From NCBI RefSeq assembly GCF_029051685.1, contig NZ_JAACFT010000012.1, positions 124,001 to 188,000 on the forward strand: 64,000 nucleotides of DNA. The letters are read 5' to 3'. Source of the DNA: Bradyrhizobium sp. CSA207. Lineage in GTDB: Bacteria > Pseudomonadota > Alphaproteobacteria > Rhizobiales > Xanthobacteraceae. Made by a program: the position numbers and the translations under genes. A model generated the notes under the pieces. The model saw only the letters and a list, made by a program, of their open reading frames with translations, was not told the origin of the DNA and did not search any database. This document shows positions 1 through 64,000 of the stretch, one piece after another (position 1 is the first letter of the stretch; every line of letters begins with the position of its first letter).

Positions 1-334
1 TCATCAGCCCCGCGACAATCAGCCCTATCAGCGCGAGAACCAGCAGCCGCGCGAGCACCGCGAGCGCGACCACCGTCCGCAGCCGCAATATCAGCCGCAA
101 CCCCAGCCGCAGCCGCTCCCGCTGAACCAGCCGCAGCCTGTCGTCGCCGAAGCCGGCAACGTCGATCGCCTGCCCTCCTTCATCACCGGCGCACAGCCGC
201 AGGTGAACGGTGGTGAGGGTAGCGGTGGCGGCGAACGCTTTCCGCGGCGCCGCCGCCGGCCGCATGGCGGCCCGCGCCCCGAGCGCGAAGCTGCTCCGGC
301 CACCTCCAGCGACGATCTCGCTCCCGGCGAGTGA
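1..334 (+). CDS. C-terminal part of a DUF4167-type protein (5' end outside window)
   Basis: The frame is open from the first base and ends with TGA at 332-334, giving about 110 residues. The visible part is rich in Gln, Pro and Arg, then reads RLPSFITG followed by a Gly-rich stretch, the basic patch FPRRRRRPHGG and an acidic tail. This layout (basic, low complexity, LPSFI-type motif near the end) matches what I remember of the C-terminus of rhizobial DUF4167 proteins, which have a conserved N-terminal domain and are thought to bind RNA. That domain is outside the window, so the family name rests on the tail alone. A hairpin terminator follows 33 bases after the stop. Confidence 0.55.
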   Translation, partial: HQPRDNQPYQRENQQPREHRERDHRPQPQYQPQPQPQPLPLNQPQPVVAEAGNVDRLPSFITGAQPQVNGGEGSGGGERFPRRRRRPHGGPRPEREAAPATSSDDLAPGE

Positions 335-367
335 GCCGCAACGGTTCTTCTGTTTTGCTGAACTGCA

Positions 368-393
368 TCGTCCCGGCCTCGCCGGGACGATTT
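368..393 (+). terminator. Rho-independent terminator after the DUF4167-type gene
   Basis: A perfect 10-bp stem (368-377 with 381-390, TCGTCCCGGC and its complement) closes a CTC loop and is followed by TTTGCTTT on the plus strand. It lies between the convergent stops at 334 (plus) and 398 (minus). The T-rich side is only on the plus strand, so it best serves the upstream gene. Confidence 0.75.
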
Positions 394-397
394 GCTT

Positions 398-1141
398 TCA
401 GGTGTGCGTCACCGTCGTCGAAGACGGCACCAGCACCGGCTTCAAGGAGGGAATCAGCCGCGCCCGTTCCCGCTTGGCGGGGATCGCGCGGTAGACCTGT
501 TTGGTGGCCTCGACGATATGGACGCCGGCAAATGGCAGCGACAACGCCGCGCCGGCCCGCTCCCACATTTGCGCCGATTTCAATACCCAGCGGCCGGCAT
601 AGGGCGGCATGAACAGCGCCTCGCCCCAGGCGGTCGGTGTGAACCAGGTCTGGCGCAACAGATCCGTGATCTGCGAGCGCGAATAGGGCCGGCCGTGACC
701 GAATGGCGTATTGTCGGAGCGGGTCCACACCCCGCGCCGGTTCGGGATCACCGCCATGACACGGCCCGACGGCGACAGCACCCGCCACACCTCGCGCAAC
801 AGCGCAGCCGGGTCGTCCGACATTTCCAGCGCATGGACCAGCAGGATGCGGTCGACCGCGGCGTCCGGCAGTGGCAGCGAGAATTCGTCGACCAGCGAGG
901 CCAGCGCGGGACGCCCCGTTGGCCATTTCAACACGCCCTGGGCCGCCGGCATGAAGGCGATGCAGCGCTCCGCATCCTCGCGGAACAATCCGAGATAGGG
1001 CGTGGGATAGCCGATGCCGAGCACGCGTTGGCCCTCGGCGCCCGGCCAGCGCTCCCTGATGCCGCGATTGATCATCTGCCGCGCCACGATCCCGAGGCGG
1101 CGGGAATAGAACTCGCGGAGATCGACGACGTCGATGGTCAT
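398..1141 (-). CDS. Class I SAM-dependent methyltransferase, substrate unknown
   Basis: This 247-residue protein starts at an ATG at 1141. A Rossmann-type SAM motif is seen as VLGIGYPTPYL (about residues 40-50; the usual GxGxG is degenerate), followed by a post-motif region with DRILLVHALE (about 97-106), then LLREVWRVLSPSGRVMAVIP, typical of the Methyltransf_11 family. No membrane segment is seen. The gene is divergent from gloB, with 108 bases between the starts. In rhizobia it is often beside gloB and DUF4167 genes, but I cannot name the methyl acceptor. The family call is firm and the substrate is open. Confidence 0.8.
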   Translation of the reverse strand: MTIDVVDLREFYSRRLGIVARQMINRGIRERWPGAEGQRVLGIGYPTPYLGLFREDAERCIAFMPAAQGVLKWPTGRPALASLVDEFSLPLPDAAVDRILLVHALEMSDDPAALLREVWRVLSPSGRVMAVIPNRRGVWTRSDNTPFGHGRPYSRSQITDLLRQTWFTPTAWGEALFMPPYAGRWVLKSAQMWERAGAALSLPFAGVHIVEATKQVYRAIPAKRERARLIPSLKPVLVPSSTTVTHT

Positions 1142-1249
1142 GATGGCAATGTAACATGCGCAAGGCCGCCGCCGCGCGCTGAATATTGCATTGCCTGCGC
1201 AACGTTAACGCCATATTTGTCTGACGGGGCTGAGCGTGATGGAGATGTC

Positions 1250-2017
1250 ATGGCCGCCGAAATTCGTACTTTCAGCTGTTTAAACGACAATTTCGGCTAT
1301 CTGATCCACGATGTGGAAACCAAGGCGACGGCGTCGATCGACGCGCCGGAGGCGGGCCCCATCCTGGCGGCGCTGGAGCGCGAGGGCTGGCAGCTCACCG
1401 ACATCCTGATCACCCACCATCACGGCGATCATGTCGGCGGGGTCGCCGAACTCAAGCAGAAATACAATTGCCGCGTCGTCGCGCCGCATGACAAGACGAC
1501 GAAGATTGCAAATGTCGACCTGCGCGTCGCCAATGCCGACGTGGTCAAGGTCGGCACCCTGCTGGCGCGGGTGCTGGAGACGCCCGGACACACCCTCGAC
1601 CACGTCTCCTACGTTTTCGACACCGAGAAGACGCTGTTCGCCGCCGACACGCTGTTCTCGATCGGCTGCGGCCGCGTGTTCGAGGGCACTTATCCGATGA
1701 TGTGGGATTCGCTGTTGAAGCTGCGCGCTCTGCCCGACGACTTCAAGCTCTATTGCGGCCACGAATACACGGCGTCCAACGTCAAGTTCGCGCTGACCGT
1801 CGAGCCCGACAATGCGGCGCTTCAGGCGCGCGCGGCGGAGGTCGCAAAGCTGCGTGCCGAGAACAAGCCGACCATTCCGTCACTGCTTGGTGACGAGAAG
1901 CGAACAAACGTGTTCCTGCGGGCCGATGAACCCTCGGTCGCGGCCAGGCTACACATGAAGGGTGCGGATGCCGCCGCGGTGTTCGGCGAATTGCGCGAAC
2001 GCAAGAACAAGTCCTGA
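1250..2017 (+). CDS. gloB: Hydroxyacylglutathione hydrolase (glyoxalase II)
   Basis: This cytosolic enzyme hydrolyses S-lactoylglutathione to lactate and glutathione, the second step of methylglyoxal detoxification. The 255-residue product carries the metallo-beta-lactamase zinc motif THHHGDH (about residues 57-63), TPGHTLDH, the family signature TLFSIGCGRVFEGT and the C-terminal GHEYT. Length and the C-terminal extension fit the glyoxalase II family. The frame is open much further upstream, but the ATG at 1250 follows a GGAG at 1241-1244 and gives the canonical N-terminus MAAEIRTFSCLNDNFGYL. A cupin gene follows 9 bases later and is probably co-transcribed. Confidence 0.93.
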   Translation: MAAEIRTFSCLNDNFGYLIHDVETKATASIDAPEAGPILAALEREGWQLTDILITHHHGDHVGGVAELKQKYNCRVVAPHDKTTKIANVDLRVANADVVKVGTLLARVLETPGHTLDHVSYVFDTEKTLFAADTLFSIGCGRVFEGTYPMMWDSLLKLRALPDDFKLYCGHEYTASNVKFALTVEPDNAALQARAAEVAKLRAENKPTIPSLLGDEKRTNVFLRADEPSVAARLHMKGADAAAVFGELRERKNKS

Positions 2018-2026
2018 AGGGGATCG

Positions 2027-2449
2027 ATGCCGACCGCAGCCCAGATCATCGCGCGCCTTGAACTGCGGCCGCATCCCGAAGGCGGCCATTATCGCGAGAC
2101 ATTTCGCGACCAGACCACGGACGCCAATGGCCGTTCGCGCTCGACCCTGATCTATTTTCTGCTGGCGCGCGGCGAGCGTTCGCATTGGCATCGCATCGAT
2201 GCGGTCGAGATCTGGCACTATTATGCCGGCAGCCCGTTGATGCTGCGCATCGCCCACGAAGGCTGCTCCCAGCACGAAGTGCGGCTCGGCACGGATCTGC
2301 TCGGCGGCGAGCGGCCGCAGGCGATCGTGCCGGCAGACGCCTGGCAGATGGCCGAGACCACCGGCGAATGGACGCTGGTCGGCTGCACCGTAGCGCCCGC
2401 ATTCGAGTTTGCCAAATTCGAGCTCGCACCGAAGGGCTGGGAGCCGTAG
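2027..2449 (+). CDS. Cupin domain protein of the DUF985 (cupin_5) type
   Basis: This 140-residue protein is a single small beta-barrel domain. The motif PHPEGGHYRETFRD near the N-terminus, followed by STLIYFLLARGERSHWHRID and EIWHYYAGSP, is characteristic of the DUF985 cupin family, with His residues placed as metal ligands. The biochemical role of the family is not settled. An AAGGGG ribosome binding site precedes the ATG, and the gene begins 9 bases after gloB, so it is likely translated from the same message. A link to aldehyde or sugar detoxification is suggested only by that position. Confidence 0.8.
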   Translation: MPTAAQIIARLELRPHPEGGHYRETFRDQTTDANGRSRSTLIYFLLARGERSHWHRIDAVEIWHYYAGSPLMLRIAHEGCSQHEVRLGTDLLGGERPQAIVPADAWQMAETTGEWTLVGCTVAPAFEFAKFELAPKGWEP

Positions 2450-2494
2450 GGCAAGCCGAATGCGCCAGCTTCCGTCCGCCTCGTCTCGAGCGAT

Positions 2495-2782
2495 CTAGTC
2501 TTTCCGGTCGTTGGGCACGGGGATCCGCACCGGCAATCGCCGGACGACAATCATCGGAAGCGCTTCGTAGAGAGGCCAATAGCCCGCCGCCCTATACTCC
2601 TGCACAGTCAATCGAATGAAGGATTTTCCGTCGGTTACCGTGACGGTCTCGGGTTGGCCGCGCACGCCTTCGTTGCGATGAAGGCCGGTGAATGTTTCGG
2701 CGTTCGCGCTGACCTGCGCCTCGACGCTCGCACCGGAGAGCACTACGATCAGCATGAGGCTAACAGAGATCAAACGAGTCAT
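2495..2782 (-). CDS. Small secreted protein of unknown function
   Basis: I do not recognise this 95-residue protein. Residues 1-22 form a signal peptide (hydrophobic LISVSLMLIVVLSGASVEA, likely cleaved after VEA). The mature part has no cysteines and includes a segment GKSFIRLTVQEYRAAGYWP and a basic C-terminus. Its ATG at 2782 overlaps the stop of the upstream DMT exporter gene as ATGA, so the two are translationally coupled. Several other frames cover this stretch, but the signal peptide and the coupling single this one out. Confidence 0.6.
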   Translation of the reverse strand: MTRLISVSLMLIVVLSGASVEAQVSANAETFTGLHRNEGVRGQPETVTVTDGKSFIRLTVQEYRAAGYWPLYEALPMIVVRRLPVRIPVPNDRKD

Positions 2783-3645
2783 CGCTTCCACACCATGTCC
2801 TTCGCCGCGATCAGGCCGCCGCCGGCGATCAGGATCGCGGCAATCGCGATGTTGGCGCTCGCCTTCGCGAAGCCGGCGGCGATGAGGAATCCGGTCGAGA
2901 GCAGCGGCGTCGCGTAGGACGCCGCACCGAGCACGCGGATGTCGCCGCGCTTCATGCCGATGTCCCAGGCGTAGAACGCGGCACCCACGGGGCCGACGCC
3001 GAGCGCGATCACGGAGATCCACTGCAGCGGCGTATCCGGCCACACCGTCGTCTCGAGCGCGGCATGCATCAGCGCGGCAAGCGCTGCGGTGGCGAGGCAA
3101 AACCCCGCGACCGCATCGGTCGGCACCGCTTTGAGCCGCCGCGACAACACCGAATAGGTCGCCCATACGAAGGCAGCGATGAAGGCGGCGATCAGCCCCG
3201 GCAGTTGGCCGGGCGCAAAGCCGCTCGTGTTGCCAGCGAACAGCAGCACGGTGCCGACGAGGCCGAGCACGGCGCCGATGACATGGTGCACGGCAAGCCG
3301 CTCGCCCGGCAAGAACGACGAGAACAGCACGATCAGGAGCGGCCAGAGATAATTGAGCAGGCCCGCTTCAGCCGGCGGCGCGAAGCGTAGCGCGAGGAAA
3401 TAGAGCGCGTGATAGCCGAACAATCCGCCGACGCCGACGCCCCATACGACCGGCTGCTGACGCAAGCTTTTGGCCACCTCGCTGCGGCCGATCCAGGTGA
3501 GCAGGCCGACGAGACCGCCAATCGCAAAGGTCATCGCGGCGAGCTGGAAGGCCGGGATTATTCCGGTCGCCACCGTCATCACGGAGAGCAGCGACCACAT
3601 CAGGATCGCGGTCAAGCCGATCAGCGTCGCGGTGCGGGGAGTCAT
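2779..3645 (-). CDS. DMT-superfamily (EamA) inner-membrane exporter, YddG-like
   Basis: The 288-residue product has about ten hydrophobic segments in two halves, the duplicated EamA layout of drug/metabolite transporters. The N-terminus (ATLIGLTAILMWSLLSV), the following TFAIGGLVGLL and the mid-protein FLPGERLAVHHVIGAVLGL resemble YddG-type exporters, which move aromatic amino acids and related compounds out of the cell. The substrate is inferred from overall resemblance only. The gene is followed by an overlapping small secreted protein and preceded by a palindromic repeat that separates it from phbB. Confidence 0.8.
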   Translation of the reverse strand: MTPRTATLIGLTAILMWSLLSVMTVATGIIPAFQLAAMTFAIGGLVGLLTWIGRSEVAKSLRQQPVVWGVGVGGLFGYHALYFLALRFAPPAEAGLLNYLWPLLIVLFSSFLPGERLAVHHVIGAVLGLVGTVLLFAGNTSGFAPGQLPGLIAAFIAAFVWATYSVLSRRLKAVPTDAVAGFCLATAALAALMHAALETTVWPDTPLQWISVIALGVGPVGAAFYAWDIGMKRGDIRVLGAASYATPLLSTGFLIAAGFAKASANIAIAAILIAGGGLIAAKDMVWKR

Positions 3646-3658
3646 CGGCCACTACTCT

Positions 3659-3751
3659 CGTCATGGCCGGGCTTGTCCCGGCCATCCACGTTCTGCCGTG
3701 GCGACCGCTGTTGTAAGGCCGTGGATGCCCGGGACAAGCCCGGGCATGACG
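3659..3751. repeat. Palindromic intergenic repeat, family A, copy 1
   Basis: A roughly 93-bp inverted repeat begins CGTCATGGCCGGGCTTGTCC and ends with the near-complement GGGACAAGCCCGGGCATGACG. The two arms are separated by about 30 unrelated bases. A second copy lies at 26120-26204. It sits between the 5' end of the DMT gene and the 3' end of phbB, both on the minus strand. No coding function is apparent. Confidence 0.85.
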
Positions 3752-3786
3752 AAGCTACCGATATGACGCGACGTGATGCGATCGCA

Positions 3787-4512
3787 TCACACCATGTACT
3801 GGCCACCGTTGACGGTCAGCGTCGAGCCGGTGATGGCGCCGGCTTCATCGGCGGCGAGGAACACGACCGCGCGCGCGATCTCCTCGGGCTCGCCGAGCCG
3901 GCCGATCGGGATCAGCGGCAGGATGGCCTTTTCCAGCACGTCCTTCGGCACCGCCTGCACCATCTCGGTGTTGATGTAGCCCGGGCAGATCGCGTTCACG
4001 GTGACGCCGCCCTTGGCGTTCTCCAGCGCCAGCGCCTTGGTGAAGCCGATCTCGCCGGCCTTCGCCGCGGAATAGTTCACCTGCCCGAACTGGCCCTTCT
4101 GTCCGTTGATCGAGGAAATGTTGACGATGCGGCCGAACTTGCGCCCGCGCATGCCTTCGATGACCTGGCGCGACATGTTGAACAGCGAGCCGAGGTTGGT
4201 GCCGATCACGGCATTCCATTGCTCCAGGGTCATCTTGTGGAAGGCGCCATCCTTGGTGATGCCGGCATTGTTGACGAGCACGTCGATGGGGCCGATCTCG
4301 GCCTCGACCTTCTTCACGCCCTCGGCACAAGCGTCGAAATTGCTGACGTCCCATTTGTAGACGGCGATGCCGGTCTCCGCCTTGAATTTCTCCGCCGCAG
4401 TATCATTGCCGGCATAGCTCGCCGCGACCTTGTAGCCGGCCGCCTTCAGCGCCTTGCTGATCGCCGCTCCGATGCCCCGCGTACCACCCGTCACCAATGC
4501 AACACGTGCCAT
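3787..4512 (-). CDS. phbB: Acetoacetyl-CoA reductase
   Basis: PhbB reduces acetoacetyl-CoA to (R)-3-hydroxybutyryl-CoA with NADPH, the second step of polyhydroxybutyrate synthesis. The 241-residue length is standard. It is a short-chain dehydrogenase: cofactor loop TGGTRGIG (about residues 8-15), NNAGIT (about 86-91), then SSINGQKGQFGQVNYSAAKAG with the catalytic Ser, Tyr and Lys, and the QKGQFGQ stretch typical of PhaB. The C-terminus GSTLTVNGGQYMV is also typical. It lies 229 bases downstream of phbA on the same strand, but a terminator stands between them, so it may have its own promoter. Confidence 0.95.
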   Translation of the reverse strand: MARVALVTGGTRGIGAAISKALKAAGYKVAASYAGNDTAAEKFKAETGIAVYKWDVSNFDACAEGVKKVEAEIGPIDVLVNNAGITKDGAFHKMTLEQWNAVIGTNLGSLFNMSRQVIEGMRGRKFGRIVNISSINGQKGQFGQVNYSAAKAGEIGFTKALALENAKGGVTVNAICPGYINTEMVQAVPKDVLEKAILPLIPIGRLGEPEEIARAVVFLAADEAGAITGSTLTVNGGQYMV

Positions 4513-4601
4513 ATCGTATTCCTTCCCTTGGACTCTTCGGACGTTTCTGAGTGATCGCTTTTAGATGCGGATTATGCGGGACGTTTGACGGACATCAAGA
4601 A

Positions 4602-4630
4602 CAAAACGCCCGGCATCGAGCCGGGCGCTT
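4602..4630 (-). terminator. Rho-independent terminator between phbA and phbB
   Basis: An 8-bp GC stem (4607-4614 with 4620-4627, CGCCCGGC and its complement) with an ATCGA loop is followed on the minus strand by TTTTGT. On the plus strand it is followed by CTTCTCTTT, so it may work both ways. It lies 110 bases after the phbA stop and 90 bases before the phbB start. Confidence 0.75.
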
Positions 4631-4741
4631 CTCTTTAGTCGAGGCTTTCACGGTTGCGAAGAATATTTGATTTGCAACCGCCGCCTTTTTAATCGCGTGC
4701 AACGCACTCAATCACGTGTGCAGCGCACGCATCAGGCATTT

Positions 4742-5920
4742 TCAATCGCGCGCGATGCACATCGCAATGCCCATGCCGCCGCCGATGCACAGCGTGGCAA
4801 GGCCCTTCTTCGAATCGCGCTTCTGCATCTCGTGCAGCAGCGTCACCAGCACGCGCGCGCCGGAAGCGCCGACCGGATGGCCGATGGCGATCGCGCCGCC
4901 ATTGACGTTGACCTTGGAGGTGTCCCAGCCGAGGTCCTTGTTGACGGCACAGGCCTGCGCCGCGAAGGCCTCGTTGGCTTCGATCAGGTCGAGGTCGCCG
5001 ACATTCCAGCCGGCCTTCTTCAGCGCGGCGCGCGAGGCCGGGATCGGGCCAGAGCCCATGATCTTCGGATCAACGCCGGCCTGCGCCCAGGACACGATGC
5101 GCGCGAGCGGCTTCTTGCCTTCCTTGGCAGCCTGCTTCGCAGTCATCAACACAACGGCAGCGGCGCCGTCGTTGATGCCGGAGGCCGAACCTGCGGTGAC
5201 CGTGCCTTCTTTCTCAAAGGCGGGCTTGAGCTTCGCCATCCCGTCGAGCGTTGCGCCATGGCGCGGATATTCGTCGGCGCTGACGACGACGTCGCCCTTG
5301 CGGGACTTGATGGTGACGGGGACGATCTCGTCGTTGAACTTGCCAGCCTTCTGCGCGGCCTCGGCCTTCTGCTGCGAGGCGACCGCAAACTCGTCCTGCT
5401 GGGCGCGCGTGATCTGCCACTGGCGTGCGACGTTCTCGGCGGTGTTGCCCATGTGATAGCCGTTGAAGGCGTCCCACAGGCCGTCCTTGATCATGGTGTC
5501 GACGAACTCGACGGGGCCCATCTTGACGCCGCCGCGCAGGTACTGGGCGTGCGGCGCCATGCTCATGGATTCCTGGCCGCCGGCAACGACGATTTCGGAA
5601 TCTCCGTTGAGCAGGGCCTGATAGCCGAGCGCAACCGTACGCAGACCCGAGCCGCAAAGCTGATTGACGCCCCAGGCCGGGCTCTCCACCGGAATCCCGG
5701 CGGCAATCGACGCCTGGCGGGCCGGGTTCTGGCCCTGAGCTGCAGTGAGAATCTGGCCCATGATAACTTCCGAAACCCGGCCGGGCTCGATGCCACCGCG
5801 CTCCAGCGCGGCCTTGATGGCGATAGCGCCAAGATCGTGGGCGGGAAGGGTCGCGAACGCTCCGTTGAAGCTTCCGACCGGGGTGCGGGCGGCGCTGACG
5901 ATGACGACATCGTCTGTCAT
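4742..5920 (-). CDS. phbA: Acetyl-CoA acetyltransferase (beta-ketothiolase)
   Basis: PhbA condenses two acetyl-CoA to acetoacetyl-CoA, the first step of polyhydroxybutyrate synthesis, and also works in the degradative direction. The 392-residue product shows the thiolase acyl-enzyme Cys in [13 protein letters not shown] (Cys89), the C-terminal [10 protein letters not shown] with the catalytic His, and [10 protein letters not shown] with the second Cys. The longest frame reaches 6046, but AGGAG six bases before the ATG at 5920 gives the usual [14 protein letters not shown] start. It is divergent from phaR across a 304-base gap and separated from phbB by a terminator. Confidence 0.95.
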
Positions 5921-6224
5921 GGGCATCTCCTGAGGTTGAAGGGGGCAGACGGGGCTGGGAAACGGCTCGCCAGTCTCGGATGGCATCCTGTTAACGTCGT
6001 TGAGGCATGTCAATCGATAGGTGGCCGAATTCATGCCGCAGCGCATTCAAAATAGCGTTCTTGGCGATTTCGCAAGCACGTTTTTGCTGCCCGATTAACC
6101 GTGGCGCACAAAACGGTAGCGTGACCCCTTTGAAAATGCTTATTTTGTTGCGTTGCGTACTCTTCCCGCCCTGCGGCATTTGCCCGCCGGGTTCCCGTTC
6201 TCCGCGTTTTGCAAGTGAGAGCCC
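5921..6224. promoter_or_regulatory. Divergent phbA/phaR promoter region
   Basis: This 304-base non-coding gap separates the starts of phbA (minus) and phaR (plus), so promoters for both must lie here. It is more AT-rich than its surroundings near 6105-6155 (CCCCTTTGAAAATGCTTATT). I found no match to the CTGC-N3-GCAG element reported for other PhaR proteins, and no clear sigma-70 pair. Several TTGC words occur (6082, 6148, 6180) but without convincing symmetry. Confidence 0.5.
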
Positions 6225-6824
6225 ATGGCGAAATCAGACCAACCCACCACAATCAAGAAATACGCGAACCGGCGGCTCTATAATACCGGAACGAGTACTT
6301 ATGTGACGCTGGAAGACCTCGCCGCCATGGTCAAGGACGGCGAAGACTTCCTGGTCTACGATGCCAAGACCGGCGACGACATCACCCGCTCCGTGCTCGC
6401 CCAGATCATCTTCGAGCAGGAGAACAAGGCCGGCCAGAACCTGTTACCGACCACCTTCCTGCGCCAGCTCATCCGCTTCTACGGCGATAGCATGCAGATG
6501 GTGGTGCCGAAATATCTGGAGCAGTCGATCGCCACGCTGACTCAGGAGCAGGAGAAGTTCCGCAAGCAGATCGCCAACTCGCTCTCCGGAACCCCGTTTG
6601 CGCCGCTGGAAGAACAGGTCCGCCGCAACATGGAGCTGTTCCAGCAGACTTTCTCGATGTTCAAGCCGTTCGCGCCCACTACGGGCCGCCCGGGGACAAC
6701 CACAGCGGAGCCCGAGCCGGATGCGAGCGCCGAGCCGGCAAAGGACACCAACATCGACGATCTGCGCCAGCAGATGAAGGAGATGCAGGAGCGCCTCGAG
6801 CGGATGTCGAAGAAGGAAGAGTAG
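6225..6824 (+). CDS. phaR: Polyhydroxyalkanoate synthesis repressor PhaR
   Basis: PhaR binds DNA and nascent polyhydroxybutyrate granules and represses phasin and related genes until polymer is present. The 199-residue protein has the conserved N-terminal DNA/polymer-binding domain with KKYANRRLYNTGTSTYVTL (about residues 10-28), then the PHB_acc domain including LLPTTFLRQLIRFYGDSMQ. A Pro/Ala-rich linker and a C-terminal coiled coil (DDLRQQMKEMQERLERMSKK) follow. A GAGAG lies upstream of the ATG. It is divergent from phbA, the usual rhizobial arrangement, and a GC-rich hairpin follows. Confidence 0.95.
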   Translation: MAKSDQPTTIKKYANRRLYNTGTSTYVTLEDLAAMVKDGEDFLVYDAKTGDDITRSVLAQIIFEQENKAGQNLLPTTFLRQLIRFYGDSMQMVVPKYLEQSIATLTQEQEKFRKQIANSLSGTPFAPLEEQVRRNMELFQQTFSMFKPFAPTTGRPGTTTAEPEPDASAEPAKDTNIDDLRQQMKEMQERLERMSKKEE

Positions 6825-6836
6825 ACCCTTCATTCG

Positions 6837-6876
6837 CCCCGGAGCGCCCGTCGCCCACGGGCGCTTGTCCCGGGGG
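6837..6876. terminator. GC-rich hairpin after phaR
   Basis: A 9-bp perfect stem (6843-6851 with 6857-6865, AGCGCCCGT and its complement) is flanked by further CCCC/GGGG pairing. There is no T-run on either side, so it may be a weak or Rho-assisted terminator or a repeat remnant. It lies 13 bases past the phaR stop. Confidence 0.5.
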
Positions 6877-6951
6877 GCACTGCGACGCCGCCAACCGACC
6901 TGGATCGTCTCCGAAGGCCCGCTAACACTCCAGAAGGCCGAGGCATACGCC

Positions 6952-7572
6952 ATGTCCGATCGAAGCACGCATTGGGACCACGTCTACACCACCAAGGCCG
7001 AGGCTGAAGTCAGCTGGTTTCAGGACACCCCGACGATCTCGCTGGAGATGATCCGCGCCGCCAGTCCAGATCATGCTGCCGCGATCATCGATATTGGCGG
7101 CGGCGCGTCGCGATTGGCCGATAGGCTTTTGCAGGAAGGATATCGCGACATCGCCGTGCTGGATCTCTCAGCCAGCGCGCTTGAGGCCGCGAAGAAACGA
7201 ATCGGCGCGGCTGCCGCAACGATCGACTGGATCGTTGCCGACGCCACGACCTGGCGGCCGGAGAAGACATACGATGTTTGGCACGATCGCGCGGCATTCC
7301 ACTTCCTGACCGATCCGCGCGACAGGGCAGCTTACGTCGAGCGCCTGCGCTCGGCGGTTGCAGCCGGCGGCTACGTCATCATCGGCACCTTCGCGCTGGA
7401 TGGTCCAGAAAAGTGCAGCGGCCTGCCGGTCCAGCGGCATGACAGCGCAAGCCTTTCCATGGAGCTCGGACCGGCCTTCGAACTCGTCGAGACGCGCAGC
7501 GAGACGCATCATACGCCATGGCATTCGACGCAGGCCTTTCAGTTCAGCCGGTTCAGGAGACGGGCTGCTTAA
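6952..7572 (+). CDS. Class I SAM-dependent methyltransferase
   Basis: This 206-residue protein begins WDHVYTTKAEAEVSWFQ, an N-terminus common to a bacterial group annotated as class I methyltransferases. The SAM-binding motif IIDIGGGASRLADRLL (about residues 44-59) is clear, followed by IAVLDLSASALEAAKKRI with the acidic ribose-binding Asp, then VWHDRAAFHFLTDP. The substrate is unknown. The frame extends to 6865, but the ATG at 6952 gives the family N-terminus and the upstream part overlaps the phaR hairpin. Confidence 0.8.
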   Translation: MSDRSTHWDHVYTTKAEAEVSWFQDTPTISLEMIRAASPDHAAAIIDIGGGASRLADRLLQEGYRDIAVLDLSASALEAAKKRIGAAAATIDWIVADATTWRPEKTYDVWHDRAAFHFLTDPRDRAAYVERLRSAVAAGGYVIIGTFALDGPEKCSGLPVQRHDSASLSMELGPAFELVETRSETHHTPWHSTQAFQFSRFRRRAA

Positions 7573-7623
7573 GGCGTCGCCCGCGCACGCTCAGGCCCGT
7601 AGCTTCGCGGTGCTTCCGCAATT

Positions 7624-7689
7624 CGTCATTGCGAGCGCAGCGAAGCAATCCAGACTGCCTCCGCGGAAAGATTCTGCTCGCAATGACGG
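7624..7689. repeat. Palindromic intergenic repeat, family B, copy 1
   Basis: The arms CGTCATTGCGAGC and GCTCGCAATGACG bracket a core reading AAGCAATCCAGACTGCCT. A longer copy lies at 43079-43166. It fills the gap between a methyltransferase gene (plus) and an aminotransferase gene (minus), which converge here. Confidence 0.85.
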
Positions 7690-7709
7690 AGTTCGCGGAA
7701 GCAGTTAGC

Positions 7710-8597
7710 TCAAGCCGCCAGCTTCACCGCATGCGCAAAATCCCAATAAAGCTTGCGCGCTTTGGTGTAGAACGGGCCCGGCTTCAGCTCGCGGTCGTCG
7801 ATGCGGATCACGGGGGCGACCTTGGCGAAATTGCCGGTGGAGAATATCTCGTCGGCGGCGAGGAAGTCCGCATAGCGTAGCGTCTTTTCGACCACGGTGA
7901 CACCGTCGGCGCGGAGCAGACCGATCACGCGCTGACGCGTGATGCCGTTGAGGAAGGTGCCGTTCGGCACCGGTGTGTAGACCACGCCATCCTTGGCCAT
8001 GAATACATTGGAATTGCCGAACTCCGCGACATTGCCGAGCATGTCGAGCATCAGCGCGTTCTGGAAGCCGCGGGAAGCGGCCTCCGACAGCGCGCGTGAA
8101 TTGTTCGGATAGAGACAGGCCGCCTTGGCCTCGACCGGCGCGCATTCGGCGGTGGGCCTGCGGAACGGCGACAGCGTGATGGCGTTGCCGACCGGTTTGG
8201 GCATCGGCGCCTCGTAGAGGCATAGGCACCAATTGGTGGTCTCGGGGTCGAACAGCACGCCGCCGCCGGCACCATTCTGCGCCCAGTACATCGGACGTAT
8301 ATAGAGTTCGGCATTGGCCGCGAAGCGCGCCAGGCCCTCGCGAGCGAGCCTGAGCCAGGTGTCGGTCTCGACCACCGGCTTCAGGCCAAAATTGATCGCG
8401 GATTGATTGGCGCGAGCGATGTGGCGGTCGAGATCGGGCGCGACGCCCTCGAAGGCGCGCGCGCCGTCGAATACGACCGAGCCGAGCCATGCGGCATGCG
8501 TGCGCGGACCCATGATCGGCACGTTGCCGTCGTGCCATTTGCCTTCAAAAAAGGTCCAGCTCGGCGAATATTCGATGGGCTTTTTGATCTCGGCCAT
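7710..8597 (-). CDS. Class IV PLP aminotransferase, branched-chain type
   Basis: It probably moves amino groups between branched-chain amino acids and 2-oxoglutarate. The 295-residue protein shows WLGSVVFDGARAFEG near residue 38, PLP-phosphate contacts in LYIRPMYW, and Lys158 in VEAKAACLYPNNSRAL, at the place of the Schiff-base Lys of IlvE. The conserved NVAEFGNSNVFM and GITRQRVI follow. The longest frame runs to 8840, but ATG 8597 with AGGGA nearby gives the usual start. It is near ilvE length. Related D-amino-acid or aromatic aminotransferases share this fold, so the substrate is only probable. Confidence 0.82.
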   Translation of the reverse strand: MAEIKKPIEYSPSWTFFEGKWHDGNVPIMGPRTHAAWLGSVVFDGARAFEGVAPDLDRHIARANQSAINFGLKPVVETDTWLRLAREGLARFAANAELYIRPMYWAQNGAGGGVLFDPETTNWCLCLYEAPMPKPVGNAITLSPFRRPTAECAPVEAKAACLYPNNSRALSEAASRGFQNALMLDMLGNVAEFGNSNVFMAKDGVVYTPVPNGTFLNGITRQRVIGLLRADGVTVVEKTLRYADFLAADEIFSTGNFAKVAPVIRIDDRELKPGPFYTKARKLYWDFAHAVKLAA

Positions 8598-8704
8598 GCC
8601 TGGCGTCCCTTGGAAATATCCGGGCACTATTATCCCAATTCCTAAACGATTTCCTGCAGGAAAATGGTGCGTTATCCTCTCCCCCTTGTGGGAAGGAAAG
8701 ATCC

Positions 8705-9640
8705 ATGCCGCTCGATCCGCTTGCAAAGCGTCTGTTGACCATGATGGCTGCGGCTGCGCTGCAGGCACGGAGCCGGCCGAGCGTGGAAGCGCGGCGGCAA
8801 TCCCTGGCAAAGCTGATGCAGTTTGCGCGAGCCGAGGCACCGGATGTCACGGCCTCCGACGGCAGGCTTCCCGGTCCCGGCGGTGAACTGCCCTATCGCC
8901 TCTATGCGCCCGCGAGCGCCGGTGAGCGCACGCCGGGCTTCGTGTTCTTCCATGGCGGCGGCCTCGTCGCCGGCAGCATTGCGACGCACGACCGCATCGC
9001 AGCAGCGCTTGCCCACGCGACCGGCTGCCGGCTGGTCTCGGTCGATTACCGCCTCGCGCCCGAGCACAAGTTCCCTGCCGCCGTCGACGACGCGGTCGCA
9101 GCCGCCGAATGGGTCGCGCGCGAGGCCTCCTCGCTCGGCATCGACGCCGGGCGGCTGGTGGTCGGCGGCGATTCCGCCGGCGCCACGCTGGCTGCCATCG
9201 TGTGCCAGGATGCAGCGCAGAACGCCGGCCTCTCCATCGTCGCGCAATGCCTGATCTGCCCGGTGCTGGATTTCGAGGAGACCTCGCCCTCTCGCGAGGC
9301 GTTCGCCGAAGGTCATCTGATCGACCGCGTCACGATCGAGGCCGATCTCGCCGATTATCTGCCTGACGGCATCGATGCCGCCGATCCCCGCATCTCGCCA
9401 TTGCGCGCGACGCGGCTCGCGGGCCTGCCGACTGCGATCATCCACACCGCCGAATTCGACCCGATGCGCGACGAAGGCAATGCCTATGCACGCAAGCTGC
9501 TCGCCGCGGGCGTCACGGTCGAGCACGTTTGCCACGACGGCATGGTTCACAATTTCCACGCCATGGGCGCGATCCTGCCGCAGGCGCAGCTCGTGCTATC
9601 GCAGATCGGCGAGCAGGTGCGGCGGGCGGTGGAAGGATGA
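8705..9640 (+). CDS. Alpha/beta hydrolase of the hormone-sensitive lipase family
   Basis: The 311-residue cytosolic esterase has the oxyanion motif HGGG (residues 83-86), the nucleophile elbow VVGGDSAGA with Ser157, VDYRLAPEHKFPAAVDD, a catalytic Asp in EFDPMRDEG and a His in DGMVHNFHAMG. All are in the order expected of HSL-family (family IV) esterases acting on short or medium acyl esters. No signal peptide is seen. GGGAAGG eight bases before the ATG is the ribosome binding site, and it abuts a fragment resembling the family C repeat. The natural substrate is unknown. Confidence 0.88.
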   Translation: MPLDPLAKRLLTMMAAAALQARSRPSVEARRQSLAKLMQFARAEAPDVTASDGRLPGPGGELPYRLYAPASAGERTPGFVFFHGGGLVAGSIATHDRIAAALAHATGCRLVSVDYRLAPEHKFPAAVDDAVAAAEWVAREASSLGIDAGRLVVGGDSAGATLAAIVCQDAAQNAGLSIVAQCLICPVLDFEETSPSREAFAEGHLIDRVTIEADLADYLPDGIDAADPRISPLRATRLAGLPTAIIHTAEFDPMRDEGNAYARKLLAAGVTVEHVCHDGMVHNFHAMGAILPQAQLVLSQIGEQVRRAVEG

Positions 9641-9647
9641 GATGCTT

Positions 9648-9803
9648 CTCTTCCCTCTCCCCTTGTGGGAGCGGGTGGCTCGCCGCGACAGCGGCGAGAC
9701 GGGTGAGGGCTTTTTTCTCCGCGGACTCGAGGGCGATTGCGCGGAGACAGACCCCTCATCCGGCGCTTCGCGCCACCTTCTCCCACAAGGGGAGAAGGGA
9801 AGA
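9648..9803. repeat. Palindromic intergenic repeat, family C, copy 1
   Basis: This imperfect inverted repeat of about 155 bp starts near CCCTCTCCCCTTGTGGGAG and ends CTCCCACAAGGGGAGAAGG. It contains the sub-palindrome GCTCGCCGCGACAGCGGCGAG and the words GGTGAGGG and CCCTCATCCGGCGC. Copy 2 lies in opposite orientation at 20278-20476. It separates the convergent hydrolase gene and a small minus-strand gene. Confidence 0.88.
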
Positions 9804-9808
9804 AAGAA

Positions 9809-10057
9809 TCACGCTCGCGCGTTGAGGACGGCCCTTGCCGCCACGACGTAGTCCGGCCAATGCGCGTCCGCGTAGCGCTCGGCCTGGCGCGCACAGGTGA
9901 CGTCAGGCGCGTGCGCTATCGCGATCATCCGCGCAAAACGTTCTTCGGCCACCGTCGTGTCGTCGGTCACGGGCGTCGGCGCCGTGTTGGCTACGGCGGT
10001 CGGAGCCACGGCAAGCCCCGCCAGTCCGGCGAGCAGGATGCGGCGTGACGTCTTCAT
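9809..10057 (-). CDS. Small exported protein of unknown function
   Basis: I do not recognise this 82-residue protein. The N-terminus MKTSRRILLAGLAGLAVAPTAVA is a signal peptide. The twin Arg before a hydrophobic core could suit the Tat route, but the usual S-R-R-x-F-L-K context is only partly met. The mature part has one Cys (VTCARQAERYADAHWPDYV) and a C-terminal helix AARAVLNARA. The stop lies just beyond a family C repeat, and the gene is divergent from a putative outer-membrane protein at 10201. Confidence 0.6.
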   Translation of the reverse strand: MKTSRRILLAGLAGLAVAPTAVANTAPTPVTDDTTVAEERFARMIAIAHAPDVTCARQAERYADAHWPDYVVAARAVLNARA

Positions 10058-10200
10058 GGCTATCGTCCTTCATTGTCCGGCCCGCGCTATGGCGGGCGCG
10101 TGTGTCAGTGCGATCACGGTAGAGTAACCGCGCACATCTGCGCAGTCTATCGCTTGCGGATAGTGCTTGACCACACAGACGATCACGTTCCATCTAGCGA

Positions 10201-11145
10201 GTGATCCCGTCATCAAAGCGCCACGCGCCGGATGGTCACGTGTTCCACCGCAGCCAATCGTCCCGTCCGGCTTTGCGCGCTGTCGCAACGGGACTGCTCT
10301 GCCTGATGACGTCGGCAGGCACGACCCTAGCCGCTGAAGCTGACGACGACGCACCCGCAAAGCCGGCTGTTCCGAACATCTATCTCGATCTGCGCACGAC
10401 ATATGCGGCAATCCCGGCCGGGACGCTCGGGCTCGGCTTCGGCAACAATTCGCTATCGGCAGCGCTCGAAGCGCTTGCTGCCCGTCGAGGCGCGGCGCTC
10501 CCGAACGGCCTGCCGGCCGCAAAGTCGATCACCGTCGACCTGCCGCTGACCGTCGACGTCAGCGATCGCGTGTCGCTCTATGGCGGCGTCTCCGGCTCGA
10601 CAACGGATATCGGCGGCGGCTGGACGCGGTTCGACATCACGAGCTGGAACATCGGCGTGCAGGCCGACCTCTACCAGCAGAACGGCGGGAGGATCCCGAC
10701 CATCACGCTGCAATCGACCCTGACGCAGTCGGTGCCGAACGAACCGGGCATGACGACGTCGTTCAATAACATCCTGGAATTCGACTACGCGCTGGACAAG
10801 GACGAGACGCGGGGCTGGCTTGCCGGCGTGCAATACACCCACACCGACATCGCGAACCAATTCGCCAGCATCCGGCCGAACACGATCCTCTATGGAGGTG
10901 GCTATTATCAATGGCCGAGCAACTGGAAGTTCACGGGGCGCCTGGGCGTGCAATCGTTCGGCGGCGCGCAGCTCGGAGGCCGGACACTGGCGGAACCCTT
11001 CACCCAACCGATCCTGCGGCTCGATCTCGACCGCATGGACGACAACGACAACCGCCTGTTCGGCCTCACGGCGCAGGTCGCATGGATGCCGAAACCGTCC
11101 TACCAACTGACGCTGCGGACGCCGCTCTACGCCGTACGCAACTGA
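10201..11145 (+). CDS. Putative outer-membrane beta-barrel protein, unrecognised
   Basis: The frame gives 314 residues from a GTG at 10201. A GTG at 10240 would leave a cleaner signal peptide (FHRSQSSRPALRAVATGLLCLMTSAGTTLA), so the start is uncertain. After cleavage near LAAEA the protein is mostly alternating polar and hydrophobic strands with Gly and aromatic residues (VSLYGGVSG, ILYGGGYYQW, LTGRLGVQSF-like, YQLTLRTPLY). That pattern is expected of a beta-barrel. I see no TonB box or porin signature. It may be a family limited to this group of bacteria. A GGDEF remnant follows directly. Confidence 0.55.
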   Translation: MIPSSKRHAPDGHVFHRSQSSRPALRAVATGLLCLMTSAGTTLAAEADDDAPAKPAVPNIYLDLRTTYAAIPAGTLGLGFGNNSLSAALEALAARRGAALPNGLPAAKSITVDLPLTVDVSDRVSLYGGVSGSTTDIGGGWTRFDITSWNIGVQADLYQQNGGRIPTITLQSTLTQSVPNEPGMTTSFNNILEFDYALDKDETRGWLAGVQYTHTDIANQFASIRPNTILYGGGYYQWPSNWKFTGRLGVQSFGGAQLGGRTLAEPFTQPILRLDLDRMDDNDNRLFGLTAQVAWMPKPSYQLTLRTPLYAVRN

Positions 11146-11213
11146 CCGGGCTCGTCGGCCGCCTCAGTGGCGAGGAATTTGCGGTGCTTCTGCCGGAAAC
11201 CAGCCCTGCGTGC
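11142..11213 (+). pseudogene. Remnant of a GGDEF (diguanylate cyclase) domain
   Basis: In one frame these 24 codons read LTGLVGRLSGEEFAVLLPET plus SPAC. This is the metal/substrate turn of a GGDEF domain (usual VGRLGGEEFAVLLPET), with the first Gly of GGEEF changed to Ser. No start, no upstream half of the domain and no continuation are present: the preceding codons belong to the barrel gene and the following ones to the 3' end of an opposite-strand gene. It looks like the leftover of a deleted cyclase gene. Confidence 0.6.
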
Positions 11214-11216
11214 CGA

Positions 11217-11777
11217 TCAGTCCGGCACCGGCACGTCGAACGTGTTGAGTGTAACGGAGACCATGCAGTAGACGCCGACCAGATAGGACAGCTCGGCCGC
11301 ACCGTGCTCGCCGAACTCCTTGACCGCGGCCCGATAGGTCAGCTCCGGCAGCACACCGCCGTTCACCAGCGCCGACGCCACGTCGTAGGCGACCGCTTCC
11401 TGCTTGGTAAGATCCACTGGCCGCTGCCCGGCGACGATGGTCGCGAGTTTTTCGTCGGACAGGCCGCGTTGCTCGGCGACCAGCACGTGGGCGTAGAGCT
11501 CGTAGCCGGAGCGGAAATGCGAACCGGTGACGAGGATCGCGACCTCGCGCACCGCCGCCGGCAGCAGCGGGTTCGATGCGATCGCCTTGACCAGCTCCCA
11601 TATCGGCTTGCCGAAGCGCGGCTCGCGGATCCAGGGATTCCAGGGCCCGAGCAGCGCGCCATCGTCGCGCATGTTCACAAAGCCCTTGAAGTGGTCCTTG
11701 ATGCCCGCTCGCATGTCGTCATAGAGCGGCTTCTGTTCGTCGGTCAGATCTTTCGGATCGAGAATGGGAAGGCGCAC
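11217..11777 (-). CDS. Carboxymuconolactone decarboxylase-family (AhpD-like) protein
   Basis: This all-helical 186-residue protein has the segments PLYDDMRAGIKDHFKGFVNM and REVAILVTGSHFRSGYELYAHV, typical of the CMD fold. It keeps the Glu and His of the YELYAHV helix but has no CxxC pair, so it is not a peroxidase of the AhpD type. Its true reaction is unknown. The longest frame begins at 11894, but GAGGAG eight bases before GTG 11777 marks the start. It is isolated from its neighbours on the same strand. Confidence 0.75.
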   Translation of the reverse strand: MRLPILDPKDLTDEQKPLYDDMRAGIKDHFKGFVNMRDDGALLGPWNPWIREPRFGKPIWELVKAIASNPLLPAAVREVAILVTGSHFRSGYELYAHVLVAEQRGLSDEKLATIVAGQRPVDLTKQEAVAYDVASALVNGGVLPELTYRAAVKEFGEHGAAELSYLVGVYCMVSVTLNTFDVPVPD

Positions 11778-11912
11778 GGCATATCTCCTCGTTGAGAAGG
11801 CGCGAAACTCGCCCGCACCCGCGCGCAAGGCAAGTGAAGTTGCCGTGACATGAAGGGCGCCGCCGGCGTCAAGCCGTGTCGGACGCGCTGGCAATTGCTG
11901 CGATCAGCGCCG

Positions 11913-13070
11913 CTACTCAGGACTCTGCGGACTCTGTGGATTGACGACGTCGTCGACCGCGAGCGTCAGCGGCTGCGCGGTATCGAGGAACGACGACAAG
12001 GCGGCTTCGAACGGCGCCGGATCGAGGCCGCGCGCTTTCAGCCATTCGGGCTCATAATAGGTCTGCCGGTAGCGTTCGCCGGAATCGCAGATCAGCGTCA
12101 CCAGCGATCCCGTCTGGTTCGCCTTGTGCATCTCCGCGGCGAGCCGGCACAGCGCCAGGAAATTGGTGCCGGTGGAGCCGCCTACCGCGCGGCGCAACCG
12201 GCGCGACAGCACGTTCATCGCCGCGATCGACGCCGCATCCGGAATCTTCATCATGCGATCGACCACGCCCGGCACGAAGGAAGGTTCGCAACGTGGCCGG
12301 CCGACACCTTCGATCAGCGAAGGTCTTTCGCAGGTCCGGGAGCGATCCTGGGAACGGAAGCAGTCGAAGAAGGCGGAATGCTCGACGTCGGCGACGCATA
12401 GCCGCGTCGGATACTGGCGGTAGCGCAGATAGCGGCCGATGGTCGCCGAGGTTCCGCCGGTGCCCGCGCCCATCACGATCCAGTCCGGCAACGGACGCGT
12501 CTCGCCCTTCAATTGCGTGAAGATCGACTCGGCGATGTTGTTGTTGCCGCGCCAGTCGGTGGCGCGCTCGGCGAAGGTGAACTGGTCCATGTAGTGACCG
12601 TTCAGGCGGGCGGCGAGCGCGGCGGCCTCCGCATAGAGCGCGCGGCCGTCATCGATCAGATGGCAGTTGCCGCCATAATGCTCGATCGCGGCGATCTTCT
12701 CCGCCGACGTCGTGCGCGGCATCACGGCGTAGAAGGGCACGCCGATCATCTGCGCGAAATAGGCTTCCGAGACCGCGGTCGATCCCGACGATGCTTCGAT
12801 GACGGGCGTGCGTTCGCGGATGTGGCCGTTGCAGAGCGCGTAGAGGAACAGCGAGCGCGCCAGCCGGTGCTTCAGGCTGCCGGTCGGATGCGTGGACTCG
12901 TCCTTCAGATAGATGTCGATGCCGGCCAGCGCCGGCACGATCAGGCGGATCAGATGGGTGTCGGCCGTGCGGCATTGGTCGGCCTCGATCGCAGCCACGG
13001 CCTCGTCGACCCAGCCGCGGCTGTAGGCTGGTGCGACCGGATCTTGCTGGCGGAAGGGAAGTGGCTGCAT
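11913..13070 (-). CDS. PLP-dependent enzyme of the cysteine synthase fold (fold type II)
   Basis: This 385-residue protein contains [15 protein letters not shown], placing the PLP Lys at about residue 84. It also has [16 protein letters not shown] with the substrate loop, [19 protein letters not shown] with the phosphate-binding Gly loop, and [13 protein letters not shown] near the end. It resembles cysteine synthase-like proteins but is longer than CysK. Candidate roles are O-acetylserine sulfhydrylation or cysteine/homocysteine desulfhydration. It lies just downstream of the Lrp regulator acdR on the same strand, with 45 bases between, so the two may form an operon beside acdS. Confidence 0.8.
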
Positions 13071-13115
13071 CGACTGAACCTCTCATGATGCGGATCGCGC
13101 ATCAATAGCTGCCGC

Positions 13116-13580
13116 TCAGAACTCCAGCGGCGCGTTGTCGACGACTTCCTTCATCACGAAAAAAGTGCGGGTCTGGCGTACACCGGGCAGCGCGATCAGC
13201 TGCTCGCCATGGATGCGGTTGAAATCCTCCATGTCGCCGACGCGGATCTTCAGGAAGTAGTCGAAATCGCCGGCAACCAGGTGGCAGTCGAGCACGAATT
13301 TCAGCTTCGTGATCGCCTGCTCGAAGATCGCAAAACTTTCCGGCGTCGAGCGGTCGAGCACGACGCCGACCATGACCAGCGTGCCCTTGGCCACCTTCTT
13401 TGGCGCCACCATGGCGCGGACGGCGGCGATAAAACCGTCCTCGAACAGGCGCTGGGTGCGGCGATGGCAGGTGGCGGGGCTGATCGCCACCGTCCCGGCC
13501 AGCTCTGCGTTGCTGAGCCGTCCATTATTTTGCAGCAATCGCAAGATCTTAAGGTCGATACGGTCTAGCCGGGACGCCAT
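13116..13580 (-). CDS. acdR: Lrp/AsnC-family regulator, probable AcdR
   Basis: This 154-residue regulator has an N-terminal winged helix-turn-helix (DLKILRLLQNNGRLSNAELA then ISPATCHRRTQRLFEDGFI) and a C-terminal RAM ligand-binding domain (LDCHLVAGDFDYFLKIRVGD). It is divergent from acdS, the arrangement in which Lrp-type AcdR proteins are known to control ACC deaminase expression in other bacteria. Two identical palindromes stand in the shared promoter region. The gene name comes from this position plus family; binding is not shown. Confidence 0.88.
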   Translation of the reverse strand: MASRLDRIDLKILRLLQNNGRLSNAELAGTVAISPATCHRRTQRLFEDGFIAAVRAMVAPKKVAKGTLVMVGVVLDRSTPESFAIFEQAITKLKFVLDCHLVAGDFDYFLKIRVGDMEDFNRIHGEQLIALPGVRQTRTFFVMKEVVDNAPLEF

Positions 13581-13638
13581 GAAAGAATCTTCCCAGGGTT
13601 GGCGGATTCTCGGAAGAAATTAAAGCTCCGAGCCGAAT

Positions 13639-13669
13639 TTGCGCAATAGATTCCTCATCTGTTGCGCAA
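13639..13669. promoter_or_regulatory. Paired TTGCGCAA palindromes between acdR and acdS
   Basis: The self-complementary 8-mer TTGCGCAA occurs at 13639-13646 and 13662-13669, with shared flanks (TTGCGCAATA in both). The centres are 23 bp apart, about two helical turns, which suits binding of a multimeric Lrp-type protein to one DNA face. The pair is 58 bp from the acdR start and 74 bp from the acdS start. That it is the AcdR operator is inferred. Confidence 0.6.
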
Positions 13670-13743
13670 TATTTGAGAGCACATTTTGCTCGGCTGATGA
13701 TAGGCGCAGGGGGCCAATTCAACGCCAATCGGGATCACCTCGC

Positions 13744-14757
13744 ATGTTGGAAAAATTCGCGCGCTATCCGCTGACCTTCGGTCCGACGCCCATCGAGAAG
13801 CTGGAGCGGCTGTCCAAGCACCTCGGCGGCAATGTCGAGATCTATGCCAAGCGCGAGGACTGCAATTCCGGCCTCGCCTATGGCGGCAACAAGCTGCGCA
13901 AGCTCGAATACATCATCCCGGACGCGATCGCCTCGAACGCCGACACGCTGGTCTCGATCGGCGGCGTGCAGTCGAACCATACCCGCATGGTCGCGGCGGT
14001 CGCCGCCAAGATCGGCATGAAGTGCCGCCTGGTACAGGAAGCCTGGGTGCCGCACGAGGACGCCGTCTATGACCGCGTCGGCAACATCATGCTCTCGCGC
14101 ATCATGGGCGCCGACGTGCGCCTCGTCGACGACGGCTTCGACATCGGCATCCGCAAGAGCTGGGAGGAGGCGATCGAGGAGGTGAAGGCGGCGGGCGGCA
14201 AGCCCTACGCGATTCCGGCCGGCGCGTCGGTGCACAAATTTGGCGGCCTCGGCTATGTCGCCTTCGCCGAGGAAGTCCGCAAGCAGGAAGCCGAGCTCGG
14301 CTTCAAGTTCGACTATGTCGTGGTCTGCACCGTCACCGGCTCCACCCATGCCGGCATGCTGGTCGGATTCGCCGCCGACGGCCGTGCGCGAAAGGTGATC
14401 GGCATCGACGCCTCCTTCACCCCGGCGCAGACCAAGGCGCAGGTGCTTTCGATCGCGCAGAACACGGCCAAGCTCGTCGAGCTCGGCAAGGACCTCGTCG
14501 CAGACGACGTCGTGCTGATCGAGGATTACGCCTATCCCGCCTACGGCGTGCCGTCGGAGGAGACCAAGGAGGCGATCCGCCTCACCGCGCGGCTCGAAGC
14601 CATGATCACCGACCCCGTCTACGAGGGCAAGTCGATGCAGGGCCTGATCGACCTGACGCAGAAGGGCTATTTCGAGAAGGGCGCCAAGATCCTTTACGCC
14701 CATCTCGGCGGTGCGCCCGCGCTGAACGGCTATGGCTATACGTTCCGGAACGGCTGA
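13744..14757 (+). CDS. acdS: 1-Aminocyclopropane-1-carboxylate deaminase
   Basis: AcdS is a PLP enzyme that splits ACC, the plant ethylene precursor, to 2-oxobutyrate and ammonia, so root-associated bacteria can lower plant ethylene. The 337-residue length is that of verified enzymes. The PLP Lys is Lys50 in [12 protein letters not shown], and Ser77 is in GVQSNHTR. Glu294 in DPVYEGKS and Leu321 in YAHLGG match the Glu295 and Leu322 that separate true deaminases from D-cysteine desulfhydrases. ATG 13744 gives the standard [17 protein letters not shown] start. It is divergent from acdR. Confidence 0.95.
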
Positions 14758-14798
14758 GGCATAAGGGAGGCAGGACACTCTCGCCCCCCCAATCTTCG

Positions 14799-14885
14799 TA
14801 GCCCGGATGGAGCGAAAGCGTAATCCGGGACTTGTCCAATAGGGAAAAACTGCCCCGGATTTCGCTTCGCTCCATCCGGGCTACA
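14799..14885. repeat. Palindromic intergenic repeat, family D
   Basis: The arms GTAGCCCGGATGGAGCGAAA and TTCGCTTCGCTCCATCCGGGC (about 20 bp each) enclose a short core with further pairing (AATCCGGG and CCCCGGATT). It lies between the convergent acdS and recQ genes and could fold into a long hairpin that ends transcription from both sides. Confidence 0.85.
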
Positions 14886-14897
14886 AGTCAGGATGCG

Positions 14898-16763
14898 CTA
14901 CCGTGTCCTGACAATCCGCAGCAGCTCGTCTCCGTAATGCTCGAGCTTCTTGTCGCCGATGCCGGGCACGTTGCGCAATTCGTCGAGCGTGGTCGGCCAG
15001 GCCCGGACGATGCCGTCGATGGTGGCATCGTGCAGCACCACATAGGCGGGCACACCGCGCTCGCGCGCGATGTCTGAACGCCAGGACCGCAGCCGCGCAC
15101 GCAATTCCGGATCGACATCGCCTTGCGGCGCGCTTGCCGCAGGCGCGAGGTCGCCGCGGCGGGATTTGGCGCGGCTCGACCGGTTGCGGGTGCCGGGCGC
15201 CTCCTCGCGCAGCCACACCTCGGTCTCGCCGCGCAGCACGCCGCGCGAGGAGTCCGTCAGCTTCAGCGCGCCAAAGGCCTCGCTGTCGCTCTGCAAATGC
15301 CCCATCGCCATAACCTGCCGCAGCACGGTGCGCCACTGCTTCTCATTAAGCTCGCGGCCGATGCCGAACACCGAGAGCTTGTCGTGGCCGAACTGCGTCA
15401 CCTTGTCGGTGAGGCGCCCGATCAGCACGTCGATCAGGTGCATGGCACCAAAGCGCTGGCCGGTGCGATAGACGCAAGAGAGCAGCTTCTGCGTCAGCAC
15501 CTTGCCGTCGCGCATCTGCGGCGGCGTCAGGCAATTGTCGCAATTGCCGCAATTCTCGCCATGCAATGTCTCGCCGAAATAGCCGAGCAGCCGCTTGCGC
15601 CGGCACTGTGCGGTTTCGGCGAGGCCCACCAGCGCGTCGAGCTTGCCGATCGAGACCCGCTTGAAATCATCGGACGCCGAGGACTCGTCGATCATGCGGC
15701 GCTGCTGCACGATGTCGGAGAGGCCATAGGCCATCCAGGCCGCGGACGGCTTGCCGTCGCGGCCGGCGCGCCCGGTTTCCTGGTAATAGGCCTCGATGCT
15801 CTTGGGCAGATCGAGATGGGCGACGAAGCGCACGTCCGGCTTGTCGATACCCATGCCGAAGGCGATCGTCGCGACGATGACGATGCCGTCCTCGTTGAGG
15901 AAGCGGTCCTGGTTGCGCGAGCGCACGCTGCTGTCGAGCCCGGCGTGATAGGGCAGTGCGGTAATGCCGGCATCGTCGAGCGCGGCGGCGACCTCCTCGA
16001 CCCGGTTGCGCGACAGGCAATAAACCACGCCGGCATCGCCTGCATGGCGCTCCCGGATGAACTCCTTCAGCTGCGACACCGCATTGCGCTTGTCGACGAT
16101 CTCGTAGCGGATGTTCGGCCGGTCGAAGCTGGAGACGAATTGCGGGCTGCCCCCGAGCTGAAGCCGCTCGACGATCTCCTTCCGAGTCAAATCGTCGGCT
16201 GTCGCGGTCAGCGCGATGCGCGGCACTGTTGGAAAACGCTCCGCGATGATGGAGAGCCCGACATATTCGGGCCGGAAGTCATGGCCCCATTGCGAGACGC
16301 AATGGGCTTCGTCGATCGCAAACAGCGCCACCTTTGCCTGCGCCAGCATCGACAGGCAGCGCGGCGTCACCAGACGTTCCGGCGCGACATAGAGCAGGTC
16401 GAGATCGCCCGCCATCAGGCGGCGCTCGATGTCCGAGGCCTCCTGCGGCGTCAGCGAGGAGTTTAGCGCGGCAGCGTTGACACCCGCCTCGATCAGGCCG
16501 GCGACCTGGTCGCGCATCAGCGCGATCAGCGGCGACACCACGATGCCGCAGCCTTCACGCAGCAGCGACGGCAATTGATAGCACAGCGACTTGCCGCCGC
16601 CGGTCGGCATCAGCACCAGACAATTGCCGCCCTCGGTGACATGCCGGATGATCTCGCCTTGCGCGCCGCGAAACCCCGGCAGACCGAACACCGAATGCAG
16701 CACCGAGAGCGCGTCGCGGCCGTCGGCCGGCGCAGGCAACGAAGCGGTGGAGGGAGCGGACAT
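14898..16763 (-). CDS. recQ: ATP-dependent DNA helicase RecQ
   Basis: RecQ is a 3'-5' DNA helicase acting in recombination and fork repair. The 621-residue product has Walker [13 protein letters not shown] (Lys58), the DEAH box with the RecQ signature [15 protein letters not shown], helicase motifs V and VI ([18 protein letters not shown] and [12 protein letters not shown]), and the zinc site [12 protein letters not shown] followed by CGNCDNC. A winged-helix RQC region and a C-terminal HRDC domain ([13 protein letters not shown] onward) complete it. The frame extends to 16847; ATG 16763 or 16811 are both possible as neither has a strong ribosome binding site. Confidence 0.94.
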
Positions 16764-16886
16764 GGGCGGAGCGGAACCGGACCGTGAGATTCGACACAAG
16801 GCCAGTCGCATGACGGCGCAGTCGTGGCAAGACTGTTTGCGCGGCAAGACGATGTCTTCCCCTCTCCCCTTGGGAAGAAGAAGCGT

Positions 16887-17690
16887 CTACGCCCCGATTC
16901 GCCGCAACGCTTCGGCGACCGTGACGATCGGCATGCTGCGCCTCTCGGCTGCCTCCAGCGCGTGAAGCAGCAGGTTCGGCGAGCAGCCGTAGGGGCTTGG
17001 CGCATCCGCAACGTCATGGCCGTAGAAGATCAGCCAGCCGCCGCTTGTGATCGCCGCGTCGAAATAGCGATCGATGCCGGGCGAATCGATCTCGCAATCG
17101 ATCAGGGGCGAGGCACGCAGGAACTGGAGGTCGACGACGTCGCGATTGACGCCGGGAAGTATGCCACGTGCCGAGCGGAAGGCTTTTGCCAGCTGCGGCT
17201 TGCGCCAGACCGAGGCGAGCCCATACGGATAGGCGAAATTCTCCAGCACGATCGAGGAATCGATGGCACGAAAATAGCTGCGGTTCCGCTCGATCTCCCG
17301 CGCCATGGCTGTCTCGTCGAGATCGACCGCGCGCAGATGCGAGAAGGTATGGCAGGCGATCTCGTGGCCGGCGCGATGAAGCCGCACGATCGCGTTATTC
17401 GACAGTCCGCGCCAGTGATCCCCGGGCTGGTCGATCAGGCTGCCGGCCAGATAGAATGTGCCGCGGCCGCCATGCTGTTCCAGCAGCGAAGCGCCCTCGC
17501 CCGCAGCACTGTCGGGCGCATCATCGAAGGTAAAGCTGACCATTGGCGCATGAGGCGGCAATCTGTGCGGTGCGGCGCGGAAATGCCGGGCCAGCCGATT
17601 GCTCACGCGTCCCTGGAGTGCCGACCACACGATCGCGATTCCTGTTTGCCCGACCTCGTCACTGAAGCATTCATGTGTCGTTTGAGGCAA
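16887..17690 (-). CDS. Polysaccharide deacetylase (NodB-homology, CE4) family protein
   Basis: The catalytic pattern of CE4 de-N-acetylases is present: motif 1 VSFTFDDAPDSA with the metal-binding Asp, motif 2 CHTFSHL with His at the two metal positions, and motif 3 in the FAYPYGLASVW region. The C-terminal GWLIFYGHDVADAPSPYG carries the last His. The frame from a TTG at 17690 gives 267 residues; a GTG before SNRLARHF (about residue 30) with AGGGA upstream is another possible start. No signal peptide is visible, so the substrate could be a cytosolic or membrane-bound sugar. It need not be a nodulation NodB. Confidence 0.8.
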   Translation of the reverse strand: MPQTTHECFSDEVGQTGIAIVWSALQGRVSNRLARHFRAAPHRLPPHAPMVSFTFDDAPDSAAGEGASLLEQHGGRGTFYLAGSLIDQPGDHWRGLSNNAIVRLHRAGHEIACHTFSHLRAVDLDETAMAREIERNRSYFRAIDSSIVLENFAYPYGLASVWRKPQLAKAFRSARGILPGVNRDVVDLQFLRASPLIDCEIDSPGIDRYFDAAITSGGWLIFYGHDVADAPSPYGCSPNLLLHALEAAERRSMPIVTVAEALRRIGA

Positions 17691-17734
17691 GCATCACACT
17701 TTATTAGCCCTAACGCGGAATGCGCAATCTGACC

Positions 17735-18736
17735 CTAGCGCGCGTGCAGCGGAGCTTCGGTGTCGGCTGCGAGATATTGCAGCCAGTTGCGGAAAAGTGC
17801 CGCTGCGGCGCTGCCGGCCGCGATATCGGCGCGCAACATCAGCGCGGGCAGATCGTTCGTCAGCGCCGGATGACGCTGGTGCCTCACCCGTTTCTCGAAT
17901 CGGGCAAGTTTCTCTTCCGTCTCTGCGTCAAAATAACTCACGGGCAGGTGCGGATAAGTCTCGCGCTCGCGGGCGAGATAGCGGCCGATATCGCGCAGAT
18001 ATTCGCGCTGGAGCGACAGCGCGTCGTATTCGGGATGGCCCTGGAAGAAGACGAACCGGCTGGCATATTGCCGGACGAAAATGTCGATACCGGCCTCGAC
18101 CGAGCGCGTCAGCACCTGATAGCCGGCCTGCGTGAGATCGCTCTCGGCGACTTCGTTCAGACGCGAATGCGAAACCTTGAGCGGAGCAGGCGCCGCCCGT
18201 GTCAGCGCATCATTGGCGACCGGTTCGCAGTCGAAGATGCCGTGACATTTCGCCGGCAGCCGCCGCCGTCCGATCCGATCGAGATGCAGCACCGCTGCGT
18301 GCGCCGCCAGGCACGACCAGATTGTCGAGCGCGTGTTGGCCTTGGCCCAGTCGATCAGCTCGGTGAGATCGCGCCAGTACGGCTCCTGGTCGAGTTCGGG
18401 CGCGACCGGTTCGGCGCCGGTCACGATCAGCCCGTCGAACTTGTGCCGCTTGAGATCGGCGAGATCGGAATATTCGCTTTCGACATGCCATTTCGCTTCG
18501 GGTGAGCGTTTGACCGACGGCAGCGAAAAGCAATGGAAGCGGATGCGGCGTGGCCCAGCGGCGGCCTGGAGCAGCTTCATGAACTGCCGCTCGGTCGCCT
18601 TCAGCGCCGGGTCCGGCATGTTGTTGATCAGTCCGATGGTGAGTTCGGTGCCGCCATGATCGCGTGCGCGATCGGCCTCTCCGGGCACCAGGGCCGGGCT
18701 CGAGATACCTTGATCCCTGTCGATCAAGAGCGTCAT
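17735..18736 (-). CDS. metA: Homoserine O-acyltransferase of the MetA family
   Basis: MetA acylates homoserine (with succinyl- or acetyl-CoA) to activate it for methionine synthesis. The 333-residue protein has LTIGLINNMPDPALKATERQ, the nucleophile Cys in TIWSCLAAHAAVLHLD, KVSHSRLNEV, and the His/Glu pair in FFQGHPEYDALS, the expected catalytic set. A C-terminal extension of about 40 residues is present. It begins 12 bases after metY on the same strand, so metY-metA form an operon that supplies both the acyl-homoserine and the sulfhydrylase. The acyl donor cannot be told from sequence alone. Confidence 0.88.
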   Translation of the reverse strand: MTLLIDRDQGISSPALVPGEADRARDHGGTELTIGLINNMPDPALKATERQFMKLLQAAAGPRRIRFHCFSLPSVKRSPEAKWHVESEYSDLADLKRHKFDGLIVTGAEPVAPELDQEPYWRDLTELIDWAKANTRSTIWSCLAAHAAVLHLDRIGRRRLPAKCHGIFDCEPVANDALTRAAPAPLKVSHSRLNEVAESDLTQAGYQVLTRSVEAGIDIFVRQYASRFVFFQGHPEYDALSLQREYLRDIGRYLARERETYPHLPVSYFDAETEEKLARFEKRVRHQRHPALTNDLPALMLRADIAAGSAAAALFRNWLQYLAADTEAPLHAR

Positions 18737-18748
18737 CGGCGCCGCCGC

Positions 18749-20050
18749 CTACTCCGCAGCCTGGAGACGCGCCGACGGGCAGGCCTTTTCCAGCGCCTGG
18801 TCGATGTCCTCGATGATGTCTGCGGCATGCTCGATGCCGATCGAGAGGCGGATCGTCTCCGGCAGCACGCCGGCGACGCGCTGCTGCTCAGCCGACATCT
18901 GCCGGTGCGTGGTCGAGGCCGGATGGCAGGCCAGCGACTTGGCATCGCCGATATTGACCAGACGCGTGATCAGCTTCAGCGCGTCGTAGAAAGTCTTGCC
19001 GGCTTCCATGCCGCCCTTGATGCCGAAGGTGAACAGCGAGGAGGCGTTGCCGTCGAGATATTTCTGCACCAGCGGATAATAGGGACTGTCGGAGAAACCC
19101 GTGTAGTTGACCCAGGCCACGCGGCGGTCGGCACGCAGGAATTCGGCGACCTTGCGCGCGTTCTCGACGTGGCGCTCCATGCGCAGCGCCACGGTCTCGA
19201 TTCCTTGGAGTAGCAGGAAGGCGTTGAACGGCGACAGCACCGAGCCCATGGTGCGCTGATAGATGCTGCGCGCGCGCTCGATATAGGCGGTGCGGCCGAA
19301 GCGCTCGGCATAGACCAGGCCGTGATAGGAAGCATCAGGCTTGTTGTAGCCGGGGAAGCGCTCGGCATGTTTCGCCCACGGGAAATTTCCGGAATCGACG
19401 ATGGCGCCGCCGAGCGTGGTGCCGTGGCCGCCCAGGAATTTGGTCAGCGAATGCACGGCGATGTCGGCGCCGTAGTCGAATGGCTTGAGCAGGATCGGGG
19501 TTGCAACCGTGTTGTCGACGATCAGCGGCACGCCATGCGCATGTGCAATTTTCGCCAGCGCTTCGATGTCGCAGACATTGCCGGCGGGATTGCCGATGGT
19601 CTCGGCGAACACCGCGCGGGTGTTCTCGTCGATCAGCCTCTCGATCGCATCTGGTTTGTCGCTCTCGGCGAAGCGGCCGGCGATGCCCTGGCGCGGCAGG
19701 ATGTGGGAGAGCAGCGTGTGCGTAGTGCCGTACAGCTGCGGCACCGAAACGATGTTGCCGCCATGGTCGGCGACGTTGACGAAAGCGAAATGCAGCGCGG
19801 CCTGGCCGGTCGCGACCGCGAGCGCGCCGACGCCGCCCTCGAGCTGGCTGATGCGCTTCTCCAGCACCGCGCTGGTCGGATTGGCGATGCGGCTGTAGCG
19901 ATAGCCTTCGGCTTCGAGATTGAACAGGGCTGCACCGTGATCGGCGCTGTCGAAAGCGTAGGCCGCGGTCTGGTAGATCGGCACGGCGACCGCGTGCGTG
20001 GTGGCTTCGGGTTCGTAGCCGGCGTGAATAGCGATCGTCTCGTTGCGCAT
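18749..20050 (-). CDS. metY: O-acylhomoserine sulfhydrylase (MetY/MetZ type)
   Basis: This PLP enzyme of the Cys/Met metabolism family makes homocysteine from O-acylhomoserine and sulfide. The 433-residue product shows the N-terminal IHAGYEPEATTHAVAVPIYQ, YSRIANPTSAVLEKRI, and the PLP Lys in VHSLTKFLGGHGTT, followed by LACHPASTTHRQMS and RLSIGIEHAADII. The long insertions fit MetY better than MetZ or MetC. GGAGG six bases upstream favours ATG 20050 over the adjacent ATG 20053 and the longer frame to 20149. It is first in the metY-metA operon. Confidence 0.92.
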   Translation of the reverse strand: MRNETIAIHAGYEPEATTHAVAVPIYQTAAYAFDSADHGAALFNLEAEGYRYSRIANPTSAVLEKRISQLEGGVGALAVATGQAALHFAFVNVADHGGNIVSVPQLYGTTHTLLSHILPRQGIAGRFAESDKPDAIERLIDENTRAVFAETIGNPAGNVCDIEALAKIAHAHGVPLIVDNTVATPILLKPFDYGADIAVHSLTKFLGGHGTTLGGAIVDSGNFPWAKHAERFPGYNKPDASYHGLVYAERFGRTAYIERARSIYQRTMGSVLSPFNAFLLLQGIETVALRMERHVENARKVAEFLRADRRVAWVNYTGFSDSPYYPLVQKYLDGNASSLFTFGIKGGMEAGKTFYDALKLITRLVNIGDAKSLACHPASTTHRQMSAEQQRVAGVLPETIRLSIGIEHAADIIEDIDQALEKACPSARLQAAE

Positions 20051-20277
20051 CATCCACCTCCGCGTGGGGCCGGCCACACTTAATTGGCCTTTATGGGCAT
20101 GTGCGTTGTCCGCCGTCCCCGTGTTAGAGGCGGGTGGTAAAGCGGGCAATAATTCGTCTAGAGATCGAGGAAGTAACCCTAACAGTTGTTGGACAATTGC
20201 CTAAAATTTGAATGAAATTGGATTGATGGAATTGGATTAATGAACCGCGAAATTTGCCGCGACAGTCGCGATGCCGT
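20051..20277 (-). other. metY upstream region, no riboswitch found
   Basis: This stretch is non-coding. It includes the metY ribosome binding site, a 7-base-spaced duplication (ATTGGATT at 20217 and 20231) and the small palindrome TTGTTGGACAA at 20186-20196. I compared the minus strand with the SAM-II (metA) riboswitch pattern, expected upstream of alphaproteobacterial met genes, and saw no match to its conserved GCTAAA and pseudoknot parts. How the operon is regulated is not visible here. Confidence 0.4.
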
Positions 20278-20476
20278 CCCTTCTCCCCCTTGCGGGAGAA
20301 GGTGGCATAGGCGGCCTTCGGCCGCCGTTCTAAAGAACGCCGATGCCTTGCATCGGCCATGGCGCCGGATGAGGGTGCTATCCTCGCATTCACCGCGAGA
20401 CGTTCATTCGCGGAAGCAACCCCTCACCCGTCTCGCCGCTGCGCGGCGAGCCGCCCTCTCCCGCAAGGGGCGAGGG
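20278..20476. repeat. Palindromic intergenic repeat, family C, copy 2
   Basis: The outer arms CCCTTCTCCCCCTTGCGGG and CCCGCAAGGGGCGAGGG bracket sub-palindromes GGCGGCCTTCGGCCGCC, GATGCCTTGCATC and CTCGCCGCTGCGCGGCGAG. It is copy 1 (9648-9803) in reverse orientation with a longer core. It lies between amidase (3' end) and metY (5' end), both minus strand. Confidence 0.88.
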
Positions 20477-20509
20477 TGGCACTGTCAACGCGGCACAGTT
20501 CTCGAGCGT

Positions 20510-22072
20510 TTAGGCCATCATCTCCCACAGACGATGTGTGAGCACGCCGGCACGCTTCTCGATCGCGGCAGCTGCATCGATTGCGAGGTCCTCGCGGTAG
20601 CGGCCTGCGATGAGTTGCACGCCGATCGGCTTGCCGCCGTGCAGGGCCACCGGCACCACCGCGCCGGGCAGGCCCAGCACGTTGATCGCGGAAATGAAGC
20701 GGATCTCGCCCCAGAAGATCTCGCGCACGCGCTCGGCGCTGATTGTGTCGTCGCGCGGGCCCGGCGTCGGCTTCACCGTGGTCGGCGCCAGCACGACCGG
20801 ATACTCCTCGAAGAACAATTGCCAGGCGCGAATATGGCCGCTACGCGCGGCGGTGGCGCGCATCCAGGCGGGAAGATCGAGCACGCTCGCCTTGGCCTTC
20901 ATGCCGTTCCACGCCTTGTGGAAGTCTTCCGAGGTGACCTTCAGCATGCCGGCTTCCTGCATCACCATTGTCTCGTTGGTGATGATGTCGCACCACGTCT
21001 GCCAGACGCCGTTGATGTCGGGCACATCGACCTCGCTGACGCGATAACCGGATCGCTCGAGATGATCGGCGGCCTGGCGCAGCGCCGCGGCGACCTGCGG
21101 ATCGACATCCATGTCCTCGGGGATCTTGGCGAGCGCGACCTTGATCGGCCGCTTCGGCTTCGGCCCGACCAGCGGCGCCGGCACCCACCAGGGGTCGCGC
21201 GGATCGCGCTGGCTCATCACCTCCAGCGCGAGGCGAACGTCACCGACGTGGCGGGCGAGCGGCCCCTGCGCCGACATCAGATGCGCCAGCATCGGCCGCT
21301 CCGAGGTTGCGCTTTCGTTGAAGGCAGGAATGCGTCCCTGCGTCGGCTTGATGGTGGCGACCCCGTTGCAATGCGCCGGCCAGCGCAGCGAGCCGCCGAT
21401 GTCGTTGCCATGCGCGATGGTGCCGATGCCGGCAGCGACCGCCGAACCTGCGCCGCCCGAGGAGCCGCCGCAGGTGATGTTCGGATCCCAGGGATTGAGC
21501 GTCAGCCCGTGCAGCGGATTGTCGGTGAAGCCGCGGAAGGAGAATTCCGGCGTGTTGGTGAGGCCGAGAACGATCGCGCCGGCCTTCTTCAGGTTGCGCA
21601 CCACTGGCGAGTCCGACGGCGCGACGAGGTCTTGATTGGCAGGAACGCCGTTGAAGTTGGGCCGGCCTTGGTAGTCGACGTTCTCCTTGATGGTGATGGG
21701 AACTCCGTGCAGAAGACCAAGCTCGCCGCCCCTGGCGCGCTGCTTGTCGGCCGCATGTGCAGCCTTCAACGCTTCCTCGCCGAGATCGACGACGACCGCA
21801 TTCAGCCTGGGATTAACGGCGCGCATCCGATCGAGATGCGCTTCGACGGTCTCGACCGCAGAGATCGCGCCGGCGCGAATCGCCGCCGCGGTCTCCACCG
21901 CCGACCATTGCCAGGCCGGCCCCTTCGGGCGGCGCGCCGCTGTCGATTTGCGCGGTGAGGACTGCTTTGCCGTCTTCGTAACGAGGCCCTTACGGGCGGT
22001 GCTCCTCTTGCGCGATGGCTTCGCTGCTTTCTTCGGAACGCTTTTGTTCTTGGTCGCCATCTTCTTCGCCAC
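20510..22072 (-). CDS. Amidase-signature enzyme with a lysine-rich N-terminal tail
   Basis: This hydrolase splits C-N bonds of an unknown amide. The 520-residue protein has the Ser-cisSer-Lys triad: Lys in VPITIKENVDYQG, Ser in CGGSSGGAGSAVAAG, and Ser in HGNDIGGSLRWPAHC. Residues 1-50 form an unusual tail with 19 Lys/Arg, many Ala, Ser, Pro and Thr, and no acidic residue, like histone H1-type tails. The catalytic domain starts only at PAWQWSAVETAAAI. GTG 22072 has AAGGAG eight bases upstream, so the tail is really translated. Its role is unknown. Confidence 0.88.
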   Translation of the reverse strand: MAKKMATKNKSVPKKAAKPSRKRSTARKGLVTKTAKQSSPRKSTAARRPKGPAWQWSAVETAAAIRAGAISAVETVEAHLDRMRAVNPRLNAVVVDLGEEALKAAHAADKQRARGGELGLLHGVPITIKENVDYQGRPNFNGVPANQDLVAPSDSPVVRNLKKAGAIVLGLTNTPEFSFRGFTDNPLHGLTLNPWDPNITCGGSSGGAGSAVAAGIGTIAHGNDIGGSLRWPAHCNGVATIKPTQGRIPAFNESATSERPMLAHLMSAQGPLARHVGDVRLALEVMSQRDPRDPWWVPAPLVGPKPKRPIKVALAKIPEDMDVDPQVAAALRQAADHLERSGYRVSEVDVPDINGVWQTWCDIITNETMVMQEAGMLKVTSEDFHKAWNGMKAKASVLDLPAWMRATAARSGHIRAWQLFFEEYPVVLAPTTVKPTPGPRDDTISAERVREIFWGEIRFISAINVLGLPGAVVPVALHGGKPIGVQLIAGRYREDLAIDAAAAIEKRAGVLTHRLWEMMA

Positions 22073-22194
22073 GTCGCATCTCCTTGAATCGCGCGGCGGA
22101 CGTTACGGAGGGCGACCGGGCCTGTACAGCGGCGTTTCTGCATGGCGCATTGGCAGTGACCGCTAACGTGACCAAGCGTCAACAACCACGGGCT

Positions 22195-23229
22195 TCACAC
22201 CGCCGGCGGATTCAACCGCGCAAAGCCCGCCTGGATGCGATAGGGATAATAGGGGTAAGGAGGCATCACCGCGCTGACCTCATCGAGCCGTTTGATCTGG
22301 TCAACACTCAACGACCAGCCGAGCGCACCGAGATTGTCGCGCAACTGGGCTTCGTCGCGGGCGCCGATGATCACGGAGGATACGCTCGGACGCGAGAGCA
22401 GCCAGGCAATCGCGATCTGCGGCACAGTTCGGCCCGTCTCCGCAGCGATCCGGTCCAGCACGTCAACGACCGCGTAAAGCCGCTCCTCGTTCACGGGCGG
22501 GCCGAACTGAGCGGTCGCGTGCAAGCGGCTGTTTTGCGGCAGCGGCTGGCCGCGCCGGATCTTTCCGGTAAGCCGGCCCCAGCCGAGCGGGCTCCACACC
22601 AGCGCGCCGATGCCCTCCTCGCGCGCGAGCGGCATCAGCTCCCACTCGTAGTCGCGCCCGAGCAGCGAATAATAGATCTGATGCGCGACATAGCGCGGCC
22701 AGCTATGTCGATCGGCGATGGCGAGCGACTTCATCAGCTGCCAGCCGGCGAAATTGGAGACGCCGACATAGCGCAGCTTGCCCGCACGAACGAGTATATC
22801 CAGTGTCGCGAGCACCTCCTCGATCGGCGTGAAAGCGTCGAAAGCGTGGAGCTGGAGCAGGTCGATGTGGTCGGTGCCGAGCCTGCGTAGCGCCGATTCC
22901 ACCGAAGCCAGCAGGCGATGCCGCGATGAGCCGGCGTCGAGCGGTCCATCGCCCGTCGGCAGGCTCATCTTGGTGGAGATCAGCACCTCGTCGCGGCGGC
23001 CCTTGATCGCAGCGCCGAGAATCTCCTCTGACGCACCATTCGAATAGACGTCGGCGGTATCGAACAGGTTGATGCCCGCCTCCAGGCAGATGTCGACCAG
23101 CCTGCGCGCCTCGTCGACGCCACTGCGGCCCCAGGCCGAGAACAGCGGGCCCTGTCCACCGAAGGTACCGGTGCCGAAGCTGAGCACGGAGACTTTCAGG
23201 CCGGAGGCGCCAAGATTGCGGTATTCCAT
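22195..23229 (-). CDS. Aldo/keto reductase
   Basis: This 344-residue TIM-barrel NADPH oxidoreductase has the catalytic Asp and Tyr in FDTADVYSNGASEEILGAAI, Lys in VLISTKM and His in DLLQLHAFDAFTP. It is of the length of the YajO/YghZ type (aldehyde or methylglyoxal reduction). AAGGAG eight bases before ATG 23229 is a good ribosome binding site. It starts 15 bases after the upstream MFS gene, forming an operon opposite a LysR regulator, so exporter and reductase may act on the same inducing compound. Confidence 0.88.
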   Translation of the reverse strand: MEYRNLGASGLKVSVLSFGTGTFGGQGPLFSAWGRSGVDEARRLVDICLEAGINLFDTADVYSNGASEEILGAAIKGRRDEVLISTKMSLPTGDGPLDAGSSRHRLLASVESALRRLGTDHIDLLQLHAFDAFTPIEEVLATLDILVRAGKLRYVGVSNFAGWQLMKSLAIADRHSWPRYVAHQIYYSLLGRDYEWELMPLAREEGIGALVWSPLGWGRLTGKIRRGQPLPQNSRLHATAQFGPPVNEERLYAVVDVLDRIAAETGRTVPQIAIAWLLSRPSVSSVIIGARDEAQLRDNLGALGWSLSVDQIKRLDEVSAVMPPYPYYPYRIQAGFARLNPPAV

Positions 23230-23244
23230 GATGGTTCTCCTTCC

Positions 23245-24426
23245 CTATTCCGCGGGGCAAGCCGCGACTGCGGCCTGTGTGCGGTCAAGCCGGAGACTCC
23301 ACATTGCCAGCATGAGGCCGACCGTCGTAACGCCTGCCGCGACCAGCGGCAGCGCGGAGAGACCGAGTCCGCGGTCGATCGTGAAGCCACCGACCCAGGC
23401 GCCGAGCGCGTTGCCGAGATTGAACGCCGCGATGTTCAGGCTCGAGGCGAGCGTCCGGCCGCTGGAGCCGGCCGCTTCCAGCACGCGAAGCTGGAGCGGC
23501 GCGACAGTTGCAAACGCGGCGATGCCGAGCAGCAGGATCAGCGCGATGGCGAGGAGCTTGATCGACAGCACCGCGGCAAGACCAAGCAGCACGGCGGCAA
23601 GCGCGGCGAGCGCACTGATCAGGGCCCGCGCGAGGCCACGGTCGGCGAGCTTGCCGCCGGCCACATTGCCGATCGCAAGGCCAACGCCGAACACCAGCAG
23701 GATCGGCGAGACCGCAGCTTCCGAAAAGCCGGTGAAGCGCGTCAGGATCGGCTGGATATAGGTGAACACGACGAACAGGCCGGCGAAGCCGAACACGGTC
23801 ATGGCAAGGCCGAGCAGAACCTGCGGACGGCCGAGCACCGAGACTTCCTCGGCGAGCGAGACCGGCTTGTCGCCGTTGCCGACATGGCCGGGCACCAGCA
23901 CCGCGACCACCGCAAAGGCGATCACGCCGATCACCGTCACCGCCCAGAACGCCGCGCGCCAGCCCAGCATCAGGCCGAACCAGGCGCCGAAGGGAACGCC
24001 GAGCAGGGTTGCAACGGTCAGGCCGATAAACATGGTCGATATCGCGGACGCCCGCTTGTCCTCGGCAACGAGACTGGTTGCCACCACCGAGCCGACACCG
24101 AAAAAGGTGCCGTGGGCGAGCGAGGTCAGCACACGCGCCGCCATCAACAATTCGTAGTTCGGCGCTAGCGCACAGGCCGCATTGCCAAGGGTAAAGATCG
24201 CCATCAGCGCCAGCAGCACGGTCTTGCGCGGCATCCGCCGCGTTGCCAGCGTCAGCACAGGTGCACCGACGAACACGCCGAGTGCATAGCCGGAGATCAA
24301 GAGGCCCGCGACCGGCACGGAGACATGCATGTCGGCGGCGACCTGAAGCAGCAGGCCCATGATGATGAATTCGGTGGTACCGATGCCGAAGGCACCGGCG
24401 GTGAGGGCGAGGACGGCGGCAGGCAT
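23245..24426 (-). CDS. MFS exporter of the AraJ/YdhP drug-efflux type
   Basis: The 393-residue product has twelve hydrophobic segments. It begins MPAAVLALTAGAFGIGTTEF, the typical start of AraJ/YdhP-like (DHA1) exporters, and has the MFS motif A-like loop LATRRMPRKTVLL between helices 2 and 3. A GGAG seven bases upstream supports ATG 24426 over the GTG at 24456. The gene is first of a two-gene operon with an aldo/keto reductase and is divergent from a LysR-type gene 99 bases away, which probably controls it. The substrate is unknown. Confidence 0.87.
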   Translation of the reverse strand: MPAAVLALTAGAFGIGTTEFIIMGLLLQVAADMHVSVPVAGLLISGYALGVFVGAPVLTLATRRMPRKTVLLALMAIFTLGNAACALAPNYELLMAARVLTSLAHGTFFGVGSVVATSLVAEDKRASAISTMFIGLTVATLLGVPFGAWFGLMLGWRAAFWAVTVIGVIAFAVVAVLVPGHVGNGDKPVSLAEEVSVLGRPQVLLGLAMTVFGFAGLFVVFTYIQPILTRFTGFSEAAVSPILLVFGVGLAIGNVAGGKLADRGLARALISALAALAAVLLGLAAVLSIKLLAIALILLLGIAAFATVAPLQLRVLEAAGSSGRTLASSLNIAAFNLGNALGAWVGGFTIDRGLGLSALPLVAAGVTTVGLMLAMWSLRLDRTQAAVAACPAE

Positions 24427-24525
24427 GTATGGCTCCGATGAATGGGTACCAGCCACGGAGATAGAAGCCTCGCGGCAAATCCATTAGAATGTCCGCAATC
24501 CAATCATTTGTGACGTGAATTCAAC

Positions 24526-25479
24526 ATGGCTCGCTTCGACACCAACCGTTCCGCCGAGATGGAAGTCTTCGTCGGCGTCGTCGATCTCGGCGGCTTCTCC
24601 CAGGCCGCGCGAAAACTGCGCCTGACCCCGTCGGGGGTGAGCAAGCTGATTTCGCGGCTGGAGACGCGGCTCGGCACGCGGCTGATCAACCGCACCACAC
24701 GCAAGCTCACGCTGACGGAAGAAGGCCAGGCCTTCTACCAGCGCGCGGTGCGCATCCTCGCCGAGATAGAGGAGGCCGAGCGCGAGGCGGCGTCAGGTGC
24801 GGCGCCGCGCGGCCGCCTCGCCGTCAACAGCAACATTCCCTTCGGCATGCTGCATGTGATGCCGCTGATCCCGCGCTTCCTCGAACAACATCCCGACGTC
24901 ACGCTCGATCTCGTGCTGACCGACACGCTGATCGACCTGATGCAGGAGCGCGCCGACGTCGCGATCCGTGTCGGCCCCTTGCGAGCCTCACGCCTTGTCG
25001 CGCGAAAACTCGGCACCAGCCGCATGGTCGTGGTCGGCGCGCCGGATTATCTGGCCCGCTTCGGCACGCCGAAGACACCGGCGGATCTTGCAGATCACCG
25101 CGGCATCGGCTGGACCTTCCCGCGCTCGATCCGCGCCTGGCCGTTCAAGCGCGGCGAACGCACCGAGGAAGCCGCGCCGCCGCCGGCCGCCCGCGCCAGC
25201 GACGGCGAAGCCGCCCGCCGCCTCGCACTCGGCGGTGTCGGCCTCGCCCGCCTCGCCCTCTTCCACATCGGCCCCGACATTGAAGCGGGCCGCCTCGTGC
25301 CGGTTCTCCAGAGTTACAATCCCGGCGACCGCGAAGACATCCACGCCGTCTATGTCGGCCACAGCGCACCCCTCCCCGCGCGCGTCCGCGCGTTCATCGA
25401 TTTTCTGGGAGAGCATGTGCGGGTCAGCGACCCGGCGCTGAAGCGGGCCGGCGATGGGAGGTGGAAGCTGGTGGAATGA
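24526..25479 (+). CDS. LysR-family transcriptional regulator
   Basis: The 317-residue protein has the N-terminal winged helix-turn-helix (MEVFVGVVDLGGFSQAARKL then TPSGVSKLISRLETRLGTRL, residues about 12-52) followed by a periplasmic-binding-like effector domain (GRLAVNSNIPFGMLHVMPLI onward). It is divergent from the MFS-aldo/keto reductase operon, the standard LysR target arrangement. The effector is unknown. The 3' end stops 6 bases before the convergent tRNA-Ser gene. Confidence 0.92.
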   Translation: MARFDTNRSAEMEVFVGVVDLGGFSQAARKLRLTPSGVSKLISRLETRLGTRLINRTTRKLTLTEEGQAFYQRAVRILAEIEEAEREAASGAAPRGRLAVNSNIPFGMLHVMPLIPRFLEQHPDVTLDLVLTDTLIDLMQERADVAIRVGPLRASRLVARKLGTSRMVVVGAPDYLARFGTPKTPADLADHRGIGWTFPRSIRAWPFKRGERTEEAAPPPAARASDGEAARRLALGGVGLARLALFHIGPDIEAGRLVPVLQSYNPGDREDIHAVYVGHSAPLPARVRAFIDFLGEHVRVSDPALKRAGDGRWKLVE

Positions 25480-25485
25480 GGCTGA

Positions 25486-25575
25486 TGGCGGAGAGAGTGG
25501 GATTCGAACCCACGGTACGGTTTCCCGCACACACGCTTTCCAAGCGTGCGCCTTAAGCCACTCGGCCATCTCTCC
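25486..25575 (-). tRNA. tRNA-Ser(GGA)
   Basis: Read on the minus strand, the 5' acceptor GGAGAGA pairs with TCTCTCC, followed by G and an encoded CCA (25486-25488). The anticodon arm GCACGC-TTGGAAA-GCGTGT gives anticodon GGA (reads UCC, and UCU by wobble). A long variable arm (GTGCGGGAAACCGTAC) marks it as a class II tRNA, and the T arm is GTGGG-TTCGAAT-CCCAC. All arms are complete. Confidence 0.97.
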
Positions 25576-25770
25576 GGAGCGCTCTCTCTTGAAGGGGCGC
25601 CAATGATTTTGCAAGGGATCGCGGGGAAATCGGGTGAATTTTCCGTAAGTTACTGTATTTTCTAGTAAATCTTTGCTGTGGCGAGGCAGCCCGGAACCGT
25701 CCGCCGGTTGAACCGGGGGCCCGTTTGGCGCGACGATTCTTCAGAGAACGCCAAATCGCGTGGGGACGCC

Positions 25771-26095
25771 ATGACCATCCGCAAAACCATCGCCGCGCTT
25801 TGGCTTCGCCTTCGCTGCGCCGGCTCTGGCGCAGGTCTGCACCCGCCAAGGGGTCGACGTCAGCTGCGACGACGGCCGGCGCGGGATCCTTTCGGGCGAC
25901 GCCATCATCTGGCCGGATGGCACGCGCTCGAGCGCCTCGCCGCATCCGAGCGTGATCATCGGCAACAAGAGTTCGGTACGTGTCGGGCCCGGCGTGTTCG
26001 TCGGCCAGGGCAACGGCATGGTGCCGCTGGATGATCCCAATGCGCTGAACAAGCGGCGCTGCGCGATTCTAGATGGGGTGTCATATTGCTATTGA
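25771..26095 (+). pseudogene. Small secreted protein gene with a frameshift in its signal peptide
   Basis: ATG 25771 begins MTIRKTIAA in one frame, but the natural continuation FGFAFAAPALAQVCTRQG, VDVSCDDGRRGILSGDAIIW and so on to SYCY and TGA at 26093 is in another frame, which has no start codon of its own. Joining the frames near 25798-25802 restores a signal peptide ending PALAQ and a mature protein of about 85 residues with four cysteines. The 325-base span is one base over a multiple of three. Either the gene is newly broken or the sequence has an error here. The family is unrecognised. Confidence 0.65.
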
Positions 26096-26119
26096 GGTCC
26101 GGCAGTACCTGAGGCTCGC

Positions 26120-26204
26120 CGTCGTGCCCGGGCTCGTCCCGGGCATCCACGTTCTTAGATCCCGCGGCAAGGCGTAGATGGCCGAGTCAAGCCCGGCCAT
26201 GACG
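26120..26204. repeat. Palindromic intergenic repeat, family A, copy 2
   Basis: It begins CGTCGTGCCCGGGCTCGTCC, reads GGGCATCCACGTTCT as in copy 1 (3659-3751) and ends AAGCCCGGCCATGACG. It lies between the frameshifted secreted-protein gene and the 3' end of otsA. Confidence 0.85.
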
Positions 26205-26268
26205 AGTGGATAGACCGTGCAGCCTTACACCGACCCTCTCTGTAAGAATGGGGAGAGGGAAACGAGGA

Positions 26269-27732
26269 TTAAATCAACCGCACGCCGGAGATCGCCGACT
26301 TCAGCCAGCGCAGCGCTTGCGGCGGCTGGACGGCGAGCGGGGCGACCGCGGCCTTTTCGGTGCGGCACTTTTCCAGCTCGGCGACGAAATCGGCGGACCA
26401 TTGCTGGATGGTGTGGCCGCGCAGCTTCTTCATCATCGCGTCCCAGCGCATCTTGCGCTCGGTGAGCGGCATCGCGGCAGCGACCGCGATCGTGCGCGCC
26501 ATGCCGTCGATGTCGTGCGGATTGACCAGCAACGCGGTGTCGAGCTCGTTGGCGGCGCCGGCGAATTTCGACAGCACCAGCACGCCGGGATCCGCCGGGT
26601 TTTGGGCGGCGACATATTCCTTGGCAACGAGGTTCATGCCGTCATGTAGCGGCGTCACCACGCCGATCTGCGCGGTGCGATAGAGACCCGCGAGCACGGT
26701 CTGGCTGAAGCCCTTGTTGAGATAGCGGATCGGCGTCCAGTCGACCTCGCCATGGCGGCCGTTGACGTCGGTGACGAGGCGCGCGACCTCGTTCTGGAGA
26801 TTGCCATAGGCCTCGATGGCTCCGCGCGAGGGGTTAGCGATCTGCAGCAGCGAGATGCCGCGCGCGAGCTGCGGATAACTGGTCCAGAGTCGATCGAACG
26901 CGCTGATGCGATTGACGAGACCCTTGGAATAATCGAGCCGATCCACGCCGATCGCGAGCCGCTCGCCGTTGAGGCTGCGGCGCAGCCGCGATACGTCGGG
27001 ATGGGAGGCCGATTTCGCGGCATAGGCGGCGAACTTCTCGGCATCGATACCGATCGGAAATACCTGGCAGCGCGTGCGGCCATGCTGCGAGCTGACAATC
27101 CCATCCTCAATGGTGAGGCCGAGCTCGCCGCCGACATAACCCAGAAAATTCTCGCAATCCTCGTGGGTCTGGAAGCCGATGAGATCGTAGGCCAGCATCG
27201 CCGTGAGCAGCTCGCGATGATTTGGCACGCCCTGCATCACAGCGGTCACGGGCCACGGCGTGTGCAGGAAGAAGCCGATCGGATCGTCGACGCCGAGGTC
27301 GCGCAGCTCCGCGCCGAGCGCGAGGAAATGATAATCCTGCACCCAGAACGCGGTCTTGGGCTTGCGGAAGCGCAACAAGGCGCGCGCCATGAAGGCGTTG
27401 ACCTCGCGATAGCTAAGATAGTCGTCCTGGGAAACGCGGATCAGATCGCTGCGCGAATGCAGCGCCGGCCACAGCGCCGAGTTGGCAAAGCCTTCGTAAT
27501 AGCCGCCATAATGCGCCGCAGGCAGATCCAGCGTCGCGATCGCGCCGGTGCCGAGCGCCTCGATCTCGGCGAACGGTTCCTTCTGATGGCCGTCGCGCAC
27601 GCGGCCGGAGGACCCCACCCAGATCGCTCCCGAATGTTCCACGACCGGAAGCAAGGCCGCAGCCAAGCCCCCCGTCATGGGTTCGTTAGGTTTGCCGCGC
27701 GCAACACGATTTGAAACGACGACTAAGTTCAC
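26269..27732 (-). CDS. otsA: Trehalose-6-phosphate synthase
   Basis: OtsA (GT20) joins UDP-glucose and glucose-6-phosphate to trehalose-6-phosphate for osmotic and desiccation protection. The 487-residue product shows LVVVSNRVARG and TGGLAAAL at the N-terminus, FWVQDYHFLALG, FFLHTPWP, the donor-site GVDRLDYSKGL (Arg and Lys), and TPLHDGMNLVAKEYVA with the Asp and Glu of the C-terminal half. An in-frame ATG exists at 27753, but AGGAGG lies inside that extension and directs GTG 27732. It is downstream of otsB with a 242-base gap. Confidence 0.94.
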   Translation of the reverse strand: MNLVVVSNRVARGKPNEPMTGGLAAALLPVVEHSGAIWVGSSGRVRDGHQKEPFAEIEALGTGAIATLDLPAAHYGGYYEGFANSALWPALHSRSDLIRVSQDDYLSYREVNAFMARALLRFRKPKTAFWVQDYHFLALGAELRDLGVDDPIGFFLHTPWPVTAVMQGVPNHRELLTAMLAYDLIGFQTHEDCENFLGYVGGELGLTIEDGIVSSQHGRTRCQVFPIGIDAEKFAAYAAKSASHPDVSRLRRSLNGERLAIGVDRLDYSKGLVNRISAFDRLWTSYPQLARGISLLQIANPSRGAIEAYGNLQNEVARLVTDVNGRHGEVDWTPIRYLNKGFSQTVLAGLYRTAQIGVVTPLHDGMNLVAKEYVAAQNPADPGVLVLSKFAGAANELDTALLVNPHDIDGMARTIAVAAAMPLTERKMRWDAMMKKLRGHTIQQWSADFVAELEKCRTEKAAVAPLAVQPPQALRWLKSAISGVRLI

Positions 27733-27899
27733 AGGTCGTCCCCTCCTGTTCATTCCACCCCGTTTAACTGATGTTCATCAATATGGTTCCTGATCATCGT
27801 TTCAACCAATTGAAACCAAAATCGGGCGAGCACGTTGGAACCGGTTTGGCTCGCGGAACCCCTGGATTCTGCTGCAAGAACAGAGTTTGCGGGCTATAT

Positions 27900-27924
27900 C
27901 GCGCAGCACGGATTGTGCTGCGCG
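27900..27924 (-). other. Strong hairpin between otsB and otsA
   Basis: A perfect 10-bp stem, CGCGCAGCAC (27900-27909) with GTGCTGCGCG (27915-27924), closes a 5-base loop. On the minus strand it is followed by ATATAG, not a T-run. It could be an attenuator, an RNA-processing hairpin or a partial terminator setting the otsB to otsA ratio. The rest of the 242-base gap holds nothing recognisable besides the otsA ribosome binding site. Confidence 0.5.
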
Positions 27925-27974
27925 ACGGAACTGTGCCGCTCGCATTGTGTCTACCGCCTGGTTCCGCCTTGCTT

Positions 27975-28799
27975 TTACCTGGCGTCGTCCAGCAGACGCG
28001 CGAGAAACTCACGCACATCGCTCGGCGCATCGAAGTGACCGTCGACGCCGATGACACGACGCCCGACCGAGAAGGCGAGCCCGTTCATGTCAGGCATGAT
28101 TGCGAACACAGTTTCATCGGTGACGTCGTCGCCGATGAAGATCGGGCGGCGCCCCCTGAACGGATCATGGTTCAAGAGTTCCCGCACGCCGGTCGCCTTG
28201 GTGAAGCCGGAATGCTTGATCTCGCAGACGAACTTGCCGGGCAGCACCTCGATCGGCGCGTTGGGCAGGTCGGCGCGGATCAGCGAGACGGCCTCGAAGA
28301 TCGCCTTCTCCGCGTGCGGCGCGAGGCGATAATGCAGCGCCAGCGAATAGCCCTTGTCCTCGAGCAGAATGCCGGGGCTGAGCTTCGCGATCGCGGCGAG
28401 ACGCCGCTTCAATTCCTTGTCCATCGGCGGGGCGTGCGCGGCCGCGGCTTCATTGTCCACCGACAAGCGCATTTCCGCACCGTGACCACCGACCGCGCGG
28501 TAGACATCAGGCGCGAAGATCAGGTCGATGTCGTTGAGCGAGCGGCCGCTGACCAGCGCCAGCGCGCCTGACGTGCGTTCGACCAGCCGGTTGAGGGTGT
28601 TCGATAGCCCCGGCGGCACCCAGACCTCGCGCGGCGTCGGCATCAGTTCGAGCAGCGTGCCGTCGATGTCGAGCAGGATCGCGATCTCGTCGAGATGCGG
28701 CACCAGCGCATGCGGCACCGGTACAGCGTCCGGCTTTTCGCTGTCGTCGCTCATGGTTCGTTCATCGACCATCTGCATTTCCGCAAGTTCCGATTTCAT
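27975..28799 (-). CDS. otsB: Trehalose-6-phosphate phosphatase
   Basis: OtsB removes the phosphate from trehalose-6-phosphate. The 274-residue HAD-family enzyme has motif I LLDIDGTLLEL (nucleophile and acid Asp at about residues 44 and 46), motif II ALVSGRSL, a cap with VGGHGAEMR, and motif IV FIGDDVTDETVF. The first 35 residues are a poorly conserved extension. GGAG lies eight bases before ATG 28799, overlapping the last codons of the upstream MFS gene, which ends only 3 bases away, so translation is probably coupled. Confidence 0.93.
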   Translation of the reverse strand: MKSELAEMQMVDERTMSDDSEKPDAVPVPHALVPHLDEIAILLDIDGTLLELMPTPREVWVPPGLSNTLNRLVERTSGALALVSGRSLNDIDLIFAPDVYRAVGGHGAEMRLSVDNEAAAAHAPPMDKELKRRLAAIAKLSPGILLEDKGYSLALHYRLAPHAEKAIFEAVSLIRADLPNAPIEVLPGKFVCEIKHSGFTKATGVRELLNHDPFRGRRPIFIGDDVTDETVFAIMPDMNGLAFSVGRRVIGVDGHFDAPSDVREFLARLLDDAR

Positions 28800-28802
28800 A
28801 GC

Positions 28803-30293
28803 TTACTCCATAATAGAGGCGAGCGGCCGGGCGATTTCTTCGAGCGATTTGCGCTCCGCGGAGACGGCATAGCGCCACGCCACGATCGCGGCCGCGATCA
28901 TCAGTGCTGCCCCCAGCAAATAGCCAGCGAACACGCTGGTCCGTGATCCCGTGTCGATCAACGCGCCGAACAGCGCCGGCCCGATCACGCCGCCGATGCC
29001 GGTGCCGACCGCGTAGAACACCGCGATCGCCAGTGCGCGGACTTCCAGCGGAAAGTTCTCGCTGACGGTGAGATAGGCGGCGCTCGCCGCAGGCGAGGCG
29101 AAGAAGAAGATCACCATCCAGGCGATGGTCTGTCCTTGCGCGCTCAGTGCGCCGATCGAGAACAGAAAACCGGACAGCGCCAGCAGCAAGCCGGAAACGC
29201 CATAGGTGAACATGATCATGGTGCGGCGGCCGAACGTATCGAACAGGCGGCCGAGCAGCAGCGGGCCGAGGAAGTTTCCGGCGGCAAAGGGCAGCAGATA
29301 CCAGCCGACATGATCGGCGCTGATGCCGTAGAAATCGGTCAGCACCAACGCAAAGGTGAAGAAGATCGCGTTGTAGAAGAAGGCCTGCGCGACCATCAGC
29401 ATCAGGCCGACCATCGCCCGCCGGCGATAGGTGACGAACAGCGTGTGCACGACTTCACGGATCGGCGTGTGATCGCGCATCTTCAGGCGGATCTTCACGA
29501 AGCCGACGTCGCGACCGTCCTGCCTATCTCCGACCACCGATCGCTCGATCTCGTCGACAATTTCATGAGCCCGGTCGGGGCGGCCGTGGATCATCAGCCA
29601 GCGCGGACTTTCCGGGATCCACATCCGCATCAACAGCACGACGAGACCGGTGGCCGCTCCGATCAGGTAGGCGAGGCGCCAGCCGAGATCCGGTCCGATT
29701 GTTGCGGGGTCGAGCAGCACGATGGCGGCCACTGCGCCCATCGCGGCGCCGATCCAGAAACTTCCATTAATGATGAGATCGGTCCAGCCGCGATAGCGCG
29801 CCGGCACCAGTTCCTGGATGGTCGAGTTGATCGCGGTGTATTCGCCGCCGATGCCGGCGCCGGTGAGAAAACGGAACAGCGCGTAGCTCGCGATGTCCCA
29901 GGACAGCGCGGTCGCGGCGGTCGCCGACAGATAGAGCGCGAGCGTGATGAAGAACAGCTTCTTGCGACCGATCCGGTCAGTGAGCCAACCGAAGCCGAGC
30001 GCGCCGAGCACCGCGCCGGCGAGATAGGCGGAGTTTGCGACGCCGAGATCGAGATTGGTGAAATGCAGCGCCGGGCTCTGCTTCAGCGCGCCGGATAGCG
30101 CACCGGCGAGCGTCACCTCGAGGCCGTCGAGGATCCAGGTGATGCCGAGCGCCAGCACGACGCGGGTGTGAAAACCGCTCCACGGCAGGGCATCGAGCCG
30201 TGACGGAATGCTGGTCTCGACGATGCGCTCCGCCGCGACTACCGCTGCGACCGAAGGACCAGGATTCAGCGCTGGGCTTTGCTGCAATTCCAT
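28803..30293 (-). CDS. MFS transporter, sugar-porter-like, upstream of otsB
   Basis: The protein has twelve predicted membrane segments. It shows the motif GWLTDRIGRKKLFF between helices 2 and 3, GAGIGGEYTAINSTIQELVPARYRG (sugar-porter/metabolite-symporter type; helix 4 to 5), PESPRWLMIHGRPDRA after helix 6, and LFDTFGRRTMIM in the second half. ATG 30293 gives 496 residues and starts just before a variable cytosolic N-terminus; the frame is open to 30470 and the start is uncertain. It is tightly linked to otsB. Its substrate is unknown; trehalose or an osmolyte is only a guess from position. Confidence 0.82.
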   Translation of the reverse strand: MELQQSPALNPGPSVAAVVAAERIVETSIPSRLDALPWSGFHTRVVLALGITWILDGLEVTLAGALSGALKQSPALHFTNLDLGVANSAYLAGAVLGALGFGWLTDRIGRKKLFFITLALYLSATAATALSWDIASYALFRFLTGAGIGGEYTAINSTIQELVPARYRGWTDLIINGSFWIGAAMGAVAAIVLLDPATIGPDLGWRLAYLIGAATGLVVLLMRMWIPESPRWLMIHGRPDRAHEIVDEIERSVVGDRQDGRDVGFVKIRLKMRDHTPIREVVHTLFVTYRRRAMVGLMLMVAQAFFYNAIFFTFALVLTDFYGISADHVGWYLLPFAAGNFLGPLLLGRLFDTFGRRTMIMFTYGVSGLLLALSGFLFSIGALSAQGQTIAWMVIFFFASPAASAAYLTVSENFPLEVRALAIAVFYAVGTGIGGVIGPALFGALIDTGSRTSVFAGYLLGAALMIAAAIVAWRYAVSAERKSLEEIARPLASIME

Positions 30294-30468
30294 CGCGTTG
30301 TTGCGTCTGACCAATACCACGTTGCACGCGACGTGGACCAATTCGATCCGATCAAGAGGGTGCGGCATTCCGTCTGCCACCCGCGACAACGCCTGCAGCG
30401 ATGGCAAGTTCCCTTGGGAACACCGCCCGGGCTCGTCCGTTTCCGGTGGAGCCGCAAGGAGTTGACGC

Positions 30469-30870
30469 ATGGCTCAAGTCAGAAAGACGACACATTCTCG
30501 CAAAACCGGATCGCGCAAAGCCGGATCGCGAAAGACGGCTCGGCGGAAGACCAGCGCGCGGAGCAGCGCCACCACGCGCAAGACCTCGAAACGTGGTGCG
30601 CCGAAGCGCTGGTCGCAGCGCGTCACAAGAGAAAGCGACGCGCTCGACCTGAAGCGCGGGGTATTCAAGCTGACGAGCCCGAAGAGAATTGCAGCATCGT
30701 TGAAGCGCTCGGCCGAGCACAGCTCACGCCGCAAGACCGGCGCCTATCGCTCGGCGCTGTCGATGCTGACGTTCTACATCAATCGTGCGGGGACGACGCT
30801 GCCAAAGGCGCAGCGAACACGATTGGAGCGCGCCAAGGTGGAGCTGAAGCGGGCGTTCGGGAGAGAGTGA
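30469..30870 (+). CDS. DUF3175 protein with a basic N-terminal tail
   Basis: The 133-residue protein has a Lys/Arg/Ser/Thr-rich tail (about residues 5-47, repeated RKTGSRKAGSRKT) followed by the DUF3175 core: KRWSQRVTRESDALDLKRGV, FKLTSPKRIAASLKRSAE, and AYRSALSMLTFYINRAG. The function of the family is not known; its high charge suggests nucleic acid binding. AAGGAG eight bases upstream supports ATG 30469. It is divergent from the MFS-otsBA operon. DUF3175 genes often lie near general stress genes in rhizobia, as I recall. Confidence 0.85.
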   Translation: MAQVRKTTHSRKTGSRKAGSRKTARRKTSARSSATTRKTSKRGAPKRWSQRVTRESDALDLKRGVFKLTSPKRIAASLKRSAEHSSRRKTGAYRSALSMLTFYINRAGTTLPKAQRTRLERAKVELKRAFGRE

Positions 30871-30880
30871 TATCTATCCG

Positions 30881-31031
30881 CTCGTCGTCCCGGCCTAGTG
30901 CGCAATTGCGCACGGGGGGCCGGGACCCATACCGCGGAATCTATCGATTGCGGATGGTAGCAGTGCCGGACCACGAATCTTCGCCAAACCACGTCCTGTG
31001 GTTATGGATCCCGGCCTGCGCCGGGACGACA
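30881..31031. repeat. Palindromic intergenic repeat, family E, copy 1
   Basis: The outer arms CTCGTCGTCCCGGCC and GGCCTGCGCCGGGACGAC enclose a core with CCAAACCACGTCCTGTGGTT and ATGGATCCCGG. The reverse complement of this element aligns with copy 2 (40753-40922) through CCGGGATCCATAACCACAGG. It lies between the DUF3175 gene and the 3' end of a chemoreceptor gene. Confidence 0.85.
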
Positions 31032-31045
31032 GCGGAGAGTGAGGC

Positions 31046-32130
31046 GACAGCGAGCGCCTAACGCGCAGCGAATGCTTACGCCGCCCTGATATTCGCCATG
31101 AAGCGGTCGAGTTCGGCGCGCAGGCGGGTGCTTTCGGACGATAGCGTCTTGGCCGAGTTCAGCACCTCTTCCGAGGCCGAGCCGGTCTCGGCGGCGCCGC
31201 GGTTGACCTGGCCGATGTCGGTGGCCGCGGTCTGGGTGCCCTGCGCGACGGTCTGGACGCTGCGGGCGATCTCCTGGGTGGCGGCCCCCTGCTGCTCGAC
31301 GGCGCTGGCGATCGAGGTCGCGATCGACGAAATCTGGCCGATCGTGGCGCCGATCTCCTTGATCGCGGCGACCGATTCGGCCGTTGCTCCCTGCATCCCC
31401 GCGATGTGCGAGGAAATCTCATCCGTCGCCTTCGCGGTCTGGCTCGCCAGCGACTTCACTTCGCTGGCAACCACCGCAAAGCCGCGGCCGGCCTCGCCGG
31501 CGCGCGCCGCCTCGATGGTGGCGTTCAGCGCCAACAGGTTGGTCTGCTCGGCGATCGCCGTGATCAGCTTGACGACCTCGCCGATCTGCTGGGCGGCATG
31601 CGAGAGCTTGCCGATCCGGCTGTCGGTTTCCTTGGCCTGCCCGACCGCGGCCTCGGCGATGCGGCTGGAATCGCGGACCTGGCGGCCGATCTCCTCGACC
31701 GAGGCCGACAGCTCTTCCGTCGCGGTTGCGACGGACTGCATGTTGGATGAGGCCTGCTCGGAGACGTCGGCGACCTGGCTGGACAGGCTCTGCGTGGTCT
31801 CCGCGGTACGGGTCAGCGTCGACGCCGCCGATTCGAGCTGCACGGCCGAGGCTGAGACGTTGGAGACGATGGCGCCGACCGCGCTCTCAAAATCATCGGC
31901 AAACCGAATCAGCTCGGAGCGGCGGCTTGCGGCCTGCTCCTTGTTCTGGGCTTCGCTGGCGGCGGCATCGCGTTCGGCTTTCGCCACCGCCTGAACCTTG
32001 AATTCTTCCACCGCGCCGGCCATCTCGCCGATCTCGTCCTTGCGGCCGAGACCGGGCAGCACCACGTCGAAATTGCCCGAGGCCAGCTCGCGCATCGCCT
32101 TGCACATCGCGATCATCGGACGCGAGATGC
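31046..32130. repeat. Direct repeat of about 1.08 kb, copy 1 (chemoreceptor 3' half)
   Basis: This stretch matches 33267-34351 at a constant offset of 2221 bases with very few differences (for example around 31846-31855, GCCGAGGCTG against GCGGAGGCCG). Identity begins in the non-coding GCGAGCGCCTAACGCGC before the stop codon, drops for about 15 bases around 31063-31074, and then continues through the signalling and HAMP part of the gene. It fades near 32130. Confidence 0.92.
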
Positions 32131-33124
32131 CGTTGCCGAGCATCCAGGCCAGCACGGCGCCGATGGCAAGGCCACCCAGCGCCAGCATCAGCATCAGCCG
32201 CTCGGTCTCTCCGATCGTCGCATTGGCGCTGGCCTCGATGCGTTGCTGATCGGCGGTCAACTCCGACCGCAGCTCGGCCGAGAGCTTGAGGATGGACGTC
32301 GCCGTCTTGGTCATCTCGCCGTTCAGCTTGACGATGATCTTCACGTTCTCCGACAGCTTGGTGAAGGAGGTGCGGTACTGCTTCAGGAGATTGCCGATCT
32401 CGGTGACGCGATCGGTGATCTTCTGGTCGTTCGCATAGATCGAGACCAGCAGGGTCTCCAGGAACTTGACGCGCGCGATCACGCCATCGGCGGTCTTCGG
32501 CTCCGGCTTGGCGACGAAGGCGCCGACCGAGGTCGAGACCGCGAGATATTGCGAGGTGATGTCCTTGACCGTGGTCTGGACGGACGCAAGCCCCGCCAGC
32601 GCCGCGGTGTCGGCGAGATCGTCGAACTTGAAGCGGATCTTGTTGCCGACGCTGTTCAGCTCGTCGCTTGCGATCTTGTTGTTTTCGCGCGTCAGCGTGA
32701 TGATCTCTCCGAACACCTTCGTGAAGCGCTGGAAATCGGCCTCGAGTTTGCCGACCTGCTCGCGCCGCGCCGCGCCGGTTGTGGCGGACATCGACTTCGA
32801 GATCGCCGTCTTCAGATTCTCTTCGGCCGCCTTGGCCGCGGTCTCGTCGTCCGTCGCGCCGGTCAGCGTGTAGGCCCTTGCCAGTCCTTGATAGGCGACG
32901 AGCTCGCGATCGACGGTCCGCGCCAGATCGGCTTCCGACACGCTGGTGCGGTAGGAGGCCACGGCGCTCGCGATTCGCTCGAAGCCGAAATAGGCGAAGG
33001 CCATGCTGACGGCCAGAATGGCGAGCACCGCCACGAAGCCGAGGATGATTTTTGCGCGAAACCGCAAGGTGAGCAGCTTCGCTTTGTTGTTCGGCTTAGA
33101 CATGACAGTAGACTTGGCAGACAT
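31076..33124 (-). CDS. Methyl-accepting chemotaxis protein, copy 1
   Basis: The 682-residue inner-membrane chemoreceptor has one helix near [20 protein letters not shown], a periplasmic all-helical sensor of about 240 residues (HBM-like by length and heptad pattern; ligand unknown), a second helix [19 protein letters not shown], a HAMP domain and a long coiled-coil MA domain. The MA tip reads [20 protein letters not shown]. There is no CheB/CheR-docking pentapeptide at the C-terminus (ends FMANIRAA). The start was set by analogy with its paralogue. The 3' half is nearly identical to that of the neighbouring receptor. Confidence 0.92.
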
Positions 33125-33210
33125 TCCCCCACCCCATTCCATTTGCGGAAAACCAGGCGCAGCCCGGAAGCAGCCCGCTCCCTGACCCTCCGCCACGTTA
33201 CGGGGTAAAG

Positions 33211-33236
33211 GATAAGCGGCGGTAAATTTGTGGCGC
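33211..33236 (-). promoter_or_regulatory. Conserved upstream element of chemoreceptor 1
   Basis: On the minus strand this reads GCGCCACAAATTTACCGCCG then CTTATC. The second receptor gene has GCGCCGAATTTACCGCCCCT then TATC at 35416-35439. Both stand 80-112 bp before the start codon, within sequence that is otherwise not alike. It is likely a shared promoter or operator; it does not fit sigma-70, sigma-28 or sigma-54 consensus well. Confidence 0.5.
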
Positions 33237-33266
33237 CGCAACTCGCGGTTCGGTGATGCGGGGCGC

Positions 33267-34351
33267 AGCCGCGAGCGCCTAACGCGCGACGGACCGTTAC
33301 GCCGCCCTGATATTCGCCATGAAGCGGTCGAGTTCGGCGCGCAGGCGGGTGCTTTCGGACGATAGCGTCTTGGCCGAGTTCAGCACCTCTTCCGAGGCCG
33401 AGCCGGTCTCGGCGGCGCCGCGGTTGACCTGGCCGATGTCGGTGGCCGCGGTCTGGGTGCCCTGCGCGACGGTCTGGACGCTGCGGGCGATCTCCTGGGT
33501 GGCGGCCCCCTGCTGCTCGACGGCGCTGGCGATCGAGGTCGCGATCGACGAAATCTGGCCGATCGTGGCGCCGATCTCCTTGATCGCGGCGACCGATTCG
33601 GCCGTTGCTCCCTGCATCCCCGCGATGTGCGAGGAAATCTCATCCGTCGCCTTCGCGGTCTGGCTCGCCAGCGACTTCACTTCGCTGGCAACCACCGCAA
33701 AGCCGCGGCCGGCCTCGCCGGCGCGCGCCGCCTCGATGGTGGCGTTCAGCGCCAACAGGTTGGTCTGCTCGGCGATCGCCGTGATCAGCTTGACGACCTC
33801 GCCGATCTGCTGGGCGGCATGCGAGAGCTTGCCGATCCGGCTGTCGGTTTCCTTGGCCTGCCCGACCGCGGCCTCGGCGATGCGGCTGGAATCGCGGACC
33901 TGGCGGCCGATCTCCTCGACCGAGGCCGACAGCTCTTCCGTCGCGGTTGCGACGGACTGCATGTTGGATGAGGCCTGCTCGGAGACGTCGGCGACCTGGC
34001 TGGACAGGCTCTGCGTGGTCTCCGCGGTACGGGTCAGCGTCGACGCCGCCGATTCGAGCTGCACGGCGGAGGCCGAGACGTTGGAGACGATGGCGCCGAC
34101 CGCGCTCTCAAAATCATCGGCAAACCGAATCAGCTCGGAGCGGCGGCTTGCGGCCTGCTCCTTGTTCTGGGCTTCGCTGGCGGCGGCATCGCGTTCGGCT
34201 TTCGCCACCGCCTGAACCTTGAATTCTTCCACCGCGCCGGCCATCTCGCCGATCTCGTCCTTGCGGCCGAGACCCGGCAGCACGACGTCGAAATTGCCCG
34301 AGGCGAGCTCGCGCATCGCCTTGCACATCGCGATCATCGGACGCGAGATGC
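33267..34351. repeat. Direct repeat of about 1.08 kb, copy 2 (chemoreceptor 3' half)
   Basis: This is the partner of 31046-32130. The match covers the C-terminal 340 or so codons of both receptor genes and a few bases past the stop. The boundary near 34351 is at the HAMP/second membrane helix junction (ATCGGACGCGAGATGCC is the last long shared word). Confidence 0.92.
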
Positions 34352-35336
34352 CAGTGCCGAGCAGGAAGGCCAGGACGGCGCCCAGCAGCGTGCCGCCAAT
34401 GGCGAGCATCAGGACCAGGTGTTCGGTCTGCCCGATAGTTGCTTCCGACTCCGAATCCAGCCGCTGCTGTTCGGCGACGAGGTCCGCCTTCATGGCAGTC
34501 GCCCCCTGAAGGATCGCTCCCGCCGAGCCGCTCATCTCGGTGACGAGCTCATCGACCATCTTGGCGTTGGCGATCAGCTTCTCCAGCGCCTCACGGTAGG
34601 CCCTCAGCAGACCCTTGGCGTCCTTCAGCCCGACGACGATCTTGTCGTCCATGGAATAGACCGCGCCGAGCGAATTCTCGACGAATTTCAGCCGCGCCAG
34701 CGCACTGGACGCGATTGCCTGGTCCGACGTCAGCACGAAATTGGTCGCAGCCGAGCTTGCGGTCTGGAACTGGGCATTGACCTGCTTGGTGCCGAACTCG
34801 ATTGCCTGCGCCTCGGAATCGGAGGCGTTGTTGCCGATATCCTCGAGCTTGAACTTGAGGAGATTGGCATTGCGCGTGAGCTGATTCTGCAGCAGCAGCG
34901 CGCTGTCGCGCTTGGCCTGGAGCACCTTCGCGAAGGTCGCGGAGAAATTCGAAAACTCCTTGGCGAGCTTGTCCAGGCTTTCCTGCCGGGCCGACTTCTT
35001 GGCACTCTTGACCGCTTGGCCAATGGCGTTCTTCAGGCTGGCCTCGGCATCCAACGCTGTCTTGGCATCGTCCTCCTTGCCGGTGACGACGAAATATTTG
35101 ACCGCCGAGCGGTAGGCGAGCAGTTCGCGGTCGATATTGCGGGCGAGATCGGCCTCCGTGACGCTGCTGCGGTAGGACCCGACACCGGACGAGACCCGTT
35201 CGAAGCCGAAATAGGCGAACGCCATGCTGCCGGCGGAGATCACCAGCACCGCGGCAAAGCCGAGGATGATCTTGGCGCGGAACCTGAGGGTCGGAAATAT
35301 GGTGCGCTTTGACGGCGACGCGATACGCCCGGACAT
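33297..35336 (-). CDS. Methyl-accepting chemotaxis protein, copy 2
   Basis: The 679-residue chemoreceptor has the same layout as its downstream neighbour: a first membrane helix in [20 protein letters not shown], a helical periplasmic sensor of about 240 residues, a second helix [20 protein letters not shown], then HAMP and MA domains. The sensor is only moderately like copy 1 (shared [13 protein letters not shown] and RELLAY near the start, diverged later), so the ligands may differ. An upstream in-frame ATG at 35348 is also possible. The two genes are 172 bases apart, and each has its own upstream element. Confidence 0.92.
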
Positions 35337-35668
35337 TCCAACCCCCATTTTTATGAACAGCCCCGGTCCGGAGGCGCCCCGCCCCCAACCCGATGCGCAA
35401 AACTAAGGCAGAATCGATAAGGGGCGGTAAATTCGGCGCACAAGTGCAATTTTTTGGCTTCATCAGCCGAAGACCGGGCGAGCGGGGGACGGGCGGCCGG
35501 CATCCGCGCCGGCGGTCCGTTTGGCCGACCCACCCGCGCAACTTATTGCGCGATCGTCGCGATCGATGACTTTTCCATGACCGGGGCGGCCAAAATCGTA
35601 GTTGCAAAGTTCCGGGTCGCTGGTCTCTAATTAGAAACAATCAAAATCAATCCCGGGAGGACTTCACC
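35337..35668. other. Gap between chemoreceptor 2 and coxS
   Basis: This 332-base divergent region holds the chemoreceptor upstream element (35416-35439), a GC-rich stretch, the palindrome CGATCGTCGCGATCG near 35556-35570 and the coxS ribosome binding site GGGAGG. An AT-rich patch (CTAATTAGAAACAATCAAAA, 35626-35645) just before coxS may be part of its promoter. No gene is seen. Confidence 0.5.
35416..35439 (-). promoter_or_regulatory. Conserved upstream element of chemoreceptor 2
   Basis: On the minus strand it reads GCGCCGAATTTACCGCCCCT then TATC, matching the element upstream of the first receptor gene (33211-33236) with a two-base length difference. It lies 80-103 bp before the start codon. 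Confidence 0.5.
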
Positions 35669-36154
35669 GTGTCTACAGTCAAACTGACAGTGAACGGCAA
35701 GGCTGTTGCCGTTGACGTCGAGGACCGCACCCTGCTGGTCCAGCTCCTGCGCGATCACCTCAACCTCACCGGGACCCATGTCGGCTGCGACACCAGCCAG
35801 TGCGGCGCTTGCGTCGTGCACATGGACGGCAAGGCGGTGAAATCCTGCACCATGCTGGCGGGACAGGCCGACGGCGCCAACGTCACCACCATTGAAGGCA
35901 TCGCCAGGGGCGACGAGCTGCACCCCATGCAGGCCGCCTTCCGCGACAATCACGGCCTGCAGTGCGGCTATTGCACGCCGGGCATGATCATGTCGGCGAT
36001 CGACATTGTGCACCGCCATGGTGGCGAGCTCGACGAGGCGACCGTCCGCCAAGAGCTCGAAGGCAATATCTGCCGCTGCACCGGTTACCACAACATCGTC
36101 AAAGCCGTGCTGGATGCGGCCGGACGCATGAAGGTTTCGCAGGCGGCCGAGTAA
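35669..36154 (+). CDS. coxS: Aerobic-type carbon monoxide dehydrogenase small (iron-sulfur) subunit
   Basis: This is the electron-transfer subunit of a molybdenum hydroxylase. The 161-residue protein binds two [2Fe-2S] clusters: a plant-type site in [12 protein letters not shown] with the fourth Cys in KSCTML, and a C-terminal site in QCGYCTPGM and [11 protein letters not shown]. It starts with GTG at 35669, preceded by GGGAGG. It is first in a coxS-coxL-coxM operon, the S-L-M order of form II enzymes; form I operons run M-S-L. Confidence 0.93.
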
Positions 36155-36241
36155 TACGGCTCGCCTCGAACAAGAATCACCACCGCCGCTTTCGATGGAA
36201 AGGGCGGGCAAAACACAGAATTCCAGTCGGGAGGACAGGAC

Positions 36242-38584
36242 ATGGGTGTTGAAGGCATCGGCGCAAGCGTCGTGCGCAAGGAAGACAAGCGTTTCATCAC
36301 CGGCAAGGGCCGGTACGTCGACGACATCAAATTGCAGGGCATGACCCATGCCCATTTCATCAGAAGCCCGCACGCGCATGCCAAGGTGAAGGGGATCGAC
36401 TCCGCCGAGGCGCTGAAGATGCCGGGCGTGGTCGCGGTACTTACCGGCCAGCAAATTGTCGACGACAAGGTCGGCAACCTCATCTGCGGCTGGGCCATCA
36501 CGTCGAAGGACGGCAGCCCGATGAAGATGGGCGCATGGCCGGCGATGGCGCCCGAGACGGTGCGTTTCGTCGGTCAGGCCGTCGCGGTGGTGATCGCCGA
36601 GACCAAGAATCTCGCGCGCGATGCGGCGGAAGCGGTCGTCGTCGACTATGAAGAGCTTCCCGCGGTCGCCGACGTGCATGCCGCGATCAAGGCTGGCGCG
36701 CCGCAGCTTCATCCCGAGGCCCCCGGCAACCAGGTTTATGACTGGGTCATCGGCGATGAGGGCGCGACCGACGCCGCCTTCTCGAAGGCCGCCAATGTGG
36801 TCAAGCTCGACGTCACCAACAACCGCCTCGCGCCCAATGCGATGGAGCCGAGGGCGGCGATCGCCGATTACGATTCGGCGGAGGAGCATTTCACGCTCTA
36901 CACGACGTCGCAGAATCCCCACGTCGCCCGCCTCGTGCTGTCGGCATTCTACAACATCGCGCCCGAGCACAAGCTACGCGTGATCGCCCCGGACGTCGGC
37001 GGCGGCTTCGGCTCGAAGATCTTCATCTATCCCGAAGAGATGGTGGCGCTGTGGGCTTCGAAGAAAGTCGGCCGTCCCGTGAAATGGACCGGCGACCGCA
37101 CCGAGGCCTTCCTCACCGACGCGCATGGCCGCGACCATGTCACCCATGCCGAGATGGCATTTGACGCCAACAACAACATCACCGGCTTGAAGGTGAAGAC
37201 CTACGCCAATTTCGGCGCCTACATGTCGCTGTTCTCGTCGTCGGTGCCGACCTATCTCTACGCGACGCTGCTGTCGGGCCAGTACAACATCCCGGCGATC
37301 CATGCCGAGGTGATCGGGGTCTACACCAACACCACCCCGGTCGACGCCTATCGCGGCGCGGGCCGCCCCGAGGCGAGCTATCTGATCGAACGGCTGATGG
37401 AGACGGCGGCGCGGCAGCTGAAGGTCGATCCGGCCGCGCTGCGCCGGCAGAACTTCATCACCCAGTTCCCGCACCAGACGCCGGTGATCATGGCCTATGA
37501 CACCGGCGACTTTAACGCCTCGCTCGATGCCGCGATGAAGGCGATCGACTATGCCGGCTTTGCCGCACGCAAGGCCAAGGCGAAAGCCGACGGCATGCTG
37601 CGCGGCATCGGCGTGTCCTGCTACATCGAGGCCTGCGGCATCGCGCCCTCGAAGGCGGTCGGCAGCCTGGGCGCCGGCGTCGGCTTGTGGGAATCCGCCG
37701 AGGTACGCGTCAACCCGGTCGGCACCATCGAGATCCTGACGGGCTCGCACAGCCACGGTCAGGGTCACGAGACCACGTTCTGCCAGCTCGTCGCGGAGCG
37801 ACTCGGCATTCCCATCAGCCAGGTCTCGATCGTCCATGGCGACACCGACAAGGTGCAGTTCGGCATGGGCACCTACGGCTCGCGCTCCGCGGCCGTCGGT
37901 CTCACCGCGATCCTCAAGGCCATGGAGAAGATGGAAGCCAAGGCCAAGAAGATCGCCGCGCATGCGCTGGAGGCATCGGAGGCCGACATCGTCATCGAGA
38001 ATGGCGAGTTCAAGGTGACCGGCACCGACAAGGCGATCGCGCTGCCGATGGTCGCTCTCGCGGCCTACACCGCGCACAATCTGCCGGATGGGATGGAGCC
38101 GGGCCTGAAGGAGAGCGCCTTCTACGATCCGACCAACTTCACCTTCCCGGCAGGGGCGTACATCTGTGAAGTCGAGGTCGATCCCGGCACAGGCAAGACC
38201 TCCTTCGTCAACTTCGTCGCGGCCGACGATTTCGGCCGGCTGATCAACCCGATGATCGTCGAGGGCCAGGTCCATGGCGGCCTCGCTCAAGGCATCGGGC
38301 AGGCGCTGCTCGAGCACGCTATCTATGATGCCAACGGCCAGCCGGTCACGGCCTCGTTCATGGACTACTCCATGCCGCGCGCCGACGATCTGCCGTCGTT
38401 CAAGCTCTCCCACACCACGACGCTCTGCCCGGGCAATCCCTTGGGCATCAAGGGTTGCGGTGAGGCCGGCGCGATCGGCGCCTCTGCGGCCGTGATCAAC
38501 GCGATCACGGATGCGATCGGCAAGAACAATCTGGAAATGCCTGCCACCCCGGACCGGGTGTGGCGCACGATCCACGCGGCCTGA
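36242..38584 (+). CDS. coxL: Carbon monoxide dehydrogenase large subunit, form II
   Basis: This is the molybdopterin-binding catalytic subunit. The 780-residue protein has the xanthine dehydrogenase-family fold with GGGFGSK (about residues 253-259) and the C-terminal GCGEAGAIG with the catalytic Glu. Residues 369-375 read AYRGAGR, the form II signature; the verified CO-oxidising form I has AYxCSFR. Form II enzymes have been linked with CO oxidation in some bradyrhizobia, but the substrate is less certain. A GGGAGGAC ribosome binding site precedes ATG 36242. It lies 87 bases after coxS. Confidence 0.93.
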
Positions 38585-38598
38585 GAGGAGCATCAAAG

Positions 38599-39399
38599 AT
38601 GTATCAGACCACTTATCATCGCGCCTCCTCGGTCGATGAGGCCGCCGCTCTCTTCGCGAAGGGTAGTGAGGCGAAATTTCTCGCCGGCGGCCAGACGCTG
38701 CTGCCGGTCATGAAGCAGCGGCTCGCCAGCCCGTCGGATGTGATCGATCTCGGCAAGATCAAGGAGTTGATCGGCATCGAGGTCTCGGGCGACACGCTGA
38801 CCGTCAAGGCCGCAACACCGCATTATGACGTCGCGACCAGCGACGCCGTGAAGAAGGCGATACCCGCGCTTGCCTATCTGGCGTCGCTGATCGGCGATCC
38901 CGCCGTGCGATACCGCGGCACGATCGGCGGCTCGATCGCCAACAACGATCCTGCCGCGGATTATCCCGCCGCGCTGCTCGCGCTCGGCGCCACCGTGAAG
39001 ACTAACAAGCGGTCGATTGCGGCGGAGGATTTCTTCAAGGGCCTGTTCACGACCGCCCTCGAGGACGGCGAGATCATCACGTCGGTGTCGTTCCCGGTTC
39101 CGCAGAAGGCGGGCTACGCCAAGATGCCGCATCCCGCCTCGCGCTTCGCGCTCACCGCCGTCTTCGTCGCGCAGACGAAATCGGGCGAGATCCGAGTCGC
39201 CGCGACCGGCGCCTCGCAAAGCGGCGTGATGCGGGTGCCCGCGATCGAGGCCGCGCTGAAGACAAGCTGGTCGCCGTCAGCCATCGATGGCGTGACCATT
39301 TCGGCGAGCAATCTGCTGTCAGATATCCACGGCACGTCGGAGTACCGTGCCAATCTGATCAAGGTGATGGCGCAACGCGCCGTAGCCGCGGCTGGTTGA
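38599..39399 (+). CDS. coxM: Carbon monoxide dehydrogenase medium (FAD) subunit
   Basis: The 266-residue FAD-binding subunit passes electrons between the iron-sulfur subunit and the quinone pool. It has the FAD motifs AGGQTLLPVMKQRLASP (about residues 27-43) and TIGGSIANNDPAADYPA (about 107-123) of the molybdenum hydroxylase FAD domain, then the CO dehydrogenase C-terminal domain. GAGGAG eight bases upstream supports ATG 38599, 14 bases after the coxL stop. A strong terminator ends the operon. No coxD/E/F maturation gene follows within the window. Confidence 0.92.
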   Translation: MYQTTYHRASSVDEAAALFAKGSEAKFLAGGQTLLPVMKQRLASPSDVIDLGKIKELIGIEVSGDTLTVKAATPHYDVATSDAVKKAIPALAYLASLIGDPAVRYRGTIGGSIANNDPAADYPAALLALGATVKTNKRSIAAEDFFKGLFTTALEDGEIITSVSFPVPQKAGYAKMPHPASRFALTAVFVAQTKSGEIRVAATGASQSGVMRVPAIEAALKTSWSPSAIDGVTISASNLLSDIHGTSEYRANLIKVMAQRAVAAAG

Positions 39400-39422
39400 T
39401 AGCGCCTCAACACAAATTTTCC

Positions 39423-39456
39423 GCGGCGCGCACTTCGGTGCGCGCCGCTTTTATTT
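39423..39456 (+). terminator. Rho-independent terminator of the cox operon
   Basis: A perfect 11-bp stem, GCGGCGCGCAC (39423-39433) with GTGCGCGCCGC (39438-39448), closes a TTCG tetraloop and is followed by TTTTATTT. It is among the clearest terminators in the window. Confidence 0.93.
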
Positions 39457-39601
39457 CGGCTATGCGGCATGAAAATCGCTTGCCTCGCTGGCGTGAAGGC
39501 GGGAAAAGTTAATCAGCCAATTAACTCGCCCCACAGAGGAACGTCCCGAGCGCCTGTCGATCATTGGCGATCCGCGCCTCGAGACCCGAGGAAACAACAA
39601 C

Positions 39602-40726
39602 GTGCTCGACAAATCAGCCCAAGAAAAATCAGAAGGCTCCTCCGTCCGCACCTCAGGCCCGCTTTCAGGCTTCCGCATCGTCGAATTCGCCGGCATCGGC
39701 CCGGGTCCGTTCGCCAGCATGATGCTGGCCGACATGGGCGCCGAGGTCGTTACCCTCGACCGCGTCGGCGCGAAGAAGAGCATGAAGTCGGTGGCCGGAC
39801 GCGGCCGCAAGGTGGTCGAGCTCGACCTCAAGGACAAGGCTGCAATCGCAGAGGTGCTCGACCTGCTTGCCAGCGCGGACGCGCTGGTCGAAGGTTTCCG
39901 TCCCGGCGTGATGGAGCGGCTCGGGCTCGGCCCTGACGTGGTGCTTGCCCGCAATCCAAAGCTCGTCTACGGCCGCATGACCGGCTGGGGCCAGGAAGGC
40001 CCGCTTGCAAACGCCGCCGGCCACGACATCAATTACATCTCGATCACCGGCGCGCTCGCCGCGATCGGCACCAAAGAAGCGCCGGTGCCGCCGCTCAACC
40101 TGGTCGGTGATTTCGGCGGCGGCGCGCTCTATCTCGTCGTCGGCGTGCTCGCCGCATTGCTGGAAGCCTCGAGGTCGGGCAAGGGCCAGGTGGTCGACGC
40201 TGCGATGTGCGACGGCGCGGCATCGCTGATGTCGTTCTTCTTCGACATGACCACGATCGGCCGCTGGACCGAGGGCCGCAACCAGAATTTCCTCGACGGC
40301 GGCGCGCATTTCTACGGCGTCTACGAATGCGCCTGCGGCCATTTCGTCTCGATCGGCTCGATCGAGCCGCAGTTCTATGCGCTGCTGCGCGAGCACGCTG
40401 GCCTAACCGATGCCGATTTCGACGCGCAGATGGACCGCAAGGCCTGGCCCGCGCTGAAGGAGAAGCTGAAGGCCGTGTTCAAGAGCAAGACGCGCGAGGA
40501 CTGGTGCAAGATCATGGAAGGCACCGACATCTGCTTCGCGCCGGTGCTGACCATGTCGGAAGCGACCGAACATCCGCACATGGTCGCCCGGAACGTCTTC
40601 GTCGAGCGCCACGGCGTCAAGCAGCCGGCACCGGCGCCAAGGTTCTCGCGGACGCCGTCGGCGGTGCGCGAGCCGGAGGCGGCGGAGCTCGGGGCGGTGA
40701 CGAAGGCGTGGAAAGCGGGAAGATAA
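39602..40726 (+). CDS. CaiB/BaiF family CoA transferase or acyl-CoA racemase
   Basis: This class III CoA-transferase-fold protein has 374 residues. It begins with a GTG (GAGGA about 10 bases upstream) and has [51 protein letters not shown] and [20 protein letters not shown]. The GHD with its Asp, and the N-terminal layout, are those of alpha-methylacyl-CoA racemases. Either racemisation of branched acyl-CoA or CoA transfer is possible; the match with racemases is stronger. It stands alone after the cox terminator. Confidence 0.85.
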
Positions 40727-40752
40727 ACTCCCGGTCAGCGCACCAACCTCCT

Positions 40753-40922
40753 CTCGTCATCCCGGACAAGCGCGCCCCCTAAGCGCGCGCGCCGATCCGG
40801 GATCCATAACCACAGGCGGATGTGGTTGCGAAGACTCGGAGTTGGCGCCTCGCGCCGCGACTACGTCCTGTGGATATGGGTCCCGGATCTACGCGCGCTT
40901 TGGCGCGCTTGTCCGGGACGAC
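40753..40922. repeat. Palindromic intergenic repeat, family E, copy 2
   Basis: The outer arms CTCGTCATCCCGGACAAGCGC and GCGCTTGTCCGGGACGAC enclose GATCCATAACCACAGG and CGTCCTGTGGATATGGGTC. It is copy 1 (30881-31031) in reverse orientation. It separates the convergent CoA transferase and hppD genes. Confidence 0.88.
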
Positions 40923-40960
40923 ACCTGTTGGTTGGCAGCAGTCGCGTCCAACGCGGCGGC

Positions 40961-42079
40961 CTAAGCCGCCGCATCCACCTTCAGCACCCCACGGCGGATC
41001 TGATCTTCCTCGATCGACTCGAACAGGGCCTTGAAATTGCCCTCGCCAAAGCCGTCATCGCCCTTGCGCTGAATGAACTCGAAGAAGATCGGGCCAATCG
41101 CGTTGGCCGAGAAGATCTGGAGCAGCACCTTGGTCTGGCCGCCGTCGACGACGCTCTCGCCGTCGATCAGGATGCCATTGTTCTGAAGCCGCGCAACGTC
41201 CTCGCCATGCTGGGGCAGACGGGCGTCGATCCGCTCGAAATAGGTGGCGGGCGGAGCCGGCATGAACGGCAGGCCGACTTCGCGAAGGCCCTCGATCGTG
41301 CTGTAGATGTCGCGGCAGCCGCAGGCGATGTGCTGGATGCCTTCGCCGCGATAGATCTTCAGATATTCCTCGATCTGGCCGGAATCGCCGGCATCCTCGT
41401 TGATCGGAATCCGGATCTTGCCGTCGGGGCTGGTCAGCGCCCGCGAGAACAGGCCCGACGCACGTCCTTCGATGTCGAAGAAGCGGATCTGGCGGAAATT
41501 GAAGAGCTTCTCGTAGAAGCCGGTCCAGACATCCATGCGGCCGCGGTGGACGTTGTGGGTGAGGTGGTCGAGATAGAACAGGCCGGCACCTAGGGGACGC
41601 GGATCGCGCGCGCCGAGCCATTCGAACTCGGCATCATAGGCCGAGCCCTTGGCCCCATAGCGATCGACGAAATAGAGCAGGCTGCCGCCGATGCCCTTGA
41701 TCGCGGGGACGTCGAGCGCCTTCTGCGCGGATGACACATCGGCCGGTTCGGCGCCGAGCGCAATCGCCCGATCATGAGCCGCCTTGGCATCGACCACGCG
41801 GAACGCCATCGACGGCGCGCAGGGGCCATGCGCGGCGACAAAGTCATAACCGTGGGTGCCGGGCTCCTCGTTGACGAGATAGTTGATGTCGCCCTGGCGA
41901 TAGACCGTGATTGCCATGCTCTTGTGGCGCGCGACGGGCGCATAGCCCATCAGCTTGAACAGCGCGTGCAGCTCTTGCGGGTTGGGGTGCGCATACTCGA
42001 CGAACTCGAACCCGTCGGTCCCCATCGGATTGTCGGCGCTGATCGTGGCCGGCGGTGCATCGTGCGGAAACGGACCCAT
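40961..42079 (-). CDS. hppD: 4-Hydroxyphenylpyruvate dioxygenase
   Basis: HppD converts 4-hydroxyphenylpyruvate, from tyrosine, to homogentisate, using non-haem iron(II) and oxygen. The 372-residue length is typical. The iron ligands are His in DHLTHNVHRGRM, His in GIQHIACGCRDIYSTI, and Glu in IFFEFIQRKGDDGFGEGNF; the last segment is the family signature. It is divergent from an Lrp-type regulator. Its product is used by hmgA and fah 2-4 kb away, though it is not in their operon. Confidence 0.95.
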   Translation of the reverse strand: MGPFPHDAPPATISADNPMGTDGFEFVEYAHPNPQELHALFKLMGYAPVARHKSMAITVYRQGDINYLVNEEPGTHGYDFVAAHGPCAPSMAFRVVDAKAAHDRAIALGAEPADVSSAQKALDVPAIKGIGGSLLYFVDRYGAKGSAYDAEFEWLGARDPRPLGAGLFYLDHLTHNVHRGRMDVWTGFYEKLFNFRQIRFFDIEGRASGLFSRALTSPDGKIRIPINEDAGDSGQIEEYLKIYRGEGIQHIACGCRDIYSTIEGLREVGLPFMPAPPATYFERIDARLPQHGEDVARLQNNGILIDGESVVDGGQTKVLLQIFSANAIGPIFFEFIQRKGDDGFGEGNFKALFESIEEDQIRRGVLKVDAAA

Positions 42080-42166
42080 GGTGCTCTCCCAATTGCTGCT
42101 GCCCTGAACTATCCTTCATCAAGCGCGCAAGGAGCGTGCAATCGGGACGCATTTTCGCTACCCTAC

Positions 42167-42179
42167 GCACAGTTTGTGC
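42167..42179. promoter_or_regulatory. Perfect GCACA-GTT-TGTGC palindrome between hppD and its Lrp neighbour
   Basis: A 13-base inverted repeat with 5-bp arms lies 20 bp before the Lrp gene and 87 bp before hppD. Its position fits an operator for the divergent Lrp-type protein. No direct evidence of binding is available. Confidence 0.5.
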
Positions 42180-42199
42180 ATGGATTGGACATTTCGCGC

Positions 42200-42679
42200 A
42201 TGATTTCAGTAGACGCCTTCGACGTCAGGATTCTGAGCGCGCTCCAGGATGACGGTCGCCTCACCAACCAGGAACTTGCCGAGCTCGCGGGCCTCTCGGC
42301 CTCGCAATGCTCGCGGCGGCGGATGCGGCTGGAGGAGGAGAAGGTGATCGCGGGCTATCACGCCGACCTCTCCAGCGAGGCGCTCGGTTTCGGCGTGGTC
42401 GCCTTCATCCAGGTGACGCTGGCCACGCACTCGCCGGACAATTCCAAGCGCTTCCGCACGCTTGTGAACCGCATCGACGAGATCCAGGAGGCCTATTCGC
42501 TGACAGGCGATGCCGACTACGTGTTGAAGGCCGTGCTGCGCGACCTCAAGGGGCTCTCCAACCTCGTCAACGATGTGCTGATGCCGCACCAGAGCGTGGC
42601 GCATGTGCGCTCATCGATCGTGCTTGACAGGCTGAAGGAGAGCACGCGGCTGCCACTGAAGGATTTGAAGGCTGGCTGA
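42200..42679 (+). CDS. Lrp/AsnC-family regulator next to hppD
   Basis: This 159-residue protein has a helix-turn-helix (ILSALQDDGRLTNQELAELA then LSASQCSRRRMRLEEEKVI) and a RAM ligand-binding domain (EAYSLTGDADYVLKAVLRDL). Being divergent from hppD, it probably senses an aromatic amino acid or related compound and controls tyrosine breakdown; this is inferred from position. The frame opens much earlier, but ATG 42200 gives the usual short N-terminus MISVDAFDVRIL. Confidence 0.9.
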   Translation: MISVDAFDVRILSALQDDGRLTNQELAELAGLSASQCSRRRMRLEEEKVIAGYHADLSSEALGFGVVAFIQVTLATHSPDNSKRFRTLVNRIDEIQEAYSLTGDADYVLKAVLRDLKGLSNLVNDVLMPHQSVAHVRSSIVLDRLKESTRLPLKDLKAG

Positions 42680-42755
42680 AATCGAGGGAAATGCGGCATT
42701 CGCGATTTCTGCCTGATTTGCGATGATGCGTTCGCTTCGAGCGAGGGCTTTCAAA

Positions 42756-43067
42756 ATGGCGCTGCAACTTCGACCGAACTGCGAATATTGCGATCGCGAC
42801 CTGCCGCCGAATGCAACGGATGCGCGGATCTGCTCCTATGAATGCACGTTCTGCGCGGAGTGTGTCGAGACGAAACTGTCCAACGTCTGCCCGAACTGCG
42901 GCGGCGGCTTTGCCCCGCGCCCGATCCGCCCCACGCAGGAATGGCGGCCGGGCGTGTGCACGTCCAAGCAGGCACCATCAGACAAGCGAGTGCATCTGAA
43001 GTACAGCCTGGAGGACGTTGCCGCGCATTGCGCGAGGATACGCGACGTGCCGGCTGAGAAACGGTAG
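42756..43067 (+). CDS. DUF1272 small zinc-ribbon protein
   Basis: The 103-residue protein begins MALQLRPNCEYCDRDLPPNA and carries eight cysteines in CxxC-like spacing (residues 9, 12, 26, 30, 33, 36, 45 and 48), ending NVCPNCGGGFAPRPIRP. This is the DUF1272 pattern, which probably binds two zinc ions. The function of the family is unknown. A C-terminal extension of about 40 residues follows the cysteine domain. ATG 42756 was chosen over 42723 as it gives the family N-terminus. Confidence 0.88.
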   Translation: MALQLRPNCEYCDRDLPPNATDARICSYECTFCAECVETKLSNVCPNCGGGFAPRPIRPTQEWRPGVCTSKQAPSDKRVHLKYSLEDVAAHCARIRDVPAEKR

Positions 43068-43078
43068 GTCTCTCCACG

Positions 43079-43166
43079 CGTCATTGCGAGGAGCCCTTCG
43101 CGACGAAGCAATCCAGACTGCCTCTGCGGAAAGATTCTGGATTGCTTCGCTGCGCTCGCAATGACG
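43079..43166. repeat. Palindromic intergenic repeat, family B, copy 2
   Basis: The arms CGTCATTGCGAGGAGC and GCTCGCAATGACG bracket AAGCAATCCAGACTGCCT and AGATTCTGGATTGCTTCG. It is a longer form of 7624-7689. It lies between the convergent DUF1272 and fah genes. Confidence 0.88.
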
Positions 43167-43189
43167 GAGTGGGTGGCGACGACCGAGCC

Positions 43190-44461
43190 TCACTCCGCCG
43201 GCAAAATCGTGCCCTCGACCTCGCCGAAGCCGACGCGGTAGCCGTTGCCCTGGCACCAGCCGCGCATGACGAGGCTATCGCCGTCTTCCAGGAACGACCG
43301 CTTGGCGCCGCCGGGCAGTTCGACCGGCTCGGTGCCATTCCAGCTGATTTCCAAGAGGCTGCCGCGCTGATTCTTCTCCGGGCCGGAGATCGTGCCGGAC
43401 CCCAAGAGATCGCCGACGTTCATCGCGCAGCCGCTCGACGCATGATGCATCAGCTGCTGCACCGAGGACCAGTACATGTATTTGAAGTTGGTGCGGCTGA
43501 TGCTCGTTGGCGCATTCGCGCTGCCCGGGCGCAGGTAGACATCGAGCTCGATGCTGTAGTTCTGTGCCTTGCCCTGCTTGAGATAATCCAGCGGCGCCGG
43601 CTCCTGCTCTGGCCCGTTCAGCCGGAACGGCTCCAGCGCCTCGCGCGTCACCACCCACGGACTGATCGAGGTCGCAAACGCTTTCGCCAGGAACGGCCCC
43701 AGCGGCACGTATTCCCATTGCTGGATGTCGCGCGCGCTCCAGTCGTTGAGCAGCACGAAGCCAAAGATCATCTCCTCGGCTTGTTGCTCGGTTAGCATGC
43801 CGCCCATGGCTGAGGCCTGGCCAATCACGACGCCCATCTCCAGCTCGAAATCGAGCCGCTTGCACGGCGCAAAGCTCGGCGTCTCCACGTTCGGCGGCTT
43901 CAACTGCCCGCGCGGCCGCCGCACTTTGGTGCCGCTGACGACGACCGTCGAGGCACGGCCGTTATAGCCGATCGGCATATGGAGCCAGTTCGGCTGCAGC
44001 GCATTGTCCTTGCCGCGGAACATCACGCCGACATTGGTGGCGTGCTCCTTGGATGAATAGAAATCGGTGTAGCCGGAGACCGCGAATGGCATGTGCATTG
44101 TCACATCCGCCATCGGCACCAGCGCCCGCGCGCGCAGTTCCCTGTTGTCACGCAGCTCCGGATGATCGGCGCGCAACAGCTCGCTGATTCGCGCCCGCGT
44201 CTTCGACCAGACCTTGGGCCCGAGGGCCATGAAGGCATTGAGCGACGGCGCTGAAAACACCCCGAGCGGTCCGACGTCGAGCCGGGAGTCTTGCTCGAGC
44301 TCCCAGAGATCGAGCACGTAATTGCCGATGGCGACGCCGACGCGGGGCGTCGGATTGGCTACGGTCGAGAACACGCCGTAGGGCAGGTTCTGGATCGGGA
44401 AGTCGGACGCGGCATCGACGTCGATGAAGGAGCGGAGGCTGGGATCGTTGGGATGGGGCAT
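43190..44461 (-). CDS. fahA: Fumarylacetoacetase
   Basis: This enzyme hydrolyses fumarylacetoacetate to fumarate and acetoacetate, the last step of tyrosine breakdown. The 423-residue protein has the metal and catalytic residues of the family: Asp in YTDFYSSKEHATNVG (with the His of EHAT), Glu pair in DFELEMGVVIG, Asp in LLNDWSARDIQQWEY, and GSGTISGPEKNQRGSLLE. The frame opens at 44515, but ATG 44461 gives the expected start. It is last in the hmg operon, separated from hmgA by a 183-base gap filled by a palindromic repeat. Confidence 0.94.
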   Translation of the reverse strand: MPHPNDPSLRSFIDVDAASDFPIQNLPYGVFSTVANPTPRVGVAIGNYVLDLWELEQDSRLDVGPLGVFSAPSLNAFMALGPKVWSKTRARISELLRADHPELRDNRELRARALVPMADVTMHMPFAVSGYTDFYSSKEHATNVGVMFRGKDNALQPNWLHMPIGYNGRASTVVVSGTKVRRPRGQLKPPNVETPSFAPCKRLDFELEMGVVIGQASAMGGMLTEQQAEEMIFGFVLLNDWSARDIQQWEYVPLGPFLAKAFATSISPWVVTREALEPFRLNGPEQEPAPLDYLKQGKAQNYSIELDVYLRPGSANAPTSISRTNFKYMYWSSVQQLMHHASSGCAMNVGDLLGSGTISGPEKNQRGSLLEISWNGTEPVELPGGAKRSFLEDGDSLVMRGWCQGNGYRVGFGEVEGTILPAE

Positions 44462-44480
44462 TGGTTGTCCGTTGGCTCTG

Positions 44481-44636
44481 TCACCCTCCCCTGGAGGGGG
44501 AGGGTCGTTTCGCATGAGCGTAGCGAAATGCGAAGCGGGGTGGGGTGATCTCTCAACACGGGCACCGCCTCAATGGAGAGACTGTCACCCCACCCCGCTC
44601 GCTGACGCGAGCGACCCTCCCCCTCCAGGGGAGGGT
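44481..44636. repeat. Palindromic repeat, family F, inside the hmgA-fah gap
   Basis: The arms ACCCTCCCCTGGAGGGGGAG and CTCCCCCTCCAGGGGAGGGT (about 20 bp each) and inner arms GCGGGGTGGGGTGA and TCACCCCACCCCGC enclose about 50 bases. It is the only interruption in an operon whose other junctions are 23 bases or less. It might stabilise or stop the transcript before fah. Confidence 0.88.
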
Positions 44637-44644
44637 AAGAAGAA

Positions 44645-45991
44645 CTACGGCCGGTTCGGATCGAACCGCTTTTCGAGGCCCGTCCAGCAATCCGCATAGT
44701 CGTCCTGCAACGTGGCGGAATTTGCGGCATGCGCCGTCACGCGCTGCGGATAGCGGGTCTCGAACATGAAGGCCATGGTGCCTGTCAGCTTCACCGGCTT
44801 CAATTCGCCGTTGCTGGCGTGCTCGAAGGCGTCGCGATCGGGGCCGTGCGGCAGCATGCAATTGTGCAGCGACATGCCGCCGGGGACGAAGCCTTGCGGC
44901 TTGGCGTCATAGACGCCGTAGATCAGGCCCATGAACTCGCTCATGATGTTCATGTGGTACCAGGGTGGACGGAAGGTGTTCTCGGCAACCAACCAGCGCT
45001 CGGGGAAAATGACGAAATCGATATTCGCGGTGCCCGCCGTCTCAGACGGCGAGGTCAGCACCGTGAAGATCGAGGGATCCGGATGGTCGAAGCTGATCGC
45101 GCCGACTGGCGAGAACGTGCGCAGATCGTATTTGTAGGGCGCATAATTGCCGTGCCAGGCGACGACATCGATCGGTGAGTGCGGCAGCGTGGTCTTGAAC
45201 AGCGCGCCGCCCCATTTCACGAACAGCTCGGTCGGCGTGTCCTTGTCCTCGTAGCAGGCGACCGGCGTCAGGAAGTCGCGCGCATTGGCGAGGCAGTTGG
45301 CGCCGATCGGCCCGCGTTCCGGCAGCGTGAAGGCGCCACCGTAGTTCTCGCAGAGGTAGCCGCGCGCCGGCCCGTTCGGAATCTCGACGCGGAATTTGAC
45401 GCCGCGCGGGATTACCACGATCTCACCCGGCTCGGCGTCGATGCGGCCGAACTCGGTGACGACGCGCAGATTGCCCTGCTGCAGCACGAACATCAGCTCG
45501 CCGTCGGCATTGTAGAAATGTTGGTCCACCATCGACTTGGTGATGAGATAGACATGCGCGGCCATGCCAGCCTGCGTGTTGACGTCGCCGGCCGTCGTCA
45601 TGGTCTGCACGCCCTGGAGGAAGGTCATGTCCTCCTTCGGGATCGGCGCTGGATCCCAGCGCAGTTGCGCGATCGGCAGATCGTTTTCATGGCATGGTGC
45701 CGAGCGCCACAACCCGGCATCGGCCTTCTCGAAACGTCCCGAATGCTTCACCGACGGGCGGATGCGATACAGCCAAGATCGCTCATTGGTGCCGCGCGGC
45801 GCCGTGAAGGGCGAGCCGGAGAGCTGCTCGGCGTAGAGCCCATAGGCGCAGCGCTGCGGCGAGTTGCGCCCGATCGGCAGCGCGCCCGGCAGCGCCTCCG
45901 TTTCAAAGCTGTTGCCGAAGCCGGACATGTAGCCCGGCGTGACCTGTGCGGTGCTGCGAACGATCTGATCCGGCGAGGTATTGATGTTCAT
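44645..45991 (-). CDS. hmgA: Homogentisate 1,2-dioxygenase
   Basis: HmgA opens the ring of homogentisate to maleylacetoacetate with an iron(II) centre. The 448-residue product has [20 protein letters not shown] at the N-terminus, [11 protein letters not shown] and the C-terminal cupin region with [20 protein letters not shown] (iron-binding His and Glu), then [14 protein letters not shown] with a further His. AGGAGGAGG is the ribosome binding site before ATG 45991. Its start overlaps the stop of the upstream MBL gene by four bases, so the two are translationally coupled. Confidence 0.95.
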
Positions 45992-46950
45992 GATGATCCT
46001 CCTCCTTGCAGGGCGGCCCACATCTCCTGGTCGCGCTTGTCGGTCCAGATCACGGGGTCATCGATCCCCGAGGCCTCGTCGAAGGCGCGCGACACGTTGA
46101 ACGGCAGGCAGTGCTCGTAGATGGCAAAGCTGGAAAATTTTGGATCCATCACCTCGCGCGCCGCCGCCATGGTGTCCTTGAGCGAGCGTCCCTTAGCGAC
46201 GGACATTTCAGCGGCGCCGTAGAGCGTGGTGACGAAGTCGCGCGTCATCGCGATCGCCTCGCGCCCCGTTCCGAGCCCCTTCAGCGCATCGCCGCGGCCG
46301 GGCGCAATCGCCTTCGGATTGAAATTGCGGATTTCGTTCAGTGTCAGCGGCCATTCGCGCAGATGCGCGTCCCCGCAATAGCAGGCCGAGTGATATTCGA
46401 TGAGATCGCCCGAGAACATGACTTCGGCGTCCGGCACCCAGGCAACGATGTCGCCGGAGGTGTGGCCTGCGCCAAGCTGCATCAGCCGCACCTCGCGCTT
46501 GCCGAGATAGATCGACATCTCGCCTTCGAAGGTCAGCGTCGGCCAGGTCAGGCCGGGAATGCTCGCCGCATCCTGGAACAGACGCGGAAAGCGGCCGTAT
46601 TCGGAATCCCAGTCCTGCTGGCCGCGCTCCTCGATCAGACGATAGGTCTCCTGCGAGGCGACGATGCCCTGCGCCTTGTAGGCGGATGCGCCGAGAACGC
46701 GCACGGCGTGATAGTGCGACAGCACGACGTATTTGATCGGCTTATCGGTGACGGCTCGCACGCGCTCGATCACTTTGTTGGCCATTGCGGGCGTTGCCTG
46801 AGCGTCGAACACGAGGCAGCCGTCGTCGCCAACGATGACGGCCGTGTTCGGATCGCCTTCCGCGGTGAAGGCGTAGAGATCGGTGCCGATCTCGGAGAAG
46901 GTGATCTTCTTCTCGGAGAGATCGCCGGTGGATGCGAAGTTCTTCGCCAT
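45988..46950 (-). CDS. MBL-fold protein with an incomplete metal site
   Basis: The 320-residue protein has the metallo-beta-lactamase fold, but the usual HxHxDH reads HYHAVR: His79 and His81 are kept, while Asp and His are Val83 and Arg84. His163 (GAGHTSGD) and Asp182 (MFSGDLIEY) are present; the last His is Arg219 (APGRGDA instead of APGHG). One three-His site is thus intact and the second is lost. Its place between DUF2783 and hmgA suggests a role in homogentisate breakdown. ATG 46950 with AAGGA upstream is preferred to the TTG at 46953. Confidence 0.82.
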
Positions 46951-46972
46951 CAATTTATCCTTTGAGAGCTGG

Positions 46973-47197
46973 CTATTGTTGTTGCTGTTGTTGCTGCTGA
47001 CCGTCGATCATGCGGCGCTTTGCCAGCACGATCGCTTCCCGCAGCAGGTCGATGTCGCCGATGTGGTTGGCGAGGATCAGCACCAGCGCGGCGTCGACAT
47101 CGGCGCTCTGCTCGTCCGTGAGGCCGCGATGAGCCTCGACGATGGCGCGAAAGGCGTCATCGGGCCGTGCGAAATTGGAAGCGGTGGACAACGGCAT
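46973..47197 (-). CDS. DUF2783 small protein with a polyglutamine C-terminus
   Basis: The 74-residue protein has a helical core (DDAFRAIVEAHRGLTDEQSA then LILANHIGDIDLLREAIVLA), as seen in DUF2783 proteins that accompany aromatic-degradation genes. It ends in eight consecutive glutamines encoded by mixed CAG/CAA codons directly before the stop. The function is unknown. It sits 22-23 bases from its neighbours in the hmg operon. A GAGG lies before ATG 47197. Confidence 0.8.
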   Translation of the reverse strand: MPLSTASNFARPDDAFRAIVEAHRGLTDEQSADVDAALVLILANHIGDIDLLREAIVLAKRRMIDGQQQQQQQQ

Positions 47198-47220
47198 GCT
47201 GTAACCTCAATTCAAGCACT

Positions 47221-48861
47221 TTAGTTCAAGCCTTGGGCCCGCGACAGCGCGGCCGCGACGCGAGCGCGTGTCGGGTGGCGGAAGCGTGCCGCGACGTAGC
47301 CATCCGGCCTGAGCAGATAGGTGGAGCCGGGCTCGGCGTCGTAACGCTTTGCGACAAGACTTGCCGGATCGGCCAGACCGCCCGCGCCGATGCGGATGTC
47401 CTTGACACCATCAAGGGGCTCGATCGCTGCTCCATTGCTGAACGACAGCAAGGTGAACTCCGTTCCCCCCTCGCGGAACGCGTCCGTCAGATAGGCCTGC
47501 CCGCCCGCGCCGGCCGCAACGGGCGCATCGAGCATGGAACAACCGGGCTGCGGTCCGCCGCGCCATGCGTCGACGTCGGGCGATGACAGCGGCGTATCGT
47601 AGCTGCATGGCACCGAGAGCCGCCCGCCATTGACCATGCGCTTGCCGAACTCTGTCTCCTTCGCCAGCGACAGCACCGCCTTGCGCAGCCGCGCTTCCTG
47701 CGACGTATTCGGCGCCATGAAATCGGTCGATCGGGTGGACTCGCGAATGTTCTCGTCAGCCGCCATGCTGCGTTCGACATGGTAGCTTTCGAGCAGACGG
47801 GCAGGCGATGCCCCGCGCAACACTCGGTCAAGCTTCCAAGCGAGATTTTCCGCGTCTTCGAGCCCTGAGTTGGCACCGCGCGCGCCGAACGGCGAGACCT
47901 GATGCGCGGAATCGCCAGCGAAGAGCACACGGCCATGGATGAAGCGGTCCATCCGCCGGCACTGGAATTTGTAGAGCGAGATCCACTCGAACTCGAACTT
48001 GTCATGCCCCAGCATGCGTGCGATGCGTGGCCGCACGTTCTCTGGCTTCTTCTCGACGACGGGATCGGCATAACGATTGAGCTGAAGGTCGATCCGCCAG
48101 ATATCGTCGGGCTGTCGGTGCAACAGCGCAGACCGGCCAGCGTGAAACGGCGGATCGAACCAGAACCAGCGCTCGGTCGGAAATTCCGCAGTCATCTTCA
48201 CGTCGGCGATCAGGAACTGGTCCTCGAACACCTGTCCGGCAAAGTCGGCGCCGACCATCTGGCGCAGCGAGGACCGCGCACCGTCGCAGGCAACGACATA
48301 GTGTGCATGCACGCGGTAGGCACCTTCAGGCGTCTCGATCGTCAGCGCAACGGAATCGTTGCGTTGCTCCAGCGCCGTCACCTTGTTACGCCAGCGCAGG
48401 TCGATTTCCGGTAAATCATTGATGCGATCGACCAGATAGGCCTCTGCGTAATATTGCTGGAGGTTGATGAAGGCCGGCCGCTTGTGGCCGTCCTCCGGCA
48501 GCAAGTTGAACTGGTAGAGCTGGGACTCGCCGTGAAAGATCCGGCCGACGCTCCAGACCACGCCCTTGTCGACCATGCGATCGCCGACGCCGAGCCGGTC
48601 CCAATATTCCAGCGACCGCTTCGAGAAGCAGATCGCGCGCGAGCCTTCGCCGATGCGGTCGGCATCGTCCAGAAGCAGGACGCGCTGGCCGCGCTGGGCG
48701 AGATCGATCGCCAGCGACAGCCCGACCGGGCCTGCACCGACAACCACGACCGCGTGCTCGGCCGGGTTCTGGACGGAGCGATCCTGATCGGGGTGACGGC
48801 GATAACCGAACTGGGTCTTGGCCAGTTGGGTGTTGGCCTGTTGGCTCTTGGCCTGCGCCAT
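47221..48861 (-). CDS. FAD-dependent aromatic-ring monooxygenase, first gene of the hmg operon
   Basis: This group A flavoprotein hydroxylase has 546 residues. The FAD motif VVVVGAGPVGLSLAIDLAQRG lies at about residues 37-57, the DG motif in VVACDGARSSLRQ, and the GD motif in VLFAGDSAHQVSPFGARGAN. A C-terminal thioredoxin-like domain follows (TYLLRPDGYVAARFRHP). It is like MhpA-type hydroxylases. In the hmg operon it might hydroxylate a phenylacetate or similar ring to make homogentisate; this is inferred from context. GAGG before ATG 48861 supports the start. Confidence 0.85.
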   Translation of the reverse strand: MAQAKSQQANTQLAKTQFGYRRHPDQDRSVQNPAEHAVVVVGAGPVGLSLAIDLAQRGQRVLLLDDADRIGEGSRAICFSKRSLEYWDRLGVGDRMVDKGVVWSVGRIFHGESQLYQFNLLPEDGHKRPAFINLQQYYAEAYLVDRINDLPEIDLRWRNKVTALEQRNDSVALTIETPEGAYRVHAHYVVACDGARSSLRQMVGADFAGQVFEDQFLIADVKMTAEFPTERWFWFDPPFHAGRSALLHRQPDDIWRIDLQLNRYADPVVEKKPENVRPRIARMLGHDKFEFEWISLYKFQCRRMDRFIHGRVLFAGDSAHQVSPFGARGANSGLEDAENLAWKLDRVLRGASPARLLESYHVERSMAADENIRESTRSTDFMAPNTSQEARLRKAVLSLAKETEFGKRMVNGGRLSVPCSYDTPLSSPDVDAWRGGPQPGCSMLDAPVAAGAGGQAYLTDAFREGGTEFTLLSFSNGAAIEPLDGVKDIRIGAGGLADPASLVAKRYDAEPGSTYLLRPDGYVAARFRHPTRARVAAALSRAQGLN

Positions 48862-48904
48862 GCGCTAAACCTCGGCTCTGGTCAGAAGAGGACTGCTCTG
48901 CTAT

Positions 48905-48924
48905 ATAGTCTCACGTGCAACTAT
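48905..48924. promoter_or_regulatory. Operator-like palindrome between the hmg operon and its MarR regulator
   Basis: The 20-mer ATAGTCTCACGTGCAACTAT has perfect outer half-sites (ATAGT and ACTAT) and a central CACGTG; 16 of 20 bases are symmetric. It is 43 bp before the monooxygenase start and 47 bp before the TTG start of the MarR gene, the position expected of a MarR-family operator serving both promoters. Confidence 0.6.
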
Positions 48925-48971
48925 TTTGGACCGGAGCTAGCCGGCCGTCAACCGGAATTCGGAGCGCATTC

Positions 48972-49547
48972 TTGGCGAGGACATCAGACACTGCGCTGAA
49001 GGCACGAGAAGCGGACGAGGCATCGCCGAAAGCCAAGGCGGGATTCAAGGCGGGGTTCAAGGCGGGGTTCAAGGCGCGGCTCGACCTGTTCAGGTTCGTG
49101 CCGTTCCGCCTGAACCGGCTCGCGGCGGAAGTGAGTTCCGCGCTCGCGGTCGAATATCAGGAGCGTCACGGCCTCGACATTCCAGCCTGGCGCGTGATTG
49201 CCACGCTGGGCTTCCGCAACGACGCCTGTAGCGCGCAATACATCGCGCAATGCACCCGCACGCACAAATCGACCATCAGCCGGGCGGTGACGACGCTGCT
49301 GCATCAGGACCTGATCGAACGCGTCGAGAACGAAGCCGACCGCCGTGAATTCCGCCTGCAACTGACGAAGAAAGGCCGCGCGCTCTACGAGGAGCTGTTT
49401 CCGCAACTGTTGCGGCGGGAGGACGAGATCCTCGCCTGCCTCTCCGTGCAGGAGCGCAAGCAATTGTCGGCCCTGCTGGGCAAGATCGAAGAGAGCCTCG
49501 ACCTGATCCAGACCAGCGAAGAGGCCGACGCCAAGCAGGCGTATTAG
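48972..49547 (+). CDS. MarR-family regulator, divergent from the hmg operon
   Basis: The 191-residue protein has a winged helix core: RLNRLAAEVSSALAVEYQER, then YIAQCTRTHKSTISRAVTTL (recognition helix) and the wing NEADRREFRLQLTKKG. Residues 22-36 or so contain KAGFKAGFKAGFKAR, encoded by a 12-bp tandem repeat. TTG 48972 with GGAG seven bases upstream fits better than GTG 48915, which lies within the operator-like palindrome. It likely represses or activates the hmg operon in response to an aromatic compound. Confidence 0.85.
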   Translation: MARTSDTALKAREADEASPKAKAGFKAGFKAGFKARLDLFRFVPFRLNRLAAEVSSALAVEYQERHGLDIPAWRVIATLGFRNDACSAQYIAQCTRTHKSTISRAVTTLLHQDLIERVENEADRREFRLQLTKKGRALYEELFPQLLRREDEILACLSVQERKQLSALLGKIEESLDLIQTSEEADAKQAY

Positions 49548-49569
49548 TCGTCCCCGCACAACGCGAGCC

Positions 49570-49680
49570 CCTCATCCTGAGGAGCGCGCTCTTGCGCGCG
49601 TCTCGAAGGATGAAGGCCGAGGTGTAGCAGCGGGGCCTTGATGGTTCGAGACGGCGCTTCGCGCCTCCTCACCATGAGGT
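49570..49680. repeat. Palindromic intergenic repeat, family G
   Basis: The arms CCTCATCCTGAGGAGCGCG and CGCGCCTCCTCACCATGAGG bracket inner pairs GTCTCGAAGGATGAAGGCC and GGCCTTGATGGTTCGAGAC. It lies between the convergent MarR gene and an MBL lactonase-like gene. Confidence 0.85.
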
Positions 49681-49689
49681 GCTATACGG

Positions 49690-50496
49690 TCACTTCGCAA
49701 ACGATCTCGACGGCGGCAGATGCAGCGCCCAGGCGTCGACCTTGTCGCTGGCGCGCGGATAGATCTCCGTCACGATCGGATCGTGGCCGGGAATGAACCG
49801 GTCGGGATGGCCGGCGAGGCGCTCGATCGTCTCCCAGCCGACCGCCATGTCGCCGACATTGTAGACGATCGGAAACGGGCTCCGGCGCTGGAGATTGGCG
49901 TAGTAGTGTGCGGCATCGGAGGCGAGCACCACCGGCCCGTGCGCGGTCTCGACCCTGACAACCTGCAGACCGTCCGAATGGCCGCCGACGCGGTGCACGG
50001 TGACGCCGGGCGCGACCTCGCCGTCGCCGGAATAGAACGTGACGCGCTCACCATAGACATGGCGCACCATCTGCGTGACGTGCTCGACCGAGAACGGATG
50101 TCGCAGCAGGCCGTTGCACATGCAGCGCCCCGTCGCGTAAGCCATCTCGCGCTCCTGGAGATGGAAGCGCGCATTCGCAAAGCGATCGAGATTGCCGGCG
50201 TGATCGTAATGCAGATGCGTCACGATAATGTCGCGAATGCCTGACGCCGCGACGCCAAAGCGCTCGAGCGCGTCGACCGGATTGAGCGTCAGCTTGCGCG
50301 CCCGCGCGGCAGCCTCCTCGGCATTGAAGCCGGTATCGACCAGGATATCGCGCCCGCTGCCGCGGATCAGCCAAACGAAGTAGTCGAGATCCTGCGCCGC
50401 GCTGTCATGCGGATCCGGCGCCAGGAAGTTCATGTTCGGGGTGCGCGGCGACATCGTCGCATAGCGCAGTGCGTAGATTTCGTAGGCGTTTCCCAT
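49690..50496 (-). CDS. MBL-fold hydrolase of the N-acyl homoserine lactonase type
   Basis: The 268-residue protein has the complete zinc motif THLHYDHAGNL (His94, His96, Asp98, His99), then GGHSDGLQVVRV with a further His, VVLASDAAHYY with the bridging Asp, and FIPGHDPIV with the last His. This is the AttM/AiiA-like layout of lactonases, but many relatives act on other lactones or esters, so quorum quenching is only possible. ATG 50496 gives the family start MGNAYEIYALRYATM; the frame opens earlier at 50622. Confidence 0.82.
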   Translation of the reverse strand: MGNAYEIYALRYATMSPRTPNMNFLAPDPHDSAAQDLDYFVWLIRGSGRDILVDTGFNAEEAAARARKLTLNPVDALERFGVAASGIRDIIVTHLHYDHAGNLDRFANARFHLQEREMAYATGRCMCNGLLRHPFSVEHVTQMVRHVYGERVTFYSGDGEVAPGVTVHRVGGHSDGLQVVRVETAHGPVVLASDAAHYYANLQRRSPFPIVYNVGDMAVGWETIERLAGHPDRFIPGHDPIVTEIYPRASDKVDAWALHLPPSRSFAK

Positions 50497-50912
50497 GGTT
50501 TTATTTTTGGCTCTGCTTTTTCTGATTGGACCTTCAAGGATCGATCCCAACAAGCCATTGACCGCCGCAAACGTCAAACACCGCTGGTTGCTTAAGGACG
50601 CCGGCCCGCAATGTGAGACCAATCACATTTTTTGTCGCCATCACGGCCCTAAGATGACTGCCCTGACTGCCCTGACATGACTGCCCTGACATGGCCGCCG
50701 CAATGCCCAACCAGAATGCGTCGAGTGCAACCGTGACCGGTCGTTTATTCCCCTCGCAACGCGCCCCTGCGTCGCGGTTAATTGTCGCGATAACGCCGAA
50801 TCTGCAAGCGGTTGACGCCCCCCTTCCCCGGTTTGATAATGCTCATTGCGTAAGTTAAGGTCGCCGCGGCGCAAGCTGGGAACGGCGCCTTTTTGGCTGG
50901 ACCGCGCTGATT
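50497..50912. other. Gap between the lactonase-like and pseudocaspase genes
   Basis: This 416-base divergent region includes three or four imperfect copies of ACTGCCCTGAC at 50657-50690 and a sigma-70-like promoter at 50812-50840. No coding frame is convincing. The T-rich start (TTTTATTTTTGG, 50500-50511 region) lies directly before the lactonase-like gene and may hold its promoter. Confidence 0.5.
50812..50840 (+). promoter_or_regulatory. Sigma-70-type promoter of the pseudocaspase gene
   Basis: TTGACG at 50812-50817 and GATAAT at 50835-50840 are separated by 17 bases, close to consensus. Transcription would begin near 50847, about 65 bases before the ATG at 50913. Confidence 0.6.
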
Positions 50913-52271
50913 ATGAAAATTCGCTTCCTTTTTCTTCTGCCATTGCTCGTTTCGCTCGTCCCGACCGCGCCATCCTGGGCGGCCGGCGATCGCTATGCGC
51001 TGGTCATCGGCAATGCCAAATATCCGGACGCGGACGCCCCGCTCAAGGAACCGCTCAACGACGCGCGCGACATCGCCGACGAGCTCAAGCGCGACGGCTT
51101 TTCGGTCGAAATCGGCGAGAACCTGACCAGCGACGGCATGCGCCGTGCCTTCGAGAAGCTCTACGGCAAGATCAAGCCGGGCTCGGTGGCGCTGGTGTTC
51201 TTCAGCGGCTTTGGCATCCAGTCGGCGCGCCAGAGCTACATGCTTCCGGTCGATGCGCAGATCTGGACCGAATCGGACGTGCGCCGCGACGGTTTTAGCC
51301 TCGAGATGGTCCTTGGCGAGCTCAATACCCGCGGCGCCGGCGTCAAGATCGCGCTGATCGACGCCTCCAGGCGCAATCCGTTCGAGCGCCGGTTCCGCAG
51401 CTTCTCGGCCGGCCTGACGCCGGTCATCGCGCCGAACGGCACGCTCGTGATGTATTCCGCGGCGCTGGCCTCCGTGGTCTCCGATGCCGGCGGCGAACAC
51501 AGCCTGTTCGTCCAGGAATTATTGAAGGAAATCCGCGTCCCCGATCTGATGGCGGAAGAAACGCTGAATCGCACCAAAATGGGCGTCACCCGCGCCTCCC
51601 GCGGCGAGCAGGTGCCGTGGATTTCTTCCTCGCTGGCCGAGGATTTTTCGTTCATTCCGGGGACCAGTGGATCGCGCCCGTCAGCAACGACACCGCCGCC
51701 GCCGCCACCAGTAAAACCGGTCGATCCCGTCACAGCACCGAGCATCGACAGCGGTCCGAGCCAGGCCGCGCTGGCCGACGATCCCACCATCAAGGGCCTG
51801 ACGGCCAAGATCGCCGCCAATCCGGACGACGTGAACGCGCTGTACCGACGGGGTCAGGTCTATGCCAGCAAAGGGGCCTATGGCCTCGCCATCAAGGATT
51901 TCGATGACACGTTGCGGATCAATGCGAAGGACGTCGAGGCGCTGAACAACCGCTGCTGGACCCGCACCGTGGTTGGCGATCTCCAGGGCGCACTGAAAGA
52001 CTGCAACGAGGCGCTGCGGCTGCGGCCCAATTTCGTCGATGCGCTGGACAGCCGGGGTCTGGTGAACCTGAAGTCCGGGGCGGTCAAGAACGCCATCGCC
52101 GATTTCGACGCCGCCCTGAAGGTCAACCCGCGCCTGACCTCCTCGCTCTATGGCCGGGGGATCGCCAAGCAACGCAATGGCTCGGCCCAGGAAGGGGCGC
52201 TCGACGTCGCCAATGCCAAGGCGATGGACCCGAACATCGTCCAGGAATTCGCAAGCTACGGAGTACGTTGA
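50913..52271 (+). CDS. Secreted caspase-fold protein lacking the catalytic dyad, fused to TPR repeats
   Basis: The 452-residue product has a signal peptide (residues 1-23, ending SWA), a caspase-like p20 domain (about 25-235; RYALVIGNAKYPDADAPLKE is typical), a Pro-rich linker (259-275) and at least three TPRs (about 290-440). In active members FSGHG and DACR carry the His-Cys dyad; here they read FSGFG (Phe100) and DASR (Ser152). It is therefore a predicted pseudopeptidase, probably a periplasmic scaffold. A promoter lies upstream and an OmpA-like gene follows 145 bases later. Confidence 0.85.
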   Translation: MKIRFLFLLPLLVSLVPTAPSWAAGDRYALVIGNAKYPDADAPLKEPLNDARDIADELKRDGFSVEIGENLTSDGMRRAFEKLYGKIKPGSVALVFFSGFGIQSARQSYMLPVDAQIWTESDVRRDGFSLEMVLGELNTRGAGVKIALIDASRRNPFERRFRSFSAGLTPVIAPNGTLVMYSAALASVVSDAGGEHSLFVQELLKEIRVPDLMAEETLNRTKMGVTRASRGEQVPWISSSLAEDFSFIPGTSGSRPSATTPPPPPPVKPVDPVTAPSIDSGPSQAALADDPTIKGLTAKIAANPDDVNALYRRGQVYASKGAYGLAIKDFDDTLRINAKDVEALNNRCWTRTVVGDLQGALKDCNEALRLRPNFVDALDSRGLVNLKSGAVKNAIADFDAALKVNPRLTSSLYGRGIAKQRNGSAQEGALDVANAKAMDPNIVQEFASYGVR

Positions 52272-52416
52272 TATTTTTTTGAGTTGGGGCCGGTGCGTCT
52301 CGAACCCTCGGTAGCCCGGCGAAGACTAATTGGACGGATGCCGCAAGCGGCCTTTAGGGGGCCTTATTGCAGAATTTTTGGAACCGCGCGGCTGGCCTGC
52401 GCAGGAGGGACTGGCA

Positions 52417-53088
52417 ATGAGATTGGCTGTCAAAGGACTTACCGCGATCCTGTCCATCATCACCGTCGGCGCCGCACTGTCGCTGCCCGTGTCACCTGCT
52501 CGCGCGGCCGACGACGGCAACAGCAAGAACGTCACCGAGGACGAGATCGTCCGCGCGCTCGCGCCGCCGGCGAAGAAGCCCTTGACCCGCGGCCTCTCGA
52601 TTGGCCCACAGACCGATGCCGCGCCGAGCGCGACCGAGACCAAGCTGATCCAGTCCGTGCGCGGTCGTTCAACGCGCTCGCTCTCGTCGGCCGAGCGCGA
52701 GGAGATCGCGTCGGCGGCCAAGGATAAGCCGAACATCGACCTTGAGATCACCTTCGACTACAACTCAGCCAATATCAGCCCCAGATCGCTTGCCTCGGTT
52801 CAGGCGCTCGGCCGCGCGCTGACCAGCCCGGACCTGAAGGGCTCGACCTTCGTCGTCGCGGGCCACACTGACGCCGCCGGCGGCGAGGCCTACAATCAAG
52901 ACCTGTCGGAGCGTCGCGCGGATTCGATCAAGCGCTACCTTGTCGACAAGTACAGCATCTCCGCGACCGACCTCGTCACCGTCGGCTATGGCAAGAGCAA
53001 GCTGAAGGACCCGAGCCAGCCGATGGCGGAGGTGAACCGCCGCGTCCAGGTCGTCAACATGGAAAACAAGACCACCGCATCGAAGTGA
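52417..53088 (+). CDS. OmpA-like peptidoglycan-binding protein
   Basis: The 223-residue protein has a signal peptide (MRLAVKG to PARAA, about 29 residues), a linker region of about 80 residues and a C-terminal OmpA domain: LEITFDYNSANISPRSLASV, VVAGHTDAAGGEAYNQDLSE and VNRRVQVVN. The Asp of GHTD and the Arg of NRRV are the residues that hold diaminopimelate in peptidoglycan. There is no barrel or lipobox, so it is a soluble or peripheral periplasmic form. AGGAGGGA before ATG 52417 sets the start. A terminator follows. Confidence 0.88.
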   Translation: MRLAVKGLTAILSIITVGAALSLPVSPARAADDGNSKNVTEDEIVRALAPPAKKPLTRGLSIGPQTDAAPSATETKLIQSVRGRSTRSLSSAEREEIASAAKDKPNIDLEITFDYNSANISPRSLASVQALGRALTSPDLKGSTFVVAGHTDAAGGEAYNQDLSERRADSIKRYLVDKYSISATDLVTVGYGKSKLKDPSQPMAEVNRRVQVVNMENKTTASK

Positions 53089-53145
53089 GCACGGCGTAAT
53101 CTTTTCGAAGTGACAAGTCGTGATGTGGTGTAACAACTCGCTTCC

Positions 53146-53182
53146 GAAGCGCGTCCCGCAGCCTTGCGGGACGCCGCTTCGT
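53146..53182 (+). terminator. Hairpin terminator after the OmpA-like gene
   Basis: The stem GCGTCCCGCA (53151-53160) with TGCGGGACGC (53165-53174) closes a GCCT loop, extended outward by GAAGC and GCTTC and followed by GTTTC. The T-run is short, so efficiency is uncertain. Confidence 0.65.
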
Positions 53183-53247
53183 TTCAGGGAAATGCTCTCG
53201 CAAGGCCATGCGCGGACGGCCGCGAGCCAGGCCAGGATGATCCGGCG

Positions 53248-54177
53248 ATGAAGATCACCGAATATCTCAAGCCTGCCGGAACCGTCGTGTTCATCGTCGT
53301 GCTCGGCTTCGGCTATTATTTGTTCGAGCATCGGCATCGCCCCGAGGCGAAGGAAACGCCGGGCGAGGCGCTCGTCATCGTGACGAAGTCGACCAATGCC
53401 TGCTTCTCGGACCTCGTGCGGGTGACTGGCTTCTTCGTGCCGCGGCGCGAGGCCGTGGTCGTCGCCGAGCAGGAAGGATCCAGGGTTACGGACGTCTTCG
53501 TCACCGAAGGTGCGACCGTGACCGAAAATCAGGAGCTCGCGCGCCTGACCGCGCCGCCGCAGATTCCGGGCCAGCCCCAACGGCCCGGCCCGCAAGGCCC
53601 GATCTCGCTGAAGGCGCCCGCTCCGGGCCTCGTCACCGAAGTCCGCACCATCGTCGGCGCGCCGGCTTCGCCACAGGCTGGTCCGATGTTCCGCATCGCC
53701 GTCAACAACGAGATCGAACTCGACGCCCAGGTTCCGGCCGTGCACATGCCCAAGCTGAGCGCCGGCGCCACCGTTCGCATCAGCCGCGACGACGCGCCCG
53801 ACCTGATCGGGCGGGTCCGGCTGGTTGCTCCCGAAATCGACCGCACCACGCAGCTCGGCCGCGTCCGCATCAGCGTCACCAACAACCCCTCCCTGAAGAT
53901 CGGCACGTTCGCCCGCGCTTCCATCGACGCCAAACGAAGCTGCGGCGTCGCGGTGCCCAAGACCGCGATCGACCATCTCACCGTACAGGTGGTCAAAGGC
54001 AACACGATCGAGACGCGCAAGGTGCGGGTCGGACTGACGTCCGACAGCGCAACGGAAATCCTCGAAGGGGTCGCGGTCGGCGAAATCGTCGTGGCCGACG
54101 CCGGCTCTTCGCTGCATGACGGCGACCAGATCAAAACCATGTTCGCCGATGAACTCGATCGCACGCGGGTACGCTGA
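53248..54177 (+). CDS. RND efflux periplasmic adaptor (HlyD/MFP family)
   Basis: The 309-residue adaptor has an N-terminal membrane anchor (TVVFIVVLGFGYYLFEH, about residues 12-28), a biotinyl-lipoyl-like hairpin (VVVAEQEGSRVTDVFVTEGA and LKAPAPGLVTEVRTIVGAPA) and beta-barrel and membrane-proximal parts. It is shorter than AcrA because the coiled-coil arm is reduced to a Pro-rich loop (QIPGQPQRPGPQGP). ATG 53248 follows AGGA. Its stop overlaps the RND pump start as TGATG, so both are made together. Confidence 0.88.
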   Translation: MKITEYLKPAGTVVFIVVLGFGYYLFEHRHRPEAKETPGEALVIVTKSTNACFSDLVRVTGFFVPRREAVVVAEQEGSRVTDVFVTEGATVTENQELARLTAPPQIPGQPQRPGPQGPISLKAPAPGLVTEVRTIVGAPASPQAGPMFRIAVNNEIELDAQVPAVHMPKLSAGATVRISRDDAPDLIGRVRLVAPEIDRTTQLGRVRISVTNNPSLKIGTFARASIDAKRSCGVAVPKTAIDHLTVQVVKGNTIETRKVRVGLTSDSATEILEGVAVGEIVVADAGSSLHDGDQIKTMFADELDRTRVR

Positions 54178-57100
54178 TGGCTCTCAATATCTCGGCTTGG
54201 TCGATCCGCAATCCGCTGCCGTCGGTCGTCTTTTCGATCATCCTGCTGATCCTCGGCTGGGTCTCCTTCACCAAGCTCGCGGTGACGCGGCTGCCCTCGG
54301 CCGACATTCCCGTGATCTCGGTGGCGGTGTCGCAGTTCGGCGCCGCCCCCGCCGAACTCGAATCACAGGTCACCAAGACGGTTGAAGACGCGGTCTCCGG
54401 CGTCGAGGGCGTGCGGCACATCGCATCGTCGATCACCGACGGGCTGTCGGTCACGACCATTCAGTTTGCTCTGGAGACCAACACCGACCGCGCGCTCAAC
54501 GACGTCAAGGACGCGGTGACGCGCGTACGCTCGAACCTGCCGCAAAACGTCACCGAACCGCTGATCCAGCGCGTCGACGTCATCGGCCTGCCGATCGTCA
54601 CCTATGCCGCGATATCGCCCGGCAAGACGCCGGAGCAGCTCTCCTATTTCGTCGACGATGTGGTCAAGCGCGCACTCCAGGGCGTGCGCGGCGTCGCACA
54701 GGTCGAGCGCATCGGCGGTGTCGAGCGCGAGATCCTGGTTTCGCTCGATCCCGATCGCATGCAGGCAATGGGGCTCACCGCCGTCAATGTCAGCCAGAGC
54801 CTGCGCGGCACCAATGTCGACGTCGCCGGTGGACGCGCCGAGATCGGCAAGAACGACCAGGCGATTCGCACGCTGGCGGGCGCCAAGACGCTCGGCGACC
54901 TGACCGGCACCATGATCCCGCTGTTCGGCGGCGGCGAGGTCCGGCTCGACGATCTCGGCACCGTCACCGATACCATCGCCGACCGCCGCACCTTCGCCCG
55001 CTTCAACGGCGAGCCGGTGGTCGCGCTCGGCATCAAGCGTTCCAAGGGGGCCAGCGACGTCGTGGTCGCGGCCGCGGTGCAGAAGCGCATCGACGCGCTC
55101 AAGGCGTCCTATCCCGACGTCGACCTCAAGCTGATCGACACCTCCGTCGAATACACCAAGGGCAATTATACGGCAGCGATCTCGACCTTGTTCGAAGGCG
55201 CCATCCTCGCCGTCGTGATCGTGCTGTTGTTCCTGCGCGATGTGCGCGCCACCATCATCGCCGCGATCTCGTTGCCGCTGTCGATCTTCCCGGCGTTCTG
55301 GGCGATGGATATCCTCGGCTTCTCGCTCAACCTCGTCAGCTTCCTCGCCATCACGCTGTCGACGGGCATTCTGGTCGACGACGCCATCGTCGAGATCGAG
55401 AACATCGTGCGGCACATGAACATGGGCAAGTCGCCCTATCGTGCCGCGCTCGAAGCCGCCGACGAGATCGGGCTCGCTGTGATCGCAATCTCGCTCACGA
55501 TCATCGCGATCTTCGCGCCCGCCAGCTTCATGTCGGGCATCGCCGGACAGTTCTTCAAGCAGTTCGGCATCACCGTCTCGGTGCAGGTGTTCTTCTCGCT
55601 GCTCGCGGCGCGCTTCGTGACGCCGATGCTGGCGGCCTATTTCCTCAAGCACTCAAATCACCAGGAGCCGCCGCCGGGCCTGGTGCTGCGCAACTACCAC
55701 AAGATCGTGAAATGGTCGGTGAAGCATTATTTCATCACCGTGCTGATCGGCTTCGGCGTGTTCGCCGCCTCGATCTGGAGCATCACGCTGCTGCCGCAGG
55801 GCTTCCTGCCCGCGCAGGACAGCGCGCGCTCGCTGCTCGCGATCGAGTTGCCCCCCGGCACCCAGCTCTCCTATACCGAGAAGGTGACCGAGGACATCGT
55901 CGCGCGCCTGCGCAAGCGCTCCGAGGTGAAGAGCATCTTCGTCGACGGCGGCCGGGTCCCGCCGGGGACGCAGGAAGTGCGACGTGCGGCCCTGATCATC
56001 AACTACACACCCAAGGACGATCGCGACATCACCCAGCGCGAGCTCGAGTTCTCGATCAGCCAGGAACTGGAGAACATTCCCGACATCCGTTTCTGGTTTC
56101 TCGACGAGAACGGCCTGCGCGCGATCTCCCTGGTCGTGACTGGCGTCGACGCCAACATCGTCAACAACGTCGCGAGCGAGCTTGCGACGCAGATGAAGCG
56201 GATTCCGACCATCTCCAATGTGATCTCGGAAACCGCGCTGGAACGCCCCGAACTGCGCATCGAGCCGCGGGCCGATCTCGCCGCGCGGCTGGGCGTCTCG
56301 ACCGAAAGCCTGTCGCAGACCATCCGTGTCGCGACCATCGGCGATGTCGGTCCCGCGCTTGCCAAGTTCGACGTCGGCGACCGCCTGGTGCCGATCCGCG
56401 TGCAGCTCGAGGATGCCGCCCGCGGCAATCTCAGAACGCTCGAGCAGTTGCGCGTGCCGCTCGGCGAACACGGCGAGAAGGGCGGCGTGCCACTCTCGGT
56501 CATCGCCGACGTCAAGCTCGACCAGGGCCCGACCAGCATCAATCGCTACGATCGCGAGCGGCAGGCCACCGTCGCCGCCGACCTCGTCGGCTCCGCGGCG
56601 CTCGGCGACGCAACCAAGAAAATCTCCGACCTGCCGGTGATGAAGACCTTGCCCAAGGGCGTGAAGGTCAGCCCCTCAGGCGATGCCGAAAGCCTCAACG
56701 AACTCTCGGACGGCTTTGCCACCGCGATCACTGCGGGCCTGATGATGGTCTATGCGGTGCTGGTACTCTTGTTTGGCACCTTCCTGCAGCCGATCACCAT
56801 CCTGTTCTCGCTGCCGCTGTCGATCGGCGGCGCCATCGCAGCCCTGCTCATCACCGGCAAGCAGCTCACCACGCCGGTCTGGATCGGCATCCTGATGCTG
56901 ATGGGCATCGTCACCAAGAACGCGATCATGCTGGTGGAGTTCGCGATCGAAGCGATCCACGCCGGCAAGCCGCGTGAAGAAGCGATGATCGACGCCGGCA
57001 TGAAACGCGCCCGCCCGATCGTGATGACCACGATCGCGATGGCCGCAGGCATGATGCCGAGCGCGCTCGCAGTCGGCGCCGGCGGCGAGTTCCGCTCGCC

Positions 57101-57335
57101 AATGGCGCTCGCGGTGATCGGCGGCCTGATCTTCTCGACCATACTGTCACTGGTGTTCGTGCCGGCGATGTTCATGGTGATGGACGATCTCGGCGCCCTG
57201 ATCTGGCGCTTCGGCAAGCGACTGATCGTGCACAGCGAGGACGCCGAGGCCGACGATCACCACGCGGCTCCGCCAGCCGGCGCAAAGCCCGCGGCAGCGG
57301 CGCCGAAGAGCATCGCGCACCCTGCGGCGGAGTAG
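54177..57335 (+). CDS. RND-family efflux pump (AcrB/MexB type)
   Basis: The 1052-residue inner-membrane proton-driven exporter has twelve membrane segments in two halves, each followed by a large periplasmic loop. It starts SIRNPLPSVVFSIILLILGW; helix 4 carries the proton-relay Asp pair in GILVDDAIVEIENIV (about residues 400-401), and Lys in MGIVTKNAIMLVEF (about 913) is the helix 10 partner. The C-terminus is Ala/Pro-rich. No outer-membrane TolC-type gene follows, so it would use one encoded elsewhere. Substrates are unknown. Confidence 0.94.
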   Translation: MALNISAWSIRNPLPSVVFSIILLILGWVSFTKLAVTRLPSADIPVISVAVSQFGAAPAELESQVTKTVEDAVSGVEGVRHIASSITDGLSVTTIQFALETNTDRALNDVKDAVTRVRSNLPQNVTEPLIQRVDVIGLPIVTYAAISPGKTPEQLSYFVDDVVKRALQGVRGVAQVERIGGVEREILVSLDPDRMQAMGLTAVNVSQSLRGTNVDVAGGRAEIGKNDQAIRTLAGAKTLGDLTGTMIPLFGGGEVRLDDLGTVTDTIADRRTFARFNGEPVVALGIKRSKGASDVVVAAAVQKRIDALKASYPDVDLKLIDTSVEYTKGNYTAAISTLFEGAILAVVIVLLFLRDVRATIIAAISLPLSIFPAFWAMDILGFSLNLVSFLAITLSTGILVDDAIVEIENIVRHMNMGKSPYRAALEAADEIGLAVIAISLTIIAIFAPASFMSGIAGQFFKQFGITVSVQVFFSLLAARFVTPMLAAYFLKHSNHQEPPPGLVLRNYHKIVKWSVKHYFITVLIGFGVFAASIWSITLLPQGFLPAQDSARSLLAIELPPGTQLSYTEKVTEDIVARLRKRSEVKSIFVDGGRVPPGTQEVRRAALIINYTPKDDRDITQRELEFSISQELENIPDIRFWFLDENGLRAISLVVTGVDANIVNNVASELATQMKRIPTISNVISETALERPELRIEPRADLAARLGVSTESLSQTIRVATIGDVGPALAKFDVGDRLVPIRVQLEDAARGNLRTLEQLRVPLGEHGEKGGVPLSVIADVKLDQGPTSINRYDRERQATVAADLVGSAALGDATKKISDLPVMKTLPKGVKVSPSGDAESLNELSDGFATAITAGLMMVYAVLVLLFGTFLQPITILFSLPLSIGGAIAALLITGKQLTTPVWIGILMLMGIVTKNAIMLVEFAIEAIHAGKPREEAMIDAGMKRARPIVMTTIAMAAGMMPSALAVGAGGEFRSPMALAVIGGLIFSTILSLVFVPAMFMVMDDLGALIWRFGKRLIVHSEDAEADDHHAAPPAGAKPAAAAPKSIAHPAAE

Positions 57336-57400
57336 AAATTGGGCGATCAGGCCCTGAGCCCCATCTGGCGAATATCGGCTTCCCGCGCTATCTTAAGAGC

Positions 57401-57640
57401 ATGACATTCACACGCATCACGATTGACCCCGCTGTCTGCACCGGCAAGCCCTGTGTCCGTGGGCTGCGGTTTCCGGTCGCCCGGCTGCTCGGCCTTTTGG
57501 CGGCTGGCGAAACTCGGGAATCTGTCTTGAAGGACTACCCGTACCTCGAAAGCGAAGACATTGATGAAGCCTTGCGCTACGCGGCATTCCTCGCAGAGGA
57601 TGAAGCTGTTGAGCTCAGGCCAACCGTACCGGCAAAGTGA
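57401..57640 (+). CDS. DUF433 family antitoxin
   Basis: The 79-residue protein has the DUF433 pattern ITIDPAVCTGKPCVRGLRFP (residues 6-25) followed by VARLLGLLAAGETRESVLKD and YPYLESEDIDEALRYAAFLA, a helix-turn-helix-like fold. DUF433 proteins are typical antitoxin partners of DUF5615 PIN-like toxins. The stop overlaps the GTG start of the next gene, so the two are translationally coupled, with the antitoxin first, as usual for type II systems. Confidence 0.88.
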   Translation: MTFTRITIDPAVCTGKPCVRGLRFPVARLLGLLAAGETRESVLKDYPYLESEDIDEALRYAAFLAEDEAVELRPTVPAK

Positions 57641-58002
57641 AATTCCTTGTCGACATGCCACTCTCGCCAACATTGTCGGGTTGGCTGACGGAACTGGGGC
57701 ACGACGCCGTCCATGCATCCGAGATCGGCCTTCACGCTGCCAGCGATGTAGAAATCATCGAGCGAGCCAGGCACGAGGCTCGTACCGTCGTCACCGCAGA
57801 CCTTGATTACCCTCGCCTGATTGCGACCGCGGCCAGCGATAGCCCCAGCCTCATTCTTTTTCGGAGTGGCGACTGGGCAGAAGCCAATGTCCGATCCCGA
57901 CTAGCCGAGGTGCTGTCCGCCCTGACAGAGAACGAGATACAGGGCAGTATCATTACCATCGACCGAGATCGTGTCCGGCGACGCAGACTTCCGATCGCTT
58001 GA
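57637..58002 (+). CDS. DUF5615 PIN-like toxin
   Basis: The 121-residue protein begins KFLVDMPLSPTLSGWLTELG with the first acidic residue of a PIN-like nuclease site, then HAASDVEIIERARHEARTVV and TADLDYPRLIATA with further acidic residues. This is the Mut7-C-like PIN variant of DUF5615. Its presumed action is RNA cleavage when the upstream DUF433 antitoxin is lost. It starts with GTG overlapping the antitoxin stop by four bases. Activity is not known; many such pairs are untested. Confidence 0.85.
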   Translation: MKFLVDMPLSPTLSGWLTELGHDAVHASEIGLHAASDVEIIERARHEARTVVTADLDYPRLIATAASDSPSLILFRSGDWAEANVRSRLAEVLSALTENEIQGSIITIDRDRVRRRRLPIA

Positions 58003-58005
58003 TCC

Positions 58006-58680
58006 CTACTCGTTCCGCGCGATCGCCGTCAGCTTGGTCATATTCCTCAGTAGGATGCGGCCGCGCTGGAGATCGAGGATCGCTTCCTTGCGCCAGGCCT
58101 GGAGCTGGCGGTTGACGCTTTCGCGGGCAGCGCCGACGAAAACGCCGAGCTGTTCCTGCGAGATGTGCACCTCAGAGCCGAAATCGGCGGCGAGGGCGCA
58201 GAGCCGCCGGGCCAGCCGCACCGGCAGCGGTTGCAGCATGGATTCTTCCATACGCTCGCTCTGCCAGCGGATGCGCTGGCAGAGCAGCGCGATGATCTTG
58301 ATCGCGACCTTCGGCTCACGCTCGAGGAAGGCGAGAAAGTCTTCGCGCCGCAGCACGAACAGCTCGCTGGCTTCGCCGGCGGTCGCGTCGGCCGTGCGGC
58401 TCTGGCTGTCCAGCACCGCAACCTCGCCGAACAGGTCGCCCGGGCCCATGAAGTTCAGGGTCAGCCGGCTGCCGTCGGCGGCGCCGGTCTCGATCCGGAC
58501 CTGGCCGCGGCGCACGCCGAACAGCGCATCACCCGGATCGCCCTTCTGGAACAGCACCTCGCCGTTCGCCAGGTGCTGGGTGTGGCAGAGATTGGCCAAC
58601 CGCTGGAGTTCGTCCGCGCCGAGATCCGCGAACATCGCGTTCATTTTCAGGATGACCGCAAATTCGGCCTGCTTGCTCAT
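58006..58680 (-). CDS. Crp/Fnr-family regulator, predicted to bind cAMP
   Basis: The 224-residue protein has an N-terminal cyclic-nucleotide domain (GDLFGEVAVLDSQSRTADAT, with Glu86 and Arg95-Thr96 at the cAMP-contact places) and a C-terminal winged helix with ISQEQLGVFVGAARESVNRQ. Its recognition helix keeps the RExVxR pattern (Arg186, Glu187, Arg191) of E. coli CRP, which reads TGTGA. There is no Fnr-type Cys cluster. A near-perfect CRP box stands 92 bp upstream of its start, so it may autoregulate. It converges with the DUF5615 gene. Confidence 0.9.
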   Translation of the reverse strand: MSKQAEFAVILKMNAMFADLGADELQRLANLCHTQHLANGEVLFQKGDPGDALFGVRRGQVRIETGAADGSRLTLNFMGPGDLFGEVAVLDSQSRTADATAGEASELFVLRREDFLAFLEREPKVAIKIIALLCQRIRWQSERMEESMLQPLPVRLARRLCALAADFGSEVHISQEQLGVFVGAARESVNRQLQAWRKEAILDLQRGRILLRNMTKLTAIARNE

Positions 58681-58772
58681 TTCAATGTCCTTGTGAATTT
58701 CCTTAAGCCAGTTTCCCTGGCAAATCGCTTGGAACCATCAACGTCAGAATCGCGTAAAACCGCGCCGGAGAA

Positions 58773-58788
58773 GTGTGTCACAAGTCAC
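58773..58788. promoter_or_regulatory. CRP-type binding site TGTGT-N6-TCACA
   Basis: The 16-mer TGTGTCACAAGTCACA matches the CRP consensus TGTGA-N6-TCACA at nine of ten positions. It lies 92 bp upstream of the Crp-type gene and 129 bp upstream of the AsmA gene, and could serve both. Confidence 0.65.
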
Positions 58789-58917
58789 ATAACTTTGCAG
58801 CACCCCCGGATTATTTTTAGCCGCTTGGAGCGGCTTCCCGGCCCGGGCTAAACTCACGCGCGAGGGACGGGTGACCGGCCGGCTTCGGCACCGCCTGTCC
58901 ATCGTTGGAAAGTCGAC

Positions 58918-60981
58918 ATGAGAGCAGTCAAATTCGCCGGCGCGGCGATAGCCGCCGTCATCATCGCGATCGCGCTTCTCCTCGTGGTCGGGATTCCCTC
59001 GGGTTTCCTGACCTCGACGATCGCAGCGCAAGTCGAGAAGGCAACCGGTTATCGGCTGACGATCGACGGCACCACGAAGATCAGCCTGTGGCCGACGCTG
59101 AACGTGACGCTGAACGACCTGACGCTTCAGGATCCGAAGGACCGCAGCGGCATCACACGCCTGACCATCGACAGCGTGCAGGCCGAGATGTCGCTCTCCA
59201 GCGTGTGGTCGGGCCGCCCGAAGATCACCGACCTCGTCGTCACCCATCCCGTGCTCTACCAGCCGCTGCTGCGCGAACGGCTGCCGAATGCCGATTCGTC
59301 GCCAAAGCTGCTCGCGATTGACATGGCCGGCGCGAGCATCGACCGCGTCAAAATCGTCGACGGCGAAATCGCCTTCGCGCGCGTACGCGATCGCGCCGAG
59401 GGCCGCGTTAGCGCCATCAACGCCGACGCCGTCACGGGCCCTGATCGCAAGGTCGACATCACCGGCACCGCACGTGCGGGCGACCACGCCGTCAAGTTCG
59501 ACATCAAGGCGACGACGCCGGCGCCGCCGATCGATCGGCCGACGATCCCGGTCGATTTCGCCATCGACATGCCCGACGTGCTGAAATCTCAGCTCTCCGG
59601 ACGTGCCGAGATCCGGCTCAATGGATCCATCGTGATGTTCAATGCCGTCAATGGCACGCTTGGCGATGGCGCGTTCAACGGCTGGGCCTCGGTCGACATC
59701 GCGAGCAAGCCCCTGGTCAAGGTCGATCTCGACTTCCAGCGGCTCGCGTTTCCATTGTCGAAATCGCCCGACGGCGCGTCCGGGCAGCCCTGGAGCAATG
59801 CGCCGATCGACCTCTCGGGGCTCAATTACGTCGACGCGCAAGTCAGGATCTCGGCGAACGAAGCCGTCATCGGCGAGGCGCGCTTCGCGCCGCTCGCGCT
59901 CGATGCAAAGCTCGCGGGCGGCGTGCTGAAGGCCGGCACCGCCAATCTCGGCGCCTATGGCGGCCAGGTCTCGGGCGAGGTGATCCTGGATGCGACCAGC
60001 GGCGCACCGAGCTTTGCCATGCATTCCGACCTCGCTGGCGTTCGCGCGCTGCCGCTGCTTCAGGGTCTTGCCGAGTTCGACCGCATCGACGGCAAGCTGC
60101 AAGCCAAGCTCGCACTACGCAGTGCCGGCACCAGCCAGCGCGCGCTGATGGCCAACATGCAAGGCACGGCCTTCGTCAATTTCCAGGATGGCGCCATCCG
60201 CGGCATCAATGTCGCGCAGATGATCCGCTCGCTGACATCGGGCACGCTGTCCGGCTGGCAGGAAAACCAGAATCCCAGCCAGGAGCAGAGTACGGATTTG
60301 TCGCAGCTCTCCGCCTCCTTTCGCATCGACAAGGGCCAGGCGGTGACGACCGATCTCAATCTGATCGGCCCGCTGGTGCGCGTGACCGGCGCCGGCACCA
60401 TCGCCCTCGACACCAAGATGATGGGCTTCCGCGTCGAGCCGAAGCTGGTGATGACGACCGAAGGCCAGGGCCGCAACTCCGAACCGGTCGGCTTCGGCAT
60501 TCCCGTGATGATCCAGGGCTCCTGGTCGCAGCCGCGGATCTATCCGGATATGGCCGGCATGCTCGACAATCCGGACGCCGCCTATGCCAAGCTGCGCGAC
60601 ATGGGCAAGGGCCTGTTCGGCGCGGATGGCGCCGGGCTCGCCAATATCTTGGGCGGGCTCGGCGGCGCTTCGCCGGGTGGCGGCAATGCGGCTGGCAATG
60701 CCAATCCGCAAACGCAGCAGCCCGGGCAGAACAATCCGCTCGGAGGCCCGCTGGGCGAGGCGATCGGCAATCTGATCCAGCAGGGACTCTCCGGCGGCGC
60801 TGCAACTGGCGCGGGCACCGGCACTGGTACCGCCACCGGCCGGAGCCGCAGCCTGCCCGCTACGCCGTCCACGCCGGCACCGCAGGCCTCGCCGGCGCCT
60901 CCCGCCCAGGCGGATCCGCCGGTTGCGCAGCAGGACAGCCAGCCGATGAACGACGTGCTGCGACAGCTCTTCAATCGGTGA
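58918..60981 (+). CDS. AsmA-family envelope protein
   Basis: The 687-residue protein has an N-terminal membrane anchor (FAGAAIAAVIIAIALLLVV, residues 6-24) and a long periplasmic part with AsmA features: ATGYRLTIDGTTKISLWPTL, VTLNDLTLQDP, ISLDLSGLNY-like and the C-terminal RDGAIRGINVAQMIRS-type stretch (seen as FQDGAIRGINVAQMIR). The last 120 residues are Gly/Pro/Ala/Gln-rich low complexity ending NDVLRQLFNR. AsmA-like proteins are thought to move phospholipids to or organise the outer membrane. It is divergent from the Crp-type gene. Confidence 0.88.
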   Translation: MRAVKFAGAAIAAVIIAIALLLVVGIPSGFLTSTIAAQVEKATGYRLTIDGTTKISLWPTLNVTLNDLTLQDPKDRSGITRLTIDSVQAEMSLSSVWSGRPKITDLVVTHPVLYQPLLRERLPNADSSPKLLAIDMAGASIDRVKIVDGEIAFARVRDRAEGRVSAINADAVTGPDRKVDITGTARAGDHAVKFDIKATTPAPPIDRPTIPVDFAIDMPDVLKSQLSGRAEIRLNGSIVMFNAVNGTLGDGAFNGWASVDIASKPLVKVDLDFQRLAFPLSKSPDGASGQPWSNAPIDLSGLNYVDAQVRISANEAVIGEARFAPLALDAKLAGGVLKAGTANLGAYGGQVSGEVILDATSGAPSFAMHSDLAGVRALPLLQGLAEFDRIDGKLQAKLALRSAGTSQRALMANMQGTAFVNFQDGAIRGINVAQMIRSLTSGTLSGWQENQNPSQEQSTDLSQLSASFRIDKGQAVTTDLNLIGPLVRVTGAGTIALDTKMMGFRVEPKLVMTTEGQGRNSEPVGFGIPVMIQGSWSQPRIYPDMAGMLDNPDAAYAKLRDMGKGLFGADGAGLANILGGLGGASPGGGNAAGNANPQTQQPGQNNPLGGPLGEAIGNLIQQGLSGGAATGAGTGTGTATGRSRSLPATPSTPAPQASPAPPAQADPPVAQQDSQPMNDVLRQLFNR

Positions 60982-61146
60982 TCTCCCGCTGCGACAATTC
61001 ACCACCCTGCCGGGCCGACTTCGCCGCCCGCAGCGGGTAACCACGCCCGGCGCTCGACCGGTCCCTCGGCCCAAATTGTGGTAGAAGGGCGCTCGGGCTC
61101 GTACGGCCCGTAGCGCTGGCGTCGGTCGTGGCGCGAGAGGATCCGG

Positions 61147-63594
61147 ATGGCAGGAGCGACAGACAAGACCAGGTTCTTCCGCGAGGGCCTGTTCGCCAAA
61201 TATGTCGTCTCCCTGGTCGGCCTCGTCGTGTTCGTGCTCGCCGTCAACGGCGCGATGGAGACCTGGATCTCCTACCGCGCTACCAAGACGTCGCTGACCG
61301 ACGGGCTGGAGGACAAGGCGCAGGCCGCCGCCCGTCGCATCGAGCAATCGGTCTCCGAACTCGAGCGCCAGATCAGCTGGGTGACCCGGGCAAGCCAGGA
61401 CACCCTCGAGAAGCGCCGCGCCGACTATGCCCAGCTGCTGCACCAGGTCGCGGTCGTCTCCCAATTGTTCCAGCTCAATGGCGACGGCCGCGAGGTGCTG
61501 CGGGTCTCGCGCCAATCGACCTCGACCGGCGGCAACGCCGACCTCTCCCGCGACATGCGCTTTACCGACACGGTCGCGCGCGGCGTCAGCTACGCGCCGG
61601 CCTATTTCGTCGATCGGACGCCGTTCATGTCGATCTCGGTGGCGCATTCGGGCTTCAACGCCGGCGTCACCGTGGCCGAGATCGATCTCAGCTTTCTCTC
61701 CGAGTCGCTGTCCGATGCCCAGGTCGGCAAGGCCGCCTTCGCCTATGTCGTGGATCCGCGCGGCCGCGTGCTGGCGACGTCGTCGAAGGGGCCCGATGTC
61801 GGCAAAGACCTGTCCAAGCTGCCGCAGGTCGCCGCCGCGATCGCGCCGGGCGGCGAACCCGACACCTCCGGCACCGACTTCAACGGCCATTCGGTGCTGG
61901 CCGCCGCGAGCACGGTGCCGAAGCTCGGCTGGAGCGTGCTGTTCGAGCAGCCGACCACCCAGGCGCTGACGCCGATCCGCGACCAGCTGGTGCGGATCGC
62001 GCTTCTGATCGGCATGGGCCTGATGGTCGCGATCCTCGCCGGCACGCTGCTCGCCCGCCGCATGATCATCCCGATCACCGCGCTGCGCGACGGCGCGCAC
62101 AAGCTCGGCGAAGGCGACTTCAGCCATCGCATCGAGGTGCACACGTCCGACGAGCTGGAAGACCTGGCCGGACAGTTCAACCGCATGGCCGGTCAGATCC
62201 AGGAGACCTATTCGGACTTGGAGACCAAGGTCGAGGAACGCACCCGCGACCTCGCGCAGTCGATCAACGAGCTCAAGGTGCTGGAAGAGGTCGGCCGCGC
62301 GGTGGCCTCCTCGCTCGATCTCAACGCCGTGCTGCCGACCATCGCGGCGCGCGCGATCGAGATCACCCATGCCGATGCGGTGCTGATCTACGGCTACGAT
62401 GCCGAGACGCGCCGGTTCAACCTGGTCGAGGCCAATGGCATCGACAAATCGGCCGAGGGCGCCCATGTCACCATCGACGAGGCCCAGAACATCCTGAGCG
62501 ATGCCGCAGGCTCCGGCGAGCCGATCGCGCTTGCCGATCTCGACCACGCCGCCGAACAGCCGCTGCGGGACGTTGCGATCGAAGCTGGCTTCCACTCGGT
62601 GCTGGTGGTGCCGTTGCTGGACCAGCAGGGCACGCTCGGCTCGCTGGTGGTGCTGCGCCGCGCCAGCGGCGAGTTCGCCAGCAGCCTCACCGGATTGATG
62701 CGCACCTTCGCGCACCAGGCCGTGCTGGCGATGCGCAATGCGCGGCTGTTCAGCGAGGTCGACGACAAGGGCCGCGAGCTCGCCGCCGCGCACCAGACCG
62801 TGCAGCAGCAGGCGGCCAAGCTTCAGGAGCAGACCGAGCAGCTCCGCAACTGGAATCGCTCGCTGGAGGAACGCGTCGAGAAGCAGTTAGGGGAGATCGG
62901 CCGCATCAAGCGGCTCGAACGTTTCCTCGCCCCGCAGGTCGCCCAACTCATCGCCTCGTCCGACGGCCACGATGCGCTGCTCGACAGCCACCGCCGCGAG
63001 GTCACGGTCGTGTTCTGCGACCTGCGCGGCTTCACCTCCTTCACCGAGGCGACCGAGCCGGAAGAGGCGATGAACGTGCTGCGCGAATATCATGCGGCGC
63101 TCGGCGAGCTGATCCACCGCTATGAAGGCACGCTCGACCGCTTTGCCGGCGACGGCGTGATGATCCTGTTCAACGCGCCGATTCAATTCGCCGACCACAC
63201 CAAGCGCGCGGTGAAGATGGCGGTCGAGATGCGCGACGAGATCGGCAAGCTGACCGAGAAGTGGAAGAACCGCGGCCACTCGCTCGGCTTCGGCGTCGGC
63301 GTCGCGATGGGCTACGCCACGCTCGGCCAGATCGGCTTCGAGCAGCGGCTCGAATATGCCGCGATCGGCAGCGTCACCAACCTCTCCTCGCGCCTGTGCG
63401 ATGAAGCCAAGGCCGGTCAGGTCGTGGTCTCCCGCCGCGTCTACGGCATGGTCGAGCCGTTCGTCGAAGCCCGCGCGCTCGACGATCTCGTGCTCAAGGG
63501 CTTCAACCACCCCGTGCTGGCGATGGAGATCCTGTCGTGGCGCGAGGAGGTGGAGAACGTGGTGGACGCGGCGGCGGCAAGGCGGAGGATGTAG
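61147..63594 (+). CDS. Membrane-bound class III adenylate/guanylate cyclase with GAF domain
   Basis: The 815-residue protein has a first membrane helix (about residues 18-38), a periplasmic Cache-like sensor (about 40-270), a second helix (282-302), HAMP (303-355), a coiled coil, GAF (about 385-535), a second coiled coil (540-590) and a cyclase domain (617-790). Metal ligands are Asp625 (FCDLRGFTSF) and Asp669 (RFAGDGVM). Asn745 and Arg749 (VTNLSSR) are the transition-state pair. The base-selecting position is Ala in YAAIGS, so cAMP is likely but not certain. Confidence 0.92.
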   Translation: MAGATDKTRFFREGLFAKYVVSLVGLVVFVLAVNGAMETWISYRATKTSLTDGLEDKAQAAARRIEQSVSELERQISWVTRASQDTLEKRRADYAQLLHQVAVVSQLFQLNGDGREVLRVSRQSTSTGGNADLSRDMRFTDTVARGVSYAPAYFVDRTPFMSISVAHSGFNAGVTVAEIDLSFLSESLSDAQVGKAAFAYVVDPRGRVLATSSKGPDVGKDLSKLPQVAAAIAPGGEPDTSGTDFNGHSVLAAASTVPKLGWSVLFEQPTTQALTPIRDQLVRIALLIGMGLMVAILAGTLLARRMIIPITALRDGAHKLGEGDFSHRIEVHTSDELEDLAGQFNRMAGQIQETYSDLETKVEERTRDLAQSINELKVLEEVGRAVASSLDLNAVLPTIAARAIEITHADAVLIYGYDAETRRFNLVEANGIDKSAEGAHVTIDEAQNILSDAAGSGEPIALADLDHAAEQPLRDVAIEAGFHSVLVVPLLDQQGTLGSLVVLRRASGEFASSLTGLMRTFAHQAVLAMRNARLFSEVDDKGRELAAAHQTVQQQAAKLQEQTEQLRNWNRSLEERVEKQLGEIGRIKRLERFLAPQVAQLIASSDGHDALLDSHRREVTVVFCDLRGFTSFTEATEPEEAMNVLREYHAALGELIHRYEGTLDRFAGDGVMILFNAPIQFADHTKRAVKMAVEMRDEIGKLTEKWKNRGHSLGFGVGVAMGYATLGQIGFEQRLEYAAIGSVTNLSSRLCDEAKAGQVVVSRRVYGMVEPFVEARALDDLVLKGFNHPVLAMEILSWREEVENVVDAAAARRRM

Positions 63595-63777
63595 GCGCAA
63601 ACAAAAAGTCGAAAACAACCCCATGCACAGTAGACGGTACGTGTCGGATCAATGACTTACGTGCGCGTGCCAAAAGCCGGTTTGACCCGTCGGGCAAAAC
63701 ACTGGCAGAATGGCATGATCGGGCCGTCGTGCCGAACCTCCCGGATCATCGGGCTCCTGTGTTGCTTTGCCCTGGGG
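63595..63777. other. Intergenic stretch resembling a recurring Bradyrhizobium element
   Basis: This 183-base region has no convincing gene. It includes AACAACCCCATGCACAGTAG (63615-63634) and TTTGACCCGTCGGGCAAAAC (63681-63700), words I recall seeing repeatedly in Bradyrhizobium intergenic regions, though I cannot confirm this here. CCCGTCGGG is a small palindrome. Its function is unknown. Confidence 0.4.
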
Positions 63778-63957
63778 TCAGTCGACCCTGCGGTCGCGAT
63801 CCCGCTCTGACAGGCTCTCTGCGCGCGCGAGCTCAATCACGCCGTTGCGGACCGCAACAACTTCCAGCTCGTCACCCTCCTTCAGGCCGAGCGCATCAAC
63901 TAGCGCCTGAGGAAGCTCAACTGCGAGGTCCTCGTCCATTCTGAAAATCTTCGCCAT
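63778..63957 (-). CDS. AbrB/MazE-type antitoxin-like protein
   Basis: The 59-residue swapped-hairpin protein reads MAKIFRMDEDLAVELPQALV, then DALGLKEGDELEVVAVRNGV, the SpoVT/AbrB pattern of small antitoxins. The C-terminus is charged (LSERDRDRRVD) and would contact a toxin. GAGG lies eight bases upstream of ATG 63957, and a longer frame to 63993 is less likely. No toxin gene fits in the 183 bases downstream. A partner, if any, would lie outside the window beyond 64000. Confidence 0.75.
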   Translation of the reverse strand: MAKIFRMDEDLAVELPQALVDALGLKEGDELEVVAVRNGVIELARAESLSERDRDRRVD

Positions 63958-63967
63958 CTTTTGAACC

Positions 63968-64000
63968 TCAGATGAGGAGCTCGATGTTCTCATCGGGCAT
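63968..64000 (-). CDS. Possible 3' end of a minus-strand gene cut by the window edge
   Basis: The last 33 bases on the minus strand read MPDENIELLI then TGA, 10 bases before the AbrB-type start. The codon at the window edge is ATG but could be internal. It may be the C-terminus of a gene co-transcribed with the AbrB-type gene. Nothing more can be said from ten codons. Confidence 0.3.
   Translation of the reverse strand: MPDENIELLI

Follow-up and report, generated by a model that had tools for sequence, protein, structure and literature searches.

The window analysed here is a stretch of 64,000 nucleotides from Bradyrhizobium sp. CSA207, and at 50913–52271 it carries the gene of a caspase-like protein in which neither residue of the catalytic dyad is present. 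Genes for an OmpA-like protein, a periplasmic adaptor and an RND pump follow on the same strand. The features of this locus are as follows.

50812–50840, + strand: sigma-70-like promoter TTGACG-17-GATAAT, 10/12 matches, about 70 bp 5' of the start codon
50913–52271, + strand: pseudo-orthocaspase, 452 aa, with signal peptide, p20/caspase domain, Pro-rich linker and TPRs (open reading frame and Pfam)
50991–51647, + strand: caspase (Peptidase_C14) domain, residues 27–245 (Pfam, AlphaFold2 model, MALT1 match)
51210–51212, + strand: Phe100 codon TTT at the catalytic His position, aligned to the His of the MALT1 GHG motif
51264–51266, + strand: Trp118 codon; Trp in 50/50 pseudo-domains, in at most 1/30 tree-set His-Cys (HC) caspases, and in 0/18 distant HC caspases from other orders
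51366–51368, + strand: Ser152 codon TCC at the catalytic Cys position, aligned to the Cys of the MALT1 DMCR motif
51372–51374, + strand: Arg154 codon; Arg in 50/50 pseudo-domains, 0/30 tree-set HC and 0/18 distant HC caspases
51780–52262, + strand: TPR region, about residues 290–450 (TPR_1, E 2.1e-16)
52417–53088, + strand: OmpA-like protein, 223 aa, GHTD...LSxRRA motif (Pfam OmpA, E 2.9e-21; signal peptide by eye)
53151–53174, + strand: weak terminator-like hairpin in the OmpA–adaptor intergenic region
53248–54177, + strand: RND-type periplasmic adaptor (MFP), 309 aa, the alpha-hairpin apparently missing (Pfam; 20-residue lipoyl spacer)
54177–57335, + strand: RND pump, 1052 aa (ACR_tran, E 5.4e-228; VDDAI, TKNAI and TTIAM motifs)

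The signal peptide, Pro-rich linker and TPRs that the preliminary description gave to the pseudocaspase are borne out, the TPRs by Pfam and the signal peptide by eye, as is a promoter of its own at 50812–50840. The N-terminus, MKIRFLFLLPLLVSLVPTAPSWAA, reads by eye as a Sec-type signal peptide in which a hydrophobic stretch is followed by APSWAA-GD, with no lipobox to be seen by the same reading, and a periplasmic location would fit it. The TPR region is helical in the full-length model, with ten-residue pLDDT means mostly between 76 and 93. Two promoter-like sites occur in a 2.9-kb region against a mean of 0.5 in shuffles, and TTGAC-N17-19-KATAAT recurs upstream of the gene in 70 of 80 titled loci, which are close relatives set against no control set.

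The OmpA-type gene expected next to the pseudocaspase is present and starts 145 bp 3' of it. The hairpin beyond it is weak because terminator-like sites are no more frequent than in shuffled sequence (3 found, shuffle mean 3.1). The adaptor and pump genes (53248–57335) had been overlooked earlier. The pump combines its ACR_tran match with VDDAI, TKNAI and TTIAM, which we take to be the proton-relay motifs of an RND pump. In the adaptor the two lipoyl half-motifs are separated by only 20 residues (8–22 across the 21 adaptors compared), a spacing that, as read from sequence, would leave no alpha-hairpin to reach an outer-membrane channel. BesA, the adaptor of a Borrelia RND pump (PMC3807786), is likewise described, in the part of that paper available, as having no alpha-hairpin; the likeness is one of description, and the genes of the window type differ in being linked to OmpA-like and pseudocaspase genes. 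By eye, the genes 3' of the pump resemble a Crp-type regulator and an AsmA-like protein. On the 5' side, at 44645–50622, lie genes that read as encoding a homogentisate dioxygenase-like protein, two metallo-hydrolases, an FAD hydroxylase and a MarR regulator. Together they may form an aromatic-compound degradation set, and 15 of 16 loci compared (15 from Bradyrhizobium and one from genus g3) keep all of these gene types.

Caspase fold and catalytic positions

The caspase domain matches Pfam PF00656 Peptidase_C14 with E 4.7e-36 (125.1 bits against a cut-off of 21.4), and its nearest solved relative by sequence is the human paracaspase MALT1 (profile alignment, E 2e-17). The His of GHG and the Cys of DMCR are presumably the catalytic residues of MALT1. 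Codons and profile alignment agree with the earlier statement that Phe100 and Ser152 stand at the His and Cys positions, so that F100 and S152 replace the His-Cys pair of an active orthocaspase. The fold motifs around these positions were also said to be intact in spite of this loss, and the predicted structure upholds the point: an AlphaFold2 model of the domain alone, built on diverse sequences, has a pLDDT of 88.8 and superimposes best on MALT1 (Z 28.5, rmsd 2.6 over 212 residues), which is also its best Foldseek match (E 8.7e-17). The model matches 3h11_B, one chain of the caspase-8:c-FLIP-L complex, with Z 22.3. As to p10, a domain that the FS class of pseudo-orthocaspases described below is said to lack, Pfam does not report it as a separate family, but the domain model aligns along MALT1 residues 340–563. 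In the full-length model, based on 41 close orthologues, the caspase domain comes out with low confidence, and the domain-only model stands for it here.

The domain contains no Cys and a single His, H196, in a column that is His in just 24 of 50 pseudo-domains, so that no alternative dyad is visible. Given the missing dyad, the lack of Cys and the unconserved His, a cysteine protease of the usual type is excluded by sequence. The proposal that the protein is non-proteolytic is therefore well supported at this level, as the dyad is missing in every orthologue read and no other conserved His/Cys pair takes its place.

The pseudo-domains share residues of their own. Trp118 and Arg154 occur in all 50 and are absent or nearly so from HC caspases, which argues that residues were gained and kept besides the loss of the dyad; the column of Arg154 is Asp or Asn in 30/30 tree-set and 18/18 distant HC caspases. 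R106 is present in 45 of 50 pseudo-domains. E158, R160 and F161 were also considered as specific to the pseudo clade and rejected, since many of the 18 distant HC caspases carry them, so that only R106, W118 and R154 are called characteristic, as judged from these alignments. Asp150 is common to 50/50 pseudo-domains and 30/30 HC domains.

Proteins of this kind have been described before. Klemencic et al. (2019, PMC6426788) report, in the text available, that pseudo-orthocaspases of the FS type (Phe-Ser in p20) from Rhizobiales consistently carry TPRs, and the window protein belongs to this class by its dyad, by TPRs C-terminal to p20 and by its order of bacteria. The protein class is therefore not new, and its novelty is lower than was first held; what may be new is the conserved locus around it. 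The terms operon, neighbor, OmpA, efflux, genomic context and synteny do not appear in the main text of PMC6426788. Asplund-Samuelsson et al. (2012, PMC3501461) found dyad loss to be frequent in Alphaproteobacteria, OmpA domains in 14 metacaspase operons and more than one metacaspase in 20 operons; the main text mentions neither RND nor efflux, and in the part available the OmpA link is not connected with a missing dyad. A literature search did not find the locus of pseudocaspase, OmpA, hairpin-less adaptor and RND in print, although Table S2 of PMC3501461, on operons, may hold it, nor did it find a pairing of dead and live caspases for this Rhizobiales class.

Origin and selection of the dyad-less clade

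The pseudocaspase is old and well kept. Among titled loci, the best 80 of 555 found were compared; nearly all are from Bradyrhizobium, with one titled Frankia and a few MAGs with broader titles, and the closest is from B. hipponense (100% identity over the domain). The residues at the dyad positions are FS in 66 and YS in 14, with HC in none. A second census took one locus per genome from every non-Bradyrhizobium genome with a long-frame match, giving 48 loci that represent 12 further genera of the family (G544 qualified through a long-frame match, while G546 and G579, which showed the short type only, are left out), and here the dyad positions read FS in 29, YS in 14, YA in 4, VS in one and HC in none. 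Relatives that keep the dyad, which would mark the loss as a local mutation, were sought and are absent from 80/80 titled and 48/48 other-genera loci. A local mutation is thus rejected for the genus and for the 12 others.

The dyad-less clade has one origin. With dyad columns masked, 50 pseudo-domains form a single clade against 30 HC domains with support of 100/100, in an 80-row tree that omits three long-branch rows, L005 (YA), L041 and L097 (both HC); when these are included in a quick tree of 83 rows the 50-row clade is retained at SH-aLRT 98. Many near-identical loci were left out of both trees by choice. The gene is under purifying selection: from pairs with dS of 0.2–1.2 only, the mean dN/dS is 0.106 across 78 loci in the p20/caspase domain and 0.125 across 64 loci in the TPRs. 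It is present in 21 of 21 Bradyrhizobium genomes listed. At the level of the class, 16 of 289 genomes match at E <= 1e-50, and all 18 loci read outside the window's genome are HC, so that this sample showed no member of the pseudo clade beyond the order.

FS and YS alternate inside one TPR-bearing orthologue group, L013 and L017 being TPR-bearing YS members. The statement in PMC6426788, in the text available, that architecture is specific to each dyad type therefore needs loosening, at least as far as these sequences go.

Nine of the 80 titled contigs (L135, L153, L158, L163, L174, L181, L202, L203 and L213) end inside the pseudocaspase gene near the Pro-rich linker, probably an assembly problem caused by repeated proline codons. 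L175 (JAUEPE010000084.1), titled Frankia sp. RB7, is a Bradyrhizobium-like locus with 93% p20 identity and looks like a wrong label or a mixed assembly.

Conserved neighbours and related caspases

Gene order is conserved across genera and into a second family. Where the titled loci, drawn from the best 80 of 555, have enough sequence, the downstream OmpA gene is found in 69/69, the adaptor in 69/69 and the RND pump in 62/62, with a divergent metallo-hydrolase upstream in 77/78. A further 16 loci, 15 from Bradyrhizobium and one from g3, have all three genes in every case. In this set the domain DNA of two of the 15 recurs among the titled loci, and the g3 locus was counted in the 48-locus census too. 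Outside Bradyrhizobium, the 48 census loci carry OmpA on the same strand in 44, the adaptor in 41 and the pump in 40. The eight with RND out of reach are four from g123, one each from g125, g126 and g150, and L277, which a contig end cuts before the pump. In the second family (f36, genus g72) the order is the same in 3/3 loci read, at 45–47% p20 identity; three other f36 genomes (G229, G263 and G292) have no match at E <= 1e-50.

An adaptor homologue was found in 69 of 71 genomes of the family with a pseudo-p20 and in none of 125 without it. The cut was set after a gap had been seen between the 69 (best E 2.2e-59 or better) and all others (3.9e-31 or worse); 24 genomes whose adaptor matches are weak and mostly partial count as without, and the two surveys are taken as covering the same 196 genomes from their equal handles and counts. 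These genomes are related, so the contrast does not amount to 196 independent observations.

The window's genome contains 12 caspase domains, nine with His-Cys and three without: the window protein (FS), a YS copy 26 kb away and a YA copy. The YA copy, L005 (G000:C75:105389-106051), has Tyr-Ala for His-Cys and a very long Pro-rich tail; in the quick tree a weakly supported branch places it on the HC side, so that its dyad was probably lost separately. Among the intact caspases, L039 976–4801 holds a tandem of two similar HC copies. The pseudocaspases were split by eye, from identity and frame length, into the window type A (61), divergent A (7) and type C (67). Type C proteins have about 290 residues, no TPR and mostly YS, and by eye their N-terminus likely carries a membrane anchor. 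They co-occur with type A in 60 of 61 genomes and with divergent A in 4 of 7, being missing from the type-A genome G636 and from the divergent-A genomes G490, G518 and G556. In 8 of 9 loci type C has a related adaptor next to it; in L082 the distance is about 2.3 kb, with a gene in between. In g3, 8 of 12 loci show a single cluster that unites the two pseudocaspases, the two adaptors, OmpA and the pump. L133 (G546:C1:2627500-2642500; genus g133) keeps the pump, adaptor and type C, and its genome has no type A match at E <= 1e-45. L215 (IMGVR_UViG_2820115951_000001), filed as viral, holds a type C pseudocaspase among bacterial neighbours and is therefore probably bacterial DNA.

Many Bradyrhizobium genomes also carry type B (L088, L089 and L036), a second TPR-bearing FS pseudocaspase about 55–62% identical. 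It does not stand beside an RND gene in either locus read (0/2: L088 and L089), where it sits between genes that by eye are enoyl-CoA-hydratase-like and molybdopterin-oxidoreductase-like.

In 14 of the 48 census loci, from seven genera, an intact His-Cys caspase lies near the pseudocaspase (7.5 kb before to 8.5 kb after being searched), 13 of them on the same strand, and nine loci from four genera (g120, g138, g148 and g151) share the order OmpA, HC caspase, pseudocaspase, OmpA, adaptor, RND. A further eight loci (six of g133, two of g148) keep the first OmpA and have no HC caspase, a pattern that reads as loss of the HC gene but may instead reflect a gain elsewhere. These HC neighbours stem from at least two HC lineages, since in the quick tree the one at L128 groups with L003 of the window's genome and others fall near its L007, L039 and L040. 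No HC neighbour was seen in 95 Bradyrhizobium loci, of which at least two are counted twice and some are shortened by contig ends. An autotransporter-like outer-membrane protein is encoded near the cluster of HC caspase and pseudocaspase in L121 (1090–2958, by Pfam Autotransporter) and, from similarity of the start, in L122, L123, L129 and L132.

The suggestion of a scaffold acting with the OmpA-like protein thus holds in part. The gene link is conserved (69/69 titled loci with enough sequence, 44/48 elsewhere in the family on the same strand), and a physical interaction between the two proteins is what we infer; the list of partners was too short, since it must also take in the adaptor, the pump and a second pseudocaspase, as well as the intact caspase present in some genera.

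Proposed function of the pseudocaspase at the pump locus

The reading we prefer, and to which we would give an even chance, is that the pseudocaspase serves the pump locus as a non-proteolytic envelope scaffold or regulatory subunit. A catalytically dead orthocaspase would be exported to the periplasm, where caspase fold and TPRs together could provide a protein-binding platform to help in the assembly or regulation of an envelope complex whose parts the neighbouring genes encode. Its members would be the OmpA-like protein, holding peptidoglycan, the short adaptor, in which a hairpin reaching TolC and hence the usual bridge to the outer-membrane channel appear to be missing, and the RND pump, driven by protons. 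In favour of such a scaffold are the absence of the dyad from all titled (best 80 of 555) and other-genera loci, the single clade with its low dN/dS in both p20 and TPRs, the order of OmpA, adaptor and RND kept within and outside the genus and in three loci of a second family, and the adaptor homologue and type C that track the pseudocaspase. Against this, the genomes are related and the conserved order and co-occurrence may therefore partly be inheritance, the hairpin between OmpA and adaptor means that the pump may be a separate transcript, 8 of 48 loci are without RND within reach, type B is not beside RND, and G229, G263 and G292 have no match.

Because some relatives have an intact caspase at the locus, the main rival is that the pseudocaspase controls an active caspase, a reading we consider somewhat unlikely. 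Here the pseudocaspase would pair with an active orthocaspase in the periplasm and restrain, activate or feed it, and in Bradyrhizobium the partner would be an intact caspase encoded elsewhere in the genome, of which the window's genome keeps nine. The human pseudo-caspase c-FLIP-L, which, in the part of PMC7586951 available, likewise has an inactive caspase fold and works with an active caspase, offers an analogy with its partner caspase-8, as does a trypanosome pseudo-metacaspase; the window protein differs in being bacterial and in having a signal peptide and TPRs. The HC neighbours in 14 loci of seven genera, 13 of them on the same strand, their at least two lineages and the shared nine-locus order fit such control, and in some relatives the pseudocaspase may regulate its active neighbour. 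The 95 Bradyrhizobium loci and 34 of the 48 others have no such neighbour, however, and Klemencic et al. (PMC6426788), in the text available, argue against a role of this kind.

We also consider it unlikely that dead and live caspases cooperate with the pump in a broader envelope system. The TPR-bearing type A and the membrane-anchored type C, each with its hairpin-less adaptor and together with OmpA proteins, would hold and gate a live caspase, or its substrate, at the cell wall as a bacterial counterpart of pseudo-caspase control. The intact caspase in the same cluster in several genera would be the live partner, which Bradyrhizobium would have lost from the locus. If dead and live caspases of one cluster do interact, pseudo-caspase control would exist in bacteria.

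It is quite improbable that the protein instead binds basic peptides or protein ends, its substrate pocket capturing a ligand uncut and so sensing or sequestering it. Asp150, invariant in pseudo- and HC domains alike, and Trp118 and Arg154, invariant in the pseudo-domains, would suit such a pocket, and cyanobacterial pseudo-orthocaspases are reported in the accessible text of PMC6426788 to keep an acidic pocket.

A role in photosynthesis, which the same text proposes for bacterial pseudo-orthocaspases generally, is very improbable here: the distribution of Photo_RC in Bradyrhizobium, just 20 of 190 genomes and not found in the window's own, does not support it. The pseudocaspase gene itself occurs in each Bradyrhizobium genome listed, next to pump and wall genes. 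The conserved locus thus offers this Rhizobiales class a setting other than photosynthesis, concrete and testable, made up of cell wall, adaptor, pump and sometimes active caspase. The chance that the gene is decaying and on its way out is next to nil, since, although both catalytic residues are gone and the L028 frame stops where the TPR part begins, a dN/dS of about 0.1, a promoter-like site that is kept and presence in each genus genome listed speak against it, and purifying selection across 78 loci rejects a pseudogene.
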